A DNA stretch of 64,000 nt from Dongia sedimenti (lineage in GTDB: Bacteria > Pseudomonadota > Alphaproteobacteria > Dongiales > Dongiaceae). Positions 1 to 64,000 of the stretch are shown here, piece by piece. Below the pieces are notes generated by a model, which searched no databases, was not told the DNA's origin, and was given only the letters and a program-made list of their open reading frames with translations. Made by a program: the position numbers and the translations under genes. The stretch covers positions 558,001 through 622,000 of the forward strand of contig JAUYVI010000005.1 in assembly GCA_030715195.1 (NCBI GenBank). Direction: 5' to 3'. Position 1 is the first letter of the stretch; each line of letters opens with the position of its first letter.

Positions 1-2
1 AC

Positions 3-638
3 ATGACGAAATCCGCCGCCAAGATCATCCGCGAATACGGGCCGTTCGAAGGCGTCGAGCAGGTGGCCGGCGTCACCTTCGACGGCGCGAACGTCTGGTT
101 CGCCTCGGGCGACCGGCTGAACGCGCTCGATCCCGAGAGCGGCAAGCCGGTGCGGTCGATCGCGGTTCCCGCCCATGCCGGCACCGCCTTCGACGGCACG
201 CATCTCTATCAGATCGCCGAGAAACGGATTCAGAAGATCGATCCGAAGACCGGCCGGGTGCTCGCCACCATTCCGTCGCCGGGCGACGGCAAGGATTCCG
301 GCATGGCCTGGGCCGAGGGCACGCTCTGGGTCGGGCAGTACACCGACCGCAAGATCCACCAGATCGATCCCGAGACCGGCACGATTCTCCGCACCATCGA
401 ATCCGACCGCTTCGTGACCGGCGTCTCCTGGGTCGAGGGCGAGCTCTGGCACGCCACCTGGGAGGCCGACGAGAGCGAGATCCGCCGTATCGATCCCAAG
501 ACCGGCGAGGTCCAGGAGCAGCTGGTCATGCCGGAGGGCGCCTTCATCTCCGGCATGGAATCCGACGGCAAGGACCGGTTCTTCTGCGGCGGCGGCAAGA
601 GCAGCAAGCTGCGCGCGGTCAAGCGCCCGAAGCGCTGA
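3..638 (+). CDS. YncE/Vgb-like beta-propeller protein
   Basis: A 211-residue protein with no signal peptide, built of repeated short blades. Each blade carries an I-D-P-x-T/S-G motif (residues about 39-45, 79-84, 124-129 and 164-169), typical of WD40/YVTN-like or glutamine-cyclotransferase-like propellers. It is presumably cytoplasmic, and no catalytic residues can be assigned. It starts two bases inside the window, so an upstream start cannot be excluded. Its TGA stop directly abuts the stop of the HxlR regulator on the other strand, so the two genes converge. The substrate or partner is unknown; the fold assignment rests on the repeats only. Confidence 0.7.
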   Translation: MTKSAAKIIREYGPFEGVEQVAGVTFDGANVWFASGDRLNALDPESGKPVRSIAVPAHAGTAFDGTHLYQIAEKRIQKIDPKTGRVLATIPSPGDGKDSGMAWAEGTLWVGQYTDRKIHQIDPETGTILRTIESDRFVTGVSWVEGELWHATWEADESEIRRIDPKTGEVQEQLVMPEGAFISGMESDGKDRFFCGGGKSSKLRAVKRPKR

Positions 639-1205
639 TCACCGGCTCGCCTTGAACGCCTCCAGCCGGGCGTCGCGCTCGGCCTGGTAGACCGGGTTGA
701 AGGTGCCGATCAGGTCGGCGCGTTTCAGCGGCTTGCCGCAGCTCTCGCAGACCGTGCCGAGGCCGGCCGGCTTGCCGCAGGTGCGGTGAACGAACTCGAC
801 CGAGCGTCCTTCCTTCGGCGCCTTGAGCCAGGTCTCGCCCCAGGCGCGCAAGGCGAGGATCACCGGATAGAAGGCCTCGCCTTTCGGGGTCAGGTGATAA
901 TCGTGGCGCAGCGGCCGCTGCTGATAGGCGCGGCGCTCGACCATCCCCTCCGCCTCCAGGGTCTTGAGCCGCGCCGCCACCATCTGCGGCGTGGCGCCGG
1001 TCTGGCCCTGGATCTCCTCGAAACGATGGTTGTCCGAGAACAGCTCGCGCAGCACCAGCACGGTCCAGCGGTCTCCGACCACCGATGCCGCCCGGGCGAC
1101 CGGGCAGAGCGTGGCCGGGTCCAGCGCCGACGGGGCGACCCGCCGGGCTTTCGGCTTGGCTCCTGTGGGTCTGGCGCCTGTGATCGTTGTCACTTTCCTT
1201 TTCAT
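639..1205 (-). CDS. HxlR-family transcriptional regulator
   Basis: A 188-residue MarR-like winged-helix regulator. The HxlR signature C-P-V-A-R-A-A-S-V-V-G-D-R-W-T lies near residue 37, followed by the recognition region (ATPQMVAARLKTLEAEGMVERR) and the wing (YHLTPKGEAFYPVILAL). A C-terminal zinc-ribbon-like segment with C-G...C-E-S-C-G is present, as in a subset of HxlR proteins. A longer frame runs upstream to 1400, but ATG 1205 gives the normal HxlR N-terminus and leaves a 139-bp divergent promoter region to ohr. HxlR proteins often sense electrophiles or oxidants through cysteines, so control of the divergent ohr gene is plausible but inferred from position only. Confidence 0.88.
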   Translation of the reverse strand: MKRKVTTITGARPTGAKPKARRVAPSALDPATLCPVARAASVVGDRWTVLVLRELFSDNHRFEEIQGQTGATPQMVAARLKTLEAEGMVERRAYQQRPLRHDYHLTPKGEAFYPVILALRAWGETWLKAPKEGRSVEFVHRTCGKPAGLGTVCESCGKPLKRADLIGTFNPVYQAERDARLEAFKASR

Positions 1206-1344
1206 AGTCACTTGTCCATATGATTTCCATAGCAATATGGTTCGGCATCGGAACGGAAGCAAGGGGCCACCCATGGTGCGACAGGGGCGGCCTCCCCGGA
1301 CCGGGCAGGACCCGCAACCCTCTCTTTCGCAAAGGAACCAAGCC

Positions 1345-1755
1345 ATGAACGCCATCACCCCGAATGCCAAGACCCTCTTCACCGGCAAGACCCACAGCAA
1401 GAGCGGCCGCGACGGCTACGCCAAGAGCGCCGACGGTTTCGTCGATCTGCAGATGACCCAGCCCCATCCGGCCGCCGAGAACCTGTTCGCCGCCGCCTGG
1501 TCGGCCTGCTACATGGGCGCGCTCGAGCTCGCCGCCGCCAAGCGCAAGGTGAAGCTGGCTGGCAGCCCGGAAGTCGATGCCCGGATCGATCTCAACCTGG
1601 CCGGCAATTCCTTCTTCCTGCAGGCGCATTTCGACGTCAGCCTTCCGGGCGTCGATCCCGCGACCGCCGCCGAGCTGGCCGAGACGGCCCATGGCATCTG
1701 CCCCTATTCGAAGGCGGTGCACGGCAATATCGAAGTCACCACCAGCATTCTCTGA
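1345..1755 (+). CDS. ohr: Organic hydroperoxide resistance protein (Ohr/OsmC family)
   Basis: A 136-residue cytoplasmic thiol peroxidase that reduces organic hydroperoxides using dihydrolipoamide-type reductants. Both redox cysteines of the Ohr subfamily are present: the peroxidatic Cys in A-W-S-A-C-Y-M-G-A (about residue 55) and the resolving Cys in G-I-C-P-Y-S-K-A (about residue 118). Length and the N-terminal T-G-K-T-H-S-K-S-G-R-D-G segment match Ohr. A purine-rich AAAGGAA precedes ATG 1345, which is preferred over far upstream in-frame starts. The usual MarR-type regulator ohrR is not adjacent; an HxlR-type gene is divergent instead. Confidence 0.93.
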   Translation: MNAITPNAKTLFTGKTHSKSGRDGYAKSADGFVDLQMTQPHPAAENLFAAAWSACYMGALELAAAKRKVKLAGSPEVDARIDLNLAGNSFFLQAHFDVSLPGVDPATAAELAETAHGICPYSKAVHGNIEVTTSIL

Positions 1756-1993
1756 AGCGACGGATCGGGTCTGCCTGGAATGAGGCAGACCCGATGCCGC
1801 AGGGCGGTAACCTCCGGCGCGAGCCAAACGAACGGTGAAGGACCGATACCTTGGTCCGATGGTGCGATGCCGTCGGACGGAAGATTCGGAGCTGGCGCGG
1901 GCGCCGTCACGGAAACATCGCCCGCCCGTCATCGCGGCGATAGAATGCTCCGCTAAGCCGGTTGGCGAACCCCATCGCCAGCGAGGTCCTTCG

Positions 1994-2836
1994 ATGCCGT
2001 CGCTTCGTTCGCTCGCACTCGCGGCCCTTCTTCTCATCGCGCCGCCGGTCCTGGCCGAGGAGGCCGGGCCGCCGCAAGGATCCTCGGAGCTGCTGCAGCG
2101 GTTCCAGGTCAAGGAGGCGCGGCAGGCGGTCGGCGTCGATGCCGATGCCTTCTACGCGGTCGACAACACGGTCATCGCCAAATACGACAAGAAGACCGGC
2201 ACGTTGCTCGCCAAGTGGGAAGGCAAGGACGAAGGCGCCATCCATCTCGACAGCGCCGTGGTGGTGGACGGCAAGCTCTACGCCGCGCACTCGAACTATC
2301 CTTCCTGGCCGATGGCGAGCTCGATCGAGATCTTCGATGCGGCGAGCCTGAAGCACATCGAGAGCCACAGCCTCGGCATCGAGCGCGGCTCGCTGACCTG
2401 GCTCGACCGCGACGCCAAGGGGCAATGGTGGGGCGCCTTCGCCAATTACAACCGGGTGTTCGACAAGAGCCCGCTCGCCTATGGCAACAAGTACAACACC
2501 CAGCTGGTGCGCTTCGACGCCGATTGGCGCGTGGCCGAGGCCTGGGTGTTCCCCGACGCGCTGGTCGAGAAGTTCGACGACATGAGCAATTCCGGCGGCG
2601 GCTGGGGTCCGGACGGCAAGCTCTATGTCACCGGCCACGACAATCCCGAGCTCTATGTGATGGAGCTGCCGGAGATCGGCGCCACGCTGAAATGGATCGG
2701 CACGATCCCGGCCGAGATCGGCGGCCAGGGCTTCGCCTTCGACCACAGCCAGCCCGGCGTCATCTACGGCATCATCCGCAAGAAAGAGGGCAGCGAGGTC
2801 ACGGTCAGCCGGCTGAAGCCCCCCGCGATCAACTGA
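1994..2836 (+). CDS. Exported beta-propeller-like protein
   Basis: A 280-residue protein with a clear Sec signal peptide (MPSLRSLALAALLLIAPPVLA, cleavage after LA about residue 21). The mature part has propeller-like strands such as Y-A-V-D-N-T-V-I-A-K-Y-D-K-K-T-G and L-Y-V-T-G-H-D-N-P-E-L-Y-V. GAGG at 1983-1986 precedes ATG 1994 at a suitable distance; the longer upstream frame lacks a credible signal and is not used. It is probably periplasmic. No known active-site motif was recognised. It converges with the DUF1194 gene, with only two bases between the stops. Confidence 0.75.
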   Translation: MPSLRSLALAALLLIAPPVLAEEAGPPQGSSELLQRFQVKEARQAVGVDADAFYAVDNTVIAKYDKKTGTLLAKWEGKDEGAIHLDSAVVVDGKLYAAHSNYPSWPMASSIEIFDAASLKHIESHSLGIERGSLTWLDRDAKGQWWGAFANYNRVFDKSPLAYGNKYNTQLVRFDADWRVAEAWVFPDALVEKFDDMSNSGGGWGPDGKLYVTGHDNPELYVMELPEIGATLKWIGTIPAEIGGQGFAFDHSQPGVIYGIIRKKEGSEVTVSRLKPPAIN

Positions 2837-2838
2837 GT

Positions 2839-3660
2839 CTATTCGCGCATCCCCCGCGCGCTTACTCGCGCATCCACTGCCGACGCAGCTGCTCGCCGAT
2901 CATGCAATCGACGCGGCTCGCGGCCCGGGTCGCGGTGGCGGGGATGATCGGCGCGATCGGCGATCTCCAGCACCAGCTTGCGCCGGATCGCCTCGGCGAA
3001 CTGGTCGGGCGACTTCACCACCAGCAGGAAGGCGCCGGCGCCGCCGATGACACAGTCCTGGTAATAGACGTCGAGATTGTCGATCGCGGCAAACCCGCCG
3101 GCCTGCTTGATCATGATCGGCAGGCCGTTGATGGTGATCCCGGCGCGCAGCACCGCTTCCCGCGCCAGCTCGACCGGCATGCCCATGTTGTTCGGACCGT
3201 CGCCCGAGACGTCGATCACCCGCCGGGGTGCCGCGAAGCCGTTGCCGTCGAAACGCGACTGGATATAGGCCAGCCCGTCGGAGATCGAGGTGCCGCGGAA
3301 GGCCTGGATCGGCGCCTGGGCCAAGGCGTCGGCGAAGGCCCTGGCCGATGCCTCGCCATCGATCGCGCGCCAGTCCACCGCCGTGTATTGCATGCCCGGC
3401 CCGGCCCATTCGACATAGGAGAGCGCGATCCGGTGGCGGGCGCCGCTGCGGATGGCGGCGATGATGTCGGGATGGGTGAGCGCCGCCACATAGCCGTCGC
3501 GCTGCAGCTGCAGCTCGTCGGGATCCATCGACCGCGAGACATCGACCGCGAGCACCAGCTCGAGATCGACCGGCGTATCGGCGGCCCGCGCGAAACCGGG
3601 GACCGCCGCCGAGAGTGCCGCCGCAAGAGCCAACACGAACGCATTTCGCCGCATGGCCAT
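2839..3660 (-). CDS. DUF1194 VWA-like exported protein, probably frameshifted at its C-terminus
   Basis: The 273-residue frame starts with a signal peptide (residues 1-26, ending A-R-A-A) and continues into a von Willebrand A-like domain: the MIDAS motif D-V-S-R-S-M at about 40-45, F-R-G-T-S-I-S-D-G in the middle, and V-I-D-V-S-G-D-G-P-N-N-M-G. This is the DUF1194 family, of unknown function and periplasmic. After L-V-L-E-I-A (about residue 240) the frame becomes arginine- and alanine-rich and loses the family look. Another minus-strand frame over the same DNA encodes RVDCMIGEQLRRQWMRE and stops at 2862-2864; its D-C-x-I-G-E element is what I expect at a DUF1194 C-terminus. A one-base indel near 2945-2960 would join the two. 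This may be a real mutation or a sequencing error. Confidence 0.8.
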   Translation of the reverse strand: MAMRRNAFVLALAAALSAAVPGFARAADTPVDLELVLAVDVSRSMDPDELQLQRDGYVAALTHPDIIAAIRSGARHRIALSYVEWAGPGMQYTAVDWRAIDGEASARAFADALAQAPIQAFRGTSISDGLAYIQSRFDGNGFAAPRRVIDVSGDGPNNMGMPVELAREAVLRAGITINGLPIMIKQAGGFAAIDNLDVYYQDCVIGGAGAFLLVVKSPDQFAEAIRRKLVLEIADRADHPRHRDPGREPRRLHDRRAAASAVDARVSARGMRE

Positions 3661-3723
3661 GCCTCCCTGTCATTCGCTCGGAGATACAGCCTAGACCGCT
3701 TCGCGGCGGGCGCCAATCGCGCG

Positions 3724-4086
3724 CTACATCGCCAGCCCGAGCGCCACCCGTTTCTTCTTCGACAGGCCCTGCGCCACGAGCGCGTGCGACTGGCGGATAT
3801 AGTCCTTGAGGTCCCGGTCGGAGAGGCCGGGCCGGTCGTAATGCTGGATCCATTTCAGGCCGCGCGAGGCGAGATAGGGCGCCGGCCGGCAGCCCTTCCG
3901 TGCCTTCAGCATCTCCCAGGCGATCTCGTTGACCTTGAAGGTGAAGGCCGGATGGTCGTCATGCCAGCCGCCGATCGCGAACACCTTGCCGCCGACCTTC
4001 CAGACATGGGCGCCGCCCCACTGCACCACATGCGTGGTGGCAGGAAGCTTGCGGCAGAAGGCGTTGTATTGCTTGTAGGTCATCAT
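3724..4086 (-). CDS. MmcQ/YjbR family DNA-binding-like protein
   Basis: A 120-residue single-domain protein of the MmcQ/YjbR (CyaY-like fold) family. The start M-T-Y-K-Q-Y-N-A-F-C-R-K-L-P-A-T-T, the central W-K-V-G-G-K-V-F-A-I and the closing D-L-K-D-Y-I-R-Q-S-H-A-L-V-A are typical. Members are small, cytoplasmic and often annotated as DNA-binding, but a biochemical role is not established. Two adjacent ATG codons are possible starts (4086 and 4083). It is divergent from the catalase-peroxidase gene. Confidence 0.85.
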   Translation of the reverse strand: MMTYKQYNAFCRKLPATTHVVQWGGAHVWKVGGKVFAIGGWHDDHPAFTFKVNEIAWEMLKARKGCRPAPYLASRGLKWIQHYDRPGLSDRDLKDYIRQSHALVAQGLSKKKRVALGLAM

Positions 4087-4184
4087 GGCGCGTTATACAT
4101 CAGTATAGCAGGGCGCGTTTCGGCTTGAATGCCGAAACGCTGCCCACCATGTCAGCGCCCAACCCGTCACACGCGAGGTTCTCC

Positions 4185-5243
4185 ATGGCCCAGCCATCGC
4201 CAGGTCCCAAGCTTGCCTCCCTGGCGCTGATCGCCGCGGTCATTGCCGCCGGCGCCGGGGCCTTCGCCTATACCGCCGGCTGGTTCTCGCCCGATCGCCT
4301 GACTCCGGCCAGGCTGGTCCAGGCGATCGCGCCCGCCGGAGGGCCGGCGCTCGGCCACCGGCGCAACCACGCCAAGGGCATCTGCTTCACCGGCGCCTTC
4401 GAAGCCAACGGCAACGGCGCGGAACTTTCGAAAGCCCAGGTCTTCGTGTCCGGCACCTATCCGGTGGTCGGCCGCTTCAATTTCAGCACGCCCGACCCCA
4501 ACGCCGCCGACGCCACGTCACGGGTGCGCGGCATGGGCTTGCAGATCACCACGCCGGACGGCCAGGTGTGGCGCTCGGCGATGATCAGCCCGCCCTTCTT
4601 CCCGGTGGCGACGCCGGAGGCCTTCTATGCGCTGCTCCAGGCCTCGGCCAGCAAGGCGCCGGATGCGATGAAGAGCTTCGCCGCCGCGCATCCGGAGATC
4701 GCGGCCTTCGGCGCCTGGGCCGCGAGCGCGCCCTGGACCGCAAGCTATGCCGAGGACACCTATAACGGCCTCAACGCCTTTCTCTTCATCGACAAGTCCG
4801 GCGCCGCGCATGCGGTGCGCTGGTCGCTGCGCCCGCAGGCCGCGGTCGCCCCGATCGACCATGACGCGCTGGCCAAGCTCGGCCCCGATCATCTCGAGCA
4901 GGAGATCGCCGAGCGGGTCGGCCAGGCGCCGCAGAAATGGACCCTGGTGGTGATGCTCGCCAACCCCGGCGATCCCACCGCGGATCCCAGCAAGGCCTGG
5001 CCGGCCGATCGCAAGTCGGTCGAGGCCGGCACCCTGGTGGTGGACAAGGTCGAGGCCGAACGCGACGGCCCCTGCCGCGACATCAATTTCGACCCGACCA
5101 TCCTGCCCGACGGCATCACGGTCTCCGACGATCCCTTCCCGGCGGCGCGCTCGGCCGCCTATCGGCACTCCTTCAACTTGCGCACGGCGGAGGAGAAGAA
5201 CTATCCGCGCAGCGATGCAGCGCAGCAGGGGACCCAGCCATGA
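4185..5243 (+). CDS. Catalase-family peroxidase, membrane-anchored or exported
   Basis: A 352-residue catalase-related heme peroxidase (SrpA-like, shorter than classical catalases). The distal region reads R-R-N-H-A-K-G with the expected catalytic His, followed by G-R-F-N-F-S-T-P and R-G-M-G-L-Q-I. A C-terminal tyrosine in A-A-Y-R-H-S-F may be the proximal ligand. The N-terminus has one hydrophobic segment (about residues 11-32), so the protein is an uncleaved anchor or exported. ATG 4185 has GAGG at 4175-4178; ATGs at 4149 and 4125 in the same frame are weaker. The stop overlaps the cytochrome b561 start by ATGA, so the two are translationally coupled and probably work together in peroxide reduction. 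Confidence 0.85.
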   Translation: MAQPSPGPKLASLALIAAVIAAGAGAFAYTAGWFSPDRLTPARLVQAIAPAGGPALGHRRNHAKGICFTGAFEANGNGAELSKAQVFVSGTYPVVGRFNFSTPDPNAADATSRVRGMGLQITTPDGQVWRSAMISPPFFPVATPEAFYALLQASASKAPDAMKSFAAAHPEIAAFGAWAASAPWTASYAEDTYNGLNAFLFIDKSGAAHAVRWSLRPQAAVAPIDHDALAKLGPDHLEQEIAERVGQAPQKWTLVVMLANPGDPTADPSKAWPADRKSVEAGTLVVDKVEAERDGPCRDINFDPTILPDGITVSDDPFPAARSAAYRHSFNLRTAEEKNYPRSDAAQQGTQP

Positions 5244-5800
5244 CCCGAAGCACAAGGTTCACGCTGCTGCAGCGGCTGCTGCATTGGCTGATGGCGATCT
5301 GCATCCTGGCGATGCTGTTCATCGGCGTCGGCATGGTCTCGACCGTCATGCCGAAATATGTCCCGCTGCTGGCCACGCACAAGACGCTCGGGCTGGCGAT
5401 CCTGGTCCTGGCGCTGATCCGGATCGCCGTGCGCCTGCGCTCCGGCACGCCGCCGCTGCCGCGCGACCTGCCGCCGCCGATGCAGCTCGCGGCCAAGCTC
5501 TCCCATTACGCGCTCTACGCGCTGATGATCGCGATGCCGCTGCTCGGCTGGGGCATGCAATCGGCCGGCGCCTATCCGGTGGTGCTGCTCGGCGGCTTCC
5601 ATCTCCCCGCGATCCTGCCGCCGGACGCCGGGATATACACGCTGCTGAAGACTGCGCATGTGTATCTCGCCTTCGCCTTCTTCGCGCTGGTCCTGCTGCA
5701 CATCGCCGCCGGCCTGTTCCACGCCCTCATCCGCCGCGACGGCGTGTTCGAGAGCATGGCCGGCGGGACGCCGCGCAACGAGACCGCGCCGGCGAAGTAG
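5240..5800 (+). CDS. Cytochrome b561 (CybB-type) membrane protein
   Basis: A 186-residue protein with four hydrophobic helices. Histidines at helix positions fit di-heme b561 ligation: L-L-H-W (about 15), A-T-H-K-T-L-G (about 47), L-S-H-Y-A-L-Y (about 85) and L-L-H-I-A-A-G (about 153). It transfers electrons across the inner membrane, normally from quinol. The start ATG 5240 overlaps the stop of the catalase-family peroxidase (ATGA), which suggests it feeds electrons to that peroxidase. The pair recurs in proteobacteria. It converges with the ArsC-like gene. Confidence 0.88.
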   Translation: MTRSTRFTLLQRLLHWLMAICILAMLFIGVGMVSTVMPKYVPLLATHKTLGLAILVLALIRIAVRLRSGTPPLPRDLPPPMQLAAKLSHYALYALMIAMPLLGWGMQSAGAYPVVLLGGFHLPAILPPDAGIYTLLKTAHVYLAFAFFALVLLHIAAGLFHALIRRDGVFESMAGGTPRNETAPAK

Positions 5801-5809
5801 GAAGCCTCG

Positions 5810-6160
5810 TTACCGGCCGAACAGCGCCGCGTAACGCTCCGGCTTGAACCCGATCTCGATCTTGCCGCCGGTCTCCAGCACCGGCCGCTTGATCATCGAC
5901 GGCTGCGCCACCATCAGCGCGATCGCCTTCGCCTCGGTCAAGTTCTCGCGCTCGCTCTCGGGCAGCTTGCGAAAGGTGGTGCCGGCGCGGTTGAGCACCG
6001 TCTCCCAGCCCGCCGCCTGGCACCACTTCGCGAGCTGCGCCTTGCTGACACCCGCCTTCTTGTAATCGTGGAAGTCAGCGGCGACGCCGTGCTGCTCCAG
6101 CCAGGCGAACGCCTTCTTCATCGTGTCGCAATTCTTGATGCCGTAAATGGTGGTGACCAA
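5810..6160 (-). CDS. ArsC/Spx-family reductase (YffB-like)
   Basis: A 116-residue thioredoxin-fold protein starting V-T-T-I-Y-G-I-K-N-C-D-T-M-K-K-A. The single N-terminal Cys (residue about 10) is the ArsC/Spx signature, and the C-terminal I-K-R-P-V-L-E-T-G-G segment is also conserved. It is of the YffB type, whose physiological substrate is uncertain; arsenate reduction is not proven despite the aio locus in the same window. No ATG fits. A TTG at 6160, preceded by a strong GGAGGGCGAGG, is the most likely start. The gene is followed on the same strand by nothing until the convergent cytochrome b561. Confidence 0.82.
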   Translation of the reverse strand: MVTTIYGIKNCDTMKKAFAWLEQHGVAADFHDYKKAGVSKAQLAKWCQAAGWETVLNRAGTTFRKLPESERENLTEAKAIALMVAQPSMIKRPVLETGGKIEIGFKPERYAALFGR

Positions 6161-6243
6161 GCCTCGCCCTCCGCTCGCGTCCCGTTCGATCGCTTCGGGG
6201 CGCATCTGAGGCCGTCCGGCCGCCTTTGACAAGAACCCCGCGC

Positions 6244-6663
6244 TCATCGACTGACGCGGCGGGCGATCCACGGCAGGCGCCAGCCCAGGGCCAGCTTCTC
6301 GCCGGGGCCGTGGACCGCGGCATAAAGCAGCCCGGCCAGGAAGACGAAGTGGTCGAAGAAGAACCCGAACTCCGCCTGGTTGTCCTTCCAGAGCGCCGGG
6401 CCGTGGAAGGCGAAGGCGAGGAACATCACATAGATCCCGGCGATGAGCGCGGCCTCGCTGAAGAAGGCGCCGGTCAGGAAGGCGAGCCCCAGCCCGATCT
6501 CGAACAACGCCGCGACCCAGGCCAGGAACAGCGGGAAGGGAAAGCCGGCCGCGGCGATGTACTCCGCCGTCGCCCCCATCCCTGAGAACTTGAAACCGGC
6601 AGCCATCAGAAACGCCCAGGCGAAGATCAGCCGGGCCAGCAGCAGTGCAGCACTCTTGGCCAT
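6244..6663 (-). CDS. DoxX family membrane protein
   Basis: A 139-residue protein with four predicted membrane helices. The first helix (A-R-L-I-F-A-W-A-F-L-M-A-A-G-F-K) has the typical DoxX arrangement ending in a K-F element, followed by P-L-F-L-A-W-V-A-A-L-F-E-I-G-L-G-L-A-F-L. DoxX proteins are inner-membrane proteins linked to redox homeostasis, with no defined reaction here. ATG 6663 is chosen because AAAGG lies nine bases upstream; ATG 6672 has this sequence too close. It lies upstream of the ArsC-like gene on the same strand, about 80 bp away, so co-transcription is possible. Confidence 0.85.
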   Translation of the reverse strand: MAKSAALLLARLIFAWAFLMAAGFKFSGMGATAEYIAAAGFPFPLFLAWVAALFEIGLGLAFLTGAFFSEAALIAGIYVMFLAFAFHGPALWKDNQAEFGFFFDHFVFLAGLLYAAVHGPGEKLALGWRLPWIARRVSR

Positions 6664-6784
6664 CGCAGTCATCCTTTCGGGTCCGGAAGGTCTCGTTACC
6701 GGACCGTCGAACGACCGCAGGCGGAATCGACCGCCGCCCGGCAGATTTTTTCTCGAGCCCCGACACGCGCGAAGCCTCTTTCAT

Positions 6785-6853
6785 CTTCCCTCCCCCAAGA
6801 TGGGGGAGGGTGGGGAGGGGGTTGATGCAGCCAGAGCGGTTCAGGCCGCGCTC
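6785..6853. repeat. G-rich intergenic palindromic repeat, copy 1
   Basis: A hairpin with arms CCCTCCCCCA and TGGGGGAGGG (6788-6810) is followed by TGGGGAGGGGG, TTGATGCAGCC and a TTCAGGCCGCGCTC tail. Copy 2 at 7001-7072 has the same order and nearly the same sequence. It lies between the DoxX gene and the exported protein at 7111, outside any convincing gene. Elements of this kind are common in high-GC proteobacterial spacers; their function is unknown. Confidence 0.8.
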
Positions 6854-7000
6854 AGAACAAGATCCAGCGTGGCGGTGTTCCAGCGTTATGGTCCAGCCGC
6901 ATCATAAATCGCGGCCGTCATGCCAAGGCTCGGCCTTGGCATCCACGAGTTTCGCCGAAGTCACGCGGCGCTTGTCAGGGGAAACGCGGCGACATTCTCA

Positions 7001-7072
7001 TTTCCCCTCCCCCAAGATGGGGGAGGGTTGGGGAGGGGGTTGATGCAGCCTGAGCCTTTCAGGCCGCGCTCA
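7001..7072. repeat. G-rich intergenic palindromic repeat, copy 2
   Basis: A second, directly oriented copy of the element at 6785-6853: a CCCTCCCCCA / TGGGGGAGGG hairpin, a second G-run, TTGATGCAGCC and TTCAGGCCGCGCTC. It differs by a few substitutions in the GAGCCTTTC part. The roughly 150 bp between the two copies shows no gene. It lies directly downstream of the minus-strand gene ending at 7111, so it could also act in 3' end formation. Confidence 0.8.
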
Positions 7073-7110
7073 AAAGACGATCCAGCCCTCCAAACGCCAA
7101 ACCAAGCGTC

Positions 7111-7635
7111 TCACGGCGCAACAACCGCCCGAAACGTCACGTCGAACGCATACGTGTTCCCGAAGAACTCCGCCGGCTCCGCGCTCTTGTAACTCCCCGC
7201 CGCGACCTTGCCGTCGAGCACCGACTTCACGAACGGGTCGGCGCTGGACAGCCCGCTCGGCGCCGGAGCCCCCTTGAAGCCGTTGTCGCGCCAGGCGGTC
7301 GAGACCGGCGTGCCCGCGGCATCGATGACGATCTCGAACGCATGCAGCTTGCCCGCCGCGGCGAGATCGCCGCGCACGAACGGATCGCCGAGCGCCTGCG
7401 CGTCCAAAGGCACATCGCTCACGATCACCTCGGTGTCCATGCTGCTCTTGTCGAAGAACCCCGGCACCTGCCGCGCAGTGGCATAGGCGACCGGCGTGAC
7501 CTTGCCGTTCACCGTCAGCGTGCCGGAGGCGGTGCCGTCGGCCGGGTCGGCGTGGCCGTCCGTTGCTGCGAGTGCGGTGGCGAGAAGGCTGGAGGCGGCT
7601 AGGAGCAGCGCGGTGCGGCGGGTGAAGGCGATCAT
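7111..7635 (-). CDS. Exported protein of unknown function
   Basis: A 174-residue protein with a signal peptide: R-R-T-A-L-L-L-A-A-S-S-L-L-A-T-A-L-A, cleavage after about residue 23. The mature part contains S-G-T-L-T-V-N-G-K-V-T-P-V-A-Y-A-T-A-R-Q and ends in a beta-strand-rich T-Y-A-F-D-V-T-F-R-A-V-V-A-P. It has no cysteines in the mature part and no membrane helix. I do not recognise a named family; a periplasmic beta-rich protein is the most that can be said. Its 5' side faces the accessory ATPase gene across a 300-bp spacer. Confidence 0.7.
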   Translation of the reverse strand: MIAFTRRTALLLAASSLLATALAATDGHADPADGTASGTLTVNGKVTPVAYATARQVPGFFDKSSMDTEVIVSDVPLDAQALGDPFVRGDLAAAGKLHAFEIVIDAAGTPVSTAWRDNGFKGAPAPSGLSSADPFVKSVLDGKVAAGSYKSAEPAEFFGNTYAFDVTFRAVVAP

Positions 7636-7937
7636 GGATCAAGCTCCTGAGGCAGTTGTGCCGTCAGTCGCGATGACGGGGCGAACAGTTCATTACTTCC
7701 GGGGGAAGCACCATAAACCGCCGCGCCATGGTGTTTCGGCGCCACTGGAGAGGCCCGGCCCGGACACCCGGAAGCGTTCACTCAGGCAGTTAGAGTAATA
7801 CCGCGGACGGGTTAAGGACAGCGGCGTAGCATAAACATGGTAGCCGGCTCTGGTCGCTCTAGGATTTAGAAAAGCTCCGCTATAATGTTCCGAGTGGCTG
7901 AAATGAGAAAATTCACGCATTTCGAGAGCCAGACAAA
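7636..7937. other. Divergent spacer, entry to an AT-richer accessory stretch
   Basis: A 302-bp spacer between the exported-protein gene (minus) and the ATPase gene (plus). The composition changes from GC-rich to visibly AT-richer after about 7790, and the ATPase gene downstream uses A/T-ending codons far more than its left-hand neighbours. Short frames here (for example minus 7693-7920) have no ribosome binding site or recognisable product. It must hold promoters for both flanking genes, but I could not identify convincing -35/-10 boxes. Confidence 0.5.
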
Positions 7938-9506
7938 ATGTTTTTTACTATTGTTGAGAGTTTCCGGGAGGTACCTGGCGTCGCTCGGAACGCGGCCTTC
8001 CTGGTGACCGATTATTGGGATGACTGGTTTAGCTTCCGCACAATGTTTAGCTTATGGCTGTTTGATGAGGAGGCCGTCCGCCATCAAGTGGGATCAGTAA
8101 AAATTGGCCAGCATGCGCTAGCAGCGTCGGGCCGCCCTGCGCCAGGTGCCGTCTTGCCTCCGGATACTCGGTTCCCCAACCTGGAGCAGACCTTTGACGC
8201 TCTGGATCAACGCTTCTTTTCCCTTGGCCAAGACGAGAATTATTACGAAACGCTCAACGGCCTTTCCGAGGATCTGCGCAATCGCGTTCTAATTGGGCTG
8301 CGAGATTGCGCATTTAATCTTGATATCTTTGAAGCCGAACGCTTGCAGCAAGTCATGCAGACTTCTCTCTTGCGAAGCGTCAGTGAGCAGAGCGTTCGAG
8401 GGCGCCTACATCGCCTGTCTATGGGCGACGCAACACTTACGGAGTTCCAGTTCAGCTATGCGTTTCCCCCGATTGGCGACGGAATCGATCCACCGAGCCT
8501 GCGGTTTGAGGTGACGCCCGAATCACATCCGCCCACTAACGTCCATGTTCTTATCGGTCGGAATGGTGTGGGAAAGACGCGATGCATGCGCGGGATCGCC
8601 GAAGCTCTTCTCGGTCGCGCGCCGGAAGATGGCGAGCCAATCGGAAGAATCATACTCGACCCTAATGCTGGCGCTGAATGGTCATTTGCCGGCCTAGCAA
8701 TGATTTCATTTAGCGCTTTCGACGACTTTGATTTGCGCCCCAAACAGAATGACCGCATCAGATCTCAGCAGGTTGGCCTGGTTGGCTGGGATAAAGACGA
8801 GCAAGGCGTTGAATACGATTTCATGAAGACACCGTCGGATTTGGCCGTCGATTTTCAGCAAAGTTTCAATGCCTGTCGGCAAGGTTTGCGGGCAAAACGT
8901 TGGCGCGCTGCTGTGGAAACGCTGGAGGCAGATGATTTATTTGCAGAGGCTAACGTTACCGCGCTAATGGACATGAACGACGAGCAATGGGGGCCAGCTG
9001 CCATCACTCTCTTCAAAAGGCTTAGCTCAGGACATGCTATTGTCTTATTGACGATGACGCGTCTGGTGGAGGTGGTTGATGAACGTACCCTCGTTCTGCT
9101 CGACGAGCCAGAAGGGCATCTTCATCCTCCACTATTGTCGGCGTTCATTCGTGCACTTTCCGACCTTCTCGTAAAACGAAACGGGGTCGCGATCGTCGCC
9201 ACACACTCTCCGGTCGTTCTCCAAGAAGTGCCAAAGTTATGCGCCTGGAAGTTGCGCCGCGCAAGAGAGGTGGCCGTCGTTGAACGCCCAACAGTAGAAA
9301 CGTTCGGTGAGAACGTAGGTATTCTGACACGCGAAGTCTTTGGCTTCGAAGTGACAAAGTCAGGTTTCCATCGCCTTCTAGATGATGCCGTAAATGTGCG
9401 TCGCTTGAACTTTAATGCGGTGCTTGAACACTTCGACGGAAAGCTTGGCGCGGAAGCCCGCGCCATCGTCCAAGCACTGATCGCTGAACGCGATGCTAGG
9501 CTGTAG
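7938..9506 (+). CDS. SMC/RecF-like AAA ATPase of a probable two-gene defence system
   Basis: A 522-residue protein. Residues 1 to about 195 form an N-terminal region I do not recognise (starts M-F-F-T-I-V-E-S-F-R-E-V-P-G). The ATPase core follows: Walker A G-R-N-G-V-G-K-T at about 207-214, an ABC-like L-S-S-G-H at about 360, Walker B L-V-L-L-D-E-P-E-G-H-L-H-P at about 383-395, and the switch motif V-A-T-H-S-P. This is the architecture of AAA_21/AAA_15-type ATPases partnered with nucleases (Septu PtuA, OLD-like). No Toprim nuclease domain is visible. The HNH gene starts eight bases after the stop. Codon use is AT-richer than the flanks, suggesting acquisition by transfer. Confidence 0.82.
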   Translation: MFFTIVESFREVPGVARNAAFLVTDYWDDWFSFRTMFSLWLFDEEAVRHQVGSVKIGQHALAASGRPAPGAVLPPDTRFPNLEQTFDALDQRFFSLGQDENYYETLNGLSEDLRNRVLIGLRDCAFNLDIFEAERLQQVMQTSLLRSVSEQSVRGRLHRLSMGDATLTEFQFSYAFPPIGDGIDPPSLRFEVTPESHPPTNVHVLIGRNGVGKTRCMRGIAEALLGRAPEDGEPIGRIILDPNAGAEWSFAGLAMISFSAFDDFDLRPKQNDRIRSQQVGLVGWDKDEQGVEYDFMKTPSDLAVDFQQSFNACRQGLRAKRWRAAVETLEADDLFAEANVTALMDMNDEQWGPAAITLFKRLSSGHAIVLLTMTRLVEVVDERTLVLLDEPEGHLHPPLLSAFIRALSDLLVKRNGVAIVATHSPVVLQEVPKLCAWKLRRAREVAVVERPTVETFGENVGILTREVFGFEVTKSGFHRLLDDAVNVRRLNFNAVLEHFDGKLGAEARAIVQALIAERDARL

Positions 9507-9514
9507 GCGGCTGC

Positions 9515-10348
9515 ATGCGACGTTTGAACCGCCCACCGTTTATTGCGCGAGACGCGTTGAATCTTTGCATTGCGAGCATTCAAGATGGAAATCTTGCCGC
9601 TAGATTGGCTCTGACCGCCGACTTAGTTGCGACAGCTGAAGCTGCTTACATTCAACATGGCGATCAGGCAGAACTCTTCCTCATCCCTCAAACTCTCGGT
9701 ATTGGCGGGATCACCGTCGACGAAATGAAGCGGGTCTACAAAGGTACATTCGCTAAGAGCGTTCGAACCCGTAACATCTATGATCAGATCAAGAAGCTGC
9801 CGGAGAACGATATCTGCCCGATGTGTGGGCAACGCACGGTGGGCAGCTTGGATCACTATCTGGCGCAGTCGTTGCACTCCGCGTTAGTCATCGCTCCAAT
9901 CAACCTGGTCCCAGCTTGCAGTGACTGCAATAAGGCCAAGCTGGATGCGCAGCCTGCGACCGCGGAAGAACAAACACTGCATCCCTATTTTGACAACGTG
10001 GACGACGGAACCTGGCTCTACGCCGTCGTTGAGGAAACCAATCCAGCATCCTTGCGCTTCTTTCCGAACCCACCGCCTGATTGGCCGGACGCGAAACGCG
10101 ACAGAGTACTCAATCATTTTCGTAGGTTTGGGTTGGGTGCGCTTTACGCATCGCACTCTGGTGTGGAGCTGACCAACATACAGTATGGGCTAAAACGGAT
10201 CGCCGAACGCGGTAGTGTTGACGACATACGATTGGAGTTGGAGAAGAGAGTGGAGAGCGCTCGGGAGGCGCACGTAAATTCTTGGCAGACAGCTATGTAT
10301 CGTGCCCTGGCTGAGTCTGATTGGTTTTGCGCAGGTGGGTTTAACTAG
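9515..10348 (+). CDS. HNH endonuclease partner (PtuB-like)
   Basis: A 277-residue protein with a zinc-finger-supported HNH nuclease core at about residues 101-140: C-P-M-C-G-Q, then D-H-Y-L-A-Q with the HNH histidine, then N-L-V-P-A-C-S-D-C-N-K-A-K. The N-terminal 95 residues are helical and unassigned, and the C-terminal 130 residues are also unassigned. The arrangement ATPase then HNH, eight bases apart, is that of Septu (PtuAB) and related systems, in which the ATPase licenses DNA or RNA cleavage by the HNH protein. Assignment to Septu itself is uncertain because of the long extra N-terminus of the ATPase. Confidence 0.82.
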   Translation: MRRLNRPPFIARDALNLCIASIQDGNLAARLALTADLVATAEAAYIQHGDQAELFLIPQTLGIGGITVDEMKRVYKGTFAKSVRTRNIYDQIKKLPENDICPMCGQRTVGSLDHYLAQSLHSALVIAPINLVPACSDCNKAKLDAQPATAEEQTLHPYFDNVDDGTWLYAVVEETNPASLRFFPNPPPDWPDAKRDRVLNHFRRFGLGALYASHSGVELTNIQYGLKRIAERGSVDDIRLELEKRVESAREAHVNSWQTAMYRALAESDWFCAGGFN

Positions 10349-11086
10349 CCATCGGCTGGGCCGTCACTGATGCTCGAACGCCTCTTATTCGCCCGTACGG
10401 TTTCGTGGGCTAATCTCCGGAGGCAGTGAGATCCGTTGGTCGCGATGAGGGTAGGGGCGGTTCAATTCTTCTACGCGAAACGAAGTGCCTCTAGCCACAG
10501 GCCGTGGCACGGCAAGGGTGGGTCCCCCATCGTTCGGTGGTTGAGCGAATCGCGCCGATTTGGCCTGGATATTTTCCCTGGCCATGTTGGGTCGAGATCT
10601 TCAACTAGATGAAAGCCGGTGAGTTAGCATTCCGTTTTCAGCTTCGAGCACTGCAAATGCCTTTTTCGCCCGGACGCGGCTGCTATCTCCCCACAGGAAT
10701 TCACAATATTGTTATCTTACAAAGCCTTAGCTGCAACGCAGCTTATGCTGCGGTTATGGGGCAGCTCATAAATCCACTGTGGATTATGAGGATCAGAAAG
10801 TGGCGCGGAACAAAGCGAAAGGCGCGTGACCGCATAAATCCTGCCGCCGTCGCTTGACCGCGGTATGGGAATCGAACATATTGCCGCGGTGAGCCTGTGA
10901 GATACGACCCGGGGTCTTCCGAACCCACGGGTCGCTCCACTCAGGTCTGGTGCAGAGAATGCCCTCGGTCACCAGGTAAGGAAGCTAGGCAGAGAAGGCC
11001 ACAGCATCCCGCTTTCGCCTCGGGAAAGTGGCACGACTTAGCTTTTTTTTCAAGGGGACAAGCCCCTTAGAACAAGGAAGCAGAAC
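10349..11086. other. 738-bp stretch without a supported gene
   Basis: No open frame here is convincing. A minus-strand 66-codon frame (10385-10585) and a plus-strand 82-codon frame (10609-10857) lack ribosome binding sites and recognisable motifs. A short hairpin AAGGGG-ACAAG-CCCCTT at 11053-11069 has its T-run on the 5' side (11042-11050), so it is not a normal terminator. The region may be decayed mobile DNA or hold an unrecognised RNA. Confidence 0.5.
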
Positions 11087-11170
11087 ATGCCCCGCTCGTT
11101 CTGGCGCCGCCCCCGCATTCGGGACAAGCGGTTCCGGGCTGTTAAGCCGCATATCAGGCTCCGCCTGTAA
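11087..11170 (+). CDS. Possible 27-residue arginine-rich peptide
   Basis: ATG 11087 to TAA 11170 encodes 27 residues, about half of them Arg, Lys or His (starts M-P-R-S-F-W-R-R-P-R-I-R-D-K-R). AAGGAAG at 11074-11080 is a good ribosome binding site, six bases from the start. It ends 84 bp before the start of the DUF5343-like gene on the same strand. It could be a genuine small protein, a leader peptide or chance; with no family recognised, confidence is low. Confidence 0.3.
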   Translation: MPRSFWRRPRIRDKRFRAVKPHIRLRL

Positions 11171-11254
11171 CGGCTAACGAACGGTCTGGTGCCGTGACGG
11201 CGTCCGACTATGCGTAAGCGGCTCGGACGCCGACTTTTCCGAATGGAGGATACG

Positions 11255-12058
11255 ATGGTCGTGAGAATACGACAGCGTGCGATGCATGATAGGGCAGCCC
11301 AATCGGGCTCGGCGTCGAAGCGCGAGCAATCGACCATCGGGTTTCCGTACATCGACTTGGAAAATGCGATGACGGTCGCTCGCGGGCTGCTCAACAGCGG
11401 CGGTATGCAGGTGACGCGCGATCAGTTGGCGGTCGCAATGGACCTCGCGCCAGGCAGCGGCAATTTCGTTGTCAAGGTTGCGGCGGCCCGGCTGTTCGGC
11501 CTTATCGACTTCTCGCAGGGCAAATACGAACTCACCGACCTCGGCCATGAGATACTCGACCCCGCTCGGGAGAAGGCTGCGAAGGTCGAGGCGTTCTACA
11601 AGGTGCCGCTCTACAAGCGCCTGTATGATGAGTTTCGCGGCAAGCAACTGCCGCCGCGCCCGCACGGTATCGAGCAAGCCTTCGTCAAGTTCGGAGTCTC
11701 GCCAAAGCAGAAGGACAAGGCGCGCTGGGCGTTCGAGAAGACGGCGATGCAAGCCGGTTTCTTCAATGGCTCACAGGACCGTCTCATTGAGCCGATTGTC
11801 GGTAGTGGCGTACTGTCCGGATCAGGACCCTCGCCGGCACCTGAAATAGCAGACGAGGATCGGTCAGAGGCACCTATTGCCGCGCGCCGGTCACTGGTCC
11901 CCGAGACGCAGCATCCTTTCATCGAAGGTCTGCTTAAGGAATTGCCAAAGCCGGGGACTCAGTGGGGCAGCGCAGGCCGTAAGAAGTGGCTTGATGCTGC
12001 GGCGAATATTTTCGATTTGATGTACGGTGACGACGAGCAGGGCAAGCTCCCTCGGTAG
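11255..12058 (+). CDS. DUF5343-like winged-helix protein
   Basis: A 267-residue protein. Residues about 28-100 look like a winged-helix domain (I-D-L-E-N-A-M-T-V-A-R-G-L-L-N-S-G-G ... L-F-G-L-I-D-F-S-Q-G-K-Y-E-L-T-D-L-G), followed by a helical part with Y-K-V-P-L-Y-K-R-L-Y-D-E-F-R-G-K. This resembles DUF5343, proteins of unknown function often found in accessory regions. ATG 11255 has GGAGGA at 11245-11250, far better than the upstream in-frame ATG 11210. The C-terminal 70 residues are low-complexity, then a helix. No function is assigned; it may be part of the same accessory island as the ATPase-HNH pair. Confidence 0.6.
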   Translation: MVVRIRQRAMHDRAAQSGSASKREQSTIGFPYIDLENAMTVARGLLNSGGMQVTRDQLAVAMDLAPGSGNFVVKVAAARLFGLIDFSQGKYELTDLGHEILDPAREKAAKVEAFYKVPLYKRLYDEFRGKQLPPRPHGIEQAFVKFGVSPKQKDKARWAFEKTAMQAGFFNGSQDRLIEPIVGSGVLSGSGPSPAPEIADEDRSEAPIAARRSLVPETQHPFIEGLLKELPKPGTQWGSAGRKKWLDAAANIFDLMYGDDEQGKLPR

Positions 12059-12115
12059 AAAGGCCGTTCTCGTAAGGTGAAGAAGCAGAGCAGCCCCTAG
12101 CGCCCGCCCGCCCCC

Positions 12116-14167
<2,052 letters not shown>

Positions 14168-14610
14168 GGCGCCACGCATAAGAGCCCCGGCCGGCCATTG
14201 CAACGCACGGATTGAAGGGCAGGAACAAAAGTGGTACAATCCTCTGTTCGGTCGCGCTGCTGAGGCCGCTGCGGCGCGCTCCCCGGCCAAGGTTTTACCC
14301 AGGGTTTACCAAACGCAGTTTCGCGCCGCACCTTTCGGCGATATTTATTGAGCTCTATCAGGCGCTTAAGGGCGTCTACCGGGTCAAAAATCGATGCGGG
14401 CCGTAAAAGTTCAGCCCGCCGCCGCGCTTCCCGGCAGCGGACGGAAGCGCGGCATCCGGCGAAGCGCCTTTTGTGCACTGCATCGCAGACAGGACGCAGA
14501 CGAAACGCAGAATTAGATCGACGCAGACGAATGCATTTTCCACGCTTTGTCAGCGGTATAGAACGTTTTCGAGGAGTCAGGACGGATGGGCTTGTCTGCG
14601 TTAACGCCGC
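14168..14610. other. Spacer upstream of ygiQ with a short direct repeat
   Basis: No supported gene. An 11-base repeat ACGCAGACGAA occurs at 14494-14504 and again at 14521-14531, 27 bases apart; two copies are too few for a CRISPR or tandem array. The spacer must hold the ygiQ promoter on the minus strand. The right end runs into a G-rich intergenic repeat. Confidence 0.5.
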
Positions 14611-14708
14611 CCTCGCACCCTCTCCCTAACCCTCCCCCTGGCAGGGGGAGGGGACTGCCACATTCTTCTCCCCTCGCCCTGCAAGGGAGAGGGGCCGGGG
14701 GAGAGGGC
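14611..14708. repeat. G-rich intergenic double-hairpin repeat
   Basis: Two nested palindromes lie between ygiQ and guaA: CCTCCCCCTG-GCAGGGGGAGG (around 14631-14652) and CTCCCCTCGCCCTGCAAGG with GAGAGGGG (14669-14694), flanked by outer CCCTCTCCC and GGGGAGAGGG. It has the same general design as the elements at 6.8, 7.0 and 16.9 kb. It sits 13 bp downstream of the guaA stop on the minus strand and may serve as a 3' end structure. Confidence 0.75.
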
Positions 14709-14721
14709 AAGTGTCGCCGCC

Positions 14722-16265
<1,544 letters not shown>

Positions 16266-16269
<4 letters not shown>

Positions 16270-16856
16270 AGAGGTCTCCGTGCAGAAGAGGAGCAAGATT
16301 CGATGAGTCGGTTCAGGTCAGGCCAGCCATACGCGACATCCGGCGCGCCTTCATCGACGCCCTCGGCGAACACTGTGCCGCCGAGCTTGTCGTACAGCTT
16401 GCGATAGTCGTTGTCGCGGAAGGCCCAGAGCATCAGCGCGCGTTTGCCGCCGACCTGCCAATGGTGCGCGATCGCGGCGATCAGGGCGCGGCCGAGGCCC
16501 TTGCCCTGCACGGCGTGGCGGCAATGGACGATGTTGATCTCGCAGTCGAAGTCCTGGAGCTTGGGCGCGTGCGCGATTTCGCGGGTGATCTCATGCGGCA
16601 GAACCGGGCCGCCATAGATGAAGCCGAGCAGGGGGCCTTCCACCCGCTCGGCACCGACCAGCACCAGATTGGCCGGATCGCTCATCTTGTGCTTCCAGTA
16701 ATCGAGCCGCCGGTCCGGCTGCTTGGCCGCGATCTGCTTCTCGTCCACCACGCCGGCATAGGCATGCTTCCAGCCGAGATAATGGATCTCGGCGATCTCC
16801 AGCGCATCGTCCAGCACCGCGGGGCGGATGATGAAGTTCATCGCTTGCTTGCCCAT
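16266..16856 (-). CDS. GNAT family N-acetyltransferase
   Basis: A 196-residue protein with a GNAT fold: beta1 [15 protein letters not shown], the acetyl-CoA binding motif [15 protein letters not shown] near residue 115, and [10 protein letters not shown]. The substrate is unknown. It sits between rsmB and guaA. Its stop overlaps the guaA TTG start (TTGA), which implies translational coupling. The start is ATG 16856, or ATG 16841 giving M-N-F-I-I-R-P; neither has a strong ribosome binding site. A G-rich repeat separates it from rsmB, so it may have its own promoter. Confidence 0.85.
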
Positions 16857-16866
16857 GCGGTGTCTC

Positions 16867-16953
16867 GTACCCCCACCCCGGCCCTCCCCCGAATCGGGGG
16901 AGGGAGAAGAGAGTCCCCTCCCCCGATTCGGGGGAGGGTTAGGGTGGGGGTAC
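16867..16953. repeat. Cruciform-like G-rich intergenic repeat
   Basis: Outer arms GTACCCCCACCC (16867-16878) and GGGTGGGGGTAC (16942-16953) are perfectly inverted. Between them lie two further perfect hairpins of the form CCCTCCCCCGA-TCGGGGGAGGG (about 16882-16904 and 16915-16938). The whole can fold as a three-way structure and lies between rsmB and the acetyltransferase gene. The two inner hairpins look like duplicated units of the repeat class also present at 6.8, 7.0 and 14.6 kb. Confidence 0.85.
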
Positions 16954-16959
16954 GTATGC

Positions 16960-18332
16960 TCACGCGGTATTCTCCGCCGCCTGCGTCGTCTCCGCCACCG
17001 CCGCCGCCTTCTTCTCCATCACCGCCACGAAGAAGCCGTCGGTGCCATGCTTCCCCGGGGTCAGTACCAGCATGTCGCCGTCACCCGGATAGGGCGTGTC
17101 GAGACCCAGCCGCTTGGTCGCCTCGGCCCAAACTTGCGGCGCGGGCACCAAAGTGAAATCCGGGTTGGCTTCGAGGAAGGCCGCGACCTGATCGGCATTC
17201 TCTTCCTGGAACAGCGAGCAGGTCGCATAGGCCAGCCGGCCGCCGGGCTTCACCAGGCGCGACGCGCTGTCGAGGATGCGCTTCTGCAGATCGACCAGCT
17301 CTTCGAGATCCTTCGGCTTCAGGCGCCATTTCGCATCGGGGTTGCGGCGCCAGGTGCCGGCACCCGAGCAGGGCGCGTCGATCAGCACGCGGTCATAGCC
17401 GCCGGCATGGCGCTTCACCCAGGGATCGCGCTCCGAGGAGAGATCGCGGCGCTCGACATTGTTGATGCCGGCGCGGCGGATGCGGGTGGCCGAGCGCTCG
17501 ATCCGGCCCTTCAGAACGTCCATCGCGACCAGCTTGCCCTTGTTCTCCATCAGGGCCGCCAAGGCCAAAGTCTTGCCGCCGGCGCCGGCGCAGAAATCGA
17601 CGATGCGCTCGCCGGGCCGGGGATCGACCATGAGTGCGACCAGCTGCGAGCCTTCGTCCTGGATCTCGATCAAGCCGCTGGTGAAGGCCTCGAGCGTCGC
17701 CAGCGGCGGCCGGCCCTCGACCCGGAGACCCCAGGGCGAGAGCGGGGTCGGCTTGGCCTCGATATCGGCGTCGCGCAAGGCGCGCGCTGCGACCGAGCGC
17801 GTGCCGCGCAGCGTGTTGACCCGGATGTCGGTCGCCGCGGGCTGGAGTGCGGCGGCCATCTCGGCTTCGAGCCGTTCGCCGAAGGCGCGCTTCAGGCGCG
17901 GCTCGCACCATTCCGGAAATTCGTAGCGCACCCAGAGCGGCGCCTTCGGATCCTCCAGCGCCTGGCCTTCCAGCGATTTCGCGATCCGCTTCTCGGTCTG
18001 GTCGAGGGTGGGCGGACGATACTGTCCGCCGTCGAAGGCACCGGCGATCTTGTCCGCCGACCAGCCTTCCATGATGGCCATGCGCGCGATCATCCGCGCC
18101 CGCTCGATCTCCGGCAGCTTCACGTCGCCTCTGGCACGGTCGAGCTTCCAGCCCAGGGCGGCGCGCCGCCGCAGCACCGAATAGACATGGTCCAGCACCG
18201 CGCGCCGATCGGCGCCGCCGATATAGCGCCGGGTGCGGAAGTATGTCGCGGTCGCGCGGTCGGCCGGCGCGGTGCCGCCGTGGATGGCCTGCAGCAGCTC
18301 GATCGCGGCTTGGAGTCTGGCGCCCGGGGTCA

Positions 18333-18333
<1 letters not shown>
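16960..18333 (-). CDS. rsmB: RsmB/NOP family rRNA (cytosine-5) methyltransferase
   Basis: A 457-residue SAM-dependent RNA methyltransferase. An N-terminal NusB-like helical domain (residues about 1-150) is followed by the Rossmann domain: SAM motif F-C-A-G-A-G-G-K-T, motif IV D-A-P-C-S-G-A-G-T-W-R-R-N-P-D with one catalytic Cys, and motif VI A-T-C-S-L-F with the second. It probably makes m5C in 16S rRNA. It starts at GTG 18333, which shares a base with the guaB TAG stop (TAGTG), so it is read through from guaB. guaB-rsmB-guaA linkage is common in alphaproteobacteria. Confidence 0.9.
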
Positions 18334-19961
<1,628 letters not shown>

Positions 19962-20042
19962 CTATGGCTTTGGCGATTTGACTTCGCTATATCTGGGAGT
20001 CGGGGCCGGTTCTCGGCCACGCTCAGGCGCATCCCCTTGAAA

Positions 20043-20061
20043 TGGACCATCCATTGGTCCA
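20043..20061. promoter_or_regulatory. Inverted repeat, probable TA autoregulatory operator
   Basis: TGGACCA (20043-20049) and TGGTCCA (20055-20061) form a perfect 7-bp inverted repeat with a 5-base centre. It lies 31 bp upstream of the antitoxin start. Phd/YefM antitoxins autorepress through such palindromes, so this is the likely binding site; binding itself is inferred. Confidence 0.65.
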
Positions 20062-20092
20062 AATTGTGTCGATCCTCGGATGGAGGACCGCG

Positions 20093-20350
20093 ATGCGTAT
20101 TTCTGTCTCCGACGCCAAGGCCCAGCTCACTGACCTCGTCCGCCGCGCCGAGGCCGGCGAAGAAGTGGTCCTGACCCGGCACGACCAGGAAGTCGTGCGC
20201 ATGGTACCGGTCAAGAAGGTGCTCACCCGCGAGCAGCGCCGCGCAATTCTAGAAGAGATCAGCCTTTCGGCGTCGTCCAAGGCAAAATCTGGTCCAAGCG
20301 CCGCACGAAGTCAGGATTTCCTTTACGACGAGTTCGGTCTGCCGAAGTGA
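20093..20350 (+). CDS. Phd/YefM-type antitoxin
   Basis: An 85-residue protein with the Phd/YefM DNA-binding N-terminus M-R-I-S-V-S-D-A-K-A-Q-L-T-D-L-V-R-R-A-E, followed by G-E-E-V-V-L-T-R-H-D-Q-E-V-V-R-M-V-P. The C-terminal 35 residues would wrap the toxin. TGGAGGA at 20080-20086 precedes ATG 20093. The stop overlaps the toxin GTG start (GTGA). The pair of Phd-type antitoxin and PIN toxin is a standard type II toxin-antitoxin arrangement. It lies between guaB and rlmE, and nothing else mobile is seen at this point. Confidence 0.88.
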   Translation: MRISVSDAKAQLTDLVRRAEAGEEVVLTRHDQEVVRMVPVKKVLTREQRRAILEEISLSASSKAKSGPSAARSQDFLYDEFGLPK

Positions 20351-20730
20351 TTGTGGTCGATACCTCGGCAATCGTGGCCGTCATGCTGCGAGAGTCGAAT
20401 GCCGCTGACTGCATGAGAATTTGGGAAGCAGAAGAAAGCGTTCTCATCTCGGCAGGAACTCTCGCGGAGCTTCTCATCATCACGGCCACTCGGGATATCG
20501 CGAATGAAGCCACGGACCTCATCGATCGCATTGGCGCTGAGATCATTCCCGTGACTGAAACGATGGCGCGTCAGGTCGGCGAAGCCTACGCGCGCTGGGG
20601 CAAGGGCATACATCCGGCCGGTCTCAACTTTGGCGACTGCTTTGCCTATGCACTGGCAAAGGAACGCGGCTGTCGCTTGCTCTATGTCGGCGCCGACTTC
20701 GCCAAGACGGATGTCGAGAGCGCGCTCTAG
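20347..20730 (+). CDS. vapC: VapC-type PIN domain ribonuclease toxin
   Basis: A 127-residue PIN domain protein. The acidic residues expected for Mg-dependent RNA cleavage are visible: D in V-V-D-T-S-A-I-V-A-V (about 5), E in L-A-E-L-L-I (about 40), D in F-G-D-C-F-A-Y-A-L-A (about 98) and D in V-G-A-D-F-A-K-T-D (about 117). GTG 20347 overlaps the antitoxin TGA, so translation is coupled. The target is probably tRNA or another RNA and cannot be predicted. The stop TAG shares CTAG with the rlmE stop on the opposite strand. Confidence 0.9.
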   Translation: MIVVDTSAIVAVMLRESNAADCMRIWEAEESVLISAGTLAELLIITATRDIANEATDLIDRIGAEIIPVTETMARQVGEAYARWGKGIHPAGLNFGDCFAYALAKERGCRLLYVGADFAKTDVESAL

Positions 20731-21428
20731 CCTCGCGCGCGTCCCCGGAAACTCAGCGCCACCACATAGATCTCCGCCGAATCCTTGCGGCTGGCGGCCG
20801 GTTTGACGTGGCGGACCTCCTCGAAATCCTGCTTCAGCTCTTTGAGGAGATCGCCGGTGGCGCCGCCTTGCAGCACCTTGGCGATGAAGGTGCCGCCGGG
20901 GGCGAGCACCTCGGCCGCGAAGGCATAGGCGGTCTCGGCCAGGGCCATGATCTTCAGATGGTCGGTGCGCTGGTGCCCGGTCGCGGAGGCCGCCATGTCG
21001 GAGAGCACCACGTCGGCATCACCGTCCAGCAGCGCCTTCAGCTGGCTTGGCGCCTCTTCCAACATGAAGTCGAGATGCAGGATTTCCGCGCCCGGCACCG
21101 GGTCCATCTTCAGGATGTCGATGCCGACCACCTTGCCCTTGCCCTTCTTCAGCACGGCCTCGGCGGCGACCTGGGTCCAGCCGCCGGGGGCGGCACCGAG
21201 ATCGACCACATGGGCGCCGGATTTCAGGAAGTGAAAGCGCTCGTCCAGCTGCAGCAGCTTGAAGGCCGCGCGCGAGCGAAACCCGCGCTTCCTCGCCTCG
21301 GCGACATAGGGATCGTTGAGCTGCCGGTCGAGCCAGCGGGTCGAGGACGCGCTGCGCTTGTTGGCGGTCTTCACCCGCTCCTTGAGGCCACGGCCGGAGG
21401 GCCCGGTGCCGCCGGGTTTGCTTGCCAT
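20727..21428 (-). CDS. rlmE: 23S rRNA 2'-O-methyltransferase (RlmE/FtsJ)
   Basis: A 233-residue enzyme methylating the ribose of a uridine in the 23S rRNA A-loop. The SAM motif is D-L-G-A-A-P-G-G-W-T-Q-V-A. The catalytic K-D-K-E tetrad can be placed at F-K-L-L-Q (about 58), S-D-M-A-A (about 142), A-K-V-L-Q-G-G (about 182) and the downstream E in S-A-E-I-Y (about 219). A basic N-terminal extension of about 30 residues is usual in alphaproteobacteria. It starts three bases after the ppx stop on the same strand, so the two are co-transcribed. Confidence 0.94.
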   Translation of the reverse strand: MASKPGGTGPSGRGLKERVKTANKRSASSTRWLDRQLNDPYVAEARKRGFRSRAAFKLLQLDERFHFLKSGAHVVDLGAAPGGWTQVAAEAVLKKGKGKVVGIDILKMDPVPGAEILHLDFMLEEAPSQLKALLDGDADVVLSDMAASATGHQRTDHLKIMALAETAYAFAAEVLAPGGTFIAKVLQGGATGDLLKELKQDFEEVRHVKPAASRKDSAEIYVVALSFRGRARG

Positions 21429-21431
21429 TCT

Positions 21432-22535
21432 TTAAGCCGAGACGACTTGGCCGTTGGTGACCGGGCCACTCTTGATGGGGATTGCCGCTTCCAGCGCGGC
21501 ATTGCGCGCGGGGCCGCTCATCAGGCTCATCAGTATCCCTTCGCGCACGCCGCGATCCGCGACGCGGAGACGCCCCACCGGCCAGAGCCGGCAGATCGCC
21601 GAGAGGATGGCGCAACCCGAGAGCACAAGGTCGGCGCGCTCCATGCCGATGCAGGGGATCTCGGCACGGCCGGCCACGTCGCGGCGGGCGATGTCGCTGC
21701 TGATCCGCTCGACGTCGGCGAAATCGAGATAGGAGCCATCGACCTGGCCGCGGTCGTAGCGCGGCAGGCCGAGGCGGATGCCGGCCAAGGTCGTCACCGT
21801 GCCGGAGGTGCCGAGCATCTGCACTTCGCCGGCGCCGATCGCGCGGCCGGCGCTGATCGCGCGGTGCAGCGGGTCGAGGTGGTCGGCGACCAGGTCGACC
21901 ATGCGCTGATAGAAGATTTCGGCATCCTCGCCCGGCTGCGGCTCGGCGCCGAACCGCTCGGTCATCGAGACGACGCCCAGCGGGACCGAGTGCCAGGCGA
22001 CCATCTCCGGCGGCAGGTTCGGGCGGAAGCGCAGCCAGCCGAGCTCGGTCGAGCCGCCGCCGATGTCGAAGACAATCGCGTAAGGACGGTGCTTGTCGAG
22101 CAACGGCAGGCAACCCTTGAAGGCAAGCTGTGCTTCCTCGCCGGTCGAGATGATGTCGAGCCGCACGCCGGTCTCGGCCAGGCTGCGGCCGACGAAATCG
22201 GCGCAGTTGTCGGCGCGGCGGCAGGCCTCGGTCGCGACGGCGCGGGACAGCGTCACGCCGCGCCGCGCCATCTTGCCGGCGCAGATCTTCAGGGCTTCCA
22301 GGGTGCGGCTGATGGCGGCTTCGGACAGCCGGCCGGTCTGCGAGACACCCTCGCCGAGGCGGACGATGCGGGAGAAGGCGTCGATCACATGGAATCCCGA
22401 CCCGGCATGCCGGGCCACCAGGAGCCGGCAATTGTTGGTGCCGAGATCGAGCGCGGCCATGATTTCGCCGGGCTTGGCGGCGCGCGCAAACACCGGCTGC
22501 GCAGCCTCCGCCGGACCGGAAAGGCCCGTAATCAC
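21432..22535 (-). CDS. ppx: Ppx/GppA family exopolyphosphatase
   Basis: A 367-residue protein of the ASKHA phosphotransferase fold. Signature motifs are A-L-D-L-G-T-N-N-C-R-L-L-V (phosphate 1, about 28-40), S-T-G-E-E-A-Q-L-A-F-K-G, and D-I-G-G-G-S-T-E-L (phosphate 2). It hydrolyses polyphosphate or pppGpp; the short single-domain form is typical of alphaproteobacteria. The start is GTG 22535. It is the first gene of a two-gene unit with rlmE. The roughly 320 bp between its start and tRNA-Gln hold no other gene. Confidence 0.9.
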   Translation of the reverse strand: MITGLSGPAEAAQPVFARAAKPGEIMAALDLGTNNCRLLVARHAGSGFHVIDAFSRIVRLGEGVSQTGRLSEAAISRTLEALKICAGKMARRGVTLSRAVATEACRRADNCADFVGRSLAETGVRLDIISTGEEAQLAFKGCLPLLDKHRPYAIVFDIGGGSTELGWLRFRPNLPPEMVAWHSVPLGVVSMTERFGAEPQPGEDAEIFYQRMVDLVADHLDPLHRAISAGRAIGAGEVQMLGTSGTVTTLAGIRLGLPRYDRGQVDGSYLDFADVERISSDIARRDVAGRAEIPCIGMERADLVLSGCAILSAICRLWPVGRLRVADRGVREGILMSLMSGPARNAALEAAIPIKSGPVTNGQVVSA

Positions 22536-22773
22536 CGTTCAACTCCCAAGTCCGGGTCGCCGCCGCCGCGCTTGGCCCGGGACCTTCCCGGACCGCCGCC
22601 GGCCGCTCTCGCGCCTGGACCGTTCCAGCGCCGATCCTACACGGAACCGTCCATAAAATGAAGGATTTGGGACGGGCCTTCAGCCGGCCGGCCCCGCGCT
22701 CCGGCGGAAATGCGCCGGATTCCGGGCTTTCCTGCCCCGAAACCGGCTTCGGAGCGGGGCCGCGAATGGCGGG

Positions 22774-22801
22774 TTGAAACTCGAGAGTCGAGGCGATAAA
22801 T
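22774..22801 (+). promoter_or_regulatory. Possible sigma-70 type promoter for tRNA-Gln
   Basis: TTGAAA at 22774-22779 and ATAAAT at 22796-22801, separated by 16 bases, lie about 58 bp upstream of the tRNA on the same strand. A CTCGA/TCGAG palindrome fills part of the spacer. It is the best match in the spacer but rests on sequence resemblance alone. Confidence 0.4.
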
Positions 22802-22859
22802 TCCGCCCGCTTCCGCCGGCCCGGCCACCTTATATGTGGCGCCGGGCCGAGGCCCCTGC

Positions 22860-22933
22860 TGGGGGATCGTCTAGCGGTAGGACTACGGACTCTGACTCCG
22901 TCAACCCTGGTTCGAATCCAGGTCCCCCAGCCA
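22860..22933 (+). tRNA. tRNA-Gln (anticodon CUG)
   Basis: A 74-base cloverleaf with encoded CCA. The acceptor arms TGGGGGA (22860-22866) and TCCCCCA (22923-22929) pair fully, with discriminator G22930 and CCA at 22931-22933. The anticodon stem ACGGA/TCCGT encloses the loop CTCTGAC, giving anticodon CTG (reads CAG, Gln). The T-arm has CCTGG-TTCGAAT-CCAGG. It marks the left edge of an AT-richer accessory stretch, as tRNA genes often do. Confidence 0.96.
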
Positions 22934-23187
22934 AACTTTTCAGTCACTTAGATCATCGCGAGCTATCTTAGGCTCCCCCTAGGCTCCCGAAAGGGCATAC
23001 TCGCTATCGTCAAACGAGGGCTTCCCCCGATTTCTTGAGAAGCATCTACACTTCTTGAGATGCGTCTATTTGAGTAAGCTTGCCTGCGCCAAGAACGAGG
23101 CGATTCGGGGGCGTTGCTGGTCGGACCGCAAAGCTCTGATCTGGGGAATCTATTGGTGCTAATCGCTTTCAAGTTCTGGTAGGGCGG

Positions 23188-24174
23188 ATGTCGCGAGCAG
23201 ACCTTCTCGTTAATTTGGTGAAAGCTGGAAGCGAAGGCGATCAGCAGCTTTTGAGGACCACTGTCGAAGCGATGGTGGCCGAAGAGCGTGCAAAGCATCA
23301 CCACCAGCTCGCGGATAAGCTCGCTGAAAATCTTCGATCTCCTAAGGTCCGACATGAACCGCGAGAAGTGTCTCGGTCGTTCGACGGAGGACACGGCGGC
23401 CTACTTTTCGAAGTCGAGCCCAAGCGAACTCTCGAATCACTTCAGCTGCCGGATGCGGTGCGGGACGCTAGCCGGGAATTGATCGAGGAACAGCATAGGC
23501 GCGATCTACTGCGATCGTACGCCATCGAACCCAGACATCGAGTGCTTCTGAGTGGCGATCCGGGAAACGGCAAGACGTCTCTCGCGGAAGCTATCGCAAC
23601 CGAGTTGATGGTACCGCTGTTCGTAGTTCGATATGAGGCCGTTATTGGTAGCTTTCTCGGCGAGACGAGCGGCCGCTTAAAAAAATTGTTCGACTTTGTG
23701 CGCACTCATCACTGCGTCCTATTCTTCGATGAGTTCGACACCCTGGGAAAAGAGCGCGGCGATACTCATGAAACCGGCGAAATTAAGCGAGTCGTAAGCT
23801 CTCTTCTTCTCCAAATTGATGCACTTCCAAGTCACGTTGTTGTCGTCACTGCGACCAATCATGCCGAGCTTCTCGATCGTGCTGTTTGGCGACGCTTCCA
23901 ACTTCGACTGGCGCTTCCTCGGCCGACGCCGGCACAAAAGGAAGAGTGGTTTAAGAGACTACAATCAAACCTTGGAATCTCTTTGGGTATCTCGCCTAAG
24001 CTGCTGGCTTCTAAGGTTCCAGCGTCCAGCTTTTCTGATCTTGAGCAGTTCTCGGAAGATGTTCAGAGAAGATTCGTCCTCGCTCTTCCGGACGCAAATA
24101 TCAAAAACATCGTGGCGGCGAGGCTTCGTCAATGGGCAACTCGCTACACCGTCAAGGATAAAAAGGCGGGCTAA
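23188..24174 (+). CDS. ietA: AAA+ ATPase of an IetAS-type system
   Basis: A 328-residue FtsH/Cdc48-like AAA+ protein. Walker A is S-G-D-P-G-N-G-K-T-S at about 121-130, Walker B C-V-L-F-F-D-E-F-D-T-L at about 175-185, sensor 1 T-A-T-N-H, and an arginine-finger-like W-R-R-F. The N-terminal 100 residues are charged and helical. The S8 protease gene starts three bases after its stop. AAA ATPase plus subtilisin-like protease is the IetAS module, first described for Ti plasmid maintenance and later as anti-phage defence. It starts 254 bp downstream of tRNA-Gln. Composition is AT-richer than the core genes to the left. Confidence 0.85.
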   Translation: MSRADLLVNLVKAGSEGDQQLLRTTVEAMVAEERAKHHHQLADKLAENLRSPKVRHEPREVSRSFDGGHGGLLFEVEPKRTLESLQLPDAVRDASRELIEEQHRRDLLRSYAIEPRHRVLLSGDPGNGKTSLAEAIATELMVPLFVVRYEAVIGSFLGETSGRLKKLFDFVRTHHCVLFFDEFDTLGKERGDTHETGEIKRVVSSLLLQIDALPSHVVVVTATNHAELLDRAVWRRFQLRLALPRPTPAQKEEWFKRLQSNLGISLGISPKLLASKVPASSFSDLEQFSEDVQRRFVLALPDANIKNIVAARLRQWATRYTVKDKKAG

Positions 24175-24177
24175 CGG

Positions 24178-26775
24178 ATGGCTGAGGGGGATTTTCCGCT
24201 GCTGGTCTTTGCCGAACCAGTCGCTGCAACTAAGAGTAACTTATCCGGCGGACCGACTCGCATTCATTTCCCCCCGATCGGTCGCCAACGCGCGCGGATT
24301 GCCCCGCAGCTAGCTGCCTTGAGCGATGCGTTCGAAGCAAAGCGTCTAAGGCTCCAGCAAGAGGCGCCAATTGAGAATCCCGAACTGGTGCTGGTGCTGG
24401 AAATCGCGGGGGACGTGCAAAATTTCGCGAAAGCGGTGCGGAGAGTGCCAGACCTAGATTGGTTAGTGGAGTGGGCAGAGGACAACGTCGCACCAGACGA
24501 CGACTTCTACGATGAGGACGACATTAACAAAGCGTTCTCCGGAAGACTCTTTCTCTTGGGCAGCAATGCCGAGGCCCTCAACCAGCTCTTAAATCTATGG
24601 AACCGTTACGAGGCCAATCCGGACCTGAAGTTTGACAGGGGCTACGCCCCGTTCAAGCACGTCTTTGCTCAACTGAAAAAAATTCGCCCGTGGGGTGTGG
24701 CGGATCGGATCGGGCTTGATATGCGGGCCTACTGGCAAGAGCAAGTCGACTTCGGCTCTCCTCAGATTCGGTTTGAGATTGAAGCTTGGTACTTCGGGTC
24801 AGTTGCGAAGGAGGGTGCATCGAGAGATGAAATCAGGGCGCTAGTAGCGCGCCTTAACGGACGGGTCATCGGCGAGACGATCATTGACGAGATTGCATAT
24901 CACGGCCTTCTCGTCGAACTAACCAGCGACGCAATTGGTCAGATACTTGCTGGGAACTATCCGGAACTCGTCCTCTCGGACCGGATCATGTTCTTTCGCC
25001 CGCGAGCTCAGTCGATCGCCGGCGGAGGCGAAGAGGGTGGCGCAGTGGTGCCCCTTCCGGCTCCTCCGGTACAGGCGGGCTTGCCAGTCGTTGCGCTGCT
25101 AGACGGGCTGCCTATGGCCAACCATGCGCTGTTAGCCGGTCGCCTATCTATCGATGATCCGGATGGGTGGAGTGCGGACTACGAGGCAAAAGATCGAGTC
25201 CACGGGACCGCGATGGCATCACTAATCTTGCACGGTGAGTTAGATGAGAACTCGACTCCTTTCAACCGCGCACTCTATGTGAGGCCAGTTTTACGTCCAA
25301 ATCCAGCCGATGTGATGAATCCCCGAAGGGTTGAAACCTCGCCCGACGACACGTTGCTTATCGACCTAATTCATCGTGCAGTGAAAAGAATTTTCGATGG
25401 AGATCAAGGGGAGGCGCCTGCGGCTCCCTCAGTGAGGGTGATCAACCTTTCCATTGGCGATCTGAACCGTGTCTTTATGGGGCAGCTATCGCCATGGGCC
25501 CGTCTACTCGACTGGCTCTCTTACGAGTTTTCGGTCTTGTTTGTCGTTAGTGCTGGCAATGATGCAAGTGCACTGGCATTGAATTCTCCCCGCGATGGAT
25601 TTGCCGCGTTGAGCATTGCTAACAAAAGGGCGCTAGCGCTTACGGAGTTACTGAGAAACGAAATCGAGCGTCGATTGCTGTCCCCTGCGGAAGCGATCAA
25701 CGTCATCACCGTAGGATCTCTACATTCTGATAGCTCGACCTTCAACCCGGTCGGGGATAGGTTCGATCTATTCAATACCGGCAGTATCAGCCCGATTTCC
25801 CGAATTGGTCCCGGATATAAGCGTTCGGTTAAGCCTGAGATTTTGATGTCCGGCGGACGAATGCTTCACCGCCAGCGATTAGGAGGTGAGGCTGACCAAA
25901 GCATACTGGAGATAGCCAATTCGGTGCTGGCACCAGGTCACCGGGTCGCTGGCCCACCGCTGCAAGGCGGAGCATTCAATGAGAGTTTTTATCGTCGGGG
26001 AACAAGCAACGCGACCGCTCTCGCGAGCCGCGCGGCGGCCCAAATATATGATGTGCTTGAAAACTTGCGAGCCGATCACGGGGCCGAATTGCCGGCGATC
26101 TATGATGCGGTTTTGATCAAGGCCTTGCTTACACATGGCGCCGTCTGGGGTGATGAGCTGCCTCCAAAACTACTCGCCGAGCGCCCACAGTTTGCGGAAA
26201 TTCAAAACGGAAACACTCGCAGGACCAGAGAGAAGGACTTCCTGACTCGCTGGCTCGGTTATGGAGCCGTTGACTACCAGCGTGGTGTGACTTGCACTCC
26301 GGAGCGCGCAACGCTTCTCGGAGTAGGAGAACTAAGAAAGGATGAAGCGCTAGTCTTTTCGGCCCCATTACCACCGAGTCTAGCTGGCAAAGTGATCTGG
26401 CGCCGCGTAATCGTCACCTTAGCGTGGATGTCTCCAATCAACTCTGCCAACCAAAATTACAGGCGGGCAAAGCTGTGGATCACGCCGCCACAGGAACAGC
26501 TAAGGGTCCGCCGAACTGATGTGCACGAAAAGGCACCCCTGCGGGGAACTGTGCAGCACGAGATTCTAGAGGGTGAAGATGCTTTGGCCTTCGTCGATGG
26601 AGCTCGTTTCGAATGCAAGGTAAATTGCAAGGACGACGCGGGACTCAATGGCGACCATGTCATACGCTTTGCGTTGTGCGTATCACTCGAAGTGGCTGTT
26701 GGTGCTGAAGTTTCTGTTTACGAAGAAGTGAGAGACCGCATCATTCCTCCGGTGGATATTCGCCCGCCTGGATAG
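24178..26775 (+). CDS. ietS: Subtilisin-like (S8) serine protease of an IetAS-type system
   Basis: An 865-residue protein without a signal peptide, so probably cytoplasmic. The catalytic triad of family S8 is visible: Asp in V-A-L-L-D-G-L-P (about 309), His in R-V-H-G-T-A-M-A-S-L (about 342) and Ser in R-G-T-S-N-A-T-A-L-A-S (about 610); the oxyanion Asn is likely in V-S-A-G-N-D-A-S. The N-terminal 290 residues and C-terminal 200 residues are specific to this protease group. It forms a tight operon with the AAA+ gene. The ATPase is thought to restrain or direct the protease; targets are unknown. Confidence 0.87.
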   Translation: MAEGDFPLLVFAEPVAATKSNLSGGPTRIHFPPIGRQRARIAPQLAALSDAFEAKRLRLQQEAPIENPELVLVLEIAGDVQNFAKAVRRVPDLDWLVEWAEDNVAPDDDFYDEDDINKAFSGRLFLLGSNAEALNQLLNLWNRYEANPDLKFDRGYAPFKHVFAQLKKIRPWGVADRIGLDMRAYWQEQVDFGSPQIRFEIEAWYFGSVAKEGASRDEIRALVARLNGRVIGETIIDEIAYHGLLVELTSDAIGQILAGNYPELVLSDRIMFFRPRAQSIAGGGEEGGAVVPLPAPPVQAGLPVVALLDGLPMANHALLAGRLSIDDPDGWSADYEAKDRVHGTAMASLILHGELDENSTPFNRALYVRPVLRPNPADVMNPRRVETSPDDTLLIDLIHRAVKRIFDGDQGEAPAAPSVRVINLSIGDLNRVFMGQLSPWARLLDWLSYEFSVLFVVSAGNDASALALNSPRDGFAALSIANKRALALTELLRNEIERRLLSPAEAINVITVGSLHSDSSTFNPVGDRFDLFNTGSISPISRIGPGYKRSVKPEILMSGGRMLHRQRLGGEADQSILEIANSVLAPGHRVAGPPLQGGAFNESFYRRGTSNATALASRAAAQIYDVLENLRADHGAELPAIYDAVLIKALLTHGAVWGDELPPKLLAERPQFAEIQNGNTRRTREKDFLTRWLGYGAVDYQRGVTCTPERATLLGVGELRKDEALVFSAPLPPSLAGKVIWRRVIVTLAWMSPINSANQNYRRAKLWITPPQEQLRVRRTDVHEKAPLRGTVQHEILEGEDALAFVDGARFECKVNCKDDAGLNGDHVIRFALCVSLEVAVGAEVSVYEEVRDRIIPPVDIRPPG

Positions 26776-27101
26776 GCGCAACGTCCCGAAACAGATGTCG
26801 TGCGACGCGCCAAGGCGGGCTATAGGCTTATGATGGCCGCCACCGCGCTGGCAGCAATTCGCCCTTGATCTGGACTGGATGCCCAGATTCAGATGTGCGC
26901 TAAACCGCTTCGCGGTAGGAAGCGGCCGATGAGATCAATCGAGCAGGAAATTTCAAAGTACGGCTCAACAGGGCCGTTTTAGATACGTCGCACAAGATTA
27001 CCTTCGCGACTTGGCGCGATAGGGGAGTTACCCGGCGATACGAAATAGCGCTGTTCGTTGACTAGTTTGTTGAAGAGAGCCGGCGGGTTCGTCGCTGCTA
27101 A
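26776..27101. other. 326-bp spacer after ietS
   Basis: No gene is supported. It lies between the stop of ietS (plus) and the stop of the membrane protein gene (minus), so both transcripts end here. A short CCGC-TTC-GCGG hairpin near 26907-26917 is the only structure seen, with no T-run. No repeat of the tRNA-Gln 3' end was recognised. Confidence 0.5.
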
Positions 27102-28070
27102 CTAAGCGACTTTAGGCGGCCAAAGTTTGTCAGATGCTGCTTTCGATACTCTCAGATCTGAATAGGTTGGCTCTGAATCGCCATCATCGCGCTTCGTCAC
27201 CGCGAAGCCGTTCCAGAACTTGTAATCGTTAATGCTGGCCGTATTCCAATATGCCTTCGGGATAAGCACATGGGGCCAAATTTCTAGACCCTCATCTCCC
27301 TCTTCACCGTTCTCAATGCCCCATACCGGCATCCCGTGGATCGCTTGCTGTCTCACCTGAAATAGGAATCTGCCGACCCGCTCTTGGTCCTGGCGCGCAG
27401 TGAACTCAGTGAGCGAAAGAACCCGGAGAGCGAGGTCGCGCACCGTGAGATCCGGTTTGGGGTTTACGTCGGATGACCCTTCACCGCTCGTGAGCGCCTC
27501 TTCAATGTGCGCTGCGAAATCATGCAGCTCACGACGGTAATCGCCGTATTCCGTCAAACTTGAAAACTGCTCAACTGCCAGCGCTATCCCACAGCGATTC
27601 AGAAAATCGCGGCGCAACTGCCGAAGGCTGGGGTTAAGCCAGATAGTGTGGTCAGATACTTCGATCCGTTGGTACCGTGTTATTGCTTCGTCTCTAATCT
27701 GATCCAGCGGCCGATAAGAGGTCAGCAGCTCGGCCAGGGCGCCAACGTCCCGACGGATGCGATCTATTTCCGGATCGGGGAGAGTGGCGGAAGCTCCTGC
27801 TAAGAGAGACAGCGGAGCGGCTTCTGGACGTCCGCTAGTGTCAGCGATAGTTGGTGCCGCCAACTCCTGCGCCTGCTGCTTGCTGAATGCGGTCCTCGCA
27901 ACACGCGCAGCCAAGAGAAGGAAGAACAGAAACAAGAATGCGCCGCCGAACGTCAACGCTTTGGCGACGGAGGGATCAATTTCAAACGCAACTGGAATTG
28001 TCACTAGAGGCACCCCGCCCACAAAAGCGGCCAATGCCAAATACAGAGCAATCCGATATTCGTGTGACAT
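27102..28070 (-). CDS. Two-helix membrane protein of unknown function
   Basis: A 322-residue protein. Two hydrophobic segments at the N-terminus (about 8-28 and 38-58, the latter F-G-G-A-F-L-F-L-F-F-L-L-L-A-A-R-V-A) are followed by a roughly 260-residue cytoplasmic-type helical and mixed domain ending in W-P-H-V-L-I-P-K-A-Y-W-N-T-A-S. No family is recognised. GCAGG sits immediately upstream of ATG 28070. It lies 81 bp downstream of the HTH gene on the same strand and may be co-transcribed with it. Its position next to an IetAS pair suggests an accessory or defence role, but this is inference. Confidence 0.7.
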   Translation of the reverse strand: MSHEYRIALYLALAAFVGGVPLVTIPVAFEIDPSVAKALTFGGAFLFLFFLLLAARVARTAFSKQQAQELAAPTIADTSGRPEAAPLSLLAGASATLPDPEIDRIRRDVGALAELLTSYRPLDQIRDEAITRYQRIEVSDHTIWLNPSLRQLRRDFLNRCGIALAVEQFSSLTEYGDYRRELHDFAAHIEEALTSGEGSSDVNPKPDLTVRDLALRVLSLTEFTARQDQERVGRFLFQVRQQAIHGMPVWGIENGEEGDEGLEIWPHVLIPKAYWNTASINDYKFWNGFAVTKRDDGDSEPTYSDLRVSKAASDKLWPPKVA

Positions 28071-28151
28071 CCTGCGGTTCTCGGCTGCCTACATGGGGAG
28101 TCGCGTAAGCTCCTCCAAGCGAGTTGAGCACGATTTCACGTTCGCTCTGAT

Positions 28152-28631
28152 CTAGTTGGAAGCCGGCCGAATGGAGAAGAGTGAGCCCTGATCAGCGGAA
28201 AATATATTGCCCCATTTGCGAAGTTCATTGATATCAAGCGCTTCATCGCCATCCGCTATGCGTTGCATAGCCGCAATTATCATCTGAGCGAGGATCTTGT
28301 TGTCCTCTTTCTTGAGCCGGACGTTTGCGGTCATGCGCGAGAAAAGCAGCAGCATACCGACTGGAAGTCCCAAGTAATGGGCGTACCTCTCCAGGTCCAC
28401 GTACCGGATAAAGTTTGTGTCGTGCTCGAGATTCTGAATCGAATCTTTTCGAAGGGGTTTGGTTCTGAACCGCGTGCCATGGAGATTCAGAATCTCTGCG
28501 AACTCTTCTTGCGTAGTCCGGTGGCCATGACTCTTGCGAATTGCACCAAGCAACTCAACTAAGCTTCTCGGATTCTTGGGTTTATTATCAGCGGAATTTG
28601 CGTTTGTTCCCGCGTCCTTGGGTTTCTGCAC
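28152..28631 (-). CDS. XRE-like helix-turn-helix regulator
   Basis: A 159-residue protein. A helix-turn-helix of Cro/CI type lies at about residues 25-90 (L-V-E-L-L-G-A-I-R-K-S-H ... T-Q-E-E-F-A-E-I-L ... K-D-S-I-Q-N-L-E-H), followed by G-L-P-V-G-M-L-L-L-F-S-R, as in phage-like repressors. The C-terminal part is helical. It is upstream of the membrane protein gene on the same strand and could control it or itself. The DNA is AT-richer than the core genome. Confidence 0.7.
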   Translation of the reverse strand: MQKPKDAGTNANSADNKPKNPRSLVELLGAIRKSHGHRTTQEEFAEILNLHGTRFRTKPLRKDSIQNLEHDTNFIRYVDLERYAHYLGLPVGMLLLFSRMTANVRLKKEDNKILAQMIIAAMQRIADGDEALDINELRKWGNIFSADQGSLFSIRPASN

Positions 28632-28660
28632 GTTGATTCTCGCTGATTAAGAGCGTTCTC

Positions 28661-28697
28661 CAATAAAAGTAAGCCCGAGCCAAGGTGGCCCGGGCTT
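28661..28697 (-). terminator. Minus-strand rho-independent terminator
   Basis: AAGCCCGAGCC (28671-28681) pairs with GGCCCGGGCTT (28687-28697) over 11 bp with one G-T pair and a 5-base loop. On the minus strand the stem is followed by ACTTTTATT (28670-28662). It would end a minus-strand transcript coming from beyond 28700, where no convincing minus-strand protein gene lies. On the plus strand there is no T-run. Confidence 0.6.
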
Positions 28698-28699
28698 GT

Positions 28700-28835
28700 C
28701 AATATGTGAGACTCAGGTTACCTTCCCGAGTCCAACCAGCTTGGATTAGGTTGGGGGCTGCAGTCCACGTACTTGCAATACGTGCTTGCACGTCCGGTTT
28801 GGTTCCACAGGCACACCTGTTGAGAGGATCGACCC
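28700..28835. ncRNA. Candidate structured RNA or leader region
   Basis: Three consecutive inverted repeats fill the space before the small membrane protein gene: GACTC/GAGTC (28710-28732), CCAAC/GTTGG (28732-28754) and CACGT/ACGTG (28766-28784). If read on the plus strand this is the 5' leader of the 74-codon gene, which then ends at its own terminator (29072-29107). If read on the minus strand it is an RNA ending at the terminator at 28661. The strand cannot be decided from the sequence. Confidence 0.35.
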
Positions 28836-29060
28836 ATGTCCAAACGAAGACGCCGCCCCCGTCGGGGTGGAAGTCAGGCTCATGATGAGCTGACTCCTCA
28901 ACTCGAAAATCCGCGATCAAGGTTCTGGGCGCTGGTCATTACCGCCGTCATTCTCACGACGGTGCTTCTTGGAGAGGCGCTGGTGAAAGCCTTGTTGGCT
29001 GAACCTGCCGCCACAGAACTTCTCCACATGACGCGCGCGAACGAAACAGTCTGTCGATAA
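28836..29060 (+). CDS. Small single-pass membrane protein
   Basis: A 74-residue protein. A highly basic N-terminus (M-S-K-R-R-R-R-P-R-R-G-G), a hydrophilic linker and one membrane helix (F-W-A-L-V-I-T-A-V-I-L-T-T-V-L-L-G, about 30-47) suggest an N-in membrane protein. GAGAGG at 28819-28824 is a fair ribosome binding site for ATG 28836. A good terminator follows at 29072-29107, so this is a short monocistronic unit. No family is recognised. Size and layout resemble small toxic membrane proteins, but nothing proves that. Confidence 0.6.
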   Translation: MSKRRRRPRRGGSQAHDELTPQLENPRSRFWALVITAVILTTVLLGEALVKALLAEPAATELLHMTRANETVCR

Positions 29061-29071
29061 GTATGTGCTCT

Positions 29072-29107
29072 CACCGCCGGCTCGGTCAAGGCTGGCGGTG
29101 CTTTTTT
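29072..29107 (+). terminator. Rho-independent terminator of the small membrane protein gene
   Basis: CACCGCCGGC (29072-29081) pairs with GCTGGCGGTG (29091-29100), with one G-T pair and a 9-base loop, followed by CTTTTTTAG (29101-29109). It lies 12 bp downstream of the stop codon at 29060. This is the clearest plus-strand terminator in the window. Confidence 0.85.
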
Positions 29108-29318
29108 AGCACAAAATGGTGGATAAGTGCTAATCAAGCGCCCCCCAGGCCCTCGGCACTGCGACTTAGAACATACGAACGCTCATGGCGCAAGAGTATC
29201 GAAAATTGTCTTTTTATTCAATTACTTATAGAAAATCGACTTGGCCGCGTCGACGCGGAATTCCCATGTTCTCCGCGTCGCGGCAAGCGCTGGCACAGCC
29301 ACGCTATTCCAACTGCGC

Positions 29319-30608
29319 TCATCTACTCGGTGCAGGACGGAGTGGGCGTGCGATCGGCGAGCCGTCGAGGCCATCGCTTTCAAGGCCGAGAAACCGAAGA
29401 ATTGTCGGCGCGATGTCGATGAGGCCGGTCGGGCGGTGCATCACCCCGGGCGCTGCCCCGGGTTCGCGCACAATGAGGAAAGGTCTCGTCTCATCGGGCC
29501 CCCAACCGCCATGCTGGCCGCTACCCAGCGCAGCGGACTTGCCGGCCTCCGAGACAATCCAGCGCTGTCCTGTAACGCCGAAGGGATTCAATGTTTCCAG
29601 CCGCGCCATGTTGACCGCGGCGACAATGCCGCCCTGCGTGGCAAGCCCGTGTGCCGCAAGCTCGCCATCGAGGAGCACCGTCCCGGCCCATGGCGCTTGG
29701 CGCATATCCTCGATGACGCCGAGCAAAGACGGGCGCCCAAGATCCGAGGCGTAGAGCAGGGCCGCCGTGCCTTGGCCGGCCACCGCCACGTCGCCGGACT
29801 GAAGCAAAGCGCCGAGGCGGTGCGTTGCGAGCCAGGCCTCAAGGTCAATGCAGCCGCCGATCGTCTCCTGCCCGTGGTCGGACCCGATCAGCAGGAGAAT
29901 CTCGTCGCCTTCACCCTGCAAGTCTTCGATCGTACGAACCACTTCGCGGACGCAGCGCTCCGCCATGCCGAGCGCCTCGCGGTGTTCCCGCGAGCCCAAC
30001 GGCACGCCGTGAAGGGTGAGATCGGGGTTGGCGAGCCACAGCACGGCGACGGCGGGCTGCCGGTCGCGCAGCACCTCGGCACAGAATCGCTGCGTCATGG
30101 CCCAATCGCCGGCCAAGTCATGGCTGACGCCAAGTGCCTTCGCGCCTGAAATGCAGGCGCCGCCCGGGGCGTAAGAGCCTGCCCGATGGTAGACGTAGCC
30201 AAAATGCTCCGGATCCAGGAAGTAGGCCGCGCCGGGGGAGACATTGGAGAAGGCGATGAAACCGCCGGCATCGGCGACACGCTCTGCAAGCGACGGTACA
30301 AGAAGCGTGGTGCCGGTCGCTCTCCGCATGTGGCCGCGAAAATCCGGATGGCCGACATCGCGGACGCGGATCTTTCCGCCCTCCACTAGGCCCATCCGGT
30401 TTCCGTGCAGACCATGCCGCGCCGGAAGGCAGCCCGTCGTCACCGATGCAGCGGAAACCCGCGTGACCGATGGAAACACCGCGCGGTGCTCGGCGCACCA
30501 CAGGCCCTCGCGGGCAAGGTCATGCAGGATCGGCGTCGTCTCGGGCCGGACCCAGTCGCGACCAAGTCCATCACAGCACACGAACACCGCGCGACGTCTG
30601 TTCCGCAC
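29319..30608 (-). CDS. Alkaline-phosphatase-superfamily phosphodiesterase/phosphohydrolase
   Basis: A 429-residue protein of the type I phosphodiesterase/nucleotide pyrophosphatase group. Two-metal site residues are visible: D in V-C-C-D-G-L-G (about 13), nucleophile T in F-P-S-V-T-R-V-S (about 49), D and H in N-P-D-L-T-L-H (about 200), D-H in G-S-D-H-G-Q-E-T (about 245), and H in S-G-Q-H-G-G-W-G (about 372). There is no signal peptide, so it is cytoplasmic. The substrate is unknown; phosphonoacetate-hydrolase-like or nucleotide phosphodiesterase activity are possibilities. Start is GTG 30608 with AGGAGG 11 bases upstream. It is 132 bp downstream of the SorC regulator on the same strand and probably belongs to that regulon. 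Confidence 0.82.
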   Translation of the reverse strand: MRNRRRAVFVCCDGLGRDWVRPETTPILHDLAREGLWCAEHRAVFPSVTRVSAASVTTGCLPARHGLHGNRMGLVEGGKIRVRDVGHPDFRGHMRRATGTTLLVPSLAERVADAGGFIAFSNVSPGAAYFLDPEHFGYVYHRAGSYAPGGACISGAKALGVSHDLAGDWAMTQRFCAEVLRDRQPAVAVLWLANPDLTLHGVPLGSREHREALGMAERCVREVVRTIEDLQGEGDEILLLIGSDHGQETIGGCIDLEAWLATHRLGALLQSGDVAVAGQGTAALLYASDLGRPSLLGVIEDMRQAPWAGTVLLDGELAAHGLATQGGIVAAVNMARLETLNPFGVTGQRWIVSEAGKSAALGSGQHGGWGPDETRPFLIVREPGAAPGVMHRPTGLIDIAPTILRFLGLESDGLDGSPIARPLRPAPSR

Positions 30609-30740
30609 TCCGCAATGCCTCCTGGATCCCGTCGAGATTGATGCGGGAACAGAAGAACATAAGAGCTACGAACGGTACATATGAGATAGTATGAATTTAC
30701 TGTGACGGCGCAATTGTCTCGGCCCTAGCGGTCGCCCGGA

Positions 30741-31703
30741 TCAGTCCGCTTCGAGGAGCATCTGCGCCGCGGCTTCGTCGGTGATCAGGACATGGGCCAG
30801 TCCGGCGAGGATGCCGGCACGAATGATGGGGGCCTTGTGCGCTCCGCCCGCGGCGAGCACCAGCTCGCCGATCGACCGGAGCTGCTCGAGATCGGCGGCG
30901 ATCACGCGCTCCACGATCGGGTGCGAGACCGGCCGCCCCTTGGCGTCGAGATATTGACCCGCGATGTCGCCGACGACCCCGGCGTTCCGCAAGGAGCGCC
31001 AGGTATCCGCGGAGATCGCCCCATAGACAAGGGCCTTGGAGTGACTGGTCAGGTCGATTGCGCTGAGCAGGGCGCGATCGATGAACCGCACCTGATCGAG
31101 GATCTCCCGCACCGGCGTGCTGCGGATCAGGGCGTCGCGCAGCTGGGGCGAATCGGCAAACATCGGCGCCGTCACGTAGCGACAGGTGGCGCCGAGCGCG
31201 CGGGCGAAGGCGGCGGCATTGTCGTAGGGATTGATCGGCCCGCTCGTGGCCAGCCCGCCGATCAGCGATACCACGGTGTTGCCGCCGGTCCGGCGACGCA
31301 GGTTTTGCGCGGCGGCTCCAATCGTGCCGCCCCAGGTGATGCCGATCGTGTCCGACGGGCCGAGCGCCTCGGAAATGTACTGTCCGGCCGCCGCTCCAAC
31401 CACCGTGCGAACGTCGATGTCGGGTGCCGGCGCCGGCACGACCTTGACGAGGCGTAGCCCGAAGCGCGCCTTCAGTTGGGCCTCGAGTTCGGCGCAGGCG
31501 CCGTAGCGGCTGTCGATGGTGATCTGCACGAACCCCGTAGCCAGGGCCTGGCTGATGATGCGGTTCACGCGCTTGCGCGTGAACCCGAGGCGTTGCGCCA
31601 CCTCTTCCTGGGTCTGGCCCTCCTTGAAGTAGTGCCAGCAAACGCGCGCCGCGATCTCGGGATCGAGCTCATCGGCCCCGGCCGCAATCGGCATCACATC
31701 CAT
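30741..31703 (-). CDS. SorC/DeoR-family sugar-binding transcriptional regulator
   Basis: A 320-residue regulator. The N-terminal helix-turn-helix (A-A-R-V-C-W-H-Y-F-K-E-G-Q-T-Q-E-E-V-A-Q-R-L, then R-K-R-V-N-R-I-I) precedes the SorC effector domain (T-I-G-I-T-W-G-G-T-I, and C-terminal I-I-R-A-G-I-L-A-G-L-A-H-V-L-I-T-D). Effectors of this family are phosphorylated sugars or polyols. ATG 31703 has GGAGGG upstream and is preferred over an in-frame start ten codons earlier. It is divergent from the ABC transporter operon with a 135-bp spacer carrying a perfect palindrome, so it probably regulates that operon. Confidence 0.9.
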   Translation of the reverse strand: MDVMPIAAGADELDPEIAARVCWHYFKEGQTQEEVAQRLGFTRKRVNRIISQALATGFVQITIDSRYGACAELEAQLKARFGLRLVKVVPAPAPDIDVRTVVGAAAGQYISEALGPSDTIGITWGGTIGAAAQNLRRRTGGNTVVSLIGGLATSGPINPYDNAAAFARALGATCRYVTAPMFADSPQLRDALIRSTPVREILDQVRFIDRALLSAIDLTSHSKALVYGAISADTWRSLRNAGVVGDIAGQYLDAKGRPVSHPIVERVIAADLEQLRSIGELVLAAGGAHKAPIIRAGILAGLAHVLITDEAAAQMLLEAD

Positions 31704-31779
31704 GCAAGACCCTCCGTCTGCCCGCTTCAGCATAGCACAAACATTCTTCAGATGTCACATTCGTGCAACGATCATCGGC

Positions 31780-31811
31780 TATAAATGGGTCATCCGAGGA
31801 ACATATGTTCC
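31780..31811 (+). promoter_or_regulatory. -10 box and palindromic operator of the ABC transporter operon
   Basis: TATAAA at 31780-31785 is a likely -10 box. GGAACATATGTTCC at 31798-31811 is a perfect 14-bp palindrome centred about 20 bp further on, just inside the predicted transcript and 28 bp before the ATG at 31839. A repressor bound here would block transcription. The divergent SorC-type gene is the obvious candidate. A partial match, GGTACATATG (30674-30683), lies upstream of the phosphohydrolase gene. Confidence 0.6.
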
Positions 31812-31838
31812 AGTGCATGGATGCGAAGGGGAGCTGCC

Positions 31839-33455
31839 ATGAACGACAAACACCATACTACCCGTCCGGCCGCACAGGCCGTCACCCGCTCGCCCTCACG
31901 GCGCGACATGCTGCGCGGCGTTGCGGGTCTCGGCGCAGGTGCGCTGCTCGGCGGGACGTTGCTGCCGTTCGGCGCGGGTGCAGAGTCCGTCGCCGCGACC
32001 CAGGCGCCGCGCAAAGGCGGTGTCGCCCGGCTCGCGACCGAGATCACCGATGCCACGGCGACTTTGGATCCGCCGCGCATCCTGACCAACACGGACATCG
32101 CCCGCGGCTTCCAGATCTACAATGGGCTGGTACGCATCGACGAGAACCTTGAAGTCCGTCCGATGCTCGCCGAATCCTGGGAGATGGCGAAGCCCGATGC
32201 GACCGAATGGGTGTTCAAGCTGCGCCGCGGTGTCACTTTCCACAACGGCAAGACGCTGACCTCGGCCGATGTCGTCTGGAACCTGCGCCGCCATCTCGGC
32301 GCCAAGAGCGAGTCCCGGGCGAAAAGCATGATGGCCGATGTCCGCGACGTTCAGGCCGACGGGCCCGACGTCGTGCGCGTGACGCTGGCGAATCCCAATG
32401 CGGAATTTCCGGTGGTCCTGGCGCTGCCCTATCTGCTGATCGCACCGGAAGGCTACATCGACCCCGTCAACCCGGTCGGCACCGGACCCTTCAAGATGAA
32501 AGAGTTCACGCCGGGCGGCGGTTCGATGTTCGTGCGCAACGATCAGTACTGGAACGCCGCCAACGTGTTCCTCGACGCAATCGAAGTGGTGGCGATCGCG
32601 GATCCGGTCGGTCGCCTGAACGGCGTCCTGGCCGGCGACCTGGATTTTGCCATGAGTGCCGATGTGAAAGCCTTGCCGCTCTTGGAAAAGTCGGACAGCG
32701 TGGAGAAGGTCTACGCCCGGGCCGGACAGATCGTTGCGATCGACATGCAATGCGACCGCGCTCCGACCAGCAATGCGGATTTCCGCCTGGCTTTGAAGCT
32801 CCTGCAGGACCGGCAGAAGGTCTGCGACAGCGTCTATAAGGGCTACGCCCAGATCGGCAACGACCATCCGGTCTCGCCGATCGATCCCATGTACTTCGCC
32901 GACCTGCCGATGCGCGCCTATGACCTCGACAAGGCGCGGTTCCATTTGAAGAAGGCGGGCATGGAAGGCGCCCAAATCGAGATCTACGTGGCGCCTGGCA
33001 TCGGGCCCGGCCTGATCGACCAGATGCTCACCTTCCAGCAGACCGCGGCGCCGGCCGGCCTCAAGGTCAAGGTCAACCAGGTCCCGGGTGAAGGCTACTG
33101 GACACAGACCTGGATGAAATTCCCGTTGACCAGCGCGCACAAGAATATGCGCCCGCGCTCCGACATCTACTGGTCTAACTTCGTCTCGCCGGGCTCGAGC
33201 AACAACGAAACCAAGTTCAAGGATCCGCGGATCGACGACCTGCTCATCGCCGCGCGATCCGCCGTCGATGTCACCAAGCGCAAGCAGCATTGGGCCGATC
33301 TGCAGACCATCATCCACCAGGATGGCGGCTATATGCTGGCGGCGTTCCCGGACTATCTGCATTCGAAGTCCAAGAAGCTGCACGGGCTGGCTCCGCATCC
33401 GACCGCCGGCCTCAGCGACTTCCTGAGCGGCGAAGGCCTGTGGCTCGAGAGCTGA
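31839..33455 (+). CDS. ABC transporter substrate-binding protein (SBP family 5)
   Basis: A 538-residue periplasmic protein of the dipeptide/oligopeptide/nickel binding family. It has a Tat signal (S-R-R-D-M-L-R-G-V-A-G-L-G-A-G-A-L, twin Arg 21-22). Family motifs follow: N-G-L-V-R-I-D-E-N-L-E-V-R-P-M-L-A-E-S-W, F-K-L-R-R-G-V-T-F-H-N-G-K and V-G-T-G-P-F-K. GGGGAG precedes ATG 31839. It is the first gene of a five-gene unit (SBP, two permeases, double ATPase, amidase). The amidase suggests an amide or modified peptide/amino-acid substrate, but ligand identity cannot be read from sequence. Confidence 0.92.
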   Translation: MNDKHHTTRPAAQAVTRSPSRRDMLRGVAGLGAGALLGGTLLPFGAGAESVAATQAPRKGGVARLATEITDATATLDPPRILTNTDIARGFQIYNGLVRIDENLEVRPMLAESWEMAKPDATEWVFKLRRGVTFHNGKTLTSADVVWNLRRHLGAKSESRAKSMMADVRDVQADGPDVVRVTLANPNAEFPVVLALPYLLIAPEGYIDPVNPVGTGPFKMKEFTPGGGSMFVRNDQYWNAANVFLDAIEVVAIADPVGRLNGVLAGDLDFAMSADVKALPLLEKSDSVEKVYARAGQIVAIDMQCDRAPTSNADFRLALKLLQDRQKVCDSVYKGYAQIGNDHPVSPIDPMYFADLPMRAYDLDKARFHLKKAGMEGAQIEIYVAPGIGPGLIDQMLTFQQTAAPAGLKVKVNQVPGEGYWTQTWMKFPLTSAHKNMRPRSDIYWSNFVSPGSSNNETKFKDPRIDDLLIAARSAVDVTKRKQHWADLQTIIHQDGGYMLAAFPDYLHSKSKKLHGLAPHPTAGLSDFLSGEGLWLES

Positions 33456-34447
33456 CGATCGCGCGATCCGGAGCGGTGCGGCTCAGACTCTCTGTTGCGC
33501 TCCGGGCCGCGACCCGCCGCCTGCTGATCGGGCTGGTGACGATCTGGGTCGTCGCCACGGTCATCTTCGGCGCGACCGAGATCCTGCCGGGCGACGTCGC
33601 GGAGGCGGTGCTAGGCCCGGATGCGACGCCGGAGAGTCTCGCCGCGATGCGCGAGAGGCTTGGCCTCGATCGGCCTGTCCTTCTGCGCTATGCGACTTGG
33701 CTCGACCATGCGTTGCTCCGTCTCGACCTCGGCGCGTCGCTGGGCAGCGGCCGGCCGGTCGCCGAAGCGGTCGGCGATCGGCTCTGGAATACCGCCCGCC
33801 TTGCCGCGGTGACGGCACTCCTGGCGATTCCGGCCGCCCTTGCGCTGGGCGTCATCAGTGCGATCCGCGCCGGTTCGGTCCTGGATCGCGGGATCGGCCT
33901 CGCGGCCCTGTGCGCGGTCTCGGTCCCCGGATTCTTCGTCGCCATCGCCCTGGTCTACGTCTTTGCGGTACAGCTCGGCTGGCTGCCGGCCTTGGCGACG
34001 GTGCGGCCGGGCCAGACCTTTCCGGCGTTCTTGCGGAGCGTGGCCTTGCCGTCGGCGACCCTGGCCATCGGCCTCATGCCCCACATCATTCGGCAGACGC
34101 GCAACGCGCTGTTGGCGGCGCTGTCCCATGCGCATATCGAAATGGCGGTTCTCAAAGGCGTGCCGCGCTCCGCGATCATCCTGCGCCATGCTTTGCCCAA
34201 CGCGCTCGCTCCCATTCTCAACATCGTGGCGCTGGTTTCGGCCTATCTCGTGGCGGGCGTGGTGGTGGTCGAGACCGTGTTCGGGTTCCCCGGTCTCGGC
34301 CGGTTGATGGTCGATGCCGTGGCCACGCGCGACACACCGGTGGCGCAGGCCTGCGCTCTCATCTTCGCCACGACCTACGTCGTCGCCAATGCGCTGGCCG
34401 ATACTCTGGCCGTGCTTGCCAACCCGCGCTTGCGCGTGCCGCGATGA
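33440..34447 (+). CDS. ABC transporter permease (DppB/OppB-like)
   Basis: A 335-residue inner-membrane protein with six membrane helices. The N-terminal D-V-A-E-A-V-L-G-P-D-A-T-P-E region is of DppB type, and the EAA loop is H-I-E-M-A-V-L-K-G-V-P-R-S-A-I-I-L-R-H-A. The start is most likely GTG 33440, overlapping the end of the binding protein gene by 16 bases; GTG 33476 is an alternative. The stop overlaps the next permease as ATGA, implying coupled translation. Confidence 0.9.
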   Translation: MARELTIARSGAVRLRLSVALRAATRRLLIGLVTIWVVATVIFGATEILPGDVAEAVLGPDATPESLAAMRERLGLDRPVLLRYATWLDHALLRLDLGASLGSGRPVAEAVGDRLWNTARLAAVTALLAIPAALALGVISAIRAGSVLDRGIGLAALCAVSVPGFFVAIALVYVFAVQLGWLPALATVRPGQTFPAFLRSVALPSATLAIGLMPHIIRQTRNALLAALSHAHIEMAVLKGVPRSAIILRHALPNALAPILNIVALVSAYLVAGVVVVETVFGFPGLGRLMVDAVATRDTPVAQACALIFATTYVVANALADTLAVLANPRLRVPR

Positions 34448-35331
34448 GCGTCGATGGGGGCGCCGTGAGCCCGGAATGGCCGGATCCGGAGCTCGGATCG
34501 AGCCGGCGGCCCGCGCTGTCATGGGTCGGCTGGATCGGTGTCGGCGCGATCTCCGCTTGCGCTCTCATCGCGATCGTCGGACCGTGGCTTGCACCCCACG
34601 ACCCCATCCAGACCCTTTCGAACGAGAGCTTCGCATTTCCACCGGAGGCGGCGTTCCTTGGCACCGATTATCTCGGACGGGACCTGCTGTCCCGCCTCCT
34701 TCACGGCGCGCGACTGACGCTCTTGCTGTCCCTGGCGACCGCCATCATCGCTTTTGTCTTGGGCGTCGCGGCGGGCTTTGCAGCCGCAATCGCCGGGCGA
34801 TGGTTAGACCTGCTGCTCAGCCGAATCGTAGACGGTCTCCTGGCGGTCCCGTCGATCATCTTGGCGCTGATGGTGATCGGCAGCCTCGGCACCTCGGTTC
34901 CGGTCTTGATCGGCACGGTCGCAGTGATCGAAGGCGGGCGCATATTTCGCGTCGCACGCGCCCTGGCGCGCGACCTCGACGTGATGGATTTCATGGAAGC
35001 GGCGCGGGCGCGCGGCGAGGGCATGCTCTGGCTGATGCTGCGTGAGATGCTGCCGAATGCGATCGGCCCTCTCGTCACCGAGTTCGGTCTGCGCTTGACC
35101 TACACCCTGTTGTTCATCAGCGCCCTGAGTTTCCTTGGCTTCGGCATGCAGCCGCCCTCCGCCGATTGGGGGGCGATGGTGAAGGAAAACATCGAAGGGC
35201 TGCTCTACGGATCGCCGGCAGCACTGCTTCCGGCGGCCTGCATCGCCGTTGCGACGATCGGCGTCAATCTCCTGATCGACGGCTATCTTGACCGCGCGAC
35301 CATCGACCGTGTCCCGGACATGCTGCCATGA
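34444..35331 (+). CDS. ABC transporter permease (DppC/OppC-like)
   Basis: A 295-residue inner-membrane protein. The OppC-type N-terminal motif G-P-W-L-A-P-H-D-P-I-Q and F-L-G-T-D-Y-L-G-R-D-L-L-S-R-L are clear, and the EAA loop is D-F-M-E-A-A-R-A-R-G-E-G. ATG 34444 overlaps the upstream stop and its own stop overlaps the ATPase start (ATGA at 35328), so the three genes are tightly coupled. It pairs with the DppB-like permease to form the channel. Confidence 0.92.
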   Translation: MSVDGGAVSPEWPDPELGSSRRPALSWVGWIGVGAISACALIAIVGPWLAPHDPIQTLSNESFAFPPEAAFLGTDYLGRDLLSRLLHGARLTLLLSLATAIIAFVLGVAAGFAAAIAGRWLDLLLSRIVDGLLAVPSIILALMVIGSLGTSVPVLIGTVAVIEGGRIFRVARALARDLDVMDFMEAARARGEGMLWLMLREMLPNAIGPLVTEFGLRLTYTLLFISALSFLGFGMQPPSADWGAMVKENIEGLLYGSPAALLPAACIAVATIGVNLLIDGYLDRATIDRVPDMLP

Positions 35332-36962
35332 CGGCACGGCTGGCGATCGAGGCGCTCCGCGTCGTGGCACGTGGACCCGACGGTACTGCGCGTCCGATCC
35401 TCTTGGATGTCGACCTCACCATCCAGCCTGGAGAAGTGCTGGCCGCCGTCGGGCCGTCAGGATCCGGCAAATCGACGCTCGGTCTCGCCGCCCTGGGCTA
35501 CGCCCGGCCCGGCTGCCGCATCACGGCCGGTGCGGTGCGGCTGGACGGCCAGGATATTCTTGCGCTGCCTAGGTCCGACCTCCGGCAGCTGCGCGGCAAA
35601 GCGATCACCTATGTTCCGCAGAGTCCCGCGGCCGCCTTCAACCCGGCGCTGGCCATCGACCCGCAGGTTACCGAGCGGATGGGCCGAGAGGCTGGGATAG
35701 CGGACGCGCACGCTCTCTATGCCCGCTTTGGTCTGCCGGAACCCGATCGCATCGGCCGGCGGTATCCCCACCAGCTCAGCGGCGGCCAGCTGCAGCGGCT
35801 TGCCGCGGCCATGGCGTTCATGGGGAATCCGCGGCTGATCGTGTTCGACGAGCCGACGACATCACTCGACGTGACCACGCAGATCGGCGTGCTGCGGACT
35901 TTTCGCGACCGCTTGCGCGAGACCGGCGTCGCTGCGCTCTACATCTCACACGATCTCGCGGTCGTCGCCCAGCTGGCCGACCGCATCGCGGTCCTCGAAG
36001 CCGGTCGGGTCATCGACGAAGGCGAAGCCGGCGCGATCCTGGCCCGCGTCCTGCGGCCGGCCCGCCTGGTCAGCGCGCCGCCGCCTTCTCCCACCACGCC
36101 AGCAGCAGCGCCGCTGATCGAGCTGCGCGGTCTCTCTGCGGCCTATCGCGCGGCGTCGCGGCCGGCTTTGGTCGATCTGACGCTCTCTGTCGGCGCGGGC
36201 GAGGTCGTGGGCCTGATCGGCGAGTCCGGATCCGGAAAGAGCACGCTCGCCCGGGTGATTGCCGGCCTGATGACACCGTCGGCCGGGTCGATTCACTTCG
36301 ACGGCGCACCGCTGGCGACAACGGTGCGCGCACGATCGGCCGAGCACCGGCGACGCATTCAGATCGTGTTCCAATCGGCGGACCTCGCGCTCAATCCGCG
36401 GCACCGCGTGCGCGAACTCCTGGGTCGGCCACTCACGCTGTATCACCGCCTGCGGGGTACCGCTCGCGATCGTCGCGTCCGCGAGCTCCTGGACCTGGTG
36501 GAGCTGCCCTCGGGCTTCGTCGATCGGGAGCCGCATACCCTCTCCGGTGGGCAGAAGCAGCGGGTCAATCTCGCGCGGGCGCTCGCCGCGACACCGGCGC
36601 TGATCCTGTGCGACGAGGTGACCTCGGCGCTCGACGCCGCGGTGCGGGACTCGATGATCGCACTTCTGCTGCGGCTGAAGCGGGAGCTTGGCCTCTCCTA
36701 TCTCTTCATCAGCCACGACCTCTCGACCGTCGCCGGTTTTGCCGATCGGGTGGCGGTGCTGCATCAAGGACGAATCGTCGAGCAAGGAGCCGCGGCCACT
36801 ATTCTCGAAGCCCCGACCCATCCCTACACGCGCGACCTGGTCGCTGCGATCCCGCAACCGCACAGGGGATGGCTCGACGAGGTCACGCGTCCGGCAGCGT
36901 CCCGGCTTTTGTCGGGCCCTGCGACCATCCAATCTTGGCGCCCGGTGGAGGAAAATGCCTGA
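35328..36962 (+). CDS. ABC transporter double ATP-binding protein (DppD-DppF fusion)
   Basis: A 544-residue protein with two complete ATPase modules. Module 1: Walker A G-P-S-G-S-G-K-S-T (about 43), signature L-S-G-G-Q-L-Q-R (about 147), Walker B L-I-V-F-D-E-P-T. Module 2: Walker A G-E-S-G-S-G-K-S-T (about 300), signature L-S-G-G-Q-K-Q-R (about 406), Walker B L-I-L-C-D-E-V-T. In module 2 the usual E-P-T after Walker B is E-V-T. It energises the permease pair. A GGAGG just before its stop codon lies upstream of a short frame leading to the amidase. Confidence 0.92.
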   Translation: MTARLAIEALRVVARGPDGTARPILLDVDLTIQPGEVLAAVGPSGSGKSTLGLAALGYARPGCRITAGAVRLDGQDILALPRSDLRQLRGKAITYVPQSPAAAFNPALAIDPQVTERMGREAGIADAHALYARFGLPEPDRIGRRYPHQLSGGQLQRLAAAMAFMGNPRLIVFDEPTTSLDVTTQIGVLRTFRDRLRETGVAALYISHDLAVVAQLADRIAVLEAGRVIDEGEAGAILARVLRPARLVSAPPPSPTTPAAAPLIELRGLSAAYRAASRPALVDLTLSVGAGEVVGLIGESGSGKSTLARVIAGLMTPSAGSIHFDGAPLATTVRARSAEHRRRIQIVFQSADLALNPRHRVRELLGRPLTLYHRLRGTARDRRVRELLDLVELPSGFVDREPHTLSGGQKQRVNLARALAATPALILCDEVTSALDAAVRDSMIALLLRLKRELGLSYLFISHDLSTVAGFADRVAVLHQGRIVEQGAAATILEAPTHPYTRDLVAAIPQPHRGWLDEVTRPAASRLLSGPATIQSWRPVEENA

Positions 36963-36977
36963 CGAGAAGTGCAATCC

Positions 36978-38309
36978 ATGATCGACCAACTCAGTTCGGC
37001 CTTGAGTTCCGACCCGGCACGGCTCGCGGCGACCGAGGCGGTGGCGGCAATCCGCAGCGGCCGATTGACCGCGACCGATCTGATGGAGGCTTGCCTGGCG
37101 CGGATCGCGGCGCGCGAGTCCGCGGTTCGCGCTTGGTGTTTTCTCGATCCCGACCGGGCTCGCGCTGCCGCGCAGCTCGCGGATCGGCGGCAAGCGGCCG
37201 GGCAGCCGCTGGGTCCGCTCCATGGCTTGCCGGTCGGCATCAAGGACGTCTTTGACACCGGCGACATGCCGTCCGAGTACGGGAGCATGCTGCTGCGCGG
37301 TCGGCAGCCGGCGGTGGACGCGCCCGCGGTCGCCGTGTTGCGGCGTGCCGGTGCGATCGTCGTCGGCAAGACCGCGACGTCGGAGTTTGGCATGTACCAC
37401 CCCAGCCCGACGCGAAACCCGCTCGATCTCCGGCGCTCGCCGGGCGTATCGTCAGCAGGCTCTGCGGCCGCGGCGGCCGACCATATGGTGCCCCTCGCGC
37501 TCGGCACGCAACACACCGCCTCGACGACCTTGCCGGCTTCGTTCTGCGGCGCCTTCGCTTTCAAGCCCTCGTTTGGCTTTACCGACATGGGCGGATCCAA
37601 CATCCTCGTCCCGCGGCTGGCCCAGATCGGATTCCTGGCGCGATCAATCAGCGATCTGCGGCTGTTCGCCGGTAGCTATGATCCGACGTTGTGCGACGAA
37701 GCGGTGAGCGCGCCGCCGCGCCTCGCTTTGGCCTGCGGCCCGGGTTGGAGCACGGCGAGCGCGGATGCGCGCGCCGCATTGATCGCCTTCGTTGGCGGTT
37801 TGCGCCGCCGAACGGCCGCGATCGAGCTGGAGGCTGACTTTGCCGAGACGGTTGAGGTCACGATGGGCCTGCTCAACGTCCACCTCAGCCACCGCTTCGG
37901 GGCCTTGCCGTCGGACGCCTTCGCAAGGCTCTGCAGCCCGTTGCAGGGCGCGGTGACCGCCGGTCGCGCCATCGGCGCCGTGCGCTATCTCGAACTCAAC
38001 GCAATAGCGGACCGCTACGCGGCGGCGTTGGACGCTCTATTCGTCGAACACGACGCGCTCATCGCGCTGTCCGCGCCCGGCGAGGCGACGCTGCTCGAAG
38101 AAGGACCCGGATCCGGCGTCATGTCGATGCTCTGGAGCCTCTGCGGATTGCCGACGGTATCCCTGCCGCTTCTGCATGGAGTGTCCGGGCTGCCGATAGG
38201 CGTTCAACTCATCGGCCGCCATGGTCACGACCGCGACCTCTTGCGTGCCGCATCCTGGGTCTGGACAAGCTCCATGAAAGCAGATCCGCCGTTGCCGCAC
38301 GCCCACTAG
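36978..38309 (+). CDS. Amidase signature family protein with altered oxyanion loop
   Basis: A 443-residue cytoplasmic amidase-signature protein. The catalytic Lys is K89 in G-L-P-V-G-I-K-D; the cis-Ser loop reads G-V-S-S-A-G-S (158-159); the nucleophile is probably S182 in T-Q-H-T-A-S-T-T-L-P-A-S. In most members this loop is G-G-S, so T-A-S here is unusual and may change substrate range. ATG 36978 (GAGAAG upstream) is preferred to GTG 36969. It is the last gene of the transporter operon and probably hydrolyses the imported amide. It could also be an inactive or transferase-type member. Confidence 0.85.
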   Translation: MIDQLSSALSSDPARLAATEAVAAIRSGRLTATDLMEACLARIAARESAVRAWCFLDPDRARAAAQLADRRQAAGQPLGPLHGLPVGIKDVFDTGDMPSEYGSMLLRGRQPAVDAPAVAVLRRAGAIVVGKTATSEFGMYHPSPTRNPLDLRRSPGVSSAGSAAAAADHMVPLALGTQHTASTTLPASFCGAFAFKPSFGFTDMGGSNILVPRLAQIGFLARSISDLRLFAGSYDPTLCDEAVSAPPRLALACGPGWSTASADARAALIAFVGGLRRRTAAIELEADFAETVEVTMGLLNVHLSHRFGALPSDAFARLCSPLQGAVTAGRAIGAVRYLELNAIADRYAAALDALFVEHDALIALSAPGEATLLEEGPGSGVMSMLWSLCGLPTVSLPLLHGVSGLPIGVQLIGRHGHDRDLLRAASWVWTSSMKADPPLPHAH

Positions 38310-38538
38310 AGAGGCAGGTAAGCATCAGGTGACCAGATTGCTTCAAGCGCAAGGGAATGAGGGCCTCAAAACAGCACGCCTAGTGCGATGGAGGTCCACG
38401 AAGGGCAGCCACGCTATCCCCAGGTACGCTCACATACGAGCACGTACCCCGAGCCTGACCGCGACGTGAAGGGTCGTAAGCCGCGGACGGCCTCGAGGAG
38501 ATTTGAGTGGGCCCGGCGTTGCCGCCTTTCGCCGGCCG

Positions 38539-39861
38539 TCAGAGGTTGATGCGGAAGTGGGCGCCGCGGTCGCTCGGCACGATGCTGACCTCGCCGCCGT
38601 GGCGCTGGACGATCTGCTTGACCAGGTTGAGCCCGAGGCCGGCGCCGCTGCGCTTCGGCGCCGCGCGGTAGAACGGCTCGAAGACTTCCTCCCTCTGATC
38701 GGCGGGGATGCCCGGCCCCTCGTCACGGACCGCGATGATATTGGGCGGTGACACGATGACCTGGATCGAACCCGCACCGCCGCCGTGCTCGATGGCGTTG
38801 CGCACCAGATTTGCCACGGCGCGCTCGAGTGCACCGGCGTCGCCATGCGCGGGGACGCGATCGCAGTCGGCTGAGAATGAGATCTCGTAGCCCGCGGCGA
38901 TGGCGTTGGGGGCGAGGTCGCCGGCAACCGACTTGCAGATCTGCACCAGGTCGACCTCCTCCATGCGTTGCATGCCGTTGTCCATGCGATGGAGATCGAG
39001 GAGCTGCTCCGCGGTGTTGGCGAGACGCCCGACGTCGTTCAGCAGTTTCTGCTGCTGCCGTCCGTCCGGCATCGCCTCCAGATTGGTCTGCAGGATCGCG
39101 ATCGGGGTGCGCAACTCGTGGGCGGCGTCGGCGAGAAAGCGCCTCTGTTGCGTATAGCCGTGGTCCAGCCGCTCCAGAGCCGCGTTGATGGCGGTGACCA
39201 GAGGCAGCAGCTCCTCCGGGACGTCATCGAGAGGAAGTCGCTGACCGCGCCGGTCGATGTCGATGCTGGCCGCGATGGTGGTGGTCCGGCTCAGGCCCGC
39301 GAGGGCCCGCTTGACCAGGATCGGCACCGCCAGGAAGGCGGCAATCAAAGTGAAGGAGAGGAATGGCAGATAGATGATCTTCATCCGGTCCAGCAGCATC
39401 ACGGCGAAGGATTCCGTCTGCAGGCGGCCGCCGAACATGATCCTGATCTCGCCGACCGGCGAAGTGACCCGCGAGATCATGGAAGTCAGCGGCGAATCGC
39501 CCGTCGCACGGATATCGCTGTCGAGAACGCTGTCGAGCCGGGTTGCGATTGCCTGAAGGTCGCCCGGCACCGTCCCGTAGCGGATCTCGCTTCCGTCCGC
39601 GGCGAGCACGACGAACCAGAGGTCCGGACTCTCCCGCTGGATCCGCGCGAGCTCGGGCGTGGGCGAGATCCGCAGTGCGCCGGTGTCGTCCCGCTCGATC
39701 GACTCCGCAACGAACGGCAGGACGGATTCGTCCACCGAACGGCTGTTGGTGATGATGGTCATCAGATGGAAGAACACGCCCGCGGTGACGGCGATCAGCA
39801 CCAAGGCAAGCACGGCCAGCAGCGGCCAGACGATTCGCCACCGCAGGCTATAGGCCGTCAT
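38539..39861 (-). CDS. Sensor histidine kinase (EnvZ/QseC-type)
   Basis: A 440-residue membrane kinase. Helix 1 (about 10-33), a periplasmic sensor of about 125 residues, helix 2 (about 160-182, F-L-S-F-T-L-I-A-A-F-L-A-V-P), and a HAMP linker lead to the H-box D-A-A-H-E-L-R-T-P with His near 249. The ATP domain follows: N-box N-L-V-R-N-A-I-E-H-G, G1 D-E-G-P-G-I, G2 G-A-G-L-G-L-N. The start overlaps the response regulator stop (ATGA), so the pair is one operon. The signal is unknown; the targets in this block point to envelope or lipid stress. Confidence 0.93.
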   Translation of the reverse strand: MTAYSLRWRIVWPLLAVLALVLIAVTAGVFFHLMTIITNSRSVDESVLPFVAESIERDDTGALRISPTPELARIQRESPDLWFVVLAADGSEIRYGTVPGDLQAIATRLDSVLDSDIRATGDSPLTSMISRVTSPVGEIRIMFGGRLQTESFAVMLLDRMKIIYLPFLSFTLIAAFLAVPILVKRALAGLSRTTTIAASIDIDRRGQRLPLDDVPEELLPLVTAINAALERLDHGYTQQRRFLADAAHELRTPIAILQTNLEAMPDGRQQQKLLNDVGRLANTAEQLLDLHRMDNGMQRMEEVDLVQICKSVAGDLAPNAIAAGYEISFSADCDRVPAHGDAGALERAVANLVRNAIEHGGGAGSIQVIVSPPNIIAVRDEGPGIPADQREEVFEPFYRAAPKRSGAGLGLNLVKQIVQRHGGEVSIVPSDRGAHFRINL

Positions 39862-40532
39862 TCGGCCGCCTTCAGCAGATAACCGATGCCCCGGATCGTA
39901 TGGATCGCGACGCCGGCGTCGAGCTCAGCCAGCTTCTTGCGAAGGCGCGATACATGCGAGTCCAATGCGTTCGACTGGATCTCGGCGTCGAAGTTGTAGA
40001 CGGCGTTGGCGAGCGCCTCGCGGGTTACTGTCCGGCCGATCCGCTTCATCAAGGCGGCCAGAACCAGGAGCTCGCGCCGCGGCAGGATCACCGGCTTGCC
40101 GTCGAGCGACGGTTCCATGTGCGAGACTTCGAATGACAAACGCCCGGCGGTGATGACGTCCGGCGAGAGCAGCGGCTGCCGACGGAGTACCGCCCGAAGC
40201 CGCGCGATCAACTCCTCGACGACGAAGGGCTTGCCCATGTAGTCGTCGGCGCCGAGGTCGAGTCCACGGATGCGGCCCTCATGATCGTTGTGGGCCGTGA
40301 GCACGATGATCGGGGTGTCGATGTCCGCGGCGCGGATCTCGGGAATGAGCCGGAGGCCTTCGCCGTCGGGCATCTGCCGGTCGAGGAGAATCGCATCGTA
40401 GGCATGAAGGCGCACCGCCTCGCGCGCATCCCCCACCGAGCTCACGTGGTCGATAACGATATTGTGTTTGGATAACGCGGCGCCGAGTGCGCCTGCCATG
40501 TCCAGCTCGTCCTCTACCAAAAGAATCCGCAT
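39858..40532 (-). CDS. OmpR/PhoB-family response regulator
   Basis: A 224-residue regulator. The receiver has the acidic pair E8-D9, phospho-acceptor D51 in I-L-L-D-R-Q-M-P, T in V-L-T-A-H, and K in G-K-P-F. The C-terminal winged helix (about 125-222) ends I-R-G-I-G-Y-L-L. ATG 40532 gives the M-R-I-L-L-V-E-D-E start. OmpR-type winged helices bind as dimers to direct repeats with about 11-bp period. Exactly such repeats lie upstream of this gene and of two nearby genes, so it is the likely regulator of those promoters and of itself. Confidence 0.93.
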   Translation of the reverse strand: MRILLVEDELDMAGALGAALSKHNIVIDHVSSVGDAREAVRLHAYDAILLDRQMPDGEGLRLIPEIRAADIDTPIIVLTAHNDHEGRIRGLDLGADDYMGKPFVVEELIARLRAVLRRQPLLSPDVITAGRLSFEVSHMEPSLDGKPVILPRRELLVLAALMKRIGRTVTREALANAVYNFDAEIQSNALDSHVSRLRKKLAELDAGVAIHTIRGIGYLLKAAE

Positions 40533-40577
40533 ACACAATCCTCTGCCGCATTCGGGACAGGGTTATTGGTCCCGAGC

Positions 40578-40638
40578 ATTGCGGCAACATTGCGCGAATA
40601 GTCAGGGATGCCCGGTCGGCACGCAATGTGGAAGCAAT
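40578..40638. promoter_or_regulatory. Paired facing tandem-repeat operator, copy A
   Basis: Box A1 on the plus strand reads ATTGCG-GCAAC-ATTGCG (40578-40594, 11-bp period). Box A2 on the minus strand reads ATTGCT-TCCAC-ATTGCG (40638-40622, 11-bp period). The boxes start 44 bp apart. They lie in the divergent spacer between the response regulator (start 40532) and the ELM1 gene (start 40669). The design fits an OmpR-family dimer on each box; two more copies occur at 41992 and 42987. Confidence 0.75.
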
Positions 40639-40668
40639 GCGCGCTCGAAAGATTGTCCGTCAGGCGAG

Positions 40669-41964
40669 ATGCGTTCGCCCTTCGTGCAATGGTTAATGGA
40701 GCTCCCGCCCGTGCTCAATCACTCGGACCTCATGCGTCCCCCGACCGGAAGCCCGCCCGCGGCGGATGATTCCGAGACAGATCTCATCCTGCAGGACCTT
40801 CGACATGCGCCGAGCCTGGCGGCGTGCGTCGGCTGGTCACCCCCGGAGATCTGGGTCGTGCTGACGCATGCGAGCGGGGACAACGACCAATGCTTGGCAC
40901 TGGCGGAAGCTCTCTGCCTGCCCTTCCGCTGCATCCACCTCAACTGGCCGGCATGCAGTCGGGAGGTGGATCGGGCGCGGCTCATGGCGCTGCTGCGGGA
41001 AGACCTGCCGGGCCGGATGTGGCGCGCGGCAAACAGCCTTCATGCGCCGTGGCCGCGCCTGATCATCTGCTGCGGCCGCCGTGCCGGCGGTCTTGCCTTC
41101 TGGATCAAGCGCCAGTCAGGCGGCCGCGCGAAGGTCGTCACCATCGGTCGCGCGCACCGGTCGCTGGCGGACTACGACCTGGTCGTTGCACCGCCGCAGT
41201 ACATGTTGCCGGAGCGCGCCAACGTCATTCACCTGCCGATTCTCATGGGGCGGCCGCGAACCGAGATCCGGGCCGAGCCGATCCTGGCGTCCAAGCCTTG
41301 GTTCACGCTTCTGCTCGGCGGCCGCGTCAAGCAGTTCGTCACGAGCGAAGCGGCGCTCAGGCAGGCGGCGCTGCGCGCGGCGCTGGCCGCCGAACGGACC
41401 GGCGGCTCGGTCATCGTCTCGGCGTCCCGCCGGACGCCGCCTTGGCTGCTGGCCGCCGCGGAGGGCGAGCTGACGGCCCCCATGGTGTACCGCTGGACCG
41501 GCCCGGGCGCCGAGAATCCTTACGCGACATTGCTGCAGCAATCCACGGCCGTCTTCGTCACCGGGGACAGTCCGTCGATGATCTGGGACGCATGCCGTGC
41601 GGGTGCGCCGACCTATCTCATCGAGCTGCCGGACCGCAGGGACATTCGACGGCTCTGGCGCCGCGGCCTCTACGACCTTATCCGCAATATGGCGCGGTTG
41701 CTGCGGGAGGCCGGGTTGCAGGGCGCGGCCCGCTCGGTGGATCGCGCGCAGGACTGGCTGCATGCGAGCCGCATTCTTCGCTATCCGCGGGACCTTCGCC
41801 GATTTCACGCCAAGGTGTATGAGATGGGCCTGGCCCGGCCCGCCGCCGATTTCGATCCGGCGGCGATCCCCGCGCGGCGCGATGTGGACGCGCTGCCCGA
41901 TGCTTCAGCCATTCGCGCCGTGCTCGAGAGATGCCTGGCATGGCTGAGTCCGCACAAACCGTGA
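40669..41964 (+). CDS. ELM1/GtrOC1 family (DUF1022) protein
   Basis: A 431-residue protein of the mitochondrial-fission ELM1 family, glycosyltransferase-like GT-B fold proteins found in plants and alphaproteobacteria. Typical segments are I-W-V-V-L-T-H-A-S-G-D-N-D-Q-C, L-I-I-C-C-G-R-R-A-G, P-W-F-T-L-L-L-G-G-R and F-V-T-G-D-S-P-S-M-I-W-D-A-C. No membrane helix or signal is seen. ATG 40669 has AGGCGAG upstream; ATG 40696 is possible. It is divergent from the two-component operon. Role unknown; an envelope-glycan modification function is an inference. Confidence 0.82.
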   Translation: MRSPFVQWLMELPPVLNHSDLMRPPTGSPPAADDSETDLILQDLRHAPSLAACVGWSPPEIWVVLTHASGDNDQCLALAEALCLPFRCIHLNWPACSREVDRARLMALLREDLPGRMWRAANSLHAPWPRLIICCGRRAGGLAFWIKRQSGGRAKVVTIGRAHRSLADYDLVVAPPQYMLPERANVIHLPILMGRPRTEIRAEPILASKPWFTLLLGGRVKQFVTSEAALRQAALRAALAAERTGGSVIVSASRRTPPWLLAAAEGELTAPMVYRWTGPGAENPYATLLQQSTAVFVTGDSPSMIWDACRAGAPTYLIELPDRRDIRRLWRRGLYDLIRNMARLLREAGLQGAARSVDRAQDWLHASRILRYPRDLRRFHAKVYEMGLARPAADFDPAAIPARRDVDALPDASAIRAVLERCLAWLSPHKP

Positions 41965-41991
41965 GCGCGGCAGCGCCGATCCAAGCCCGGC

Positions 41992-42052
41992 ATTGCGCCA
42001 GGGTTGCGCAAATTTTCTCCGTGCGCGCAGCGATCCGTAATGCAGCGGCAAT
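41992..42052. promoter_or_regulatory. Paired facing tandem-repeat operator, copy B
   Basis: Box B1 (plus) ATTGCG-CCAGG-GTTGCG at 41992-42008; box B2 (minus) ATTGCC-GCTGC-ATTACG at 42052-42036. Both have an 11-bp period and their starts are 44 bp apart, the same geometry as copy A. It begins 28 bp after the ELM1 stop and ends 64 bp before the MlaA start at 42117. Confidence 0.72.
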
Positions 42053-42116
42053 CCGGCGAAGCGATACTTCATCGTGCGACGAAGATCCCTGCGAACCGAA
42101 CGCGAGCGGAGTTGAA

Positions 42117-42896
42117 ATGCGCCATCCACGCCATCTAAAGCATCGATCGACGCTTGCGTTCGGTCTCCTCGCCATGGCGACCCTCGGGGCCTGCGCCGAA
42201 GTGCCGACCGATCCGGTCGCGCGCTCGGCCTATGACGAGGCGAACGATCCGGCCGAGCCGACGAACCGCGTCATCTTCGACGGCAATCAATGGGTCGACC
42301 GCAATGCCCTGCAACCTGTGGCGCGCGCCTATCAGGACAATCTGCCGGATGGCGTCCGCGACAGTGTTCACAACTTCGGCCAGAACCTGGGAGCGCCCCT
42401 CGTGCTGGTGAACGATGTGCTCCAGGGAAACCTGGACCGGGCCTGGACCACGACGCAAAGGCTCGCCGTCAACACCACGGTCGGCGTTGCCGGACTGTTC
42501 GATGTTGCGAGCGATTGGGACCTGCCGGCGCATAAGGCCGATTTCGGACAGACCATGGGTGTTTGGGGTGTGGAGTCCGGGCCGAGCGTGCAGCTTCCGC
42601 TGCTCGGGCCGTCGAATCTGCGCGACGCCGCCGGCACGGCCTTCGGACTCTTCGGCGATCCCGTCGGCTATGTTCCCGGGATGCAGGTCGTGCAGACGGC
42701 CGGCGCGGTGGGCGGCGCCATCGATGGACGCGCCCGGATGCTGCCCTTGACCGACGATCTGGAGAAGAACTCCGTCGATTACTATTCCGCGGTCCGCAGC
42801 CTCTATGCGCAGCACCGCGCGGCCTTCGTCGCGGAAGGCAAGGCCGGCGGCGACCCGGCGGACGCCGATGGAACGGTGATGCCCTCGGAACCCTGA
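42117..42896 (+). CDS. mlaA: MlaA/VacJ family outer-membrane lipoprotein
   Basis: A 259-residue lipoprotein. The signal ends in the lipobox L-G-A-C (Cys 26). The MlaA core is clear: D-P-A-E-P-T-N-R-V-I-F-D-G-N, N-F-G-Q-N-L-G-A-P-L-V-L-V-N-D-V-L-Q-G, N-T-T-V-G-V-A-G-L-F-D-V-A and L-P-L-L-G-P-S-N-L-R-D. MlaA removes phospholipids from the outer leaflet of the outer membrane. No mlaBCDEF genes are adjacent, so it is a solitary copy. GCGGAG precedes ATG 42117. Operator copy B lies upstream, suggesting induction by the local two-component system. Confidence 0.92.
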   Translation: MRHPRHLKHRSTLAFGLLAMATLGACAEVPTDPVARSAYDEANDPAEPTNRVIFDGNQWVDRNALQPVARAYQDNLPDGVRDSVHNFGQNLGAPLVLVNDVLQGNLDRAWTTTQRLAVNTTVGVAGLFDVASDWDLPAHKADFGQTMGVWGVESGPSVQLPLLGPSNLRDAAGTAFGLFGDPVGYVPGMQVVQTAGAVGGAIDGRARMLPLTDDLEKNSVDYYSAVRSLYAQHRAAFVAEGKAGGDPADADGTVMPSEP

Positions 42897-42986
42897 CCGT
42901 CCGGGAGCGGCTCGCCGAATCCCAGCCTGTTGCGCGGGCGCGGCTTATCATGCCGCGCCCATCGTCCGTTCCGCGCCTTATCCAAT

Positions 42987-43048
42987 ATTGCCACAGCATT
43001 GCGGGAAAAAAATCCGACTGTCGCGTCGACGCGCAATGTTCGGGCAAC
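42987..43048. promoter_or_regulatory. Paired facing tandem-repeat operator, copy C
   Basis: Box C1 (plus) ATTGCC-ACAGC-ATTGCG at 42987-43003; box C2 (minus) GTTGCC-CGAAC-ATTGCG at 43048-43032. Both have an 11-bp period and starts 45 bp apart. It ends 68 bp before the mipA start at 43117 and so would control mipA and the RND genes behind it. Confidence 0.75.
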
Positions 43049-43116
43049 GCCGCCGGGCGATATCCCTTGCGGCGGCGACGTTGATCGCCGCGATTTCATC
43101 GCAAAGGGACTGAAGA

Positions 43117-43941
43117 ATGCCCCATTCGTTTCGTCGAAAGCGTGGCCTGATGTTCGCACTCGGTCTCCTCTGCGCCGCCGCGCCACTGCGCGCGGCCCAC
43201 ACGGACGAGCCTCAGCCGGGTGCTTCCGAACCGTCGTGGCTCGACGGCGCCGCGGCGCAGGCGCACGAATGGAACATGATCGTCGGCGGCGGTTTCCGCG
43301 TGGAGCCCAAGTTCGAGGGCGCCGACGATGTCAAGATCATGCCCGTACCGATGATCATGGCGGATTTCGGCCCCTATATCAGCGTCGACGTCCGCGGCTT
43401 GACCGTCAACGCGTTCGACTATGAGGGCCTGAGCGTCAAGGGTCGCGTCGGCTACGACCTCGGCCGCGATTCCGACGACGACAAGCATCTCCACGGCCTC
43501 GGCGACATCGGTTCCGGCGCCGTGCTGGGCCTCGACCTCGCCTACGATTGGGAACCGGTGCAGTTCACGGTCGCGCTGGACAAGACCATCGGCGGCGGCG
43601 ACGGCTTCACCGCCAAGTTCGGGGCCGCCTATTCGGTCGGGTTCGACCAGTTCCAGTTCTCCATCGGCCCGTCTTTCACCTGGGCGGACGGCAACGCCAT
43701 GGAGTCCTACTTCGGGGTGAGCGACCGGCAATCGCGGAAATCCGGTCTCTCGCGCTTCGACGCGGATGCCGGCATCAAGCGGGTCGATCTCGAACTCTCC
43801 GGCCTCTATATGCTCGACGAGCATTGGGTGGTTCGCGGCGAGGTGACGTTCGGCTATCTGACCGGCGACGCGGCGGACAGCCCGGTCTCGCAGCGGAATT
43901 TCCAGCCGTCCACCATGTTCCTGGTGGGATACAAGTTTTGA
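43117..43941 (+). CDS. mipA: MipA/OmpV family outer-membrane protein
   Basis: A 274-residue protein with a signal peptide (M-F-A-L-G-L-L-C-A-A-A-P-L-R-A, cleavage near residue 27) and an alternating beta-strand pattern ending in the outer-membrane C-terminal aromatic F-L-V-G-Y-K-F. The MipA/OmpV start of the mature domain is W-N-M-I-V-G-G-G-F-R-V-E-P-K-F-E-G-A-D. These barrels scaffold murein enzymes or carry drug-resistance phenotypes. It is first in a unit with the RND genes (19-bp gap to the adaptor), and AAAGGGA precedes the start. Confidence 0.9.
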   Translation: MPHSFRRKRGLMFALGLLCAAAPLRAAHTDEPQPGASEPSWLDGAAAQAHEWNMIVGGGFRVEPKFEGADDVKIMPVPMIMADFGPYISVDVRGLTVNAFDYEGLSVKGRVGYDLGRDSDDDKHLHGLGDIGSGAVLGLDLAYDWEPVQFTVALDKTIGGGDGFTAKFGAAYSVGFDQFQFSIGPSFTWADGNAMESYFGVSDRQSRKSGLSRFDADAGIKRVDLELSGLYMLDEHWVVRGEVTFGYLTGDAADSPVSQRNFQPSTMFLVGYKF

Positions 43942-43960
43942 CGGCGGCCGGAACCAGCCG

Positions 43961-45055
43961 ATGATCCGCTTCCGACCGGCGCCGTGGATCATCGGCCTCG
44001 TGCTGGTCGCCGTGGCCGGCGGCATCGCGGTCAATGCGGCACCGCGGATGAAGCGGCTCGAACCGTCGGCGGCGGAGCCGAGCATCGCCCCGGTGACGAA
44101 CGCGATGGCGGTCGTCACCGTGCATCCCATCTTCACCGAGTGGCAGGACACGATCGAAGCCTCCGGCGTGATCGCGGCCTGGCAGGAGGCCAGCATTAAC
44201 GCGCAGATCGGCGGCTACCAGATCGTCGAGTTGCGCGTTGATGTCGGTGACGTGGTGCGGGAAGGGCAGGTGCTCGCCGTCCTCAATCCGGCGATGCTGG
44301 AGGCGCAGCGCGCCGAGTTGCAGGCTCGACTGGACCAGGCGGTCGCCGACCGCAAGCGGGCCGCGGCCCTGAGCGCCAAAGGGAACACGAGCGCGAAGAG
44401 CCTGCTCGAGGCGGAAACGGAGGAAAAGACCGCGCGGGCGCTGCTCGCGCAGAAGGGGCTCGAGATCAAATACGCGACGGTGGTGGCGCCGGATTCCGGG
44501 ATCGTCGTCTCGCGCTCCGCCATGCTCGGCCAGATCAGCCAGCTCGGCACCGAACTGTTCCGCGTCATCCGCCAGGGTCGTCTCGAATGGCGTGCCGAGA
44601 TCGCGGCATCGGAGCTCGCCAAGGTGGCGCCGGGGCAGGCGGCGCAAGTCGATCTTCCGGACGGCGCGGTAGTGGCCGGCATGGTTCGGACACTGTCGCC
44701 GGTGCTGGACGAAACGACGCGGCGCGGCTTGGTCTACGTCGACCTCGCGGCGGACGGCACGGCGCGCGCCGGGACGTACGGCAAGGGCCGGATCCTGCTG
44801 GGTACCCGCCAGGCGCTGGTCGTCCCGGCTGCGACCTTGCTGATCAAGGACGGCCGGCATTACGTCGCCAGGATTGCCGGATCCGGGGATGGCACGACGG
44901 TGGCGCTGGTTCCGGTCGAGGTCGGATTCTATGCCGGGGACCGGGCCGAGATCACGGGAGGCCTCTCGCCAGTCGACACGATCGTGCGCGAAGGCGCCGG
45001 GCTGCTCGACGAGGGGGATCGGGTGCGCGTGGTGCCCGCCGTCTCCGCTGAGTGA
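43961..45055 (+). CDS. RND efflux periplasmic adaptor (membrane fusion protein)
   Basis: A 364-residue adaptor with an N-terminal membrane anchor (I-I-G-L-V-L-V-A-V-A-G-G-I-A). The biotinyl-lipoyl-like half motifs are V-V-R-E-G-Q-V-L-A-V-L-N and V-V-A-P-D-S-G-I-V-V-S-R-S, flanking a short hairpin (L-Q-A-R-L-D-Q-A-V-A-D-R-K-R-A-A-A-L). It connects the RND pump to an outer-membrane channel; none is encoded here. It is 10 bp upstream of the permease gene. Confidence 0.92.
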   Translation: MIRFRPAPWIIGLVLVAVAGGIAVNAAPRMKRLEPSAAEPSIAPVTNAMAVVTVHPIFTEWQDTIEASGVIAAWQEASINAQIGGYQIVELRVDVGDVVREGQVLAVLNPAMLEAQRAELQARLDQAVADRKRAAALSAKGNTSAKSLLEAETEEKTARALLAQKGLEIKYATVVAPDSGIVVSRSAMLGQISQLGTELFRVIRQGRLEWRAEIAASELAKVAPGQAAQVDLPDGAVVAGMVRTLSPVLDETTRRGLVYVDLAADGTARAGTYGKGRILLGTRQALVVPAATLLIKDGRHYVARIAGSGDGTTVALVPVEVGFYAGDRAEITGGLSPVDTIVREGAGLLDEGDRVRVVPAVSAE

Positions 45056-45065
45056 GGGCGGCACG

Positions 45066-48000
45066 ATGAATTTCGCAACCTGGTCCATCCGGAATCCGAT
45101 TCCTGTCGTCGTCCTGTTCGCCCTGCTGACAATCGCCGGCGTCTGGAGCTTTGTCCGGCTGCCGATCCAGGACATGCCGGACATTGAGAATCCCGCGGTG
45201 AAGGTTGTGCTGTCCCAGCCCGGCGCGACGCCCGGCCAGCTCGAGGTCGAGGTGGCGCGTCCGGTGGAGAACGCAATCGCGCCGCTCGACCGCCTGGCGC
45301 ATATGCAGACGACGATCACCGAGGGCCAGGTGACGATCGAGGCCGAGTTCGAACTGAGCAAGTCGCTCTCCGACGCGCTCTCGGAAGTGAAGGAGGCAGT
45401 GGACGGTGTTCGCTCGACGCTGCCGGACGATCTCGAGGAGCCGTCCGTCACCGAGGTCAACGTACTCGAAGATCCACTCCAGGTTTATGCCGTCAAGTCG
45501 TCCGAGATGGACGATGAAGCCTTGTCCTGGTTCCTCGACGACGTCGTGGCGCGCCGGATCACGAAACTCGCCGGGGTCGGCCGCTTCGAGCGCATCGGCG
45601 GCGTCAATCGGGAGATCACCGTCGAGGTCGATCCCGAATCCGCAACGGCGATCGGTGTCACGCCCATGATCGTCTCCCGCGCCCTGGAGTCGATGCAGCA
45701 GCAGCTTTCCGGGGGCCGCGGCACGCTCGGCGAATCAGACCAGTCGGTGCGGGTCTCGGCGCTGGTGCCGGACGCGCGGTCCCTGGAGCATCTCGCCATT
45801 TCGCTGCCGGGTGGCGGCTATGCCGCGCTCGGCGAGATCGCCAGGGTGCGGGACGGCGCCCGCGACCGCACCCAGATCGCACTTCTAGACGGCCGGGTCG
45901 CCGTCGGATTCAGGATATTCTCCGCCAAGGGCGCGGACGTGACGCAAATGGCGCACCGGGTCGATGCCGAGCTGGGTGACCTGGTCGCGACGACGCGGGG
46001 TCTCCAGATCGTGCGTCTCTCCAACACGGTCGACCAGACGCTGGAGCAGTATGACGGCTCGATGGACATGCTCTATGAGGGCGGCGCGCTGGCGATGCTG
46101 GTCGTGTGGCTGTTCCTGCGCGACTGGCGGGCGACCGTGGTCGCGGCGGTCGCCTTGCCGCTCTCGATCCTACCGGCCTTCGCCGGAATGGAAGCACTGG
46201 GCTTCTCGCTCAACACCCTGACGCTGCTCGCCCTCGCGGTCACCATCGGGATCCTGGTTGACGACGTCATTGTCGAGGTCGAGAACATCAAGCGGCACGC
46301 GATTGCCGGCAAGCCGATCAAGCAGGCGACCGCGGATGCCGTGGTCGAGATTGCCATCGTCGTCCTTGCGACCACGCTCTGCCTGGTCTGCGCCTTTCTT
46401 CCGACCACCATCATGCCCGGCGTGCCCGGAATGCTGTTCAAGCAGTTCGGCTGGACCGCGATCGTCGCGGTGCTGTGCTCCCTGCTGGTGGCGCGGCTGC
46501 TGACGCCGATGATGGCAGCCTGGTTGCTGAAGCCGGACACGAAAGGAGAGCGCGCTGACGGCTGGCTGATGCGGATCTACCTGGCCACGGCCGACTGGTG
46601 CCTGGCCCATCGGCTGGTGACCGTGGCGGCGGCGGCCCTTTTCCTGACGGGTTCCGTTCTGCTGGTGCCGTTGATTCCGACCGGGCTCATTCCGGCAGAC
46701 GACGTCGGCAACACGACCATCGACGTCGAGATGGCGCCGGGCACCGCCCTGGAAGCCACGACGGGCAAGACGGAGGAGATCCGCAGGGCTCTGGCCGCAG
46801 TGAGCGGCGTCGAGCACGTCCTCGCCATCGTCGGGAGCGGCCAGGAGCCGGGAAGCGGCGGCAACACGGCGGAACTGTTGGTAACCCTGGCCGCCAAGGA
46901 ATACCGCCCCCGACTGGCCGTGGTCGAAGATCAAATCCGCGACGCTCTGGCGAATGTTCCCGGCGCGCGGTTCTCGGTCGGATCTGGCGGCCTCGGGCAG
47001 AGCGCCGAGCTGATGCTGGCCAGCGCCGATGCCAATGCCCTGCGCGTCTCCGTGCGGGCGATCGAGCGCGAGATGCGCGGGCTCGCCGCGCTGTCGAACA
47101 TCCGGTCCAGCGCCAGCCTGGAGCGCGGCGAGATCGTCATCCGGCCGGATACTCTCCGCACCGCAGAGCGTGGGATCGCGACCGAGATGATCGGCGATTC
47201 CGTGCGCGTCGCAACCGGCGGCGACTTCGACCACGAGGTCGGGCGGCTGAACTTTGAGAATCGACAGGTCTTCTTGCGCGTGCGCCTCGCCGATCCCGTC
47301 CGGGGGGACCCGCGGGCCCTCGCAGACCTGCGCATACCCGGAGCCAAGGGGCTGGTGCCGCTCACCAGCATTGCCGCGATCTCGGTCGAGAGCGGACCGA
47401 CGCAGATCGACCGGTTCGACCGCGAGCGCACCATCACGATCAGCGCCGATCTCGGAAGCGCATCCTATGGGGCGACAATGGCCGAGGTGATGGCGCTGCC
47501 GTCGGTCAAAGCACTACCGTCGAGCGTTTCCTTCATCGAAGCGGGCGACAGTGAGATCGCCGGCGATCTGCAGAGAGGCTTCATCACGGCGATCGCGGCC
47601 GGCATCGTTTGCGTCTATGCCGTGCTGGTGGTCCTGTTCAAGGATTTCTTCCAGCCGGTCACCATTCTCTCGGCGATTCCGTTCTCGCTGGGCGGCGCAC
47701 TCGCCTTGCTGCTCATCTCCGGCAGCGAGCTCGACGTGCCGTCCCTGATCGGCATGGTGACGCTGATCGGCGTCGTGACCAAGAACTCCATCCTGCTGGT
47801 GGAATACGCCATCATGGGAATCCAGGACGGGGGCCTCTCGGTGCGCGACGCCCTGATCGATGCCTGCCACAAGCGGGCGCGGCCGATCGTCATGACGACG
47901 GTCGCGATGATCGCCGGGATGGCGCCGATCGCCGCGGGGCTCGGTTCCGACGCTTCGTTCCGACAGCCGATGGCACTGGCCGTGATCGGCGGCCTCATCA

Positions 48001-48092
48001 CCTCGACGGCCCTGAGCCTGCTCATCGTGCCGGTCGTCTTCAGCTGCGTCCTTTCCGCCAAAACGCGCGTGGCGGCGCGCATCTTGCCTTGA
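45066..48092 (+). CDS. RND efflux transporter permease (HAE1-type)
   Basis: A 1008-residue inner-membrane proton-driven pump. It starts M-N-F-A-T-W-S-I-R-N-P-I-P-V-V-V-L-F. Twelve membrane helices flank two large periplasmic loops. The proton relay is I-L-V-D-D-V-I-V-E-V-E-N-I in helix 4 (Asp pair near 399), and the second half has G-V-V-T-K-N-S-I-L-L-V-E-Y. GAGGG precedes ATG 45066. The substrate cannot be read from sequence; divergence from AcrB suggests lipid, solvent or another amphiphile. It is the last gene of the mipA unit. Confidence 0.94.
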   Translation: MNFATWSIRNPIPVVVLFALLTIAGVWSFVRLPIQDMPDIENPAVKVVLSQPGATPGQLEVEVARPVENAIAPLDRLAHMQTTITEGQVTIEAEFELSKSLSDALSEVKEAVDGVRSTLPDDLEEPSVTEVNVLEDPLQVYAVKSSEMDDEALSWFLDDVVARRITKLAGVGRFERIGGVNREITVEVDPESATAIGVTPMIVSRALESMQQQLSGGRGTLGESDQSVRVSALVPDARSLEHLAISLPGGGYAALGEIARVRDGARDRTQIALLDGRVAVGFRIFSAKGADVTQMAHRVDAELGDLVATTRGLQIVRLSNTVDQTLEQYDGSMDMLYEGGALAMLVVWLFLRDWRATVVAAVALPLSILPAFAGMEALGFSLNTLTLLALAVTIGILVDDVIVEVENIKRHAIAGKPIKQATADAVVEIAIVVLATTLCLVCAFLPTTIMPGVPGMLFKQFGWTAIVAVLCSLLVARLLTPMMAAWLLKPDTKGERADGWLMRIYLATADWCLAHRLVTVAAAALFLTGSVLLVPLIPTGLIPADDVGNTTIDVEMAPGTALEATTGKTEEIRRALAAVSGVEHVLAIVGSGQEPGSGGNTAELLVTLAAKEYRPRLAVVEDQIRDALANVPGARFSVGSGGLGQSAELMLASADANALRVSVRAIEREMRGLAALSNIRSSASLERGEIVIRPDTLRTAERGIATEMIGDSVRVATGGDFDHEVGRLNFENRQVFLRVRLADPVRGDPRALADLRIPGAKGLVPLTSIAAISVESGPTQIDRFDRERTITISADLGSASYGATMAEVMALPSVKALPSSVSFIEAGDSEIAGDLQRGFITAIAAGIVCVYAVLVVLFKDFFQPVTILSAIPFSLGGALALLLISGSELDVPSLIGMVTLIGVVTKNSILLVEYAIMGIQDGGLSVRDALIDACHKRARPIVMTTVAMIAGMAPIAAGLGSDASFRQPMALAVIGGLITSTALSLLIVPVVFSCVLSAKTRVAARILP

Positions 48093-48157
48093 GGGACGAT
48101 CTGATGAAGTACGCCAGCACGTCAGACGCCGCACCTTTTGGGCCCTGATTCCGGGGC

Positions 48158-48418
48158 TCATTCAGGAGAGGCGCTGGCTTTCAAACGCACGCCGCGTCCA
48201 CGTCCGATGCTCTGGGAGTTCTCGCCGATGAGTTCGATTCCGGCCTGTTCCATCGCGGCCACGAGCTTCATCAGCGAGTCGACATTTCCGCGCACGACAC
48301 CATCGCTGGCTTCCATGCGTTGCACGGTTGGCAGAGAAAGACCCGATAGTTCGGCCATGTGCCGTTGATCAATTCCCAGGAGCGCTCGCGCGGCTTTCAT
48401 CTGCGCTCCAGTTATCAT
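48158..48418 (-). CDS. Small XRE-type HTH regulator, paralogue 1
   Basis: An 86-residue protein that is a single Cro/CI helix-turn-helix: M-K-A-A-R-A-L-L-G-I-D-Q-R-H-M-A-E-L-S-G-L-S, then T-V-Q-R-M-E-A-S, then D-S-L-M-K-L-V-A-A-M-E-Q-A-G-I-E-L-I, ending G-R-G-V-R-L-K. It is closely similar to the gene at 48672, which is divergent from it across a 253-bp AT-rich spacer. The two look like duplicates. It converges with the RND permease gene. Confidence 0.88.
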   Translation of the reverse strand: MITGAQMKAARALLGIDQRHMAELSGLSLPTVQRMEASDGVVRGNVDSLMKLVAAMEQAGIELIGENSQSIGRGRGVRLKASASPE

Positions 48419-48671
48419 TCTCTCGGCCTCTCAAACTGCTTCTGTCTCCACTAGATGCAAACTCACATATCAAAATAAATATGTGAAGTATTAATATTGA
48501 TGCATTCTATATAGGTGCGCGCTATCGCAATCTGCCGGTTCTTCAGATGCAACTCGACACGAGATACGCCATTGATATTGATATCTTAAACATCATAGTT
48601 TATCATATAACCATGCTAATACGATCTCAGAACGTTATATATGATGGTTCGACGATGGTAGGCAAGGCAGG
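48419..48671. promoter_or_regulatory. AT-rich divergent promoter/operator region between paralogous HTH genes
   Basis: A 253-bp spacer strikingly richer in A and T than its surroundings. It contains CACATAT/ATATGTG (48464-48485, 8-base centre), GATAT-TG-ATATC (48576-48587), and AACCAT (48611-48616) with ATGGTT (48646-48651). These inverted repeats are candidate binding sites for the two HTH proteins, which read outward from this spacer. The right side drives the operon leading into the hyf-like genes. Confidence 0.6.
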
Positions 48672-48956
48672 GTGATAACCGCCGCTCAGCTCAGAGCCGC
48701 TCGGGCGCTTCTCGGCATGGATCAGCGCAAGCTGGCGGAGCTGTCGGGGCTGTCGGTCCCGACCATTCAGCGCATGGAAGCCAGCGAGGCGACCATTCGC
48801 GGCAATGTGGATTCGCTCATGAAGTTGATCGCGGCCCTCGACGTCGCCGGCATCGAATTGATCGCGGAAGGCGCCATCAGCCAACCCGGTGGGCGTGGTG
48901 TGCGTCTGAGGTGTGCGCCGAATTCCGATGTCGCAACGACGGCGGGCGAAGTGTGA
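48672..48956 (+). CDS. Small XRE-type HTH regulator, paralogue 2, leading the hyf-like operon
   Basis: A 94-residue protein: A-R-A-L-L-G-M-D-Q-R-K-L-A-E-L-S-G-L-S, T-I-Q-R-M-E-A-S, N-V-D-S-L-M-K-L-I-A-A-L-D-V-A-G-I-E-L-I, G-R-G-V-R-L-R. It starts at GTG 48672 (M-I-T-A-A-Q), the same start context as its paralogue. Its stop overlaps the hyfB GTG start (GTGA), so regulator and membrane complex are translationally coupled; it is probably an autoregulator of the operon. Confidence 0.88.
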   Translation: MITAAQLRAARALLGMDQRKLAELSGLSVPTIQRMEASEATIRGNVDSLMKLIAALDVAGIELIAEGAISQPGGRGVRLRCAPNSDVATTAGEV

Positions 48957-50980
48957 GCGGCGTGGCACCAACGGTCGCGATCCTTTGCTGGTGTATCGCC
49001 GCACTCCTCGGAACCGCCACATTGGCGGTCGCCGCGAACCGATCGCGTGCGGCAACGCCCTTGATCTACGGTGCGACGCTCGCCGTCTGCGTCACGGCGT
49101 TCCTTCTTGCCCTGCGGTATCTGCTGAGCGAGCCTGTCGCCGCGGCGGTTCTGACGCTGCCGCTCGGCCTGCCTTGGATCGGCGCGCATCTCAGACTGGA
49201 CGCCCTCGCCGCGTTCTTCCTGATCATCGTCAACCTCGGCAGTGCGATGGCGAGCATTTACGGCCTCGGCTACGGCCGCCACGAGAAGACCCCACACAGA
49301 GTCTTGCCGTTCTTTCCGGCATTCATCGCGGGCATGAACCTTGTCGTTCTGGCGGATGACGCCTTCACTTTCCTTCTCTCCTGGGAGTTCATGTCGATCA
49401 CGTCCTGGGCGCTGGTCATGGCGCACCATCGCGACGAGGGCAACAGGAGAGCAGGCTACATCTATCTCGTGATGGCGAGCTTCGGAACGCTGGCTCTGTT
49501 GCTGGCTTTCGGCCTGCTGGCCGGCCAGAGCGGAAACTACGAGTTTTCGATGATCCGCACCGCCCATCATACGCCCTTGATCGTCGGTCTCGTGCTGGTC
49601 CTGCTGTTGCTCGGCGCCGGATCGAAAGCCGGGCTCGTGCCGCTCCATGTCTGGCTGCCGCTCGCGCATCCGGCGGCGCCGAGCCATGTCTCGGCGCTCA
49701 TGAGCGGCGTCATGACCAAGGTCGCGGTCTACGGCTTCATCCGCGTCGTCTTCGACCTGCTTGGCGAGCCCATGTGGTGGTCCAGCATCGTCGTGCTGGT
49801 CCTTGCCGGCGGTACCATGGTTCTTGGGATCCTGAGCGCATTGTTCGAGACCGACCTCAAGCGCCTCCTCGCTTACAGCACGATCGAGAATATCGGCATC
49901 ATCTTTGTCAGCCTCGGCCTCGCTCTCGCGTTTCAAGCGGATGGCATGGGATGGGCTGCCGCGCTGGCGTTAACCGCCGCGCTTTTTCACGCCTTGAACC
50001 ACTCCATCTTCAAGAGCCTACTCTTCTTCGGGGCAGGAGCCGTGCTGACGGCGACTGGCGAACGGGATCTGGACAAGCTGGGCGGGCTGATCCACCGAAT
50101 GCCGGTCACCAGCTTTGCGTTTCTGGTCGGTTGCGTCGCGATCTCCGCGCTTCCACCGTTGAACGGCTTTGCCTCCGAGTGGCTCATCTTCCAGGCCATC
50201 TTGCAGAGCCCGGTCGTGCCACAGTGGGGCCTCAAAATCATGCTGCCCGCGGTCGGCGGCCTGCTGGCGTTCTCGGCCGCTTTGGTCGCGGCTTGTTTTG
50301 TCAGGGCGTTCGGGACGGCATTTCTCGGGCGGCCGAGGACACCGGCGGCGGAGCGGGCGCGGGAGGTCGACCGCTACTCGCTGGCCGCAATGCTCGGCCT
50401 GGTCGCGCTCTGCGTGCTGACTGGAATCCTCCCCGGCCTCGTGATCGACGGCGTATCTCCCGTGACCCAGGCGTTGCTTGGCGCCCGGATGCCGGCGCAG
50501 ACCGGCATACCGTGGTTTTCGATCGTGCCGATCGCGCAGGGTCGCAGTTCCTATAACGGCCTGCTGGTGCTTCTCTTCATCGCGTCCTCCGCGTCGCTCG
50601 CAGCCTTCGTCATCCACCGACTGGCCTCGCGTGCGGTACGTCGCGGTCTTCCCTGGGGCTGTGGCCTCCCGGGTTTGACCTCGGCGATGCAGTACACCCC
50701 CGGCAGCTTCGCGCAGCCGCTCCGTCGGGTCTTCGGCACCGTGACATTCCGCGCCCGCGAACGGGTCGAAATGCCAAGACCGGGCGACATGCGTCCGGCC
50801 AGATTGACCGTTGAGATGCGCGACCTCATCTGGGACGGTCTCTATGCCCCGATCGTTGCCATCATCGGCTTTGCCGCCGATCATCTCAACCGGCTGCAGT
50901 TTCTCACCATCCGCCGTTACCTCAGCCTGGTCTTTCTGTCGCTCGTCACCTTGCTGCTGGTGCTGACGCTATGGTCCTGA
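48953..50980 (+). CDS. hyfB: Hydrogenase-4-type membrane subunit B (NuoL/N-like antiporter)
   Basis: A 675-residue protein with about 16 membrane helices, homologous to the ion-pumping subunits of complex I and Mrp antiporters. Conserved lysines and a helix-breaking region can be seen around G-S-K-A-G-L-V-P-L-H-V-W-L-P-L-A-H-P-A-A-P-S-H-V-S-A. The Glu of the pump is likely in L-L-S-W-E-F-M-S-I-T-S-W. The GTG 48953 start overlaps the HTH stop. It overlaps hyfC by 10 bases. Confidence 0.9.
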   Translation: MSGVAPTVAILCWCIAALLGTATLAVAANRSRAATPLIYGATLAVCVTAFLLALRYLLSEPVAAAVLTLPLGLPWIGAHLRLDALAAFFLIIVNLGSAMASIYGLGYGRHEKTPHRVLPFFPAFIAGMNLVVLADDAFTFLLSWEFMSITSWALVMAHHRDEGNRRAGYIYLVMASFGTLALLLAFGLLAGQSGNYEFSMIRTAHHTPLIVGLVLVLLLLGAGSKAGLVPLHVWLPLAHPAAPSHVSALMSGVMTKVAVYGFIRVVFDLLGEPMWWSSIVVLVLAGGTMVLGILSALFETDLKRLLAYSTIENIGIIFVSLGLALAFQADGMGWAAALALTAALFHALNHSIFKSLLFFGAGAVLTATGERDLDKLGGLIHRMPVTSFAFLVGCVAISALPPLNGFASEWLIFQAILQSPVVPQWGLKIMLPAVGGLLAFSAALVAACFVRAFGTAFLGRPRTPAAERAREVDRYSLAAMLGLVALCVLTGILPGLVIDGVSPVTQALLGARMPAQTGIPWFSIVPIAQGRSSYNGLLVLLFIASSASLAAFVIHRLASRAVRRGLPWGCGLPGLTSAMQYTPGSFAQPLRRVFGTVTFRARERVEMPRPGDMRPARLTVEMRDLIWDGLYAPIVAIIGFAADHLNRLQFLTIRRYLSLVFLSLVTLLLVLTLWS

Positions 50981-51927
50981 TCTCCGAAATTCTCGTTCAG
51001 GGATTGCAGATGGCGGCGGTGCTATTGCTTGCGCCGCTGCTCACCGGTCTTGTTCGCAAGGTCAAGGCAAGGCTGCTGCGTCGCCGCGGGCCATCGGTGT
51101 TTCAGCCCTATCGCGACCTTCTGCGCCTGCTTCGCAAGGAAGTGGTCCTGGCCGAAAACGCCTCATGGCTGTTCCGGGTCACGCCCTACCTGATCTTCGC
51201 CACCACCTGGGTTGCCGCCGCCCTTATCCCGACCTTCGCAACCGGCCTTCTGTTCAGCTGGACGGCGGATCTCATCGCGATCATTGCGCTCCTGGGAAGC
51301 GCGCGCTTCTTCCTGGCCCTGGCCGGCATGGATATCGGCACGAGCTTCGGCGGCATCGGGTCTAGCCGCGAAATGATGATCGCGACGCTGGCCGAGCCGG
51401 CAATGCTGCTCAGCGTCTTCTCCCTGGCTCTCCTGGCCGGTTCGACCCAGCTATCGACGATCGCGACCTTCATGGCCTCGACTCACGTCGGGCTCCGCGT
51501 AACGCTCGGGATGGTGCTGATTGCTCTCATCATCGTCGCCCTTGCGGAGAATGCACGGATTCCGGTCGACAATCCGGCCACCCATCTGGAACTGACCATG
51601 GTGCACGAGGCGATGATCCTCGAATATTCAGGGCGTCACCTCGCGATGATCGAGCTCGCAAGCTGGCTCAAGTTGCTCCTCTATGTCTCGTTGATCGCCA
51701 CCGTGTTCGCTCCATGGCAGATCGCCGTCTCGGGCTCCGGCCCGGTCGCGTATCTCATCGGATTCGCCGCCTATCTCGGGAAACTGGCCGGCAGCGGCTT
51801 TCTTCTGGCCGTGTTCGAAACCTCGATCGCCAAGATGAGAGTCTTCCGCGTGCCGCAATTCCTGGGCATGGCACTCATGCTGGGGCTGCTTGGCACGCTC
51901 CTGCTGTTCGTGTCGCGGAGCATGTGA
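50971..51927 (+). CDS. hyfC: Hydrogenase-4-type membrane subunit C (NuoH/HycD-like)
   Basis: A 318-residue membrane protein with eight helices, homologous to NuoH, the subunit linking the hydrophilic arm to the membrane arm. Typical motifs are R-R-G-P-S-V-F-Q-P-Y-R-D-L-L-R-L, E-N-A-R-I-P-V-D-N-P-A-T-H-L-E-L-T-M-V-H-E and L-E-Y-S-G. The acidic residues needed for coupling (E-x-x-R and H-E) are intact. It overlaps hyfB and ends at the hyfE start (TGATG). Confidence 0.92.
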   Translation: MVLISEILVQGLQMAAVLLLAPLLTGLVRKVKARLLRRRGPSVFQPYRDLLRLLRKEVVLAENASWLFRVTPYLIFATTWVAAALIPTFATGLLFSWTADLIAIIALLGSARFFLALAGMDIGTSFGGIGSSREMMIATLAEPAMLLSVFSLALLAGSTQLSTIATFMASTHVGLRVTLGMVLIALIIVALAENARIPVDNPATHLELTMVHEAMILEYSGRHLAMIELASWLKLLLYVSLIATVFAPWQIAVSGSGPVAYLIGFAAYLGKLAGSGFLLAVFETSIAKMRVFRVPQFLGMALMLGLLGTLLLFVSRSM

Positions 51928-52589
51928 TGCACGGCATAGCGTTCGACGTCGCGCACCTACTGGCCGGCAGCCTGGTCCTGATCAGCTTCATGATGCTGTA
52001 CCAGGATCGGCTCTACGCCCTGCTCAATGTCTTTGCTCTTCATGCACTGGTTCTCGCACTTTCGGTCGCCTGGCAAGCCTTCACCCAGCACGCGCCGCAT
52101 CTCTATGTCACTGCGGCAATCGCACTGATCTTCAAGGCAATCATCATTCCGGTCGCGCTTCACCGCATCATCCAGAAACTCGGCATCCACCGCGATATCG
52201 AGACCGTCGTCGGCATTGGCCTGACGATGCTCGTGGGCATTGGCCTGGTCGCCCTCTCCATGGCCCTGATGCTGCGCGTGACCTCGGCGGCCGACCCGCT
52301 GGCGCGCGAGGACCTCACCTTCGCCTTGTCGGTCGTCTTGCTCGGCTTGCTCATCATGATCACGCGCCGCAACGCGGTTAGCCAGGTTGTCGGCTTCATG
52401 TCGCTGGAGAACGGGCTCGTGCTGGCCGCGACCGGCGCCAAGGGCATGCCGCTGGTCGTCGAGTTCAGCGTGGCCTTCTCGATCCTGATCGCCTTCATTG
52501 TCATAGGCGTCTTCCTGTTTCGAATCCGCGAACGCTTCGACACCGTGGACGACCGGGCGCTCGACGATTTCAGAGGCGAACGCAGATGA
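51927..52589 (+). CDS. hyfE: Hydrogenase-4-type membrane subunit E (HyfE)
   Basis: A 220-residue protein with seven predicted helices. HyfE is related to NuoK/MrpC-type subunits; recognisable segments are A-L-I-F-K-A-I-I-I-P-V-A-L-H-R-I-I and F-M-S-L-E-N-G-L-V-L-A. The start ATG 51927 shares one base with the hyfC stop, and its stop overlaps hyfF (ATGA at 52586). Confidence 0.9.
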   Translation: MHGIAFDVAHLLAGSLVLISFMMLYQDRLYALLNVFALHALVLALSVAWQAFTQHAPHLYVTAAIALIFKAIIIPVALHRIIQKLGIHRDIETVVGIGLTMLVGIGLVALSMALMLRVTSAADPLAREDLTFALSVVLLGLLIMITRRNAVSQVVGFMSLENGLVLAATGAKGMPLVVEFSVAFSILIAFIVIGVFLFRIRERFDTVDDRALDDFRGERR

Positions 52590-54037
52590 GCCCGTTCACC
52601 TTCGACGCGGTGACCGCCGTCCTGTTGATACCGATCGTGGCGGCGGCCATTCTGGCCATCCTGCCCGGCTACCGGGTGACGGCGCGATTGAACATCCTGG
52701 CCAGCCTCCTCACGCTGCTGTCCGCACTGTCGCTGCTTGTGGCCGATCGTCCGTCGCCGGGCCAGTATCTGCTCATCGACGATCTCAATATCGTCTTTAT
52801 CGTGCTGAATTCCGTGGTGGCGTTCACCACCAGTATCTTCAGCGCGAGCTATATCGCCCACGAGTTGGAGACGGGGCGGCTGACTCCGACCTATCTTCGA
52901 TTCTACCACGCCATGTACCAGATCATGATGTTCGGTATGAACCTCGCGTTCGTATCGAACAACATCGGCCTGATGTGGGTGGCGGTCGAGCTGGCGACGC
53001 TCACCACCGTGCTCATGGTCGGCATCTACCGGACGCACGAAGCCCTGGAGGCCGCCTGGAAATATTTCATCCTGGGCAGCGTCGGCATCGCGTTCGCGCT
53101 GTTCGGCACCATCCTGGTCTACATGGCCGCGCGGCCGGTCGTCGGCGAAGGCCAGGATGCCATGGTCTGGACCCTCCTGATCCAACGCGCCGCTGCCTTC
53201 GATCCGGCCCTGCTCAATGTTGCTTTCGTCTTTCTGCTGCTCGGCTACGGCACCAAGGTGGGTCTCGCCCCTCTTCATGCCTGGTTGCCCGATGCGCATG
53301 CGGAAGGCCCGACGCCGATCTCGGCCGTCCTGTCGGGGCTGCTCCTGAATGTTGCCTTGTACGCCGTGTTGCGCTTCAAGATCCTGCTTGCCGCGAGCCC
53401 GCAGGCGATCGCACCCGGCCCGTTGATGGTGACGATGGGGCTGGTTTCGCTGATATTCGCGGCGTTCATGCTTTACCGCCGGCGCGATATCAAGCGCATG
53501 TTCGCCTATTCCTCGATCGAGCATATGGGCATCATCGTCTTTGCTTTCGGCATGGGCGGTCCGCTCGCCAATTTCGCCGGGCTGCTGCACATGGTCATGC
53601 ACAGCTTGACGAAATCGGCGATCTTCTTCGCCGTCGGGCATATCGCGCAGGTCAAGGGTACGCAGAAGATCGCCGACATCCGAGGCTTGACGGAGAGCCA
53701 TCCCGGCCTTGGCTGGGGTCTGGTGATCGGCGTTATCGCGATCTCCGGCCTGCCGCCGCTCGGCATCTTCATGAGCGAGTTCCTGGTCGTGAGCTCGACC
53801 TTTGCCCGGCAGCCCTTGCTGGCCATTCCGCTGGTCTTCGGGCTTCTGGTCGCGTTCGGTGCGCTGCTGCTGCGCCTTGGCGGGCTGGCATTCGGCCCGC
53901 CGCACGGAAGCGATGCACCGGCCCAGGCCTCATATCTTCCGATGTATGCGCATTTGGCGCTCGTGCTGATCGCCGGCATCTACCTCCCGCCGGAATTGGT
54001 CGCCTGGTTTCAGCACGTAGCGCAGCTTCTTGGCTAG
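52586..54037 (+). CDS. hyfF: Hydrogenase-4-type membrane subunit F (NuoN-like antiporter)
   Basis: A 483-residue antiporter-like protein with about 14 helices. Conserved blocks are W-V-A-V-E-L-A-T-L-T-T-V-L (pump Glu), Y-G-T-K-V-G-L-A-P-L-H-A-W-L-P-D-A-H-A-E-G-P-T-P-I-S-A, and the second half-channel K-R-M-F-A-Y-S-S-I-E-H-M-G. It provides a second ion-translocating unit besides HyfB. It is separated from hyfG by 18 bp. Confidence 0.92.
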   Translation: MSPFTFDAVTAVLLIPIVAAAILAILPGYRVTARLNILASLLTLLSALSLLVADRPSPGQYLLIDDLNIVFIVLNSVVAFTTSIFSASYIAHELETGRLTPTYLRFYHAMYQIMMFGMNLAFVSNNIGLMWVAVELATLTTVLMVGIYRTHEALEAAWKYFILGSVGIAFALFGTILVYMAARPVVGEGQDAMVWTLLIQRAAAFDPALLNVAFVFLLLGYGTKVGLAPLHAWLPDAHAEGPTPISAVLSGLLLNVALYAVLRFKILLAASPQAIAPGPLMVTMGLVSLIFAAFMLYRRRDIKRMFAYSSIEHMGIIVFAFGMGGPLANFAGLLHMVMHSLTKSAIFFAVGHIAQVKGTQKIADIRGLTESHPGLGWGLVIGVIAISGLPPLGIFMSEFLVVSSTFARQPLLAIPLVFGLLVAFGALLLRLGGLAFGPPHGSDAPAQASYLPMYAHLALVLIAGIYLPPELVAWFQHVAQLLG

Positions 54038-54055
54038 GGACGAGGTGGAGCGAGC

Positions 54056-55564
54056 ATGTCAGCGCTGACCGATCTCTTCCGGACCGACCGCGTTCAGCAT
54101 CATGGACCCTGTCCGCGCGCCGCCGTCGATTCCGCGGTCTGGGATTTTGCCTGCGGAGAGCTTGCCGAAGGCCGCTGGACTCTGCTCGGGCTCTGGGGTG
54201 AGACGGACACCGTCCACATGGCGCTGCTCGAGGAGCAGGCCGGGGAGATCGGAATCATCAGCCTGCCATCTCGGGATGGCCGATATCCGTCGGTGGGACG
54301 GCGGCATCCTCCGGCGATCAACCTGGAGCGCGCCATCCACGATCTCTTCGGCCTCGAGGCCGAGGGTCTGGCGGATACCCGTCCATGGCTCGATCACGGC
54401 AATTGGGGCATGCGCCATCCGCTCGGATCCCGGGAACCCGGCGGGTCACCGTCACCTTACGAGTTCCTGCAGGCCGAGGGCCCGGGCCTGAACCAGATCG
54501 CGGTTGGGCCCGTGCATGCCGGCATCATCGAGCCCGGCCATTTTCGCTTCACGGCAAACGGCGAGACCGTAGTCCGCCTCGAGGAGCGCCTGGGCTACAC
54601 GCACAAGGGCATCGAAGGCCTCATGATCGGTGCCGATCTCGAGCGGGCGGTTCGGCTCGCCTCCAGGACGTCGGGCGACAGCACGGTCGCCTATGCTCTG
54701 GCTTTTTCACAGGCTGCCGAGGCGGCGTTGCGGATGGAGGTGCCCCCGCGCGCCGTCTGGATTCGCGCTCTGATGGTGGAATTGGAGCGCCTCGCGAACC
54801 ATCTCGGCGATATCGGCGCGATCTGCAACGACGCCAGTTTCTCGTTCATGCATGCCCATTGCGGCGCGCTCCGCGAACGGGTTCTGCGCGCAGCACATAT
54901 CGCCTTCGGCCACCGCTTGATGCGCGATGGCGTGGTGCCGGGCGGCGTCGCCGTCGATCTGGACGCTGAAAAATGGAACGCGATCCGGACGGTCGTCGCC
55001 GAAATCCGTCGGCAGTTTCCGAAGCTGATCGCGATCTATGACGATACCTCCTCATTGCAGAACAGGACGGTCACGACCGGCGTGCTTGCGCCGGAGCTCG
55101 CACGCCGATACGGCGTGGGCGGCTATGTCGGTCGGGCATCGGGGCGAAACTTCGACGCCCGCCGCATGGCGGGATGTTCTCCCTACGACGTTCTTCGCTT
55201 CGATGTGCCGGTGCTGGTCGAGGGCGATGTGAATGCCCGCGTCTGGATTCGCATTCGCGAGGTCGAACAGAGCCTTTCGTTGGTCGAGCAGATCGCCGAC
55301 CAACTGCCGGCCGGCCAGATTCGCGGCGTGATCGCGGCGGTGCACGAACCGCGGGAAGGTTTCGCGCTGGTTGAAGGTTTTCGCGGCGACGTTCTGGCCT
55401 GGCTTCGCCTGGGGGCGGATGGCAGCGTGGTGCGCTGCCATTTGCGTGATCCGTCCTGGTTTCAATGGCCTCTCTTGGAGGCGGTGATCGAGGGCAATAT
55501 CGTCGCCGACTTTCCCCTCTGCAACAAGTCGTTCAACTGCTCCTATTCGGGACACGATCTCTAA
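54056..55564 (+). CDS. hyfG: HyfG-like large subunit lacking Ni-Fe ligands (Ehr type)
   Basis: A 502-residue fusion of a NuoC-like domain (1 to about 140) and a NuoD-like hydrogenase large-subunit domain. In active group 4 hydrogenases the first C-x2-C lies in an R-x-C-G-x-C stretch; here the aligned segment is S-R-T-S-G-D-S (about 203-209), with both Cys replaced. The C-terminal D-P-C-x2-C is D-P-S-W-F-Q-W (about 465-471). Hence no Ni-Fe centre can form. The two cysteines near the end (L-C-N-K-S-F-N-C) are at another position. This matches the energy-converting hydrogenase-related (Ehr) complexes. The electron donor and acceptor are unknown. Confidence 0.85.
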   Translation: MSALTDLFRTDRVQHHGPCPRAAVDSAVWDFACGELAEGRWTLLGLWGETDTVHMALLEEQAGEIGIISLPSRDGRYPSVGRRHPPAINLERAIHDLFGLEAEGLADTRPWLDHGNWGMRHPLGSREPGGSPSPYEFLQAEGPGLNQIAVGPVHAGIIEPGHFRFTANGETVVRLEERLGYTHKGIEGLMIGADLERAVRLASRTSGDSTVAYALAFSQAAEAALRMEVPPRAVWIRALMVELERLANHLGDIGAICNDASFSFMHAHCGALRERVLRAAHIAFGHRLMRDGVVPGGVAVDLDAEKWNAIRTVVAEIRRQFPKLIAIYDDTSSLQNRTVTTGVLAPELARRYGVGGYVGRASGRNFDARRMAGCSPYDVLRFDVPVLVEGDVNARVWIRIREVEQSLSLVEQIADQLPAGQIRGVIAAVHEPREGFALVEGFRGDVLAWLRLGADGSVVRCHLRDPSWFQWPLLEAVIEGNIVADFPLCNKSFNCSYSGHDL

Positions 55565-55575
55565 GGCTGGCAATA

Positions 55576-56091
55576 ATGCGAAGGTTGTTCTTCGACGCCC
55601 TGATCCGACCGCCGCTTTCGGAGCGGCCGCCCTCCCTTGACGCCGCCGCGGAGCATGAACTCGCCGCTGCGCTTGGCCGCGAGGCGCGCAAGCGGTTGGG
55701 GCGTAGCCTCTCCATTCGCGAGGTCGATGCCGGCTCCTGCAATGGCTGCGAGCTGGAGATCAATGCACTCAACAATCCGTTCTACGACATCGAGCGGTTC
55801 GGCATCCGATTCGTCGCTTCGCCGCGCCATGCCGATGTGTTGCTGGTCACCGGCCCGGTGACCAAGAATATGCGCGAAGCCTTGAAACGGACTTATGACG
55901 CGGTCCCCAACCCAAAATGGGTCGTTGCGGCCGGTGGCTGTGCGCGAGACGGCGGCTGCTTTGCCGGCAGCTACGCGGTCGTCGGCGGCGTGTCGGAGGT
56001 CGTGCCGGTGGACCTCCACATACCCGGGTGTCCGCCATCACCAACGGACATTCTCAAGGGGTTGTTGGCGCTACTCGCAGCCAACGCGTGA
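55576..56091 (+). CDS. hyfI: HyfI-like small subunit (NuoB-like)
   Basis: A 171-residue NuoB-like protein. The N2-type 4Fe-4S ligands are intact: S-C-N-G-C-E-L-E (Cys about 55 and 58), G-G-C-A-R-D-G-G-C (about 122) and I-P-G-C-P-P-S-P (about 152). So this subunit can carry an electron-transfer cluster even though HyfG lacks Ni-Fe. ATG 55576 follows the hyfG stop by 11 bases. The hyfH (NuoI-like ferredoxin) and hyfA genes expected in a full operon are not seen; this is the last gene. Confidence 0.9.
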   Translation: MRRLFFDALIRPPLSERPPSLDAAAEHELAAALGREARKRLGRSLSIREVDAGSCNGCELEINALNNPFYDIERFGIRFVASPRHADVLLVTGPVTKNMREALKRTYDAVPNPKWVVAAGGCARDGGCFAGSYAVVGGVSEVVPVDLHIPGCPPSPTDILKGLLALLAANA

Positions 56092-56212
56092 ATGAGTTCC
56101 TATGCTGCGCCTCTGCCACGCGGGGCTTGTTGCGGCGTTGCCGTGATACGGGCCAGCTGCATCCAGGCGTGATGGTGCTCTAAATCCCGATTCTCTGTAC
56201 AGGTCACCCGCG

Positions 56213-57205
56213 TCAGCCGCCGGTCACCGACATATGCCGGGACACCGCGACATTCGGCCCCCGCCGGTCGATCATGAAATCATGGCCGCGCGGCTTTCGC
56301 GTGATCGCGGCGAGAATCGCGGATTCGAGCAGGTCATCGCCCTCACTGGATCGCAAGGCCGTGCGCAGATCCGCGCTGTCCTCCTGGCCGAGGCACATGA
56401 AGAGCAGGCCGGTGCAGGTCACGCGGACCCGGTTGCAGCTTTCGCAGAAATTATGCGTGAGCGGCGTAATGAAGCCGATCCGCTGGCCCGTCTCCAGGCA
56501 TTCGACGTAGCGGGCGGGTCCGCCGGTACGATAGGCGATATCCCGCAATGTCCAGCGCTTTGCGAGATCGGCGCGGACCATGGAGAGCGGATAGAACTGG
56601 TCCAGCCGGCGCTCTCCCCCGATGTCGCCCATCGGCATCACCTCGATGAAGGCGATATCAAAGCCTTGTTCGCCGCACCAGGCGACCAGGTCCGGCAACT
56701 CCTCGTGATTGATGCCTTTGAGTGCCACGGTGTTGACCTTGACCTGCAGGCCGGCAGACTTGGCGGCGGCGAAGCCCTCGAGTACCGCGTCCAGCCGGCC
56801 CCAGCGGGTGATACCTTTGAAGACTTCCGGCCGCAGCGTGTCCAGCGAGACATTGATGCGCCGGACGCCCGCCTCAACCAGTTCGTCGGCATATCGCGCA
56901 AGCTGCGTTCCATTGGTGGTGAGCGTGAGTTCATCGAGCGCACCCGATCCGAGTTGCCGCGAGAGCGACTGGATGAGAGACATAACCTCCCTCCGAACCA
57001 GCGGCTCTCCTCCGGTGAGCCGCAGCTTCTTCACACCGAGTCGGATGAAGCAGTTACAGAGCCGGTCGAGCTCCTCGATCGACAGGACCTCGCTCTTTGG
57101 CCGGAAGACCATGTCTTCCGCCATGCAGTAGACGCAGCGGAGGTCACAGCGATCGGTCACCGAGACACGCAAGTAGGAGATATGACGCCCGAACGGATCC
57201 TGCAC
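56213..57205 (-). CDS. moaA: GTP 3',8-cyclase MoaA (molybdopterin biosynthesis)
   Basis: A 330-residue radical SAM enzyme making the molybdopterin precursor from GTP with MoaC. The N-terminal cluster is C20-D-L-R-C24-V-Y-C27, the second cluster C-E-S-C-x13-C (F-C-E-S-C-N-R ... F-M-C), and the C-terminal G-G tail needed for function is present (S-V-T-G-G). It starts at GTG 57205 with AAGAAGG upstream, giving the usual [14 protein letters not shown] start. It lies behind aioA on the same strand; moaA is a regular member of aio operons, supplying cofactor to AioA. Confidence 0.93.
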
Positions 57206-57221
57206 CGCACCCTGCCTTCTT

Positions 57222-57261
57222 AAAAGTGATCCGCGGGGAAAGTCGAATGCCTTCCCCGCGG
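57222..57261 (-). terminator. Hairpin between aioA and moaA, terminator-like
   Basis: CCGCGGGGAA (57231-57240) and TTCCCCGCGG (57252-57261) form a perfect 10-bp stem with an 11-base loop. On the minus strand the stem is followed by ATCACTTTTA (57230-57221). With only four T in a row it may terminate partially or protect the aioBA mRNA 3' end. It lies 22 bp after the aioA stop codon. Confidence 0.65.
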
Positions 57262-57282
57262 TTCGGCTGGAGCAGCGAACGC

Positions 57283-59820
57283 TCAGCTCGTGCGGTACTC
57301 CGGCGACTTGAAGGTCAGGCTCCGGGTGACCTCCGGGGCGTCGGCGATCTTGCGGATGTCGGCCCAGGTCTGCTTGTAGTTGGGGATGACGAGTTCGTTG
57401 ACCCCCGCGTTGATCACGTTGCCCTGCACCCCGGTGGGGAAGGCGAACAGCATGAAGGTCTCGCCTTTCCGGGCCGTTGGGGTCGGATAGACCATCGCCT
57501 GGGTCGAGCCCGCATCGTTGAAGACCTCGACCAGGTCGCCGGCCTTCAGCTTCAGGCTCGCCATGTCGTCCAGGTTCATCTCGATGAACGGATAGGGCCA
57601 GCGGTCCATCACGAAGTCGCTGTCCTGGTCGAGGAAGGCGTTCTGCCAGACCAGGTTGGTCCGCCCGTTGTTGATCAGGAACGCATGCTTCGCCTTCTGC
57701 TCTTCCTTGCCAGGAGCCTGAAGCCCGCGCCATGGGGCGTCCATGAAACGCGCCTTGCCGTCCTCGCCGGAGAACACGCCGTCGGTATAGAGCCGCTTGG
57801 TGCCGACGATCTTGCCGTCCTTGACCGCGGTGGCCGGCTCCTGGAAGCCGTTGGTGCCCATGGCCCGCAAGGTCTCGTAGGTCACGAACTCGCCGCCGCC
57901 GGCATGCTTCTGATAGCCGTCCTTGAAGGCATCCTCCTCGGTCTGCCAGTCGAAGCCCTTGAACTGGTCGGCATACTTGGCGTCGCCCATCTCGCGCAGC
58001 ACACGCTCCATGTGTTGTGCAAGGCCAGCGGCGATCAGGCAGTCCGGTTTGGCGTTGCCGGGCGGATCCATATAGCGCTCGGTCAGCCGCATGCGCCGCT
58101 CACCGTTCATCGAGGTGAGATTCATCTCCCCCGATTCCGCGGCCGGAAGCCAGACATGGCTGGCCTGGCCGATCTGCGAGGGAATGATGTCGACGTCCAC
58201 CGAGAACAGCCCACCGGCCTTGATCGCGCCCAGGATGGCCTTGACCATGCCGTCGCGGTCGCCATAGGGCACGCCGTTCATCGCATCCTTCACGATGTCG
58301 GTGCGGTGCTTGTAGTTCCGCTTGAACTCCAGGGCGTTCAAGGTGGTCTTGTAGTGATCGCAGGCCCAGACGTGATGCACGCCGCCCTTGCCTTCGATCA
58401 GCAGCTTATCGACATAGGCCGCGGGCCGGCCCACATGGGCGTCGCTCGGCCGGACATAGCCTTCCTGGTGGCCGCCGAGCCGCACCACGCCGCCGCCCGG
58501 GCGTCCGATGTTGCCGGTCGCGAGCGCGATATTCACCAGCGCCCCGTTGGTGCGGTAGTTGTCGTTGCCCCAGATCAGTCCTTTTTCGTAGCCGATCATG
58601 GTGCGCCGGCGCTTGCCGCCGTCCTTGGGCTTGGCGATCCACTCGGCCGCCTTGGCGATATCTTCCGCCTTCAGCCCGGTGATCTTCGCCGCTTCCTCGA
58701 GCGAGATCTTGCAACCTTCGACCGCGCCGTCGAAGTTGGTCAGGTGCCCGGGCTTGCCATCGGCTTCGCCGCGCGCCGGGTAGAGATCCGGGCGCTTCGT
58801 GCCGGTGGCGATCGTGCTCGCCTGGATGAAGTCCTTGTCGGTCCAGCCCTGCTCGACGATGTGGGTGAAGATCGCGTTGAACAGCGCCAGATCGGTGCCC
58901 GAGTTCAGCGCGAGATGCAAGACGTTGTCCTTGCCGGCCTCCATCTCGGCCGCATTGACCGTCACGGTCCGCCGCGGATCGATGATGATGATCCGCGCCG
59001 CCGCATGCGGCTCGTCCGGCAGTTGGGCCTTCTTCTTGTCGACCGAGGTCCCGCGCAGGTTGGGAATCCAGTGGTTTAGGAAGTAGTTGGTCTGGGTCTC
59101 CAGCGGATTGGTGCCGACCGCGACGATGGTGTCGGCCAGCTCCGCATCCTCATAGCAGTTGTTCAGCTCGCCGACGCCCATATCCCGGGTCGCATGGACC
59201 TCGGAATTGTAGGCCGGACGGTTGTGGATGCGGACGTTCTTGATCTTCATGGCGCCGAAATAGAGCTTGCCGGTGCCCCAGGTGTTCTCGTAGCCGCCCG
59301 CCGACCCGCCGTGATCGAACATCGAGACGAAGAGGCCATCCTCCCCCTGCTCCTTGACGACCGCGGCGGTGACGCGGGCGACGAGGTCGAGGGCGTCATC
59401 CCAGGAGGTCGGCTGCATCTGTCCGTAGCGCCAGACCATCGGATCGGTCAGGCGCTGCTGCTGCGTGCTGCGCGCGGTGCTGAAGCGGCTCTCGCCCATG
59501 CGGGCGCCGCGCACCGAGCCGAGGCCGGAATTCACCTCGCATTCGCGATCCGGCTTGATCACGATATGCACGTCCTGGCCGTTCTGCTTGACGATGTTGT
59601 ACATCGAGGGCGCGTACCAGGCGACGGTCTCCGCCTCCTGCTGCTTCGAGAGATCGACTCCGAAGACGTTGGCGGCGGCATCCGTGCCGCCCTGCTTGTT
59701 GGCGGGCCAGGTATAGGCGTGATAGCCGCACCCGACGATGCAGTAGTGGCAGGTGACGTTGTGCTTCTTCGCATCCGCCGGAATGATCGGCAGGCGATCG
59801 ATCTGACGCTTGTAGGCCAT
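57283..59820 (-). CDS. aioA: Arsenite oxidase large subunit
   Basis: An 845-residue molybdopterin enzyme oxidising arsenite to arsenate. The 3Fe-4S ligands fit AioA: C24-H-Y-C27-I-V-G-C31 in [19 protein letters not shown]. Typical DMSO-reductase-family regions follow: [14 protein letters not shown] and [25 protein letters not shown]. There is no Tat signal, as in known AioA, which is exported with AioB. Length matches the family (about 820-850). It lies 14 bp after aioB, with a good GGAGGGA ribosome binding site, and before moaA. Confidence 0.96.
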
Positions 59821-59834
59821 GACCGGTTCCCTCC

Positions 59835-60359
59835 TTAGAGCACGTTGCTGAGACGACCGTAGAGCAGCTCATCCACGCCCTCGGCGTAGATGTCGCCCTT
59901 GTCGTCGATTCGCAGCGCGTACTGCGGGAGGTTCTGGGTCGCCTGACCCCAGATCTGCTGGCCGCCGGCCTCGGGATCGAAGCGCGAGTAATGGCCCGGG
60001 CAATTGAAGCTGCGATCGGCTGCGCTGTAGGACAGCGGAAAGCCCTTGTGCGGGCAGATCGTGCTGAAGCCGACGACATCGCCGTCGGGTCCCGCGCCGC
60101 CCGGCACCTTCTTGCCGAGCTTCAGCAGAACGCCCGGCGCGTCCGCATCGGGATAGGCGACGTCGAACGGAGCATCGGCCTTGAGGTCCTTGATGTTACC
60201 GAGCTTGCTGCTCGGATAGTTGACCCGCGCCAGCGGCGTTGCCGCCTTGCTCTGCGCCGGCGCGATTGTGGTGGCGATGCCGCCGGCCGCGACGATGCCG
60301 GTGCCGCGTAGAAATTGCCGCCGGCCGATATCGACCAGCTTCTCACATTTTTTCGACAT
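59835..60359 (-). CDS. aioB: Arsenite oxidase small subunit (Rieske protein, Tat-exported)
   Basis: A 174-residue Rieske 2Fe-2S protein. A Tat signal R-R-Q-F-L-R-G-T-G (twin Arg 13-14) carries it and AioA to the periplasm. Cluster ligands are C102-P-H104 and C120-P-G-H123. The disulfide cysteines of cytochrome bc-type Rieske proteins (C-x-H-x-G-C and C-P-C-H) are replaced by F107 and G122, as in other AioB proteins, consistent with a lower-potential cluster. ATG 60359 (M-S-K-K-C-E-K) follows GGGAGGGGAA. First gene of aioBA-moaA. Confidence 0.95.
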   Translation of the reverse strand: MSKKCEKLVDIGRRQFLRGTGIVAAGGIATTIAPAQSKAATPLARVNYPSSKLGNIKDLKADAPFDVAYPDADAPGVLLKLGKKVPGGAGPDGDVVGFSTICPHKGFPLSYSAADRSFNCPGHYSRFDPEAGGQQIWGQATQNLPQYALRIDDKGDIYAEGVDELLYGRLSNVL

Positions 60360-60401
60360 GGTTCCCCTCCCAGGAAGACGACGGCCGTCCTGGGAGATGA
60401 A

Positions 60402-60418
60402 GTGCGTGCGGCGTGCCG
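60402..60418 (-). promoter_or_regulatory. Candidate sigma-54 (-24/-12) promoter of aioBA
   Basis: On the minus strand CGGCACG-CCGC-ACGCA places GG at 60417-60416 and GC at 60405-60404, ten bases between, as in the consensus TGGCACG-N4-TTGCA. A start near 60392 would give a 33-base leader to aioB. The activator AioR is a sigma-54-type regulator with an intact GAFTGA loop, which supports this promoter class. Confidence 0.65.
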
Positions 60419-60478
60419 TCTTGCGGTGCGAAAGCACTCCAGGCCGTTCAAGGGGTTGGCGGTGCTGCATCGCAATCC

Positions 60479-60526
60479 AGTCCGGTGTTCCGGACTATCC
60501 TCGCTAGAGGCGTCCGTTGTTCCGGA
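60479..60526. promoter_or_regulatory. Two AioR-type upstream activator sites
   Basis: Site 1: AGTCCGGTGTTCCGGACT (60479-60496), with 7-bp perfect arms. Site 2: TCCGTTGTTCCGGA (60513-60526), differing from the core of site 1 by one base. They are 32 bp apart (three helical turns) and centred about 95 and 127 bp upstream of the predicted start. This is the spacing expected for enhancer-type binding of an NtrC-family activator. Confidence 0.7.
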
Positions 60527-60590
60527 TTGTCGGAGTCGTTTTGTCGGTAACCCGGAGCCACAGGTACCGCGAACAACGAAACTGCGCCGC

Positions 60591-61904
60591 TCAATGCTCC
60601 AGCTTCAGACGCCGCATCTTCTCGAACAGAGTCGAGCGCGAGACGCCCAGCAGCTTCGCCGCCTCTTCGACCTTTCCGCCGACATGGTCCAGGGCGTTGC
60701 GAATGTGCTGGCGCTCGACCTGATCGCGGATGGTCGCAAGCGAGGCGAAGGATGCCGGATTCACCGCATCCGGAACGGCGTCCGGGAACAAATCCTCCGG
60801 TCCAATCCAGACCCCCTCGGCGAGGGCGACCGCGCGTTCGACCCGGTTGCGCAATTCCCGCACATTGCCCGGCCAGCTGTGCAGCATAGCGGCATTCATT
60901 GCCCCGGGCTGATAGCCAGCAACGTGCCGCCCGAACATAGCCGAGAACTCGGCGCGGAAGTGATCGAGCAGCAGCGTGATGTCTTCCGGGCGCTGGCGGA
61001 GCGGCGGGATATGCGCTTCGATGACGCAGATCCGGAACAGCAGGTCCTGCCGGAACTCGCCCCGGGCCGCCGCCGCCTTGAGATCGACGTTGGTTGCACA
61101 GATGATCCTGGCATCGCAGGTCAACTCGCGCTCGCCGCCGACCCGCTGGAACCGCCGCGCCTCCAGGAGCCGAAGCAGCTTTGCCTGCAGGGCCAGAGGC
61201 AGATCGCCGATCTCGTCCAGGAACAGGATGCCGCCGCTGGCGCGCTCGACAAAGCCGACATGGCGCGCAACGGCGCCGGTGAACGCGCCGCGTTCGTGCC
61301 CGAACAGCTCACTTTCTAGCAGCTCCCGCGGAATCGCCGCGCAATTAACGGCGATGAATGGTCCAGCCGCGCGGTCCGACCGGGTGTGCAGGAAGCGCGC
61401 CGCGACCTCCTTGCCGCTGCCGCTTTCGCCGGTGAAAAGTACGGTGGAATCGATGTTCGCGACCCGCCGTACCAGGTCGGCCAGCCGCCGCATGCCGGCA
61501 GATCGCCCGAGCGTGTATTCCTCGATTTCCCGCCTTCGCACCAGAGCCTCGACCTTGGCCAGGAAGTCCGGCATGGCGAAGGGCTTGGCGACGTAGTCGG
61601 CGGCGCCGGCTCGTATCAGCCGGACCGCCTGATCGACCTGCGCATAGCCGGTGATGAACAGGAAAGGCAGCCCCGGCGCATCGGGAATGACCTTGTCGAA
61701 CAGCGATTCGCCATTCATGTCGGGCAGCCGGATATCGCAGATCATAAGATCCGGCAGGGCTTGCCGGACGCTCTGCAGCGCTTCCCGGCCGGTCGGCCAC
61801 CAATCGACTTGGTAACCCTCGAGGTCCAGGCGATGGGCGATCGATTCACCCATGATGGGGTCATCCTCGATCAGCCCGATCCGGGCCTGGCTATGCGACT
61901 GCAT
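60591..61904 (-). CDS. aioR: Sigma-54-dependent response regulator AioR
   Basis: A 437-residue NtrC-type regulator. The receiver has E13-D14-D15 and phospho-acceptor D57 in M-I-C-D-I-R-L-P-D. The AAA+ domain has Walker A G-E-S-G-S-G-K-E, the sigma-54 contact loop G-A-F-T-G-A, Walker B G-I-L-F-L-D-E-I-G, and W-P-G-N-V-R-E-L. The C-terminal FIS-type helix-turn-helix is V-E-E-A-A-K-L-L-G-V-S-R-S-T-L-F-E-K. It activates aioBA in response to arsenite via AioS. It overlaps aioS by 14 bases. Confidence 0.94.
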   Translation of the reverse strand: MQSHSQARIGLIEDDPIMGESIAHRLDLEGYQVDWWPTGREALQSVRQALPDLMICDIRLPDMNGESLFDKVIPDAPGLPFLFITGYAQVDQAVRLIRAGAADYVAKPFAMPDFLAKVEALVRRREIEEYTLGRSAGMRRLADLVRRVANIDSTVLFTGESGSGKEVAARFLHTRSDRAAGPFIAVNCAAIPRELLESELFGHERGAFTGAVARHVGFVERASGGILFLDEIGDLPLALQAKLLRLLEARRFQRVGGERELTCDARIICATNVDLKAAAARGEFRQDLLFRICVIEAHIPPLRQRPEDITLLLDHFRAEFSAMFGRHVAGYQPGAMNAAMLHSWPGNVRELRNRVERAVALAEGVWIGPEDLFPDAVPDAVNPASFASLATIRDQVERQHIRNALDHVGGKVEEAAKLLGVSRSTLFEKMRRLKLEH

Positions 61905-63345
61905 CCAGAATCTCCTTCGTCACGGGGGCTGAAAATTCCGCGAGCGCACCGCCGCTTGCGGGCGAGCGCAGCTTCAAGTCACCGTTGAGCTTTGCCGCCA
62001 GGCGCGAGGCCGTCCAGAGCCCTAGTCCATGGCCTGAGGGCGCCGCATCGCCCGCAGCACCGGCTCGGACCGCCATGAGCGCCGCCTCCGGCAGCTCCGG
62101 TCCTTCATTTGCCACTGTCAGCGACAGCATTCCGCCCTCCAAGGACGCGCTGAAATGCACGTTGCCGCGCTCCGGTGATGCCGCACAGGCATTGAGCAGC
62201 AGGTTGAGAGCGATCTGGCGGATCGAGGAGGCGTCGATCGAGATCTCATCAGGCAGGTTGTTGCGCCAGGAGAGCGCGAGGTGCTTCATCCCGACCTCGT
62301 GCTGGATGAGAAACGGCAGATCCTCGAGGTCGAGCCGGGTCAAGAGCCGGGTCTTGTGGCTGGTCTTATAGGTGACAAGCGCGGCGCGGACGACATGCTG
62401 GATGCCGGCGAGGCCGCGACGCAGGAGATCGATGGTCCGTTGCCGGACGTCCTGGTTGTCGCCGTGGACGTCCATGGTATCGACCGCGTTCATCAGGCCG
62501 CCCAGTGGATTGTTGACCTCATGCGCCATGCCGGAGGCCAAGCGTCCCAGCATTGCCAGTTGCTCCTGGTTGGCAAGCTCCGCCGCCAGCACTTCCCGGT
62601 CGATGTGCGCCTCGACCATGCGGTTGAACTGCTTGAAGAGCCTGCGGTACTCCGGGCTCGATCCCGCGATCGTCGTGGCGTCGATGAGCTCAAGCCGCCC
62701 CTCGGACGCATCCGCCAGGCGACGCTGGACGATCGAGAGCGGCCGGACCAGGCGCTGGACCAGATAGTAGCTGGCGAAGCTGAAGAGGACGGTCAGTCCG
62801 CAGTTGACCGCGATCAGGGTCCAAAGGATTTCGCGTCGCACGGCCAGCAGACCGCTGATGTCGAGCTCCGCCAGGACCGTGCCGATCCTGAATCCTTCCT
62901 GCTCGACGCCGCGAACCAGCCACGCCTTGCCGACCGTTTCGTCGATCACCAGCGGCTTGCCCTGCGCAACCAGCTCCTGCAGGTCCTCTCCGAGCAGCGA
63001 TCGGACGGGGAACCGGTCCGGTGCCGAGCCGGCCAGCACGCGGCCGTCCGGCAGGAGCACCACCATGTAGCGTGCGTTGACCGCACCGTATTGCTGGCGC
63101 GCCCGATCGAGGCTGTCGAAGGTCTCCCAGACGTCCTGGGTCAGCAGGCCGGGGGTGACGGCCGTGGTCAGGCCGTCCATGAAGGCCGAGCTCAAGTTCC
63201 GCAGCGCCAAGGTCTGTTCCCGGGCCAGCCGGCTCAACACGACCTGGGAAATCGCGACCGCAAAGATGACGGTCAGCAGCGCGGCCAGGAGCGGCGCCTG
63301 GACCGTCAGCGGGATGCGCGACCAGAGCCGGCGCAGGCGTCGCAT
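61891..63345 (-). CDS. aioS: Sensor histidine kinase AioS
   Basis: A 484-residue membrane kinase. Helix 1 (about 12-38), a periplasmic domain of about 140 residues, and helix 2 (about 175-197) are followed by a HAMP region. The H-box is G-R-L-A-S-G-M-A-H-E-V-N-N-P with His near 275, the N-box L-N-L-L-L-N-A-C-A-A, and the G2 box G-H-G-L-G-L-W. It phosphorylates AioR. The arsenite signal probably reaches it through the periplasmic binding protein AioX. Its start shares a base with the aioX stop (TGATG), so translation is coupled. Confidence 0.93.
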   Translation of the reverse strand: MRRLRRLWSRIPLTVQAPLLAALLTVIFAVAISQVVLSRLAREQTLALRNLSSAFMDGLTTAVTPGLLTQDVWETFDSLDRARQQYGAVNARYMVVLLPDGRVLAGSAPDRFPVRSLLGEDLQELVAQGKPLVIDETVGKAWLVRGVEQEGFRIGTVLAELDISGLLAVRREILWTLIAVNCGLTVLFSFASYYLVQRLVRPLSIVQRRLADASEGRLELIDATTIAGSSPEYRRLFKQFNRMVEAHIDREVLAAELANQEQLAMLGRLASGMAHEVNNPLGGLMNAVDTMDVHGDNQDVRQRTIDLLRRGLAGIQHVVRAALVTYKTSHKTRLLTRLDLEDLPFLIQHEVGMKHLALSWRNNLPDEISIDASSIRQIALNLLLNACAASPERGNVHFSASLEGGMLSLTVANEGPELPEAALMAVRAGAAGDAAPSGHGLGLWTASRLAAKLNGDLKLRSPASGGALAEFSAPVTKEILDAVA

Positions 63346-64000
63346 CAGCCCTCCCGGCTCTTGACCAGGGCGTACTTGGCAGCGATCGGATCGAACAGCG
63401 ATGCCGGCTCCGGCGCAAAGCCGTCGAGTTCGAGCATCGCCAGCAAGGCTCTGCCCTTCTCACTGGTCGCCGCGGACTGCAGTGCCGTCGCGAGCTGCGC
63501 GATCTTCGCCGAATCCCGATCCGTCTTGAGATGCGCCACCGGCGGGAATCCCAGCCATTCGGACCGGCGCAGCACTTTCGTCTGGCTCGCCAGCTGCGGA
63601 TCGCGATGGCTGATCACATCCCAGACATAGCCGTCCACGCTGCCGCTTTGCGCCAGTCCCGAAGCCACGGCGCGAACCACATTGCGGTGGCCGTAGGTGT
63701 AGAAGGTCTGGCGGAAGAAACCTTGCGGGGTCTCCTGCGCACCGGCCAGAAGGGCCCAGGTCACCAAGTGCCCGGAGTTGCTGTCCGGATCGGAGAACGC
63801 ATGCACGTCGCCACGCAGATCATGCCAATCCGTCACCGACCGGTCCTTGGGGACGATGATGTAGGACTGGTAGAGCGGCTTGCCGTGATAGAGCGGCACG
63901 GAGATCAGCGACAGGCGATCCCAGTGCTGGATGAAGGGGAAGCCGCAGATCCAGGCCGCATCCAACTCTCCGGTCAGGAGGAGCGCGGTGATCTCCTGAT
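63345..64000 (-). CDS. aioX: Arsenite-sensing periplasmic binding protein AioX (partial)
   Basis: The 3' part of a PhnD-like substrate-binding protein; the frame is open through the right window edge, so about the last 218 residues are seen. Preceding the first possible start at 63965 (a TTG codon) the frame reads L-L-L-T-G-E-L-D-A-A-W-I-C-G-F-P, an AioX-like stretch including a cysteine that may take part in arsenite binding. Further PhnD-type segments: Y-I-I-V-P-K-D-R-S, F-S-D-P-D-S-N-S-G-H and G-S-V-D-G-Y-V-W-D. Neighbours aioSR and aioBA support the name. Confidence 0.9.
   Translation of the reverse strand, partial: QEITALLLTGELDAAWICGFPFIQHWDRLSLISVPLYHGKPLYQSYIIVPKDRSVTDWHDLRGDVHAFSDPDSNSGHLVTWALLAGAQETPQGFFRQTFYTYGHRNVVRAVASGLAQSGSVDGYVWDVISHRDPQLASQTKVLRRSEWLGFPPVAHLKTDRDSAKIAQLATALQSAATSEKGRALLAMLELDGFAPEPASLFDPIAAKYALVKSREG

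Follow-up and report, generated by a model that had tools for sequence, protein, structure and literature searches.

Three spacers at one locus of Dongia sedimenti each hold two copies of the same box facing each other at an almost constant distance, which raises the question of which protein reads these pairs and what the second box is for. In the following, the window means the whole 64 kb stretch of DNA that was analysed. Our answer, derived from the comparison of sequences, is that the three spacers are likely operators of the adjacent two-component regulator, in which a proximal class II box and an auxiliary activating upstream box would together coordinate outer-membrane genes.

Boxes and facing pairs in the window

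An exact pattern scan of the 64 kb recovered six boxes and no further one, all at the positions and on the strands given by the original prediction. Operator A consists of box 1 at 40578..40594 on the plus strand (ATTGCGGCAACATTGCG), proximal to the leftward-read regulator gene, and box 2 at 40622..40638 on the minus strand (ATTGCTTCCACATTGCG), proximal to an ELM1-family gene. In the case of operator B, box 1 (41992..42008, plus strand, ATTGCGCCAGGGTTGCG) is distal and lacks a gene-facing -10, and box 2 (42036..42052, minus strand, ATTGCCGCTGCATTACG) is proximal to mlaA. Operator C likewise combines a distal box 1 without a gene-facing -10 (42987..43003, plus strand, ATTGCCACAGCATTGCG) with a box 2 that is proximal to mipA-RND (43032..43048, minus strand, GTTGCCCGAACATTGCG). 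The start-to-start offsets are 44, 44 and 45 bp for A, B and C, just as had been claimed. The mean expected number of exact boxes in the window is 0.28, and six or more were reached in 0 of 100 shuffles.

Genome-wide, 23 exact single boxes were found, six of them in the window, compared with seven for the motif read backwards as a control. Exact facing pairs with a gap of 15-45 nt were confined to operators A, B and C in the whole 6.13-Mb genome, so that the search for the paired motif elsewhere gave no fourth exact pair. Allowing up to three mismatches at a gap of 27 nt, a pattern that is unable to match operator C (gap 28), returned A and B at zero mismatches and one extra site at three. Alignment of 25 boxes refined the core to RTTGC-NNN-RACATTRCG, i.e. 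two AACATTGCG half-sites with an 11-bp period. Over the operator set, a weak third half-site could also be seen at +22 of box 1, with a positive half-site score in 3 of 12 operators.

Because facing boxes form an inverted repeat, they could also be read as an RNA hairpin, a terminator or a mobile palindromic repeat. A terminator-like match does lie over box B1, one of two in the region, where shuffled sequences gave 1.4. However, the five bases that separate the half-sites show an agreement of 2.83 inside a pair, no better than the 2.93 between different pairs; the cores are conserved and the spacer far less so, and the genome has no exact pair at any other place. The lack of extra within-pair agreement, together with this restriction to one locus, disfavours all three versions, which we regard as scarcely credible.

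Promoter layout

The gene-facing boxes are followed by -10-like elements, put forward here from their position and recurrence. The candidate for the regulator/kinase promoter lies at 40560..40567 on the minus strand, 10-12 nt from box A1. On the plus strand, putative elements point toward the ELM1 gene at 40649..40656 (AAGATTGT, like those in the related loci L122, L123 and L125), toward mlaA at 42063..42070 (GATACTTC) and toward mipA at 43059..43066 (GATATCCC). The predicted targets are an ELM1-family protein (40669..41964, plus strand, PF06258, start codon uncertain), the MlaA lipoprotein (42117..42896, plus strand, PF04333, its start codon being our choice within a longer ORF) and a MipA/OmpV family protein (43117..43941, plus strand, PF06629). 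The last is followed on the same strand by an RND periplasmic adaptor (43961..45055, TIGR01730, 156.8 bits against a cut-off of 94.9) and an RND permease (45066..48092, PF00873).

Over 17 gene-facing boxes, the mean number of TATAAT matches was 3.0 of 6 at a gap of 10 nt and 2.41 at a gap of 12; none of 2000 shuffles attained the maximum, a count that overstates significance because there are near copies among the 17 flanks. The best gap by scan is therefore 10, versus 12 by eye and in PhoP. For the eight boxes facing no gene, no such hexamer stood out. Additionally, an A occupies the second -10 position in 15 of 16 gene-facing boxes versus 2 of 8 others (Fisher p = 0.0013, a post hoc test in a register chosen by eye, with operator A of L124 excluded as a near copy).

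A proximal box that precedes a -10-like hexamer by 10-12 nt would stand in the position of a class II activator and therefore cover the -35 region. Each box, as tandem AACATTGCG half-sites at 11 bp, would accommodate one response-regulator dimer in head-to-tail arrangement. At operator A, each box faces its own candidate promoter and the two promoters diverge, so that the two boxes may serve autoregulation of the regulator/kinase pair and control of the ELM1 gene. Operators B and C lie between no divergent gene pairs; their distal box is 54-57 nt upstream of the -10. This reverse box, 44-45 bp further upstream than the proximal one, is most likely an auxiliary activating site at a fixed helical phase, which may act through contact with the alpha subunit of RNA polymerase or by cooperation with the proximal dimer. 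The output would be coordinated expression of mlaA, mipA-RND and the ELM1 gene upon a signal that probably comes from the envelope.

Alternatively, the distal box could serve repression or a backward-directed transcript instead of activation. Box 1 does have its own A/T-rich inner flank on the plus strand (40595..40603 in A, 42009..42017 in B, 43004..43012 in C), and a repressive role is presumed for some boxes of Salmonella PhoP in the part of that work available to us (PMC3335776). Yet no outstanding outward -10-like element exists at the distal boxes, whose maximum was attained by 199 of 2000 shuffles, and they lie upstream of the promoter, unlike the presumed PhoP repression boxes described there, which cover the -10 or lie beyond the start site. 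We thus judge this use of the distal box to be quite improbable, and retain auxiliary activation.

The adjacent regulator and its relatives

The response regulator (39858..40532, minus strand) joins a receiver (PF00072, 89.4 bits) to a C-terminal winged helix (PF00486, 78.4 bits), both above cut-off, and is of the OmpR/PhoB type. Directly downstream lies the gene of a sensor histidine kinase (38539..39861, minus strand; HisKA 40.1 bits, HATPase_c 84.7 bits). The word 'orphan' for this two-component system is loose, the regulator and kinase genes being adjacent with an overlap of a few bases. The best NCBIfam models listed for the regulator include PmrA, RppA, TctD, QseB and heavy-metal response regulators, all of identical domain layout. 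As every listed score is far under its curated cut-off (for instance 174.2 bits against 330 for the PmrA equivalog NF007928 and 143.7 against 345 for the QseB equivalog NF007663), the protein is placed in none of these families. The segment SNALDSHVSRLRKKL is what we take to be the recognition helix, by analogy with PhoB. Twelve homologues of at least 54% identity have the common segment SN(A/S)LD(A/S)H(V/I)SRLR, in a comparison with 45 homologue rows listed, 33 of them below 46% identity.

Facing pairs are present in the genome of the window and in all four other genomes found to carry an 83%-identical regulator. In sampled genomes without such a regulator, facing-pair matches were rare and poorer, with at most ten candidates scored per genome in the class sample. 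The exact pair pattern, run on 17 genomes of the family and 289 of the class, recovers two of the five known paired genomes, since the other three hold solely pairs with one mismatch, and the absence of pairs from those samples is therefore weaker than it appears.

A box, single or as part of a pair, precedes the regulator operon in 10 of the 12 homologues of at least 54% identity, at the equivalent place in L024-L027. None with up to one mismatch was found within 200 bp at 53 less related loci, the survey covering 63 of 80 loci in a 200-bp window, with 700 bp for six loci of 54-61% identity. At these six (L028-L032 and L057) the boxes are single, and none of the loci contains a facing pair. 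At L028-L031 the box is about 465 bp upstream, ahead of a small gene, and L030 has boxes in one common orientation about 1 kb apart.

It might be argued that another transcription factor binds the boxes. The genome encodes further regulators, binding by the neighbouring response regulator is a prediction, and two homologues of 55-56% identity keep the shared helix segment but show no clear box: L129 has none with up to one mismatch in 450 bp, and that of L130 is doubtful. Against this, the pair tracks the 83% regulator across samples, a box precedes the operon in those 10 of 12 homologues and in none of the 53 less related loci within the 200 bp surveyed (up to one mismatch), and direct repeats at 11 bp suit the type of DNA-binding domain in this protein. 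A different factor is thus very unlikely. Tandem half-sites with the 11-bp period that an OmpR/PhoB-type regulator would bind are present and conserved.

Conservation of the pair

The fixed spacing also held up in relatives. Among 12 pairs in five genomes, 11 are at 44-45 bp; the exception is operator A of L026/L122, where box 2 is at 34 bp, 10 bp shorter than 44. All three operators are present in a Dongia MAG (L125/G007), and box 2 of operator A has been lost in L027/L124. As the paired form is known from five genomes and its operators are orthologous or copied, they are less independent than the counts and shuffle tests imply.

The distal boxes of B and C could then be functionless leftovers, i.e. 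copies of the two-promoter design of operator A that were placed before other genes. This would agree with B and C not being divergent gene pairs and with distal boxes that have no outward -10; moreover, the flank of box 2 in L122-D is similar to the one in operator A, a hint that operators get copied. The distal cores are nevertheless conserved like the proximal ones. Orthologous operators were compared in 13 combinations, some of them from rather closely related genomes, and identity was 166/182 (91%) for the box 1 core and 163/182 (90%) for the box 2 core, versus 101/260 (39%) in the outer flank of box 1; it was 170/351 (48%) in the spacer and 55/156 (35%) past the -10. These comparisons use 10 of 13 operators (L122-A, L122-D and L124-A were excluded, and L122-L124 was skipped) and the first 27 spacer bases, even where the spacer has 28. 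The offset of 44 or 45 bp in 11 of 12 pairs speaks against leftovers as well. We therefore consider functionless leftovers unlikely, and an auxiliary role of the distal box is preferred.

Extent of the regulon

To delimit the regulon, a tight box (ATTGC-N3-AACATTRCG, up to one mismatch) was searched. It gave one further match in the own genome, within a reading frame, and a larger genome-wide regulon was rejected on this ground. Outside the window the genome has 17 single boxes; the three that were inspected (L011, L014 and L021) all overlap reading frames. Nine further tight-box matches in relatives were examined, leaving aside G302 (contig C23). Four are inside long reading frames (L142, L147, L151, L157), two are intergenic or in a doubtful frame (L148, L152), and three are mutually orthologous, upstream of one membrane-protease-like gene (L143-L145).

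In L122, L123 and L125 the cluster includes a radical-SAM-like gene, with Pfam matches to Radical_SAM and B12-binding that are both below cut-off. Its copy in the own genome (71%, located elsewhere) has no box with up to one mismatch in the 4.5-kb locus, which counts against a wholly fixed regulon. Overall, the comparative evidence favours a local regulon, as predicted, under the neighbouring regulator of the OmpR/PhoB type, with the targets named for it: the regulator/kinase pair, ELM1, MlaA, and MipA with the RND genes. An uncharacterised alphaproteobacterial two-component system thereby gains a candidate binding site and a small list of outer-membrane and efflux targets.

Comparison with known systems

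The original prediction knew of no description of such an arrangement. This does not stand, as architecture II of Salmonella PhoP is a tested precedent (PMC3335776). In the part of that source available to us, a direct 17-nt box of two half-sites lies about 12 nt before the -10 and is joined by a second box. At ybjX the second box has the reverse orientation and precedes the first by 30 nt; mutating it cuts expression more than 8-fold. At ssrB the second box is downstream. The likeness to our operators lies in a box of two half-sites with a second box upstream; a -10-like hexamer follows here at a gap of 10-12 nt, 10 being the best by scan. In the PhoP promoters described there, however, the place of the second box differs, and other architectures account for 17 of the 23 promoters analysed; here one facing pair at 44-45 bp recurs at three operators, A being between divergent promoters. 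Reverse positions of 27, 37 and 48 were tested in that system and natural ones range over 30-58, which our distal box, at its distance from the -10, merely approximates. The half-site also differs, (T/G)GTTTA in Salmonella PhoP versus AACATTGCG here.

Other systems share single features, as far as the available parts of their accounts go. E. coli ArcA has direct-repeat elements at 11 bp centre to centre, as in our boxes, and its additional elements usually stand at 11 or 22 bp (PMC3798270); those extras are direct repeats, whereas our second box is inverted. The PHO boxes of Streptomyces PhoP use the same 11-nt direct repeat units as a regulator site, and a facing pair is not among the features described in that part (PMC7866108). 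The two-component system BesRS of Burkholderia thailandensis answers envelope disturbance and has a MipA/OmpV gene in its regulon, as predicted here; its cis element is different, with two inverted-repeat pairs and one direct repeat in 22 bp (PMC9426598).

The novelty lies in the use of a single rigid geometry at the local targets, which is conserved in two orders and also occurs naturally in a form 10 bp shorter. At three promoters, the pair seems to act as a common switch for outer-membrane genes. The fixed spacing had been taken to suggest two dimers interacting on one face of the DNA; a class II box with an independent auxiliary box accounts for the layout equally well. A bolder version, possible though rather doubtful, would treat the facing pair as one rigid operator. 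Its two regulator dimers, separated by some four turns of the helix (or three, in a variant found in nature), would touch across the 27-bp spacer, with the A/T-rich third half-site of box 1 between them, in an obligate four-site complex that fires promoters on either side. One standard cassette would then wire the envelope regulon and move between bacterial orders with the regulator.

The aid that a reverse upstream box gives to a class II activator has been tested in Salmonella PhoP (PMC3335776, in the part available). For such tests a natural series is at hand: pairs offset by 44, 45 or 34 bp, an operator that has lost one box, and single-box homologues.

Facing pairs in the genome of Dongia sedimenti

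The OmpR/PhoB-type response regulator (39858..40532, minus strand, with an adjoining kinase gene) lies beside three putative operators, namely A (40578-40638, regulator/ELM1 gene), B (41992-42052, mlaA) and C (42987-43048, mipA-RND), each holding a facing pair, i.e. two tandem half-site boxes in opposite orientation. A pattern scan of the 64 kb window with RTTGC-N6-RTTRCG gave 6 matches against 0.28 expected, a number that 0/100 shuffles reached, and the coordinates and strands of the six boxes in the original prediction were all exact. In the whole genome (6,131,315 bases) 23 single boxes were counted versus 7 for a backwards control. The genome-wide search for the paired motif, proposed at the outset, returned just the three local facing pairs and no exact pair elsewhere, with gaps of 15 to 45 permitted. 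A 61-bp pattern with a gap of 27, tolerating at most 3 mismatches, found operators A and B at 0 mismatches and one further site at 3; operator C, with a gap of 28, is outside its reach. At 41993-42011, right behind the ELM1 gene, box B1 is overlapped by an inverted repeat that resembles a terminator and has a T-rich tail; 2 such repeats were found in the operator region versus 1.4 expected.

Conservation of the facing pair

Relatives were taken from a genome contig search for the regulator, with 80 loci kept. Four of these carry regulators 83% identical to that of the window: a Dongia MAG (L024, genome G007), Taklimakanibacter lacteus (L025, G302), Rhizobiales bacterium Y(2018) (L026, G303) and Aestuariivirga sp. 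YIM B02566 (L027, G304). The MAG is placed in one genus with the window's genome; Dongia belongs to Rhodospirillales, Taklimakanibacter and Aestuariivirga to Hyphomicrobiales. Related genomes had been named as a place to look for the pair, and facing pairs were present in 4/4. In the case of the MAG there are three, before regulator/ELM1, MlaA and MipA, matching the window. T. lacteus (L025/L123) has two, at the regulator/radical-SAM-like gene and at MipA. Y(2018) (L026/L122) has three, with offsets between box starts of 34 bp on the regulator side, 44 on the MipA side and 44 for the third, downstream of the RND gene. This extra pair (L122:15369-15429) is followed, at a distance of about 0.85 kb, by another gene for a response regulator, 28% identical. 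In Aestuariivirga (L027/L124) one complete pair was found, before an FAD-dependent oxidoreductase gene, and the regulator is preceded by a single box; a look through the 19-kb stretch gave neither mipA nor RND genes. At L124:9746-11192 the paired operator is of the MipA type, as though a different gene had taken over its promoter. Overall, the offsets of the 12 pairs in five genomes were 44 in nine, 45 in two and 34 in one. Because the regulator identity of about 83% is alike to the Dongia MAG and to the Hyphomicrobiales loci, horizontal transfer is suggested.

Three relatives have a radical-SAM-like gene (Pfam matches under cut-off) within the cluster, e.g. L125:9088-10716 in the MAG. Its 71% relative on another contig of the window's genome (C12:525006-526508) has no box within 1 mismatch.

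Co-occurrence of regulator and pair was scored in three wider samples. Of the own family, 17 genomes were scanned; 2 of them have the regulator (E <= 1e-60), and the exact pair was detected in those same 2. Among 289 genomes sampled from the class (at most 10 regulator candidates scored per genome) the regulator occurred only in the own genome, and the exact pair there and once in G243, whose gap is 13 nt longer. Both samples were scanned with the exact pattern, which would miss G302-G304, so the absence of pairs is weaker here than in the 69-genome family of G302. In that family, four genomes have the regulator (G302, G303 and G304 at 83%, G359 at 56%), with a second copy at 55% in G304. Pairs with gap 27 and up to 1 mismatch occurred only in G302, G303 and G304; at 2 mismatches G303 gave a second pair, and G309, G352 and G359 gave one apiece, all with at least one box without the RACATT core.

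Site anatomy and promoter geometry

The conserved core of the 25 boxes compared reads RTTGC-NNN-RACATTRCG, with the half-site AACATTGCG repeated at a period of 11 bp. In 13 comparisons between orthologous operators, core identity was 166/182 for box 1 and 163/182 for box 2, against 19/39 and 17/39 for the free bases within the boxes, 170/351 for the spacer (taking in an A/T-rich tract beside box 1) and 101/260 for the 20 nt outside box 1. Beyond box 2, 109/156 were identical in the first 12 nt, 47/78 in the next 6 and 55/156 in the following 12. The A/T-rich tract adjoins box 1 in most operators (position 20 A in 12/12, position 21 T in 10/12), in register with a weak third half-site at +22 (mean z = 5.1; score above zero in just 3/12 operators). 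No such tract was found at box 2, and the operator element is therefore polar.

A -10-like hexamer recurs after the 17 gene-facing boxes; on average it matches TATAAT at 3.0 positions when the gap is 10 and at 2.41 when it is 12. The maximum was reached in 0/2000 shuffles, a significance that is overstated because the flanks are related by descent. For the 8 distal boxes facing no gene, the maximum was 2.12, attained by 199/2000 shuffles. The proximal box, nearest to the gene start, would thus overlie the -35 region. A sigma-70 consensus scan of 40400-43200 gave no promoter, with 0.3 expected by chance; this fits activator-dependent promoters, but says little.

Comparison with known systems

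Salmonella PhoP serves as an experimentally tested model (PMC3335776). In its architecture I, a single direct box precedes the -10 by 12 nt (by 11 in yrbL); class II activation is predicted, and has been demonstrated in mgtA. Architecture II adds a second box, usually upstream. In ybjX this second box has reverse orientation and stands 30 nt ahead of the first; mutating it costs >8-fold. A reversed PhoP box on its own gives activation when the distance to the -10 is 27, 37 or 48 nt, i.e. half-integral turns, and natural reversed boxes lie at 30-58 nt (PMC3335776). Here, the reversed distal box stands 56-57 nt (46 in operator L122-A) from the -10 set at gap 12, and 2 nt less at gap 10, close to the PhoP positions of 58 and 47-49 within box-register uncertainty (PMC3335776). 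The offset of 34 versus 44-45 amounts to about one helical turn. By analogy, the distal box probably acts as an auxiliary site of activation whose phase is fixed, and the two dimers of one pair might cooperate. In operator A each of the two boxes faces a putative promoter.

The arrangement had been thought undescribed, yet a direct proximal with a reversed distal box is already known from Salmonella PhoP (PMC3335776), and 11-bp repeat elements likewise from ArcA (PMC3798270) and Streptomyces PhoP (PMC7866108). Searches of an open-access library turned up no paper on this regulator system. What appears to be new, judging from related operators in five genomes, is that the local targets share one uniform facing pair and that it is conserved across two orders.

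Deeper homologues

In L028-L032 and L057, from Rhizobium, Labrys and Mesorhizobium, where the regulators are 54-61% identical, a same-orientation box precedes the regulator operon, with 0 mismatches in four and 1 in two; no facing pair was found in these loci. Because these homologues have single boxes and no facing pair, the pair seems to have been elaborated later, from an autoregulated system with one box. Labrys has more single boxes, three of which are followed by GCGATAGGG at equal distance (L029, L030, L031). In Mesorhizobium helmanticense a second single box (L032:7074, 1 mismatch) lies right behind the kinase gene and possibly drives the next gene.

The regulator segment SN(A/S)LD(A/S)H(V/I)SRLR, which we take from PhoB to be the recognition helix, is present in 12/12 homologues of at least 54% and differs in the 33 listed homologues below 46%. 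The 53 loci with less related regulators (<46%) showed no box within 1 mismatch in a 200 bp window. L129 and L130 (55-56%) keep the segment without a clear box. Position 1501 of L143, L144 and L145, three relatives, holds an orthologous single box (1 mismatch) upstream of one gene, possibly a further target, whose product resembles, at its start, a membrane protease of the RseP type (HEYGH motif).

Neighbouring genes

Pfam and NCBIfam assign the genes near the operators to a response regulator (PF00072 and PF00486), histidine kinase, ELM1 family (PF06258), MlaA, MipA, RND adaptor and RND permease. The best NCBIfam match of the regulator among the 25 models listed was PmrA (174.2 versus a cut-off of 330); as it scores well under the cut-off of each of these, it is without a named family in NCBIfam. 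The putative targets mlaA, mipA and the RND genes point to an outer membrane role; in Burkholderia, a MipA/OmpV gene is reported as a member of the BesRS regulon, which responds to envelope disturbance (PMC9426598). Past the RND permease lie two small helix-turn-helix-like genes in opposite orientation (48158-48418 and 48672-48956), alike by eye, of which only the second passes the Pfam HTH_3 cut-off.
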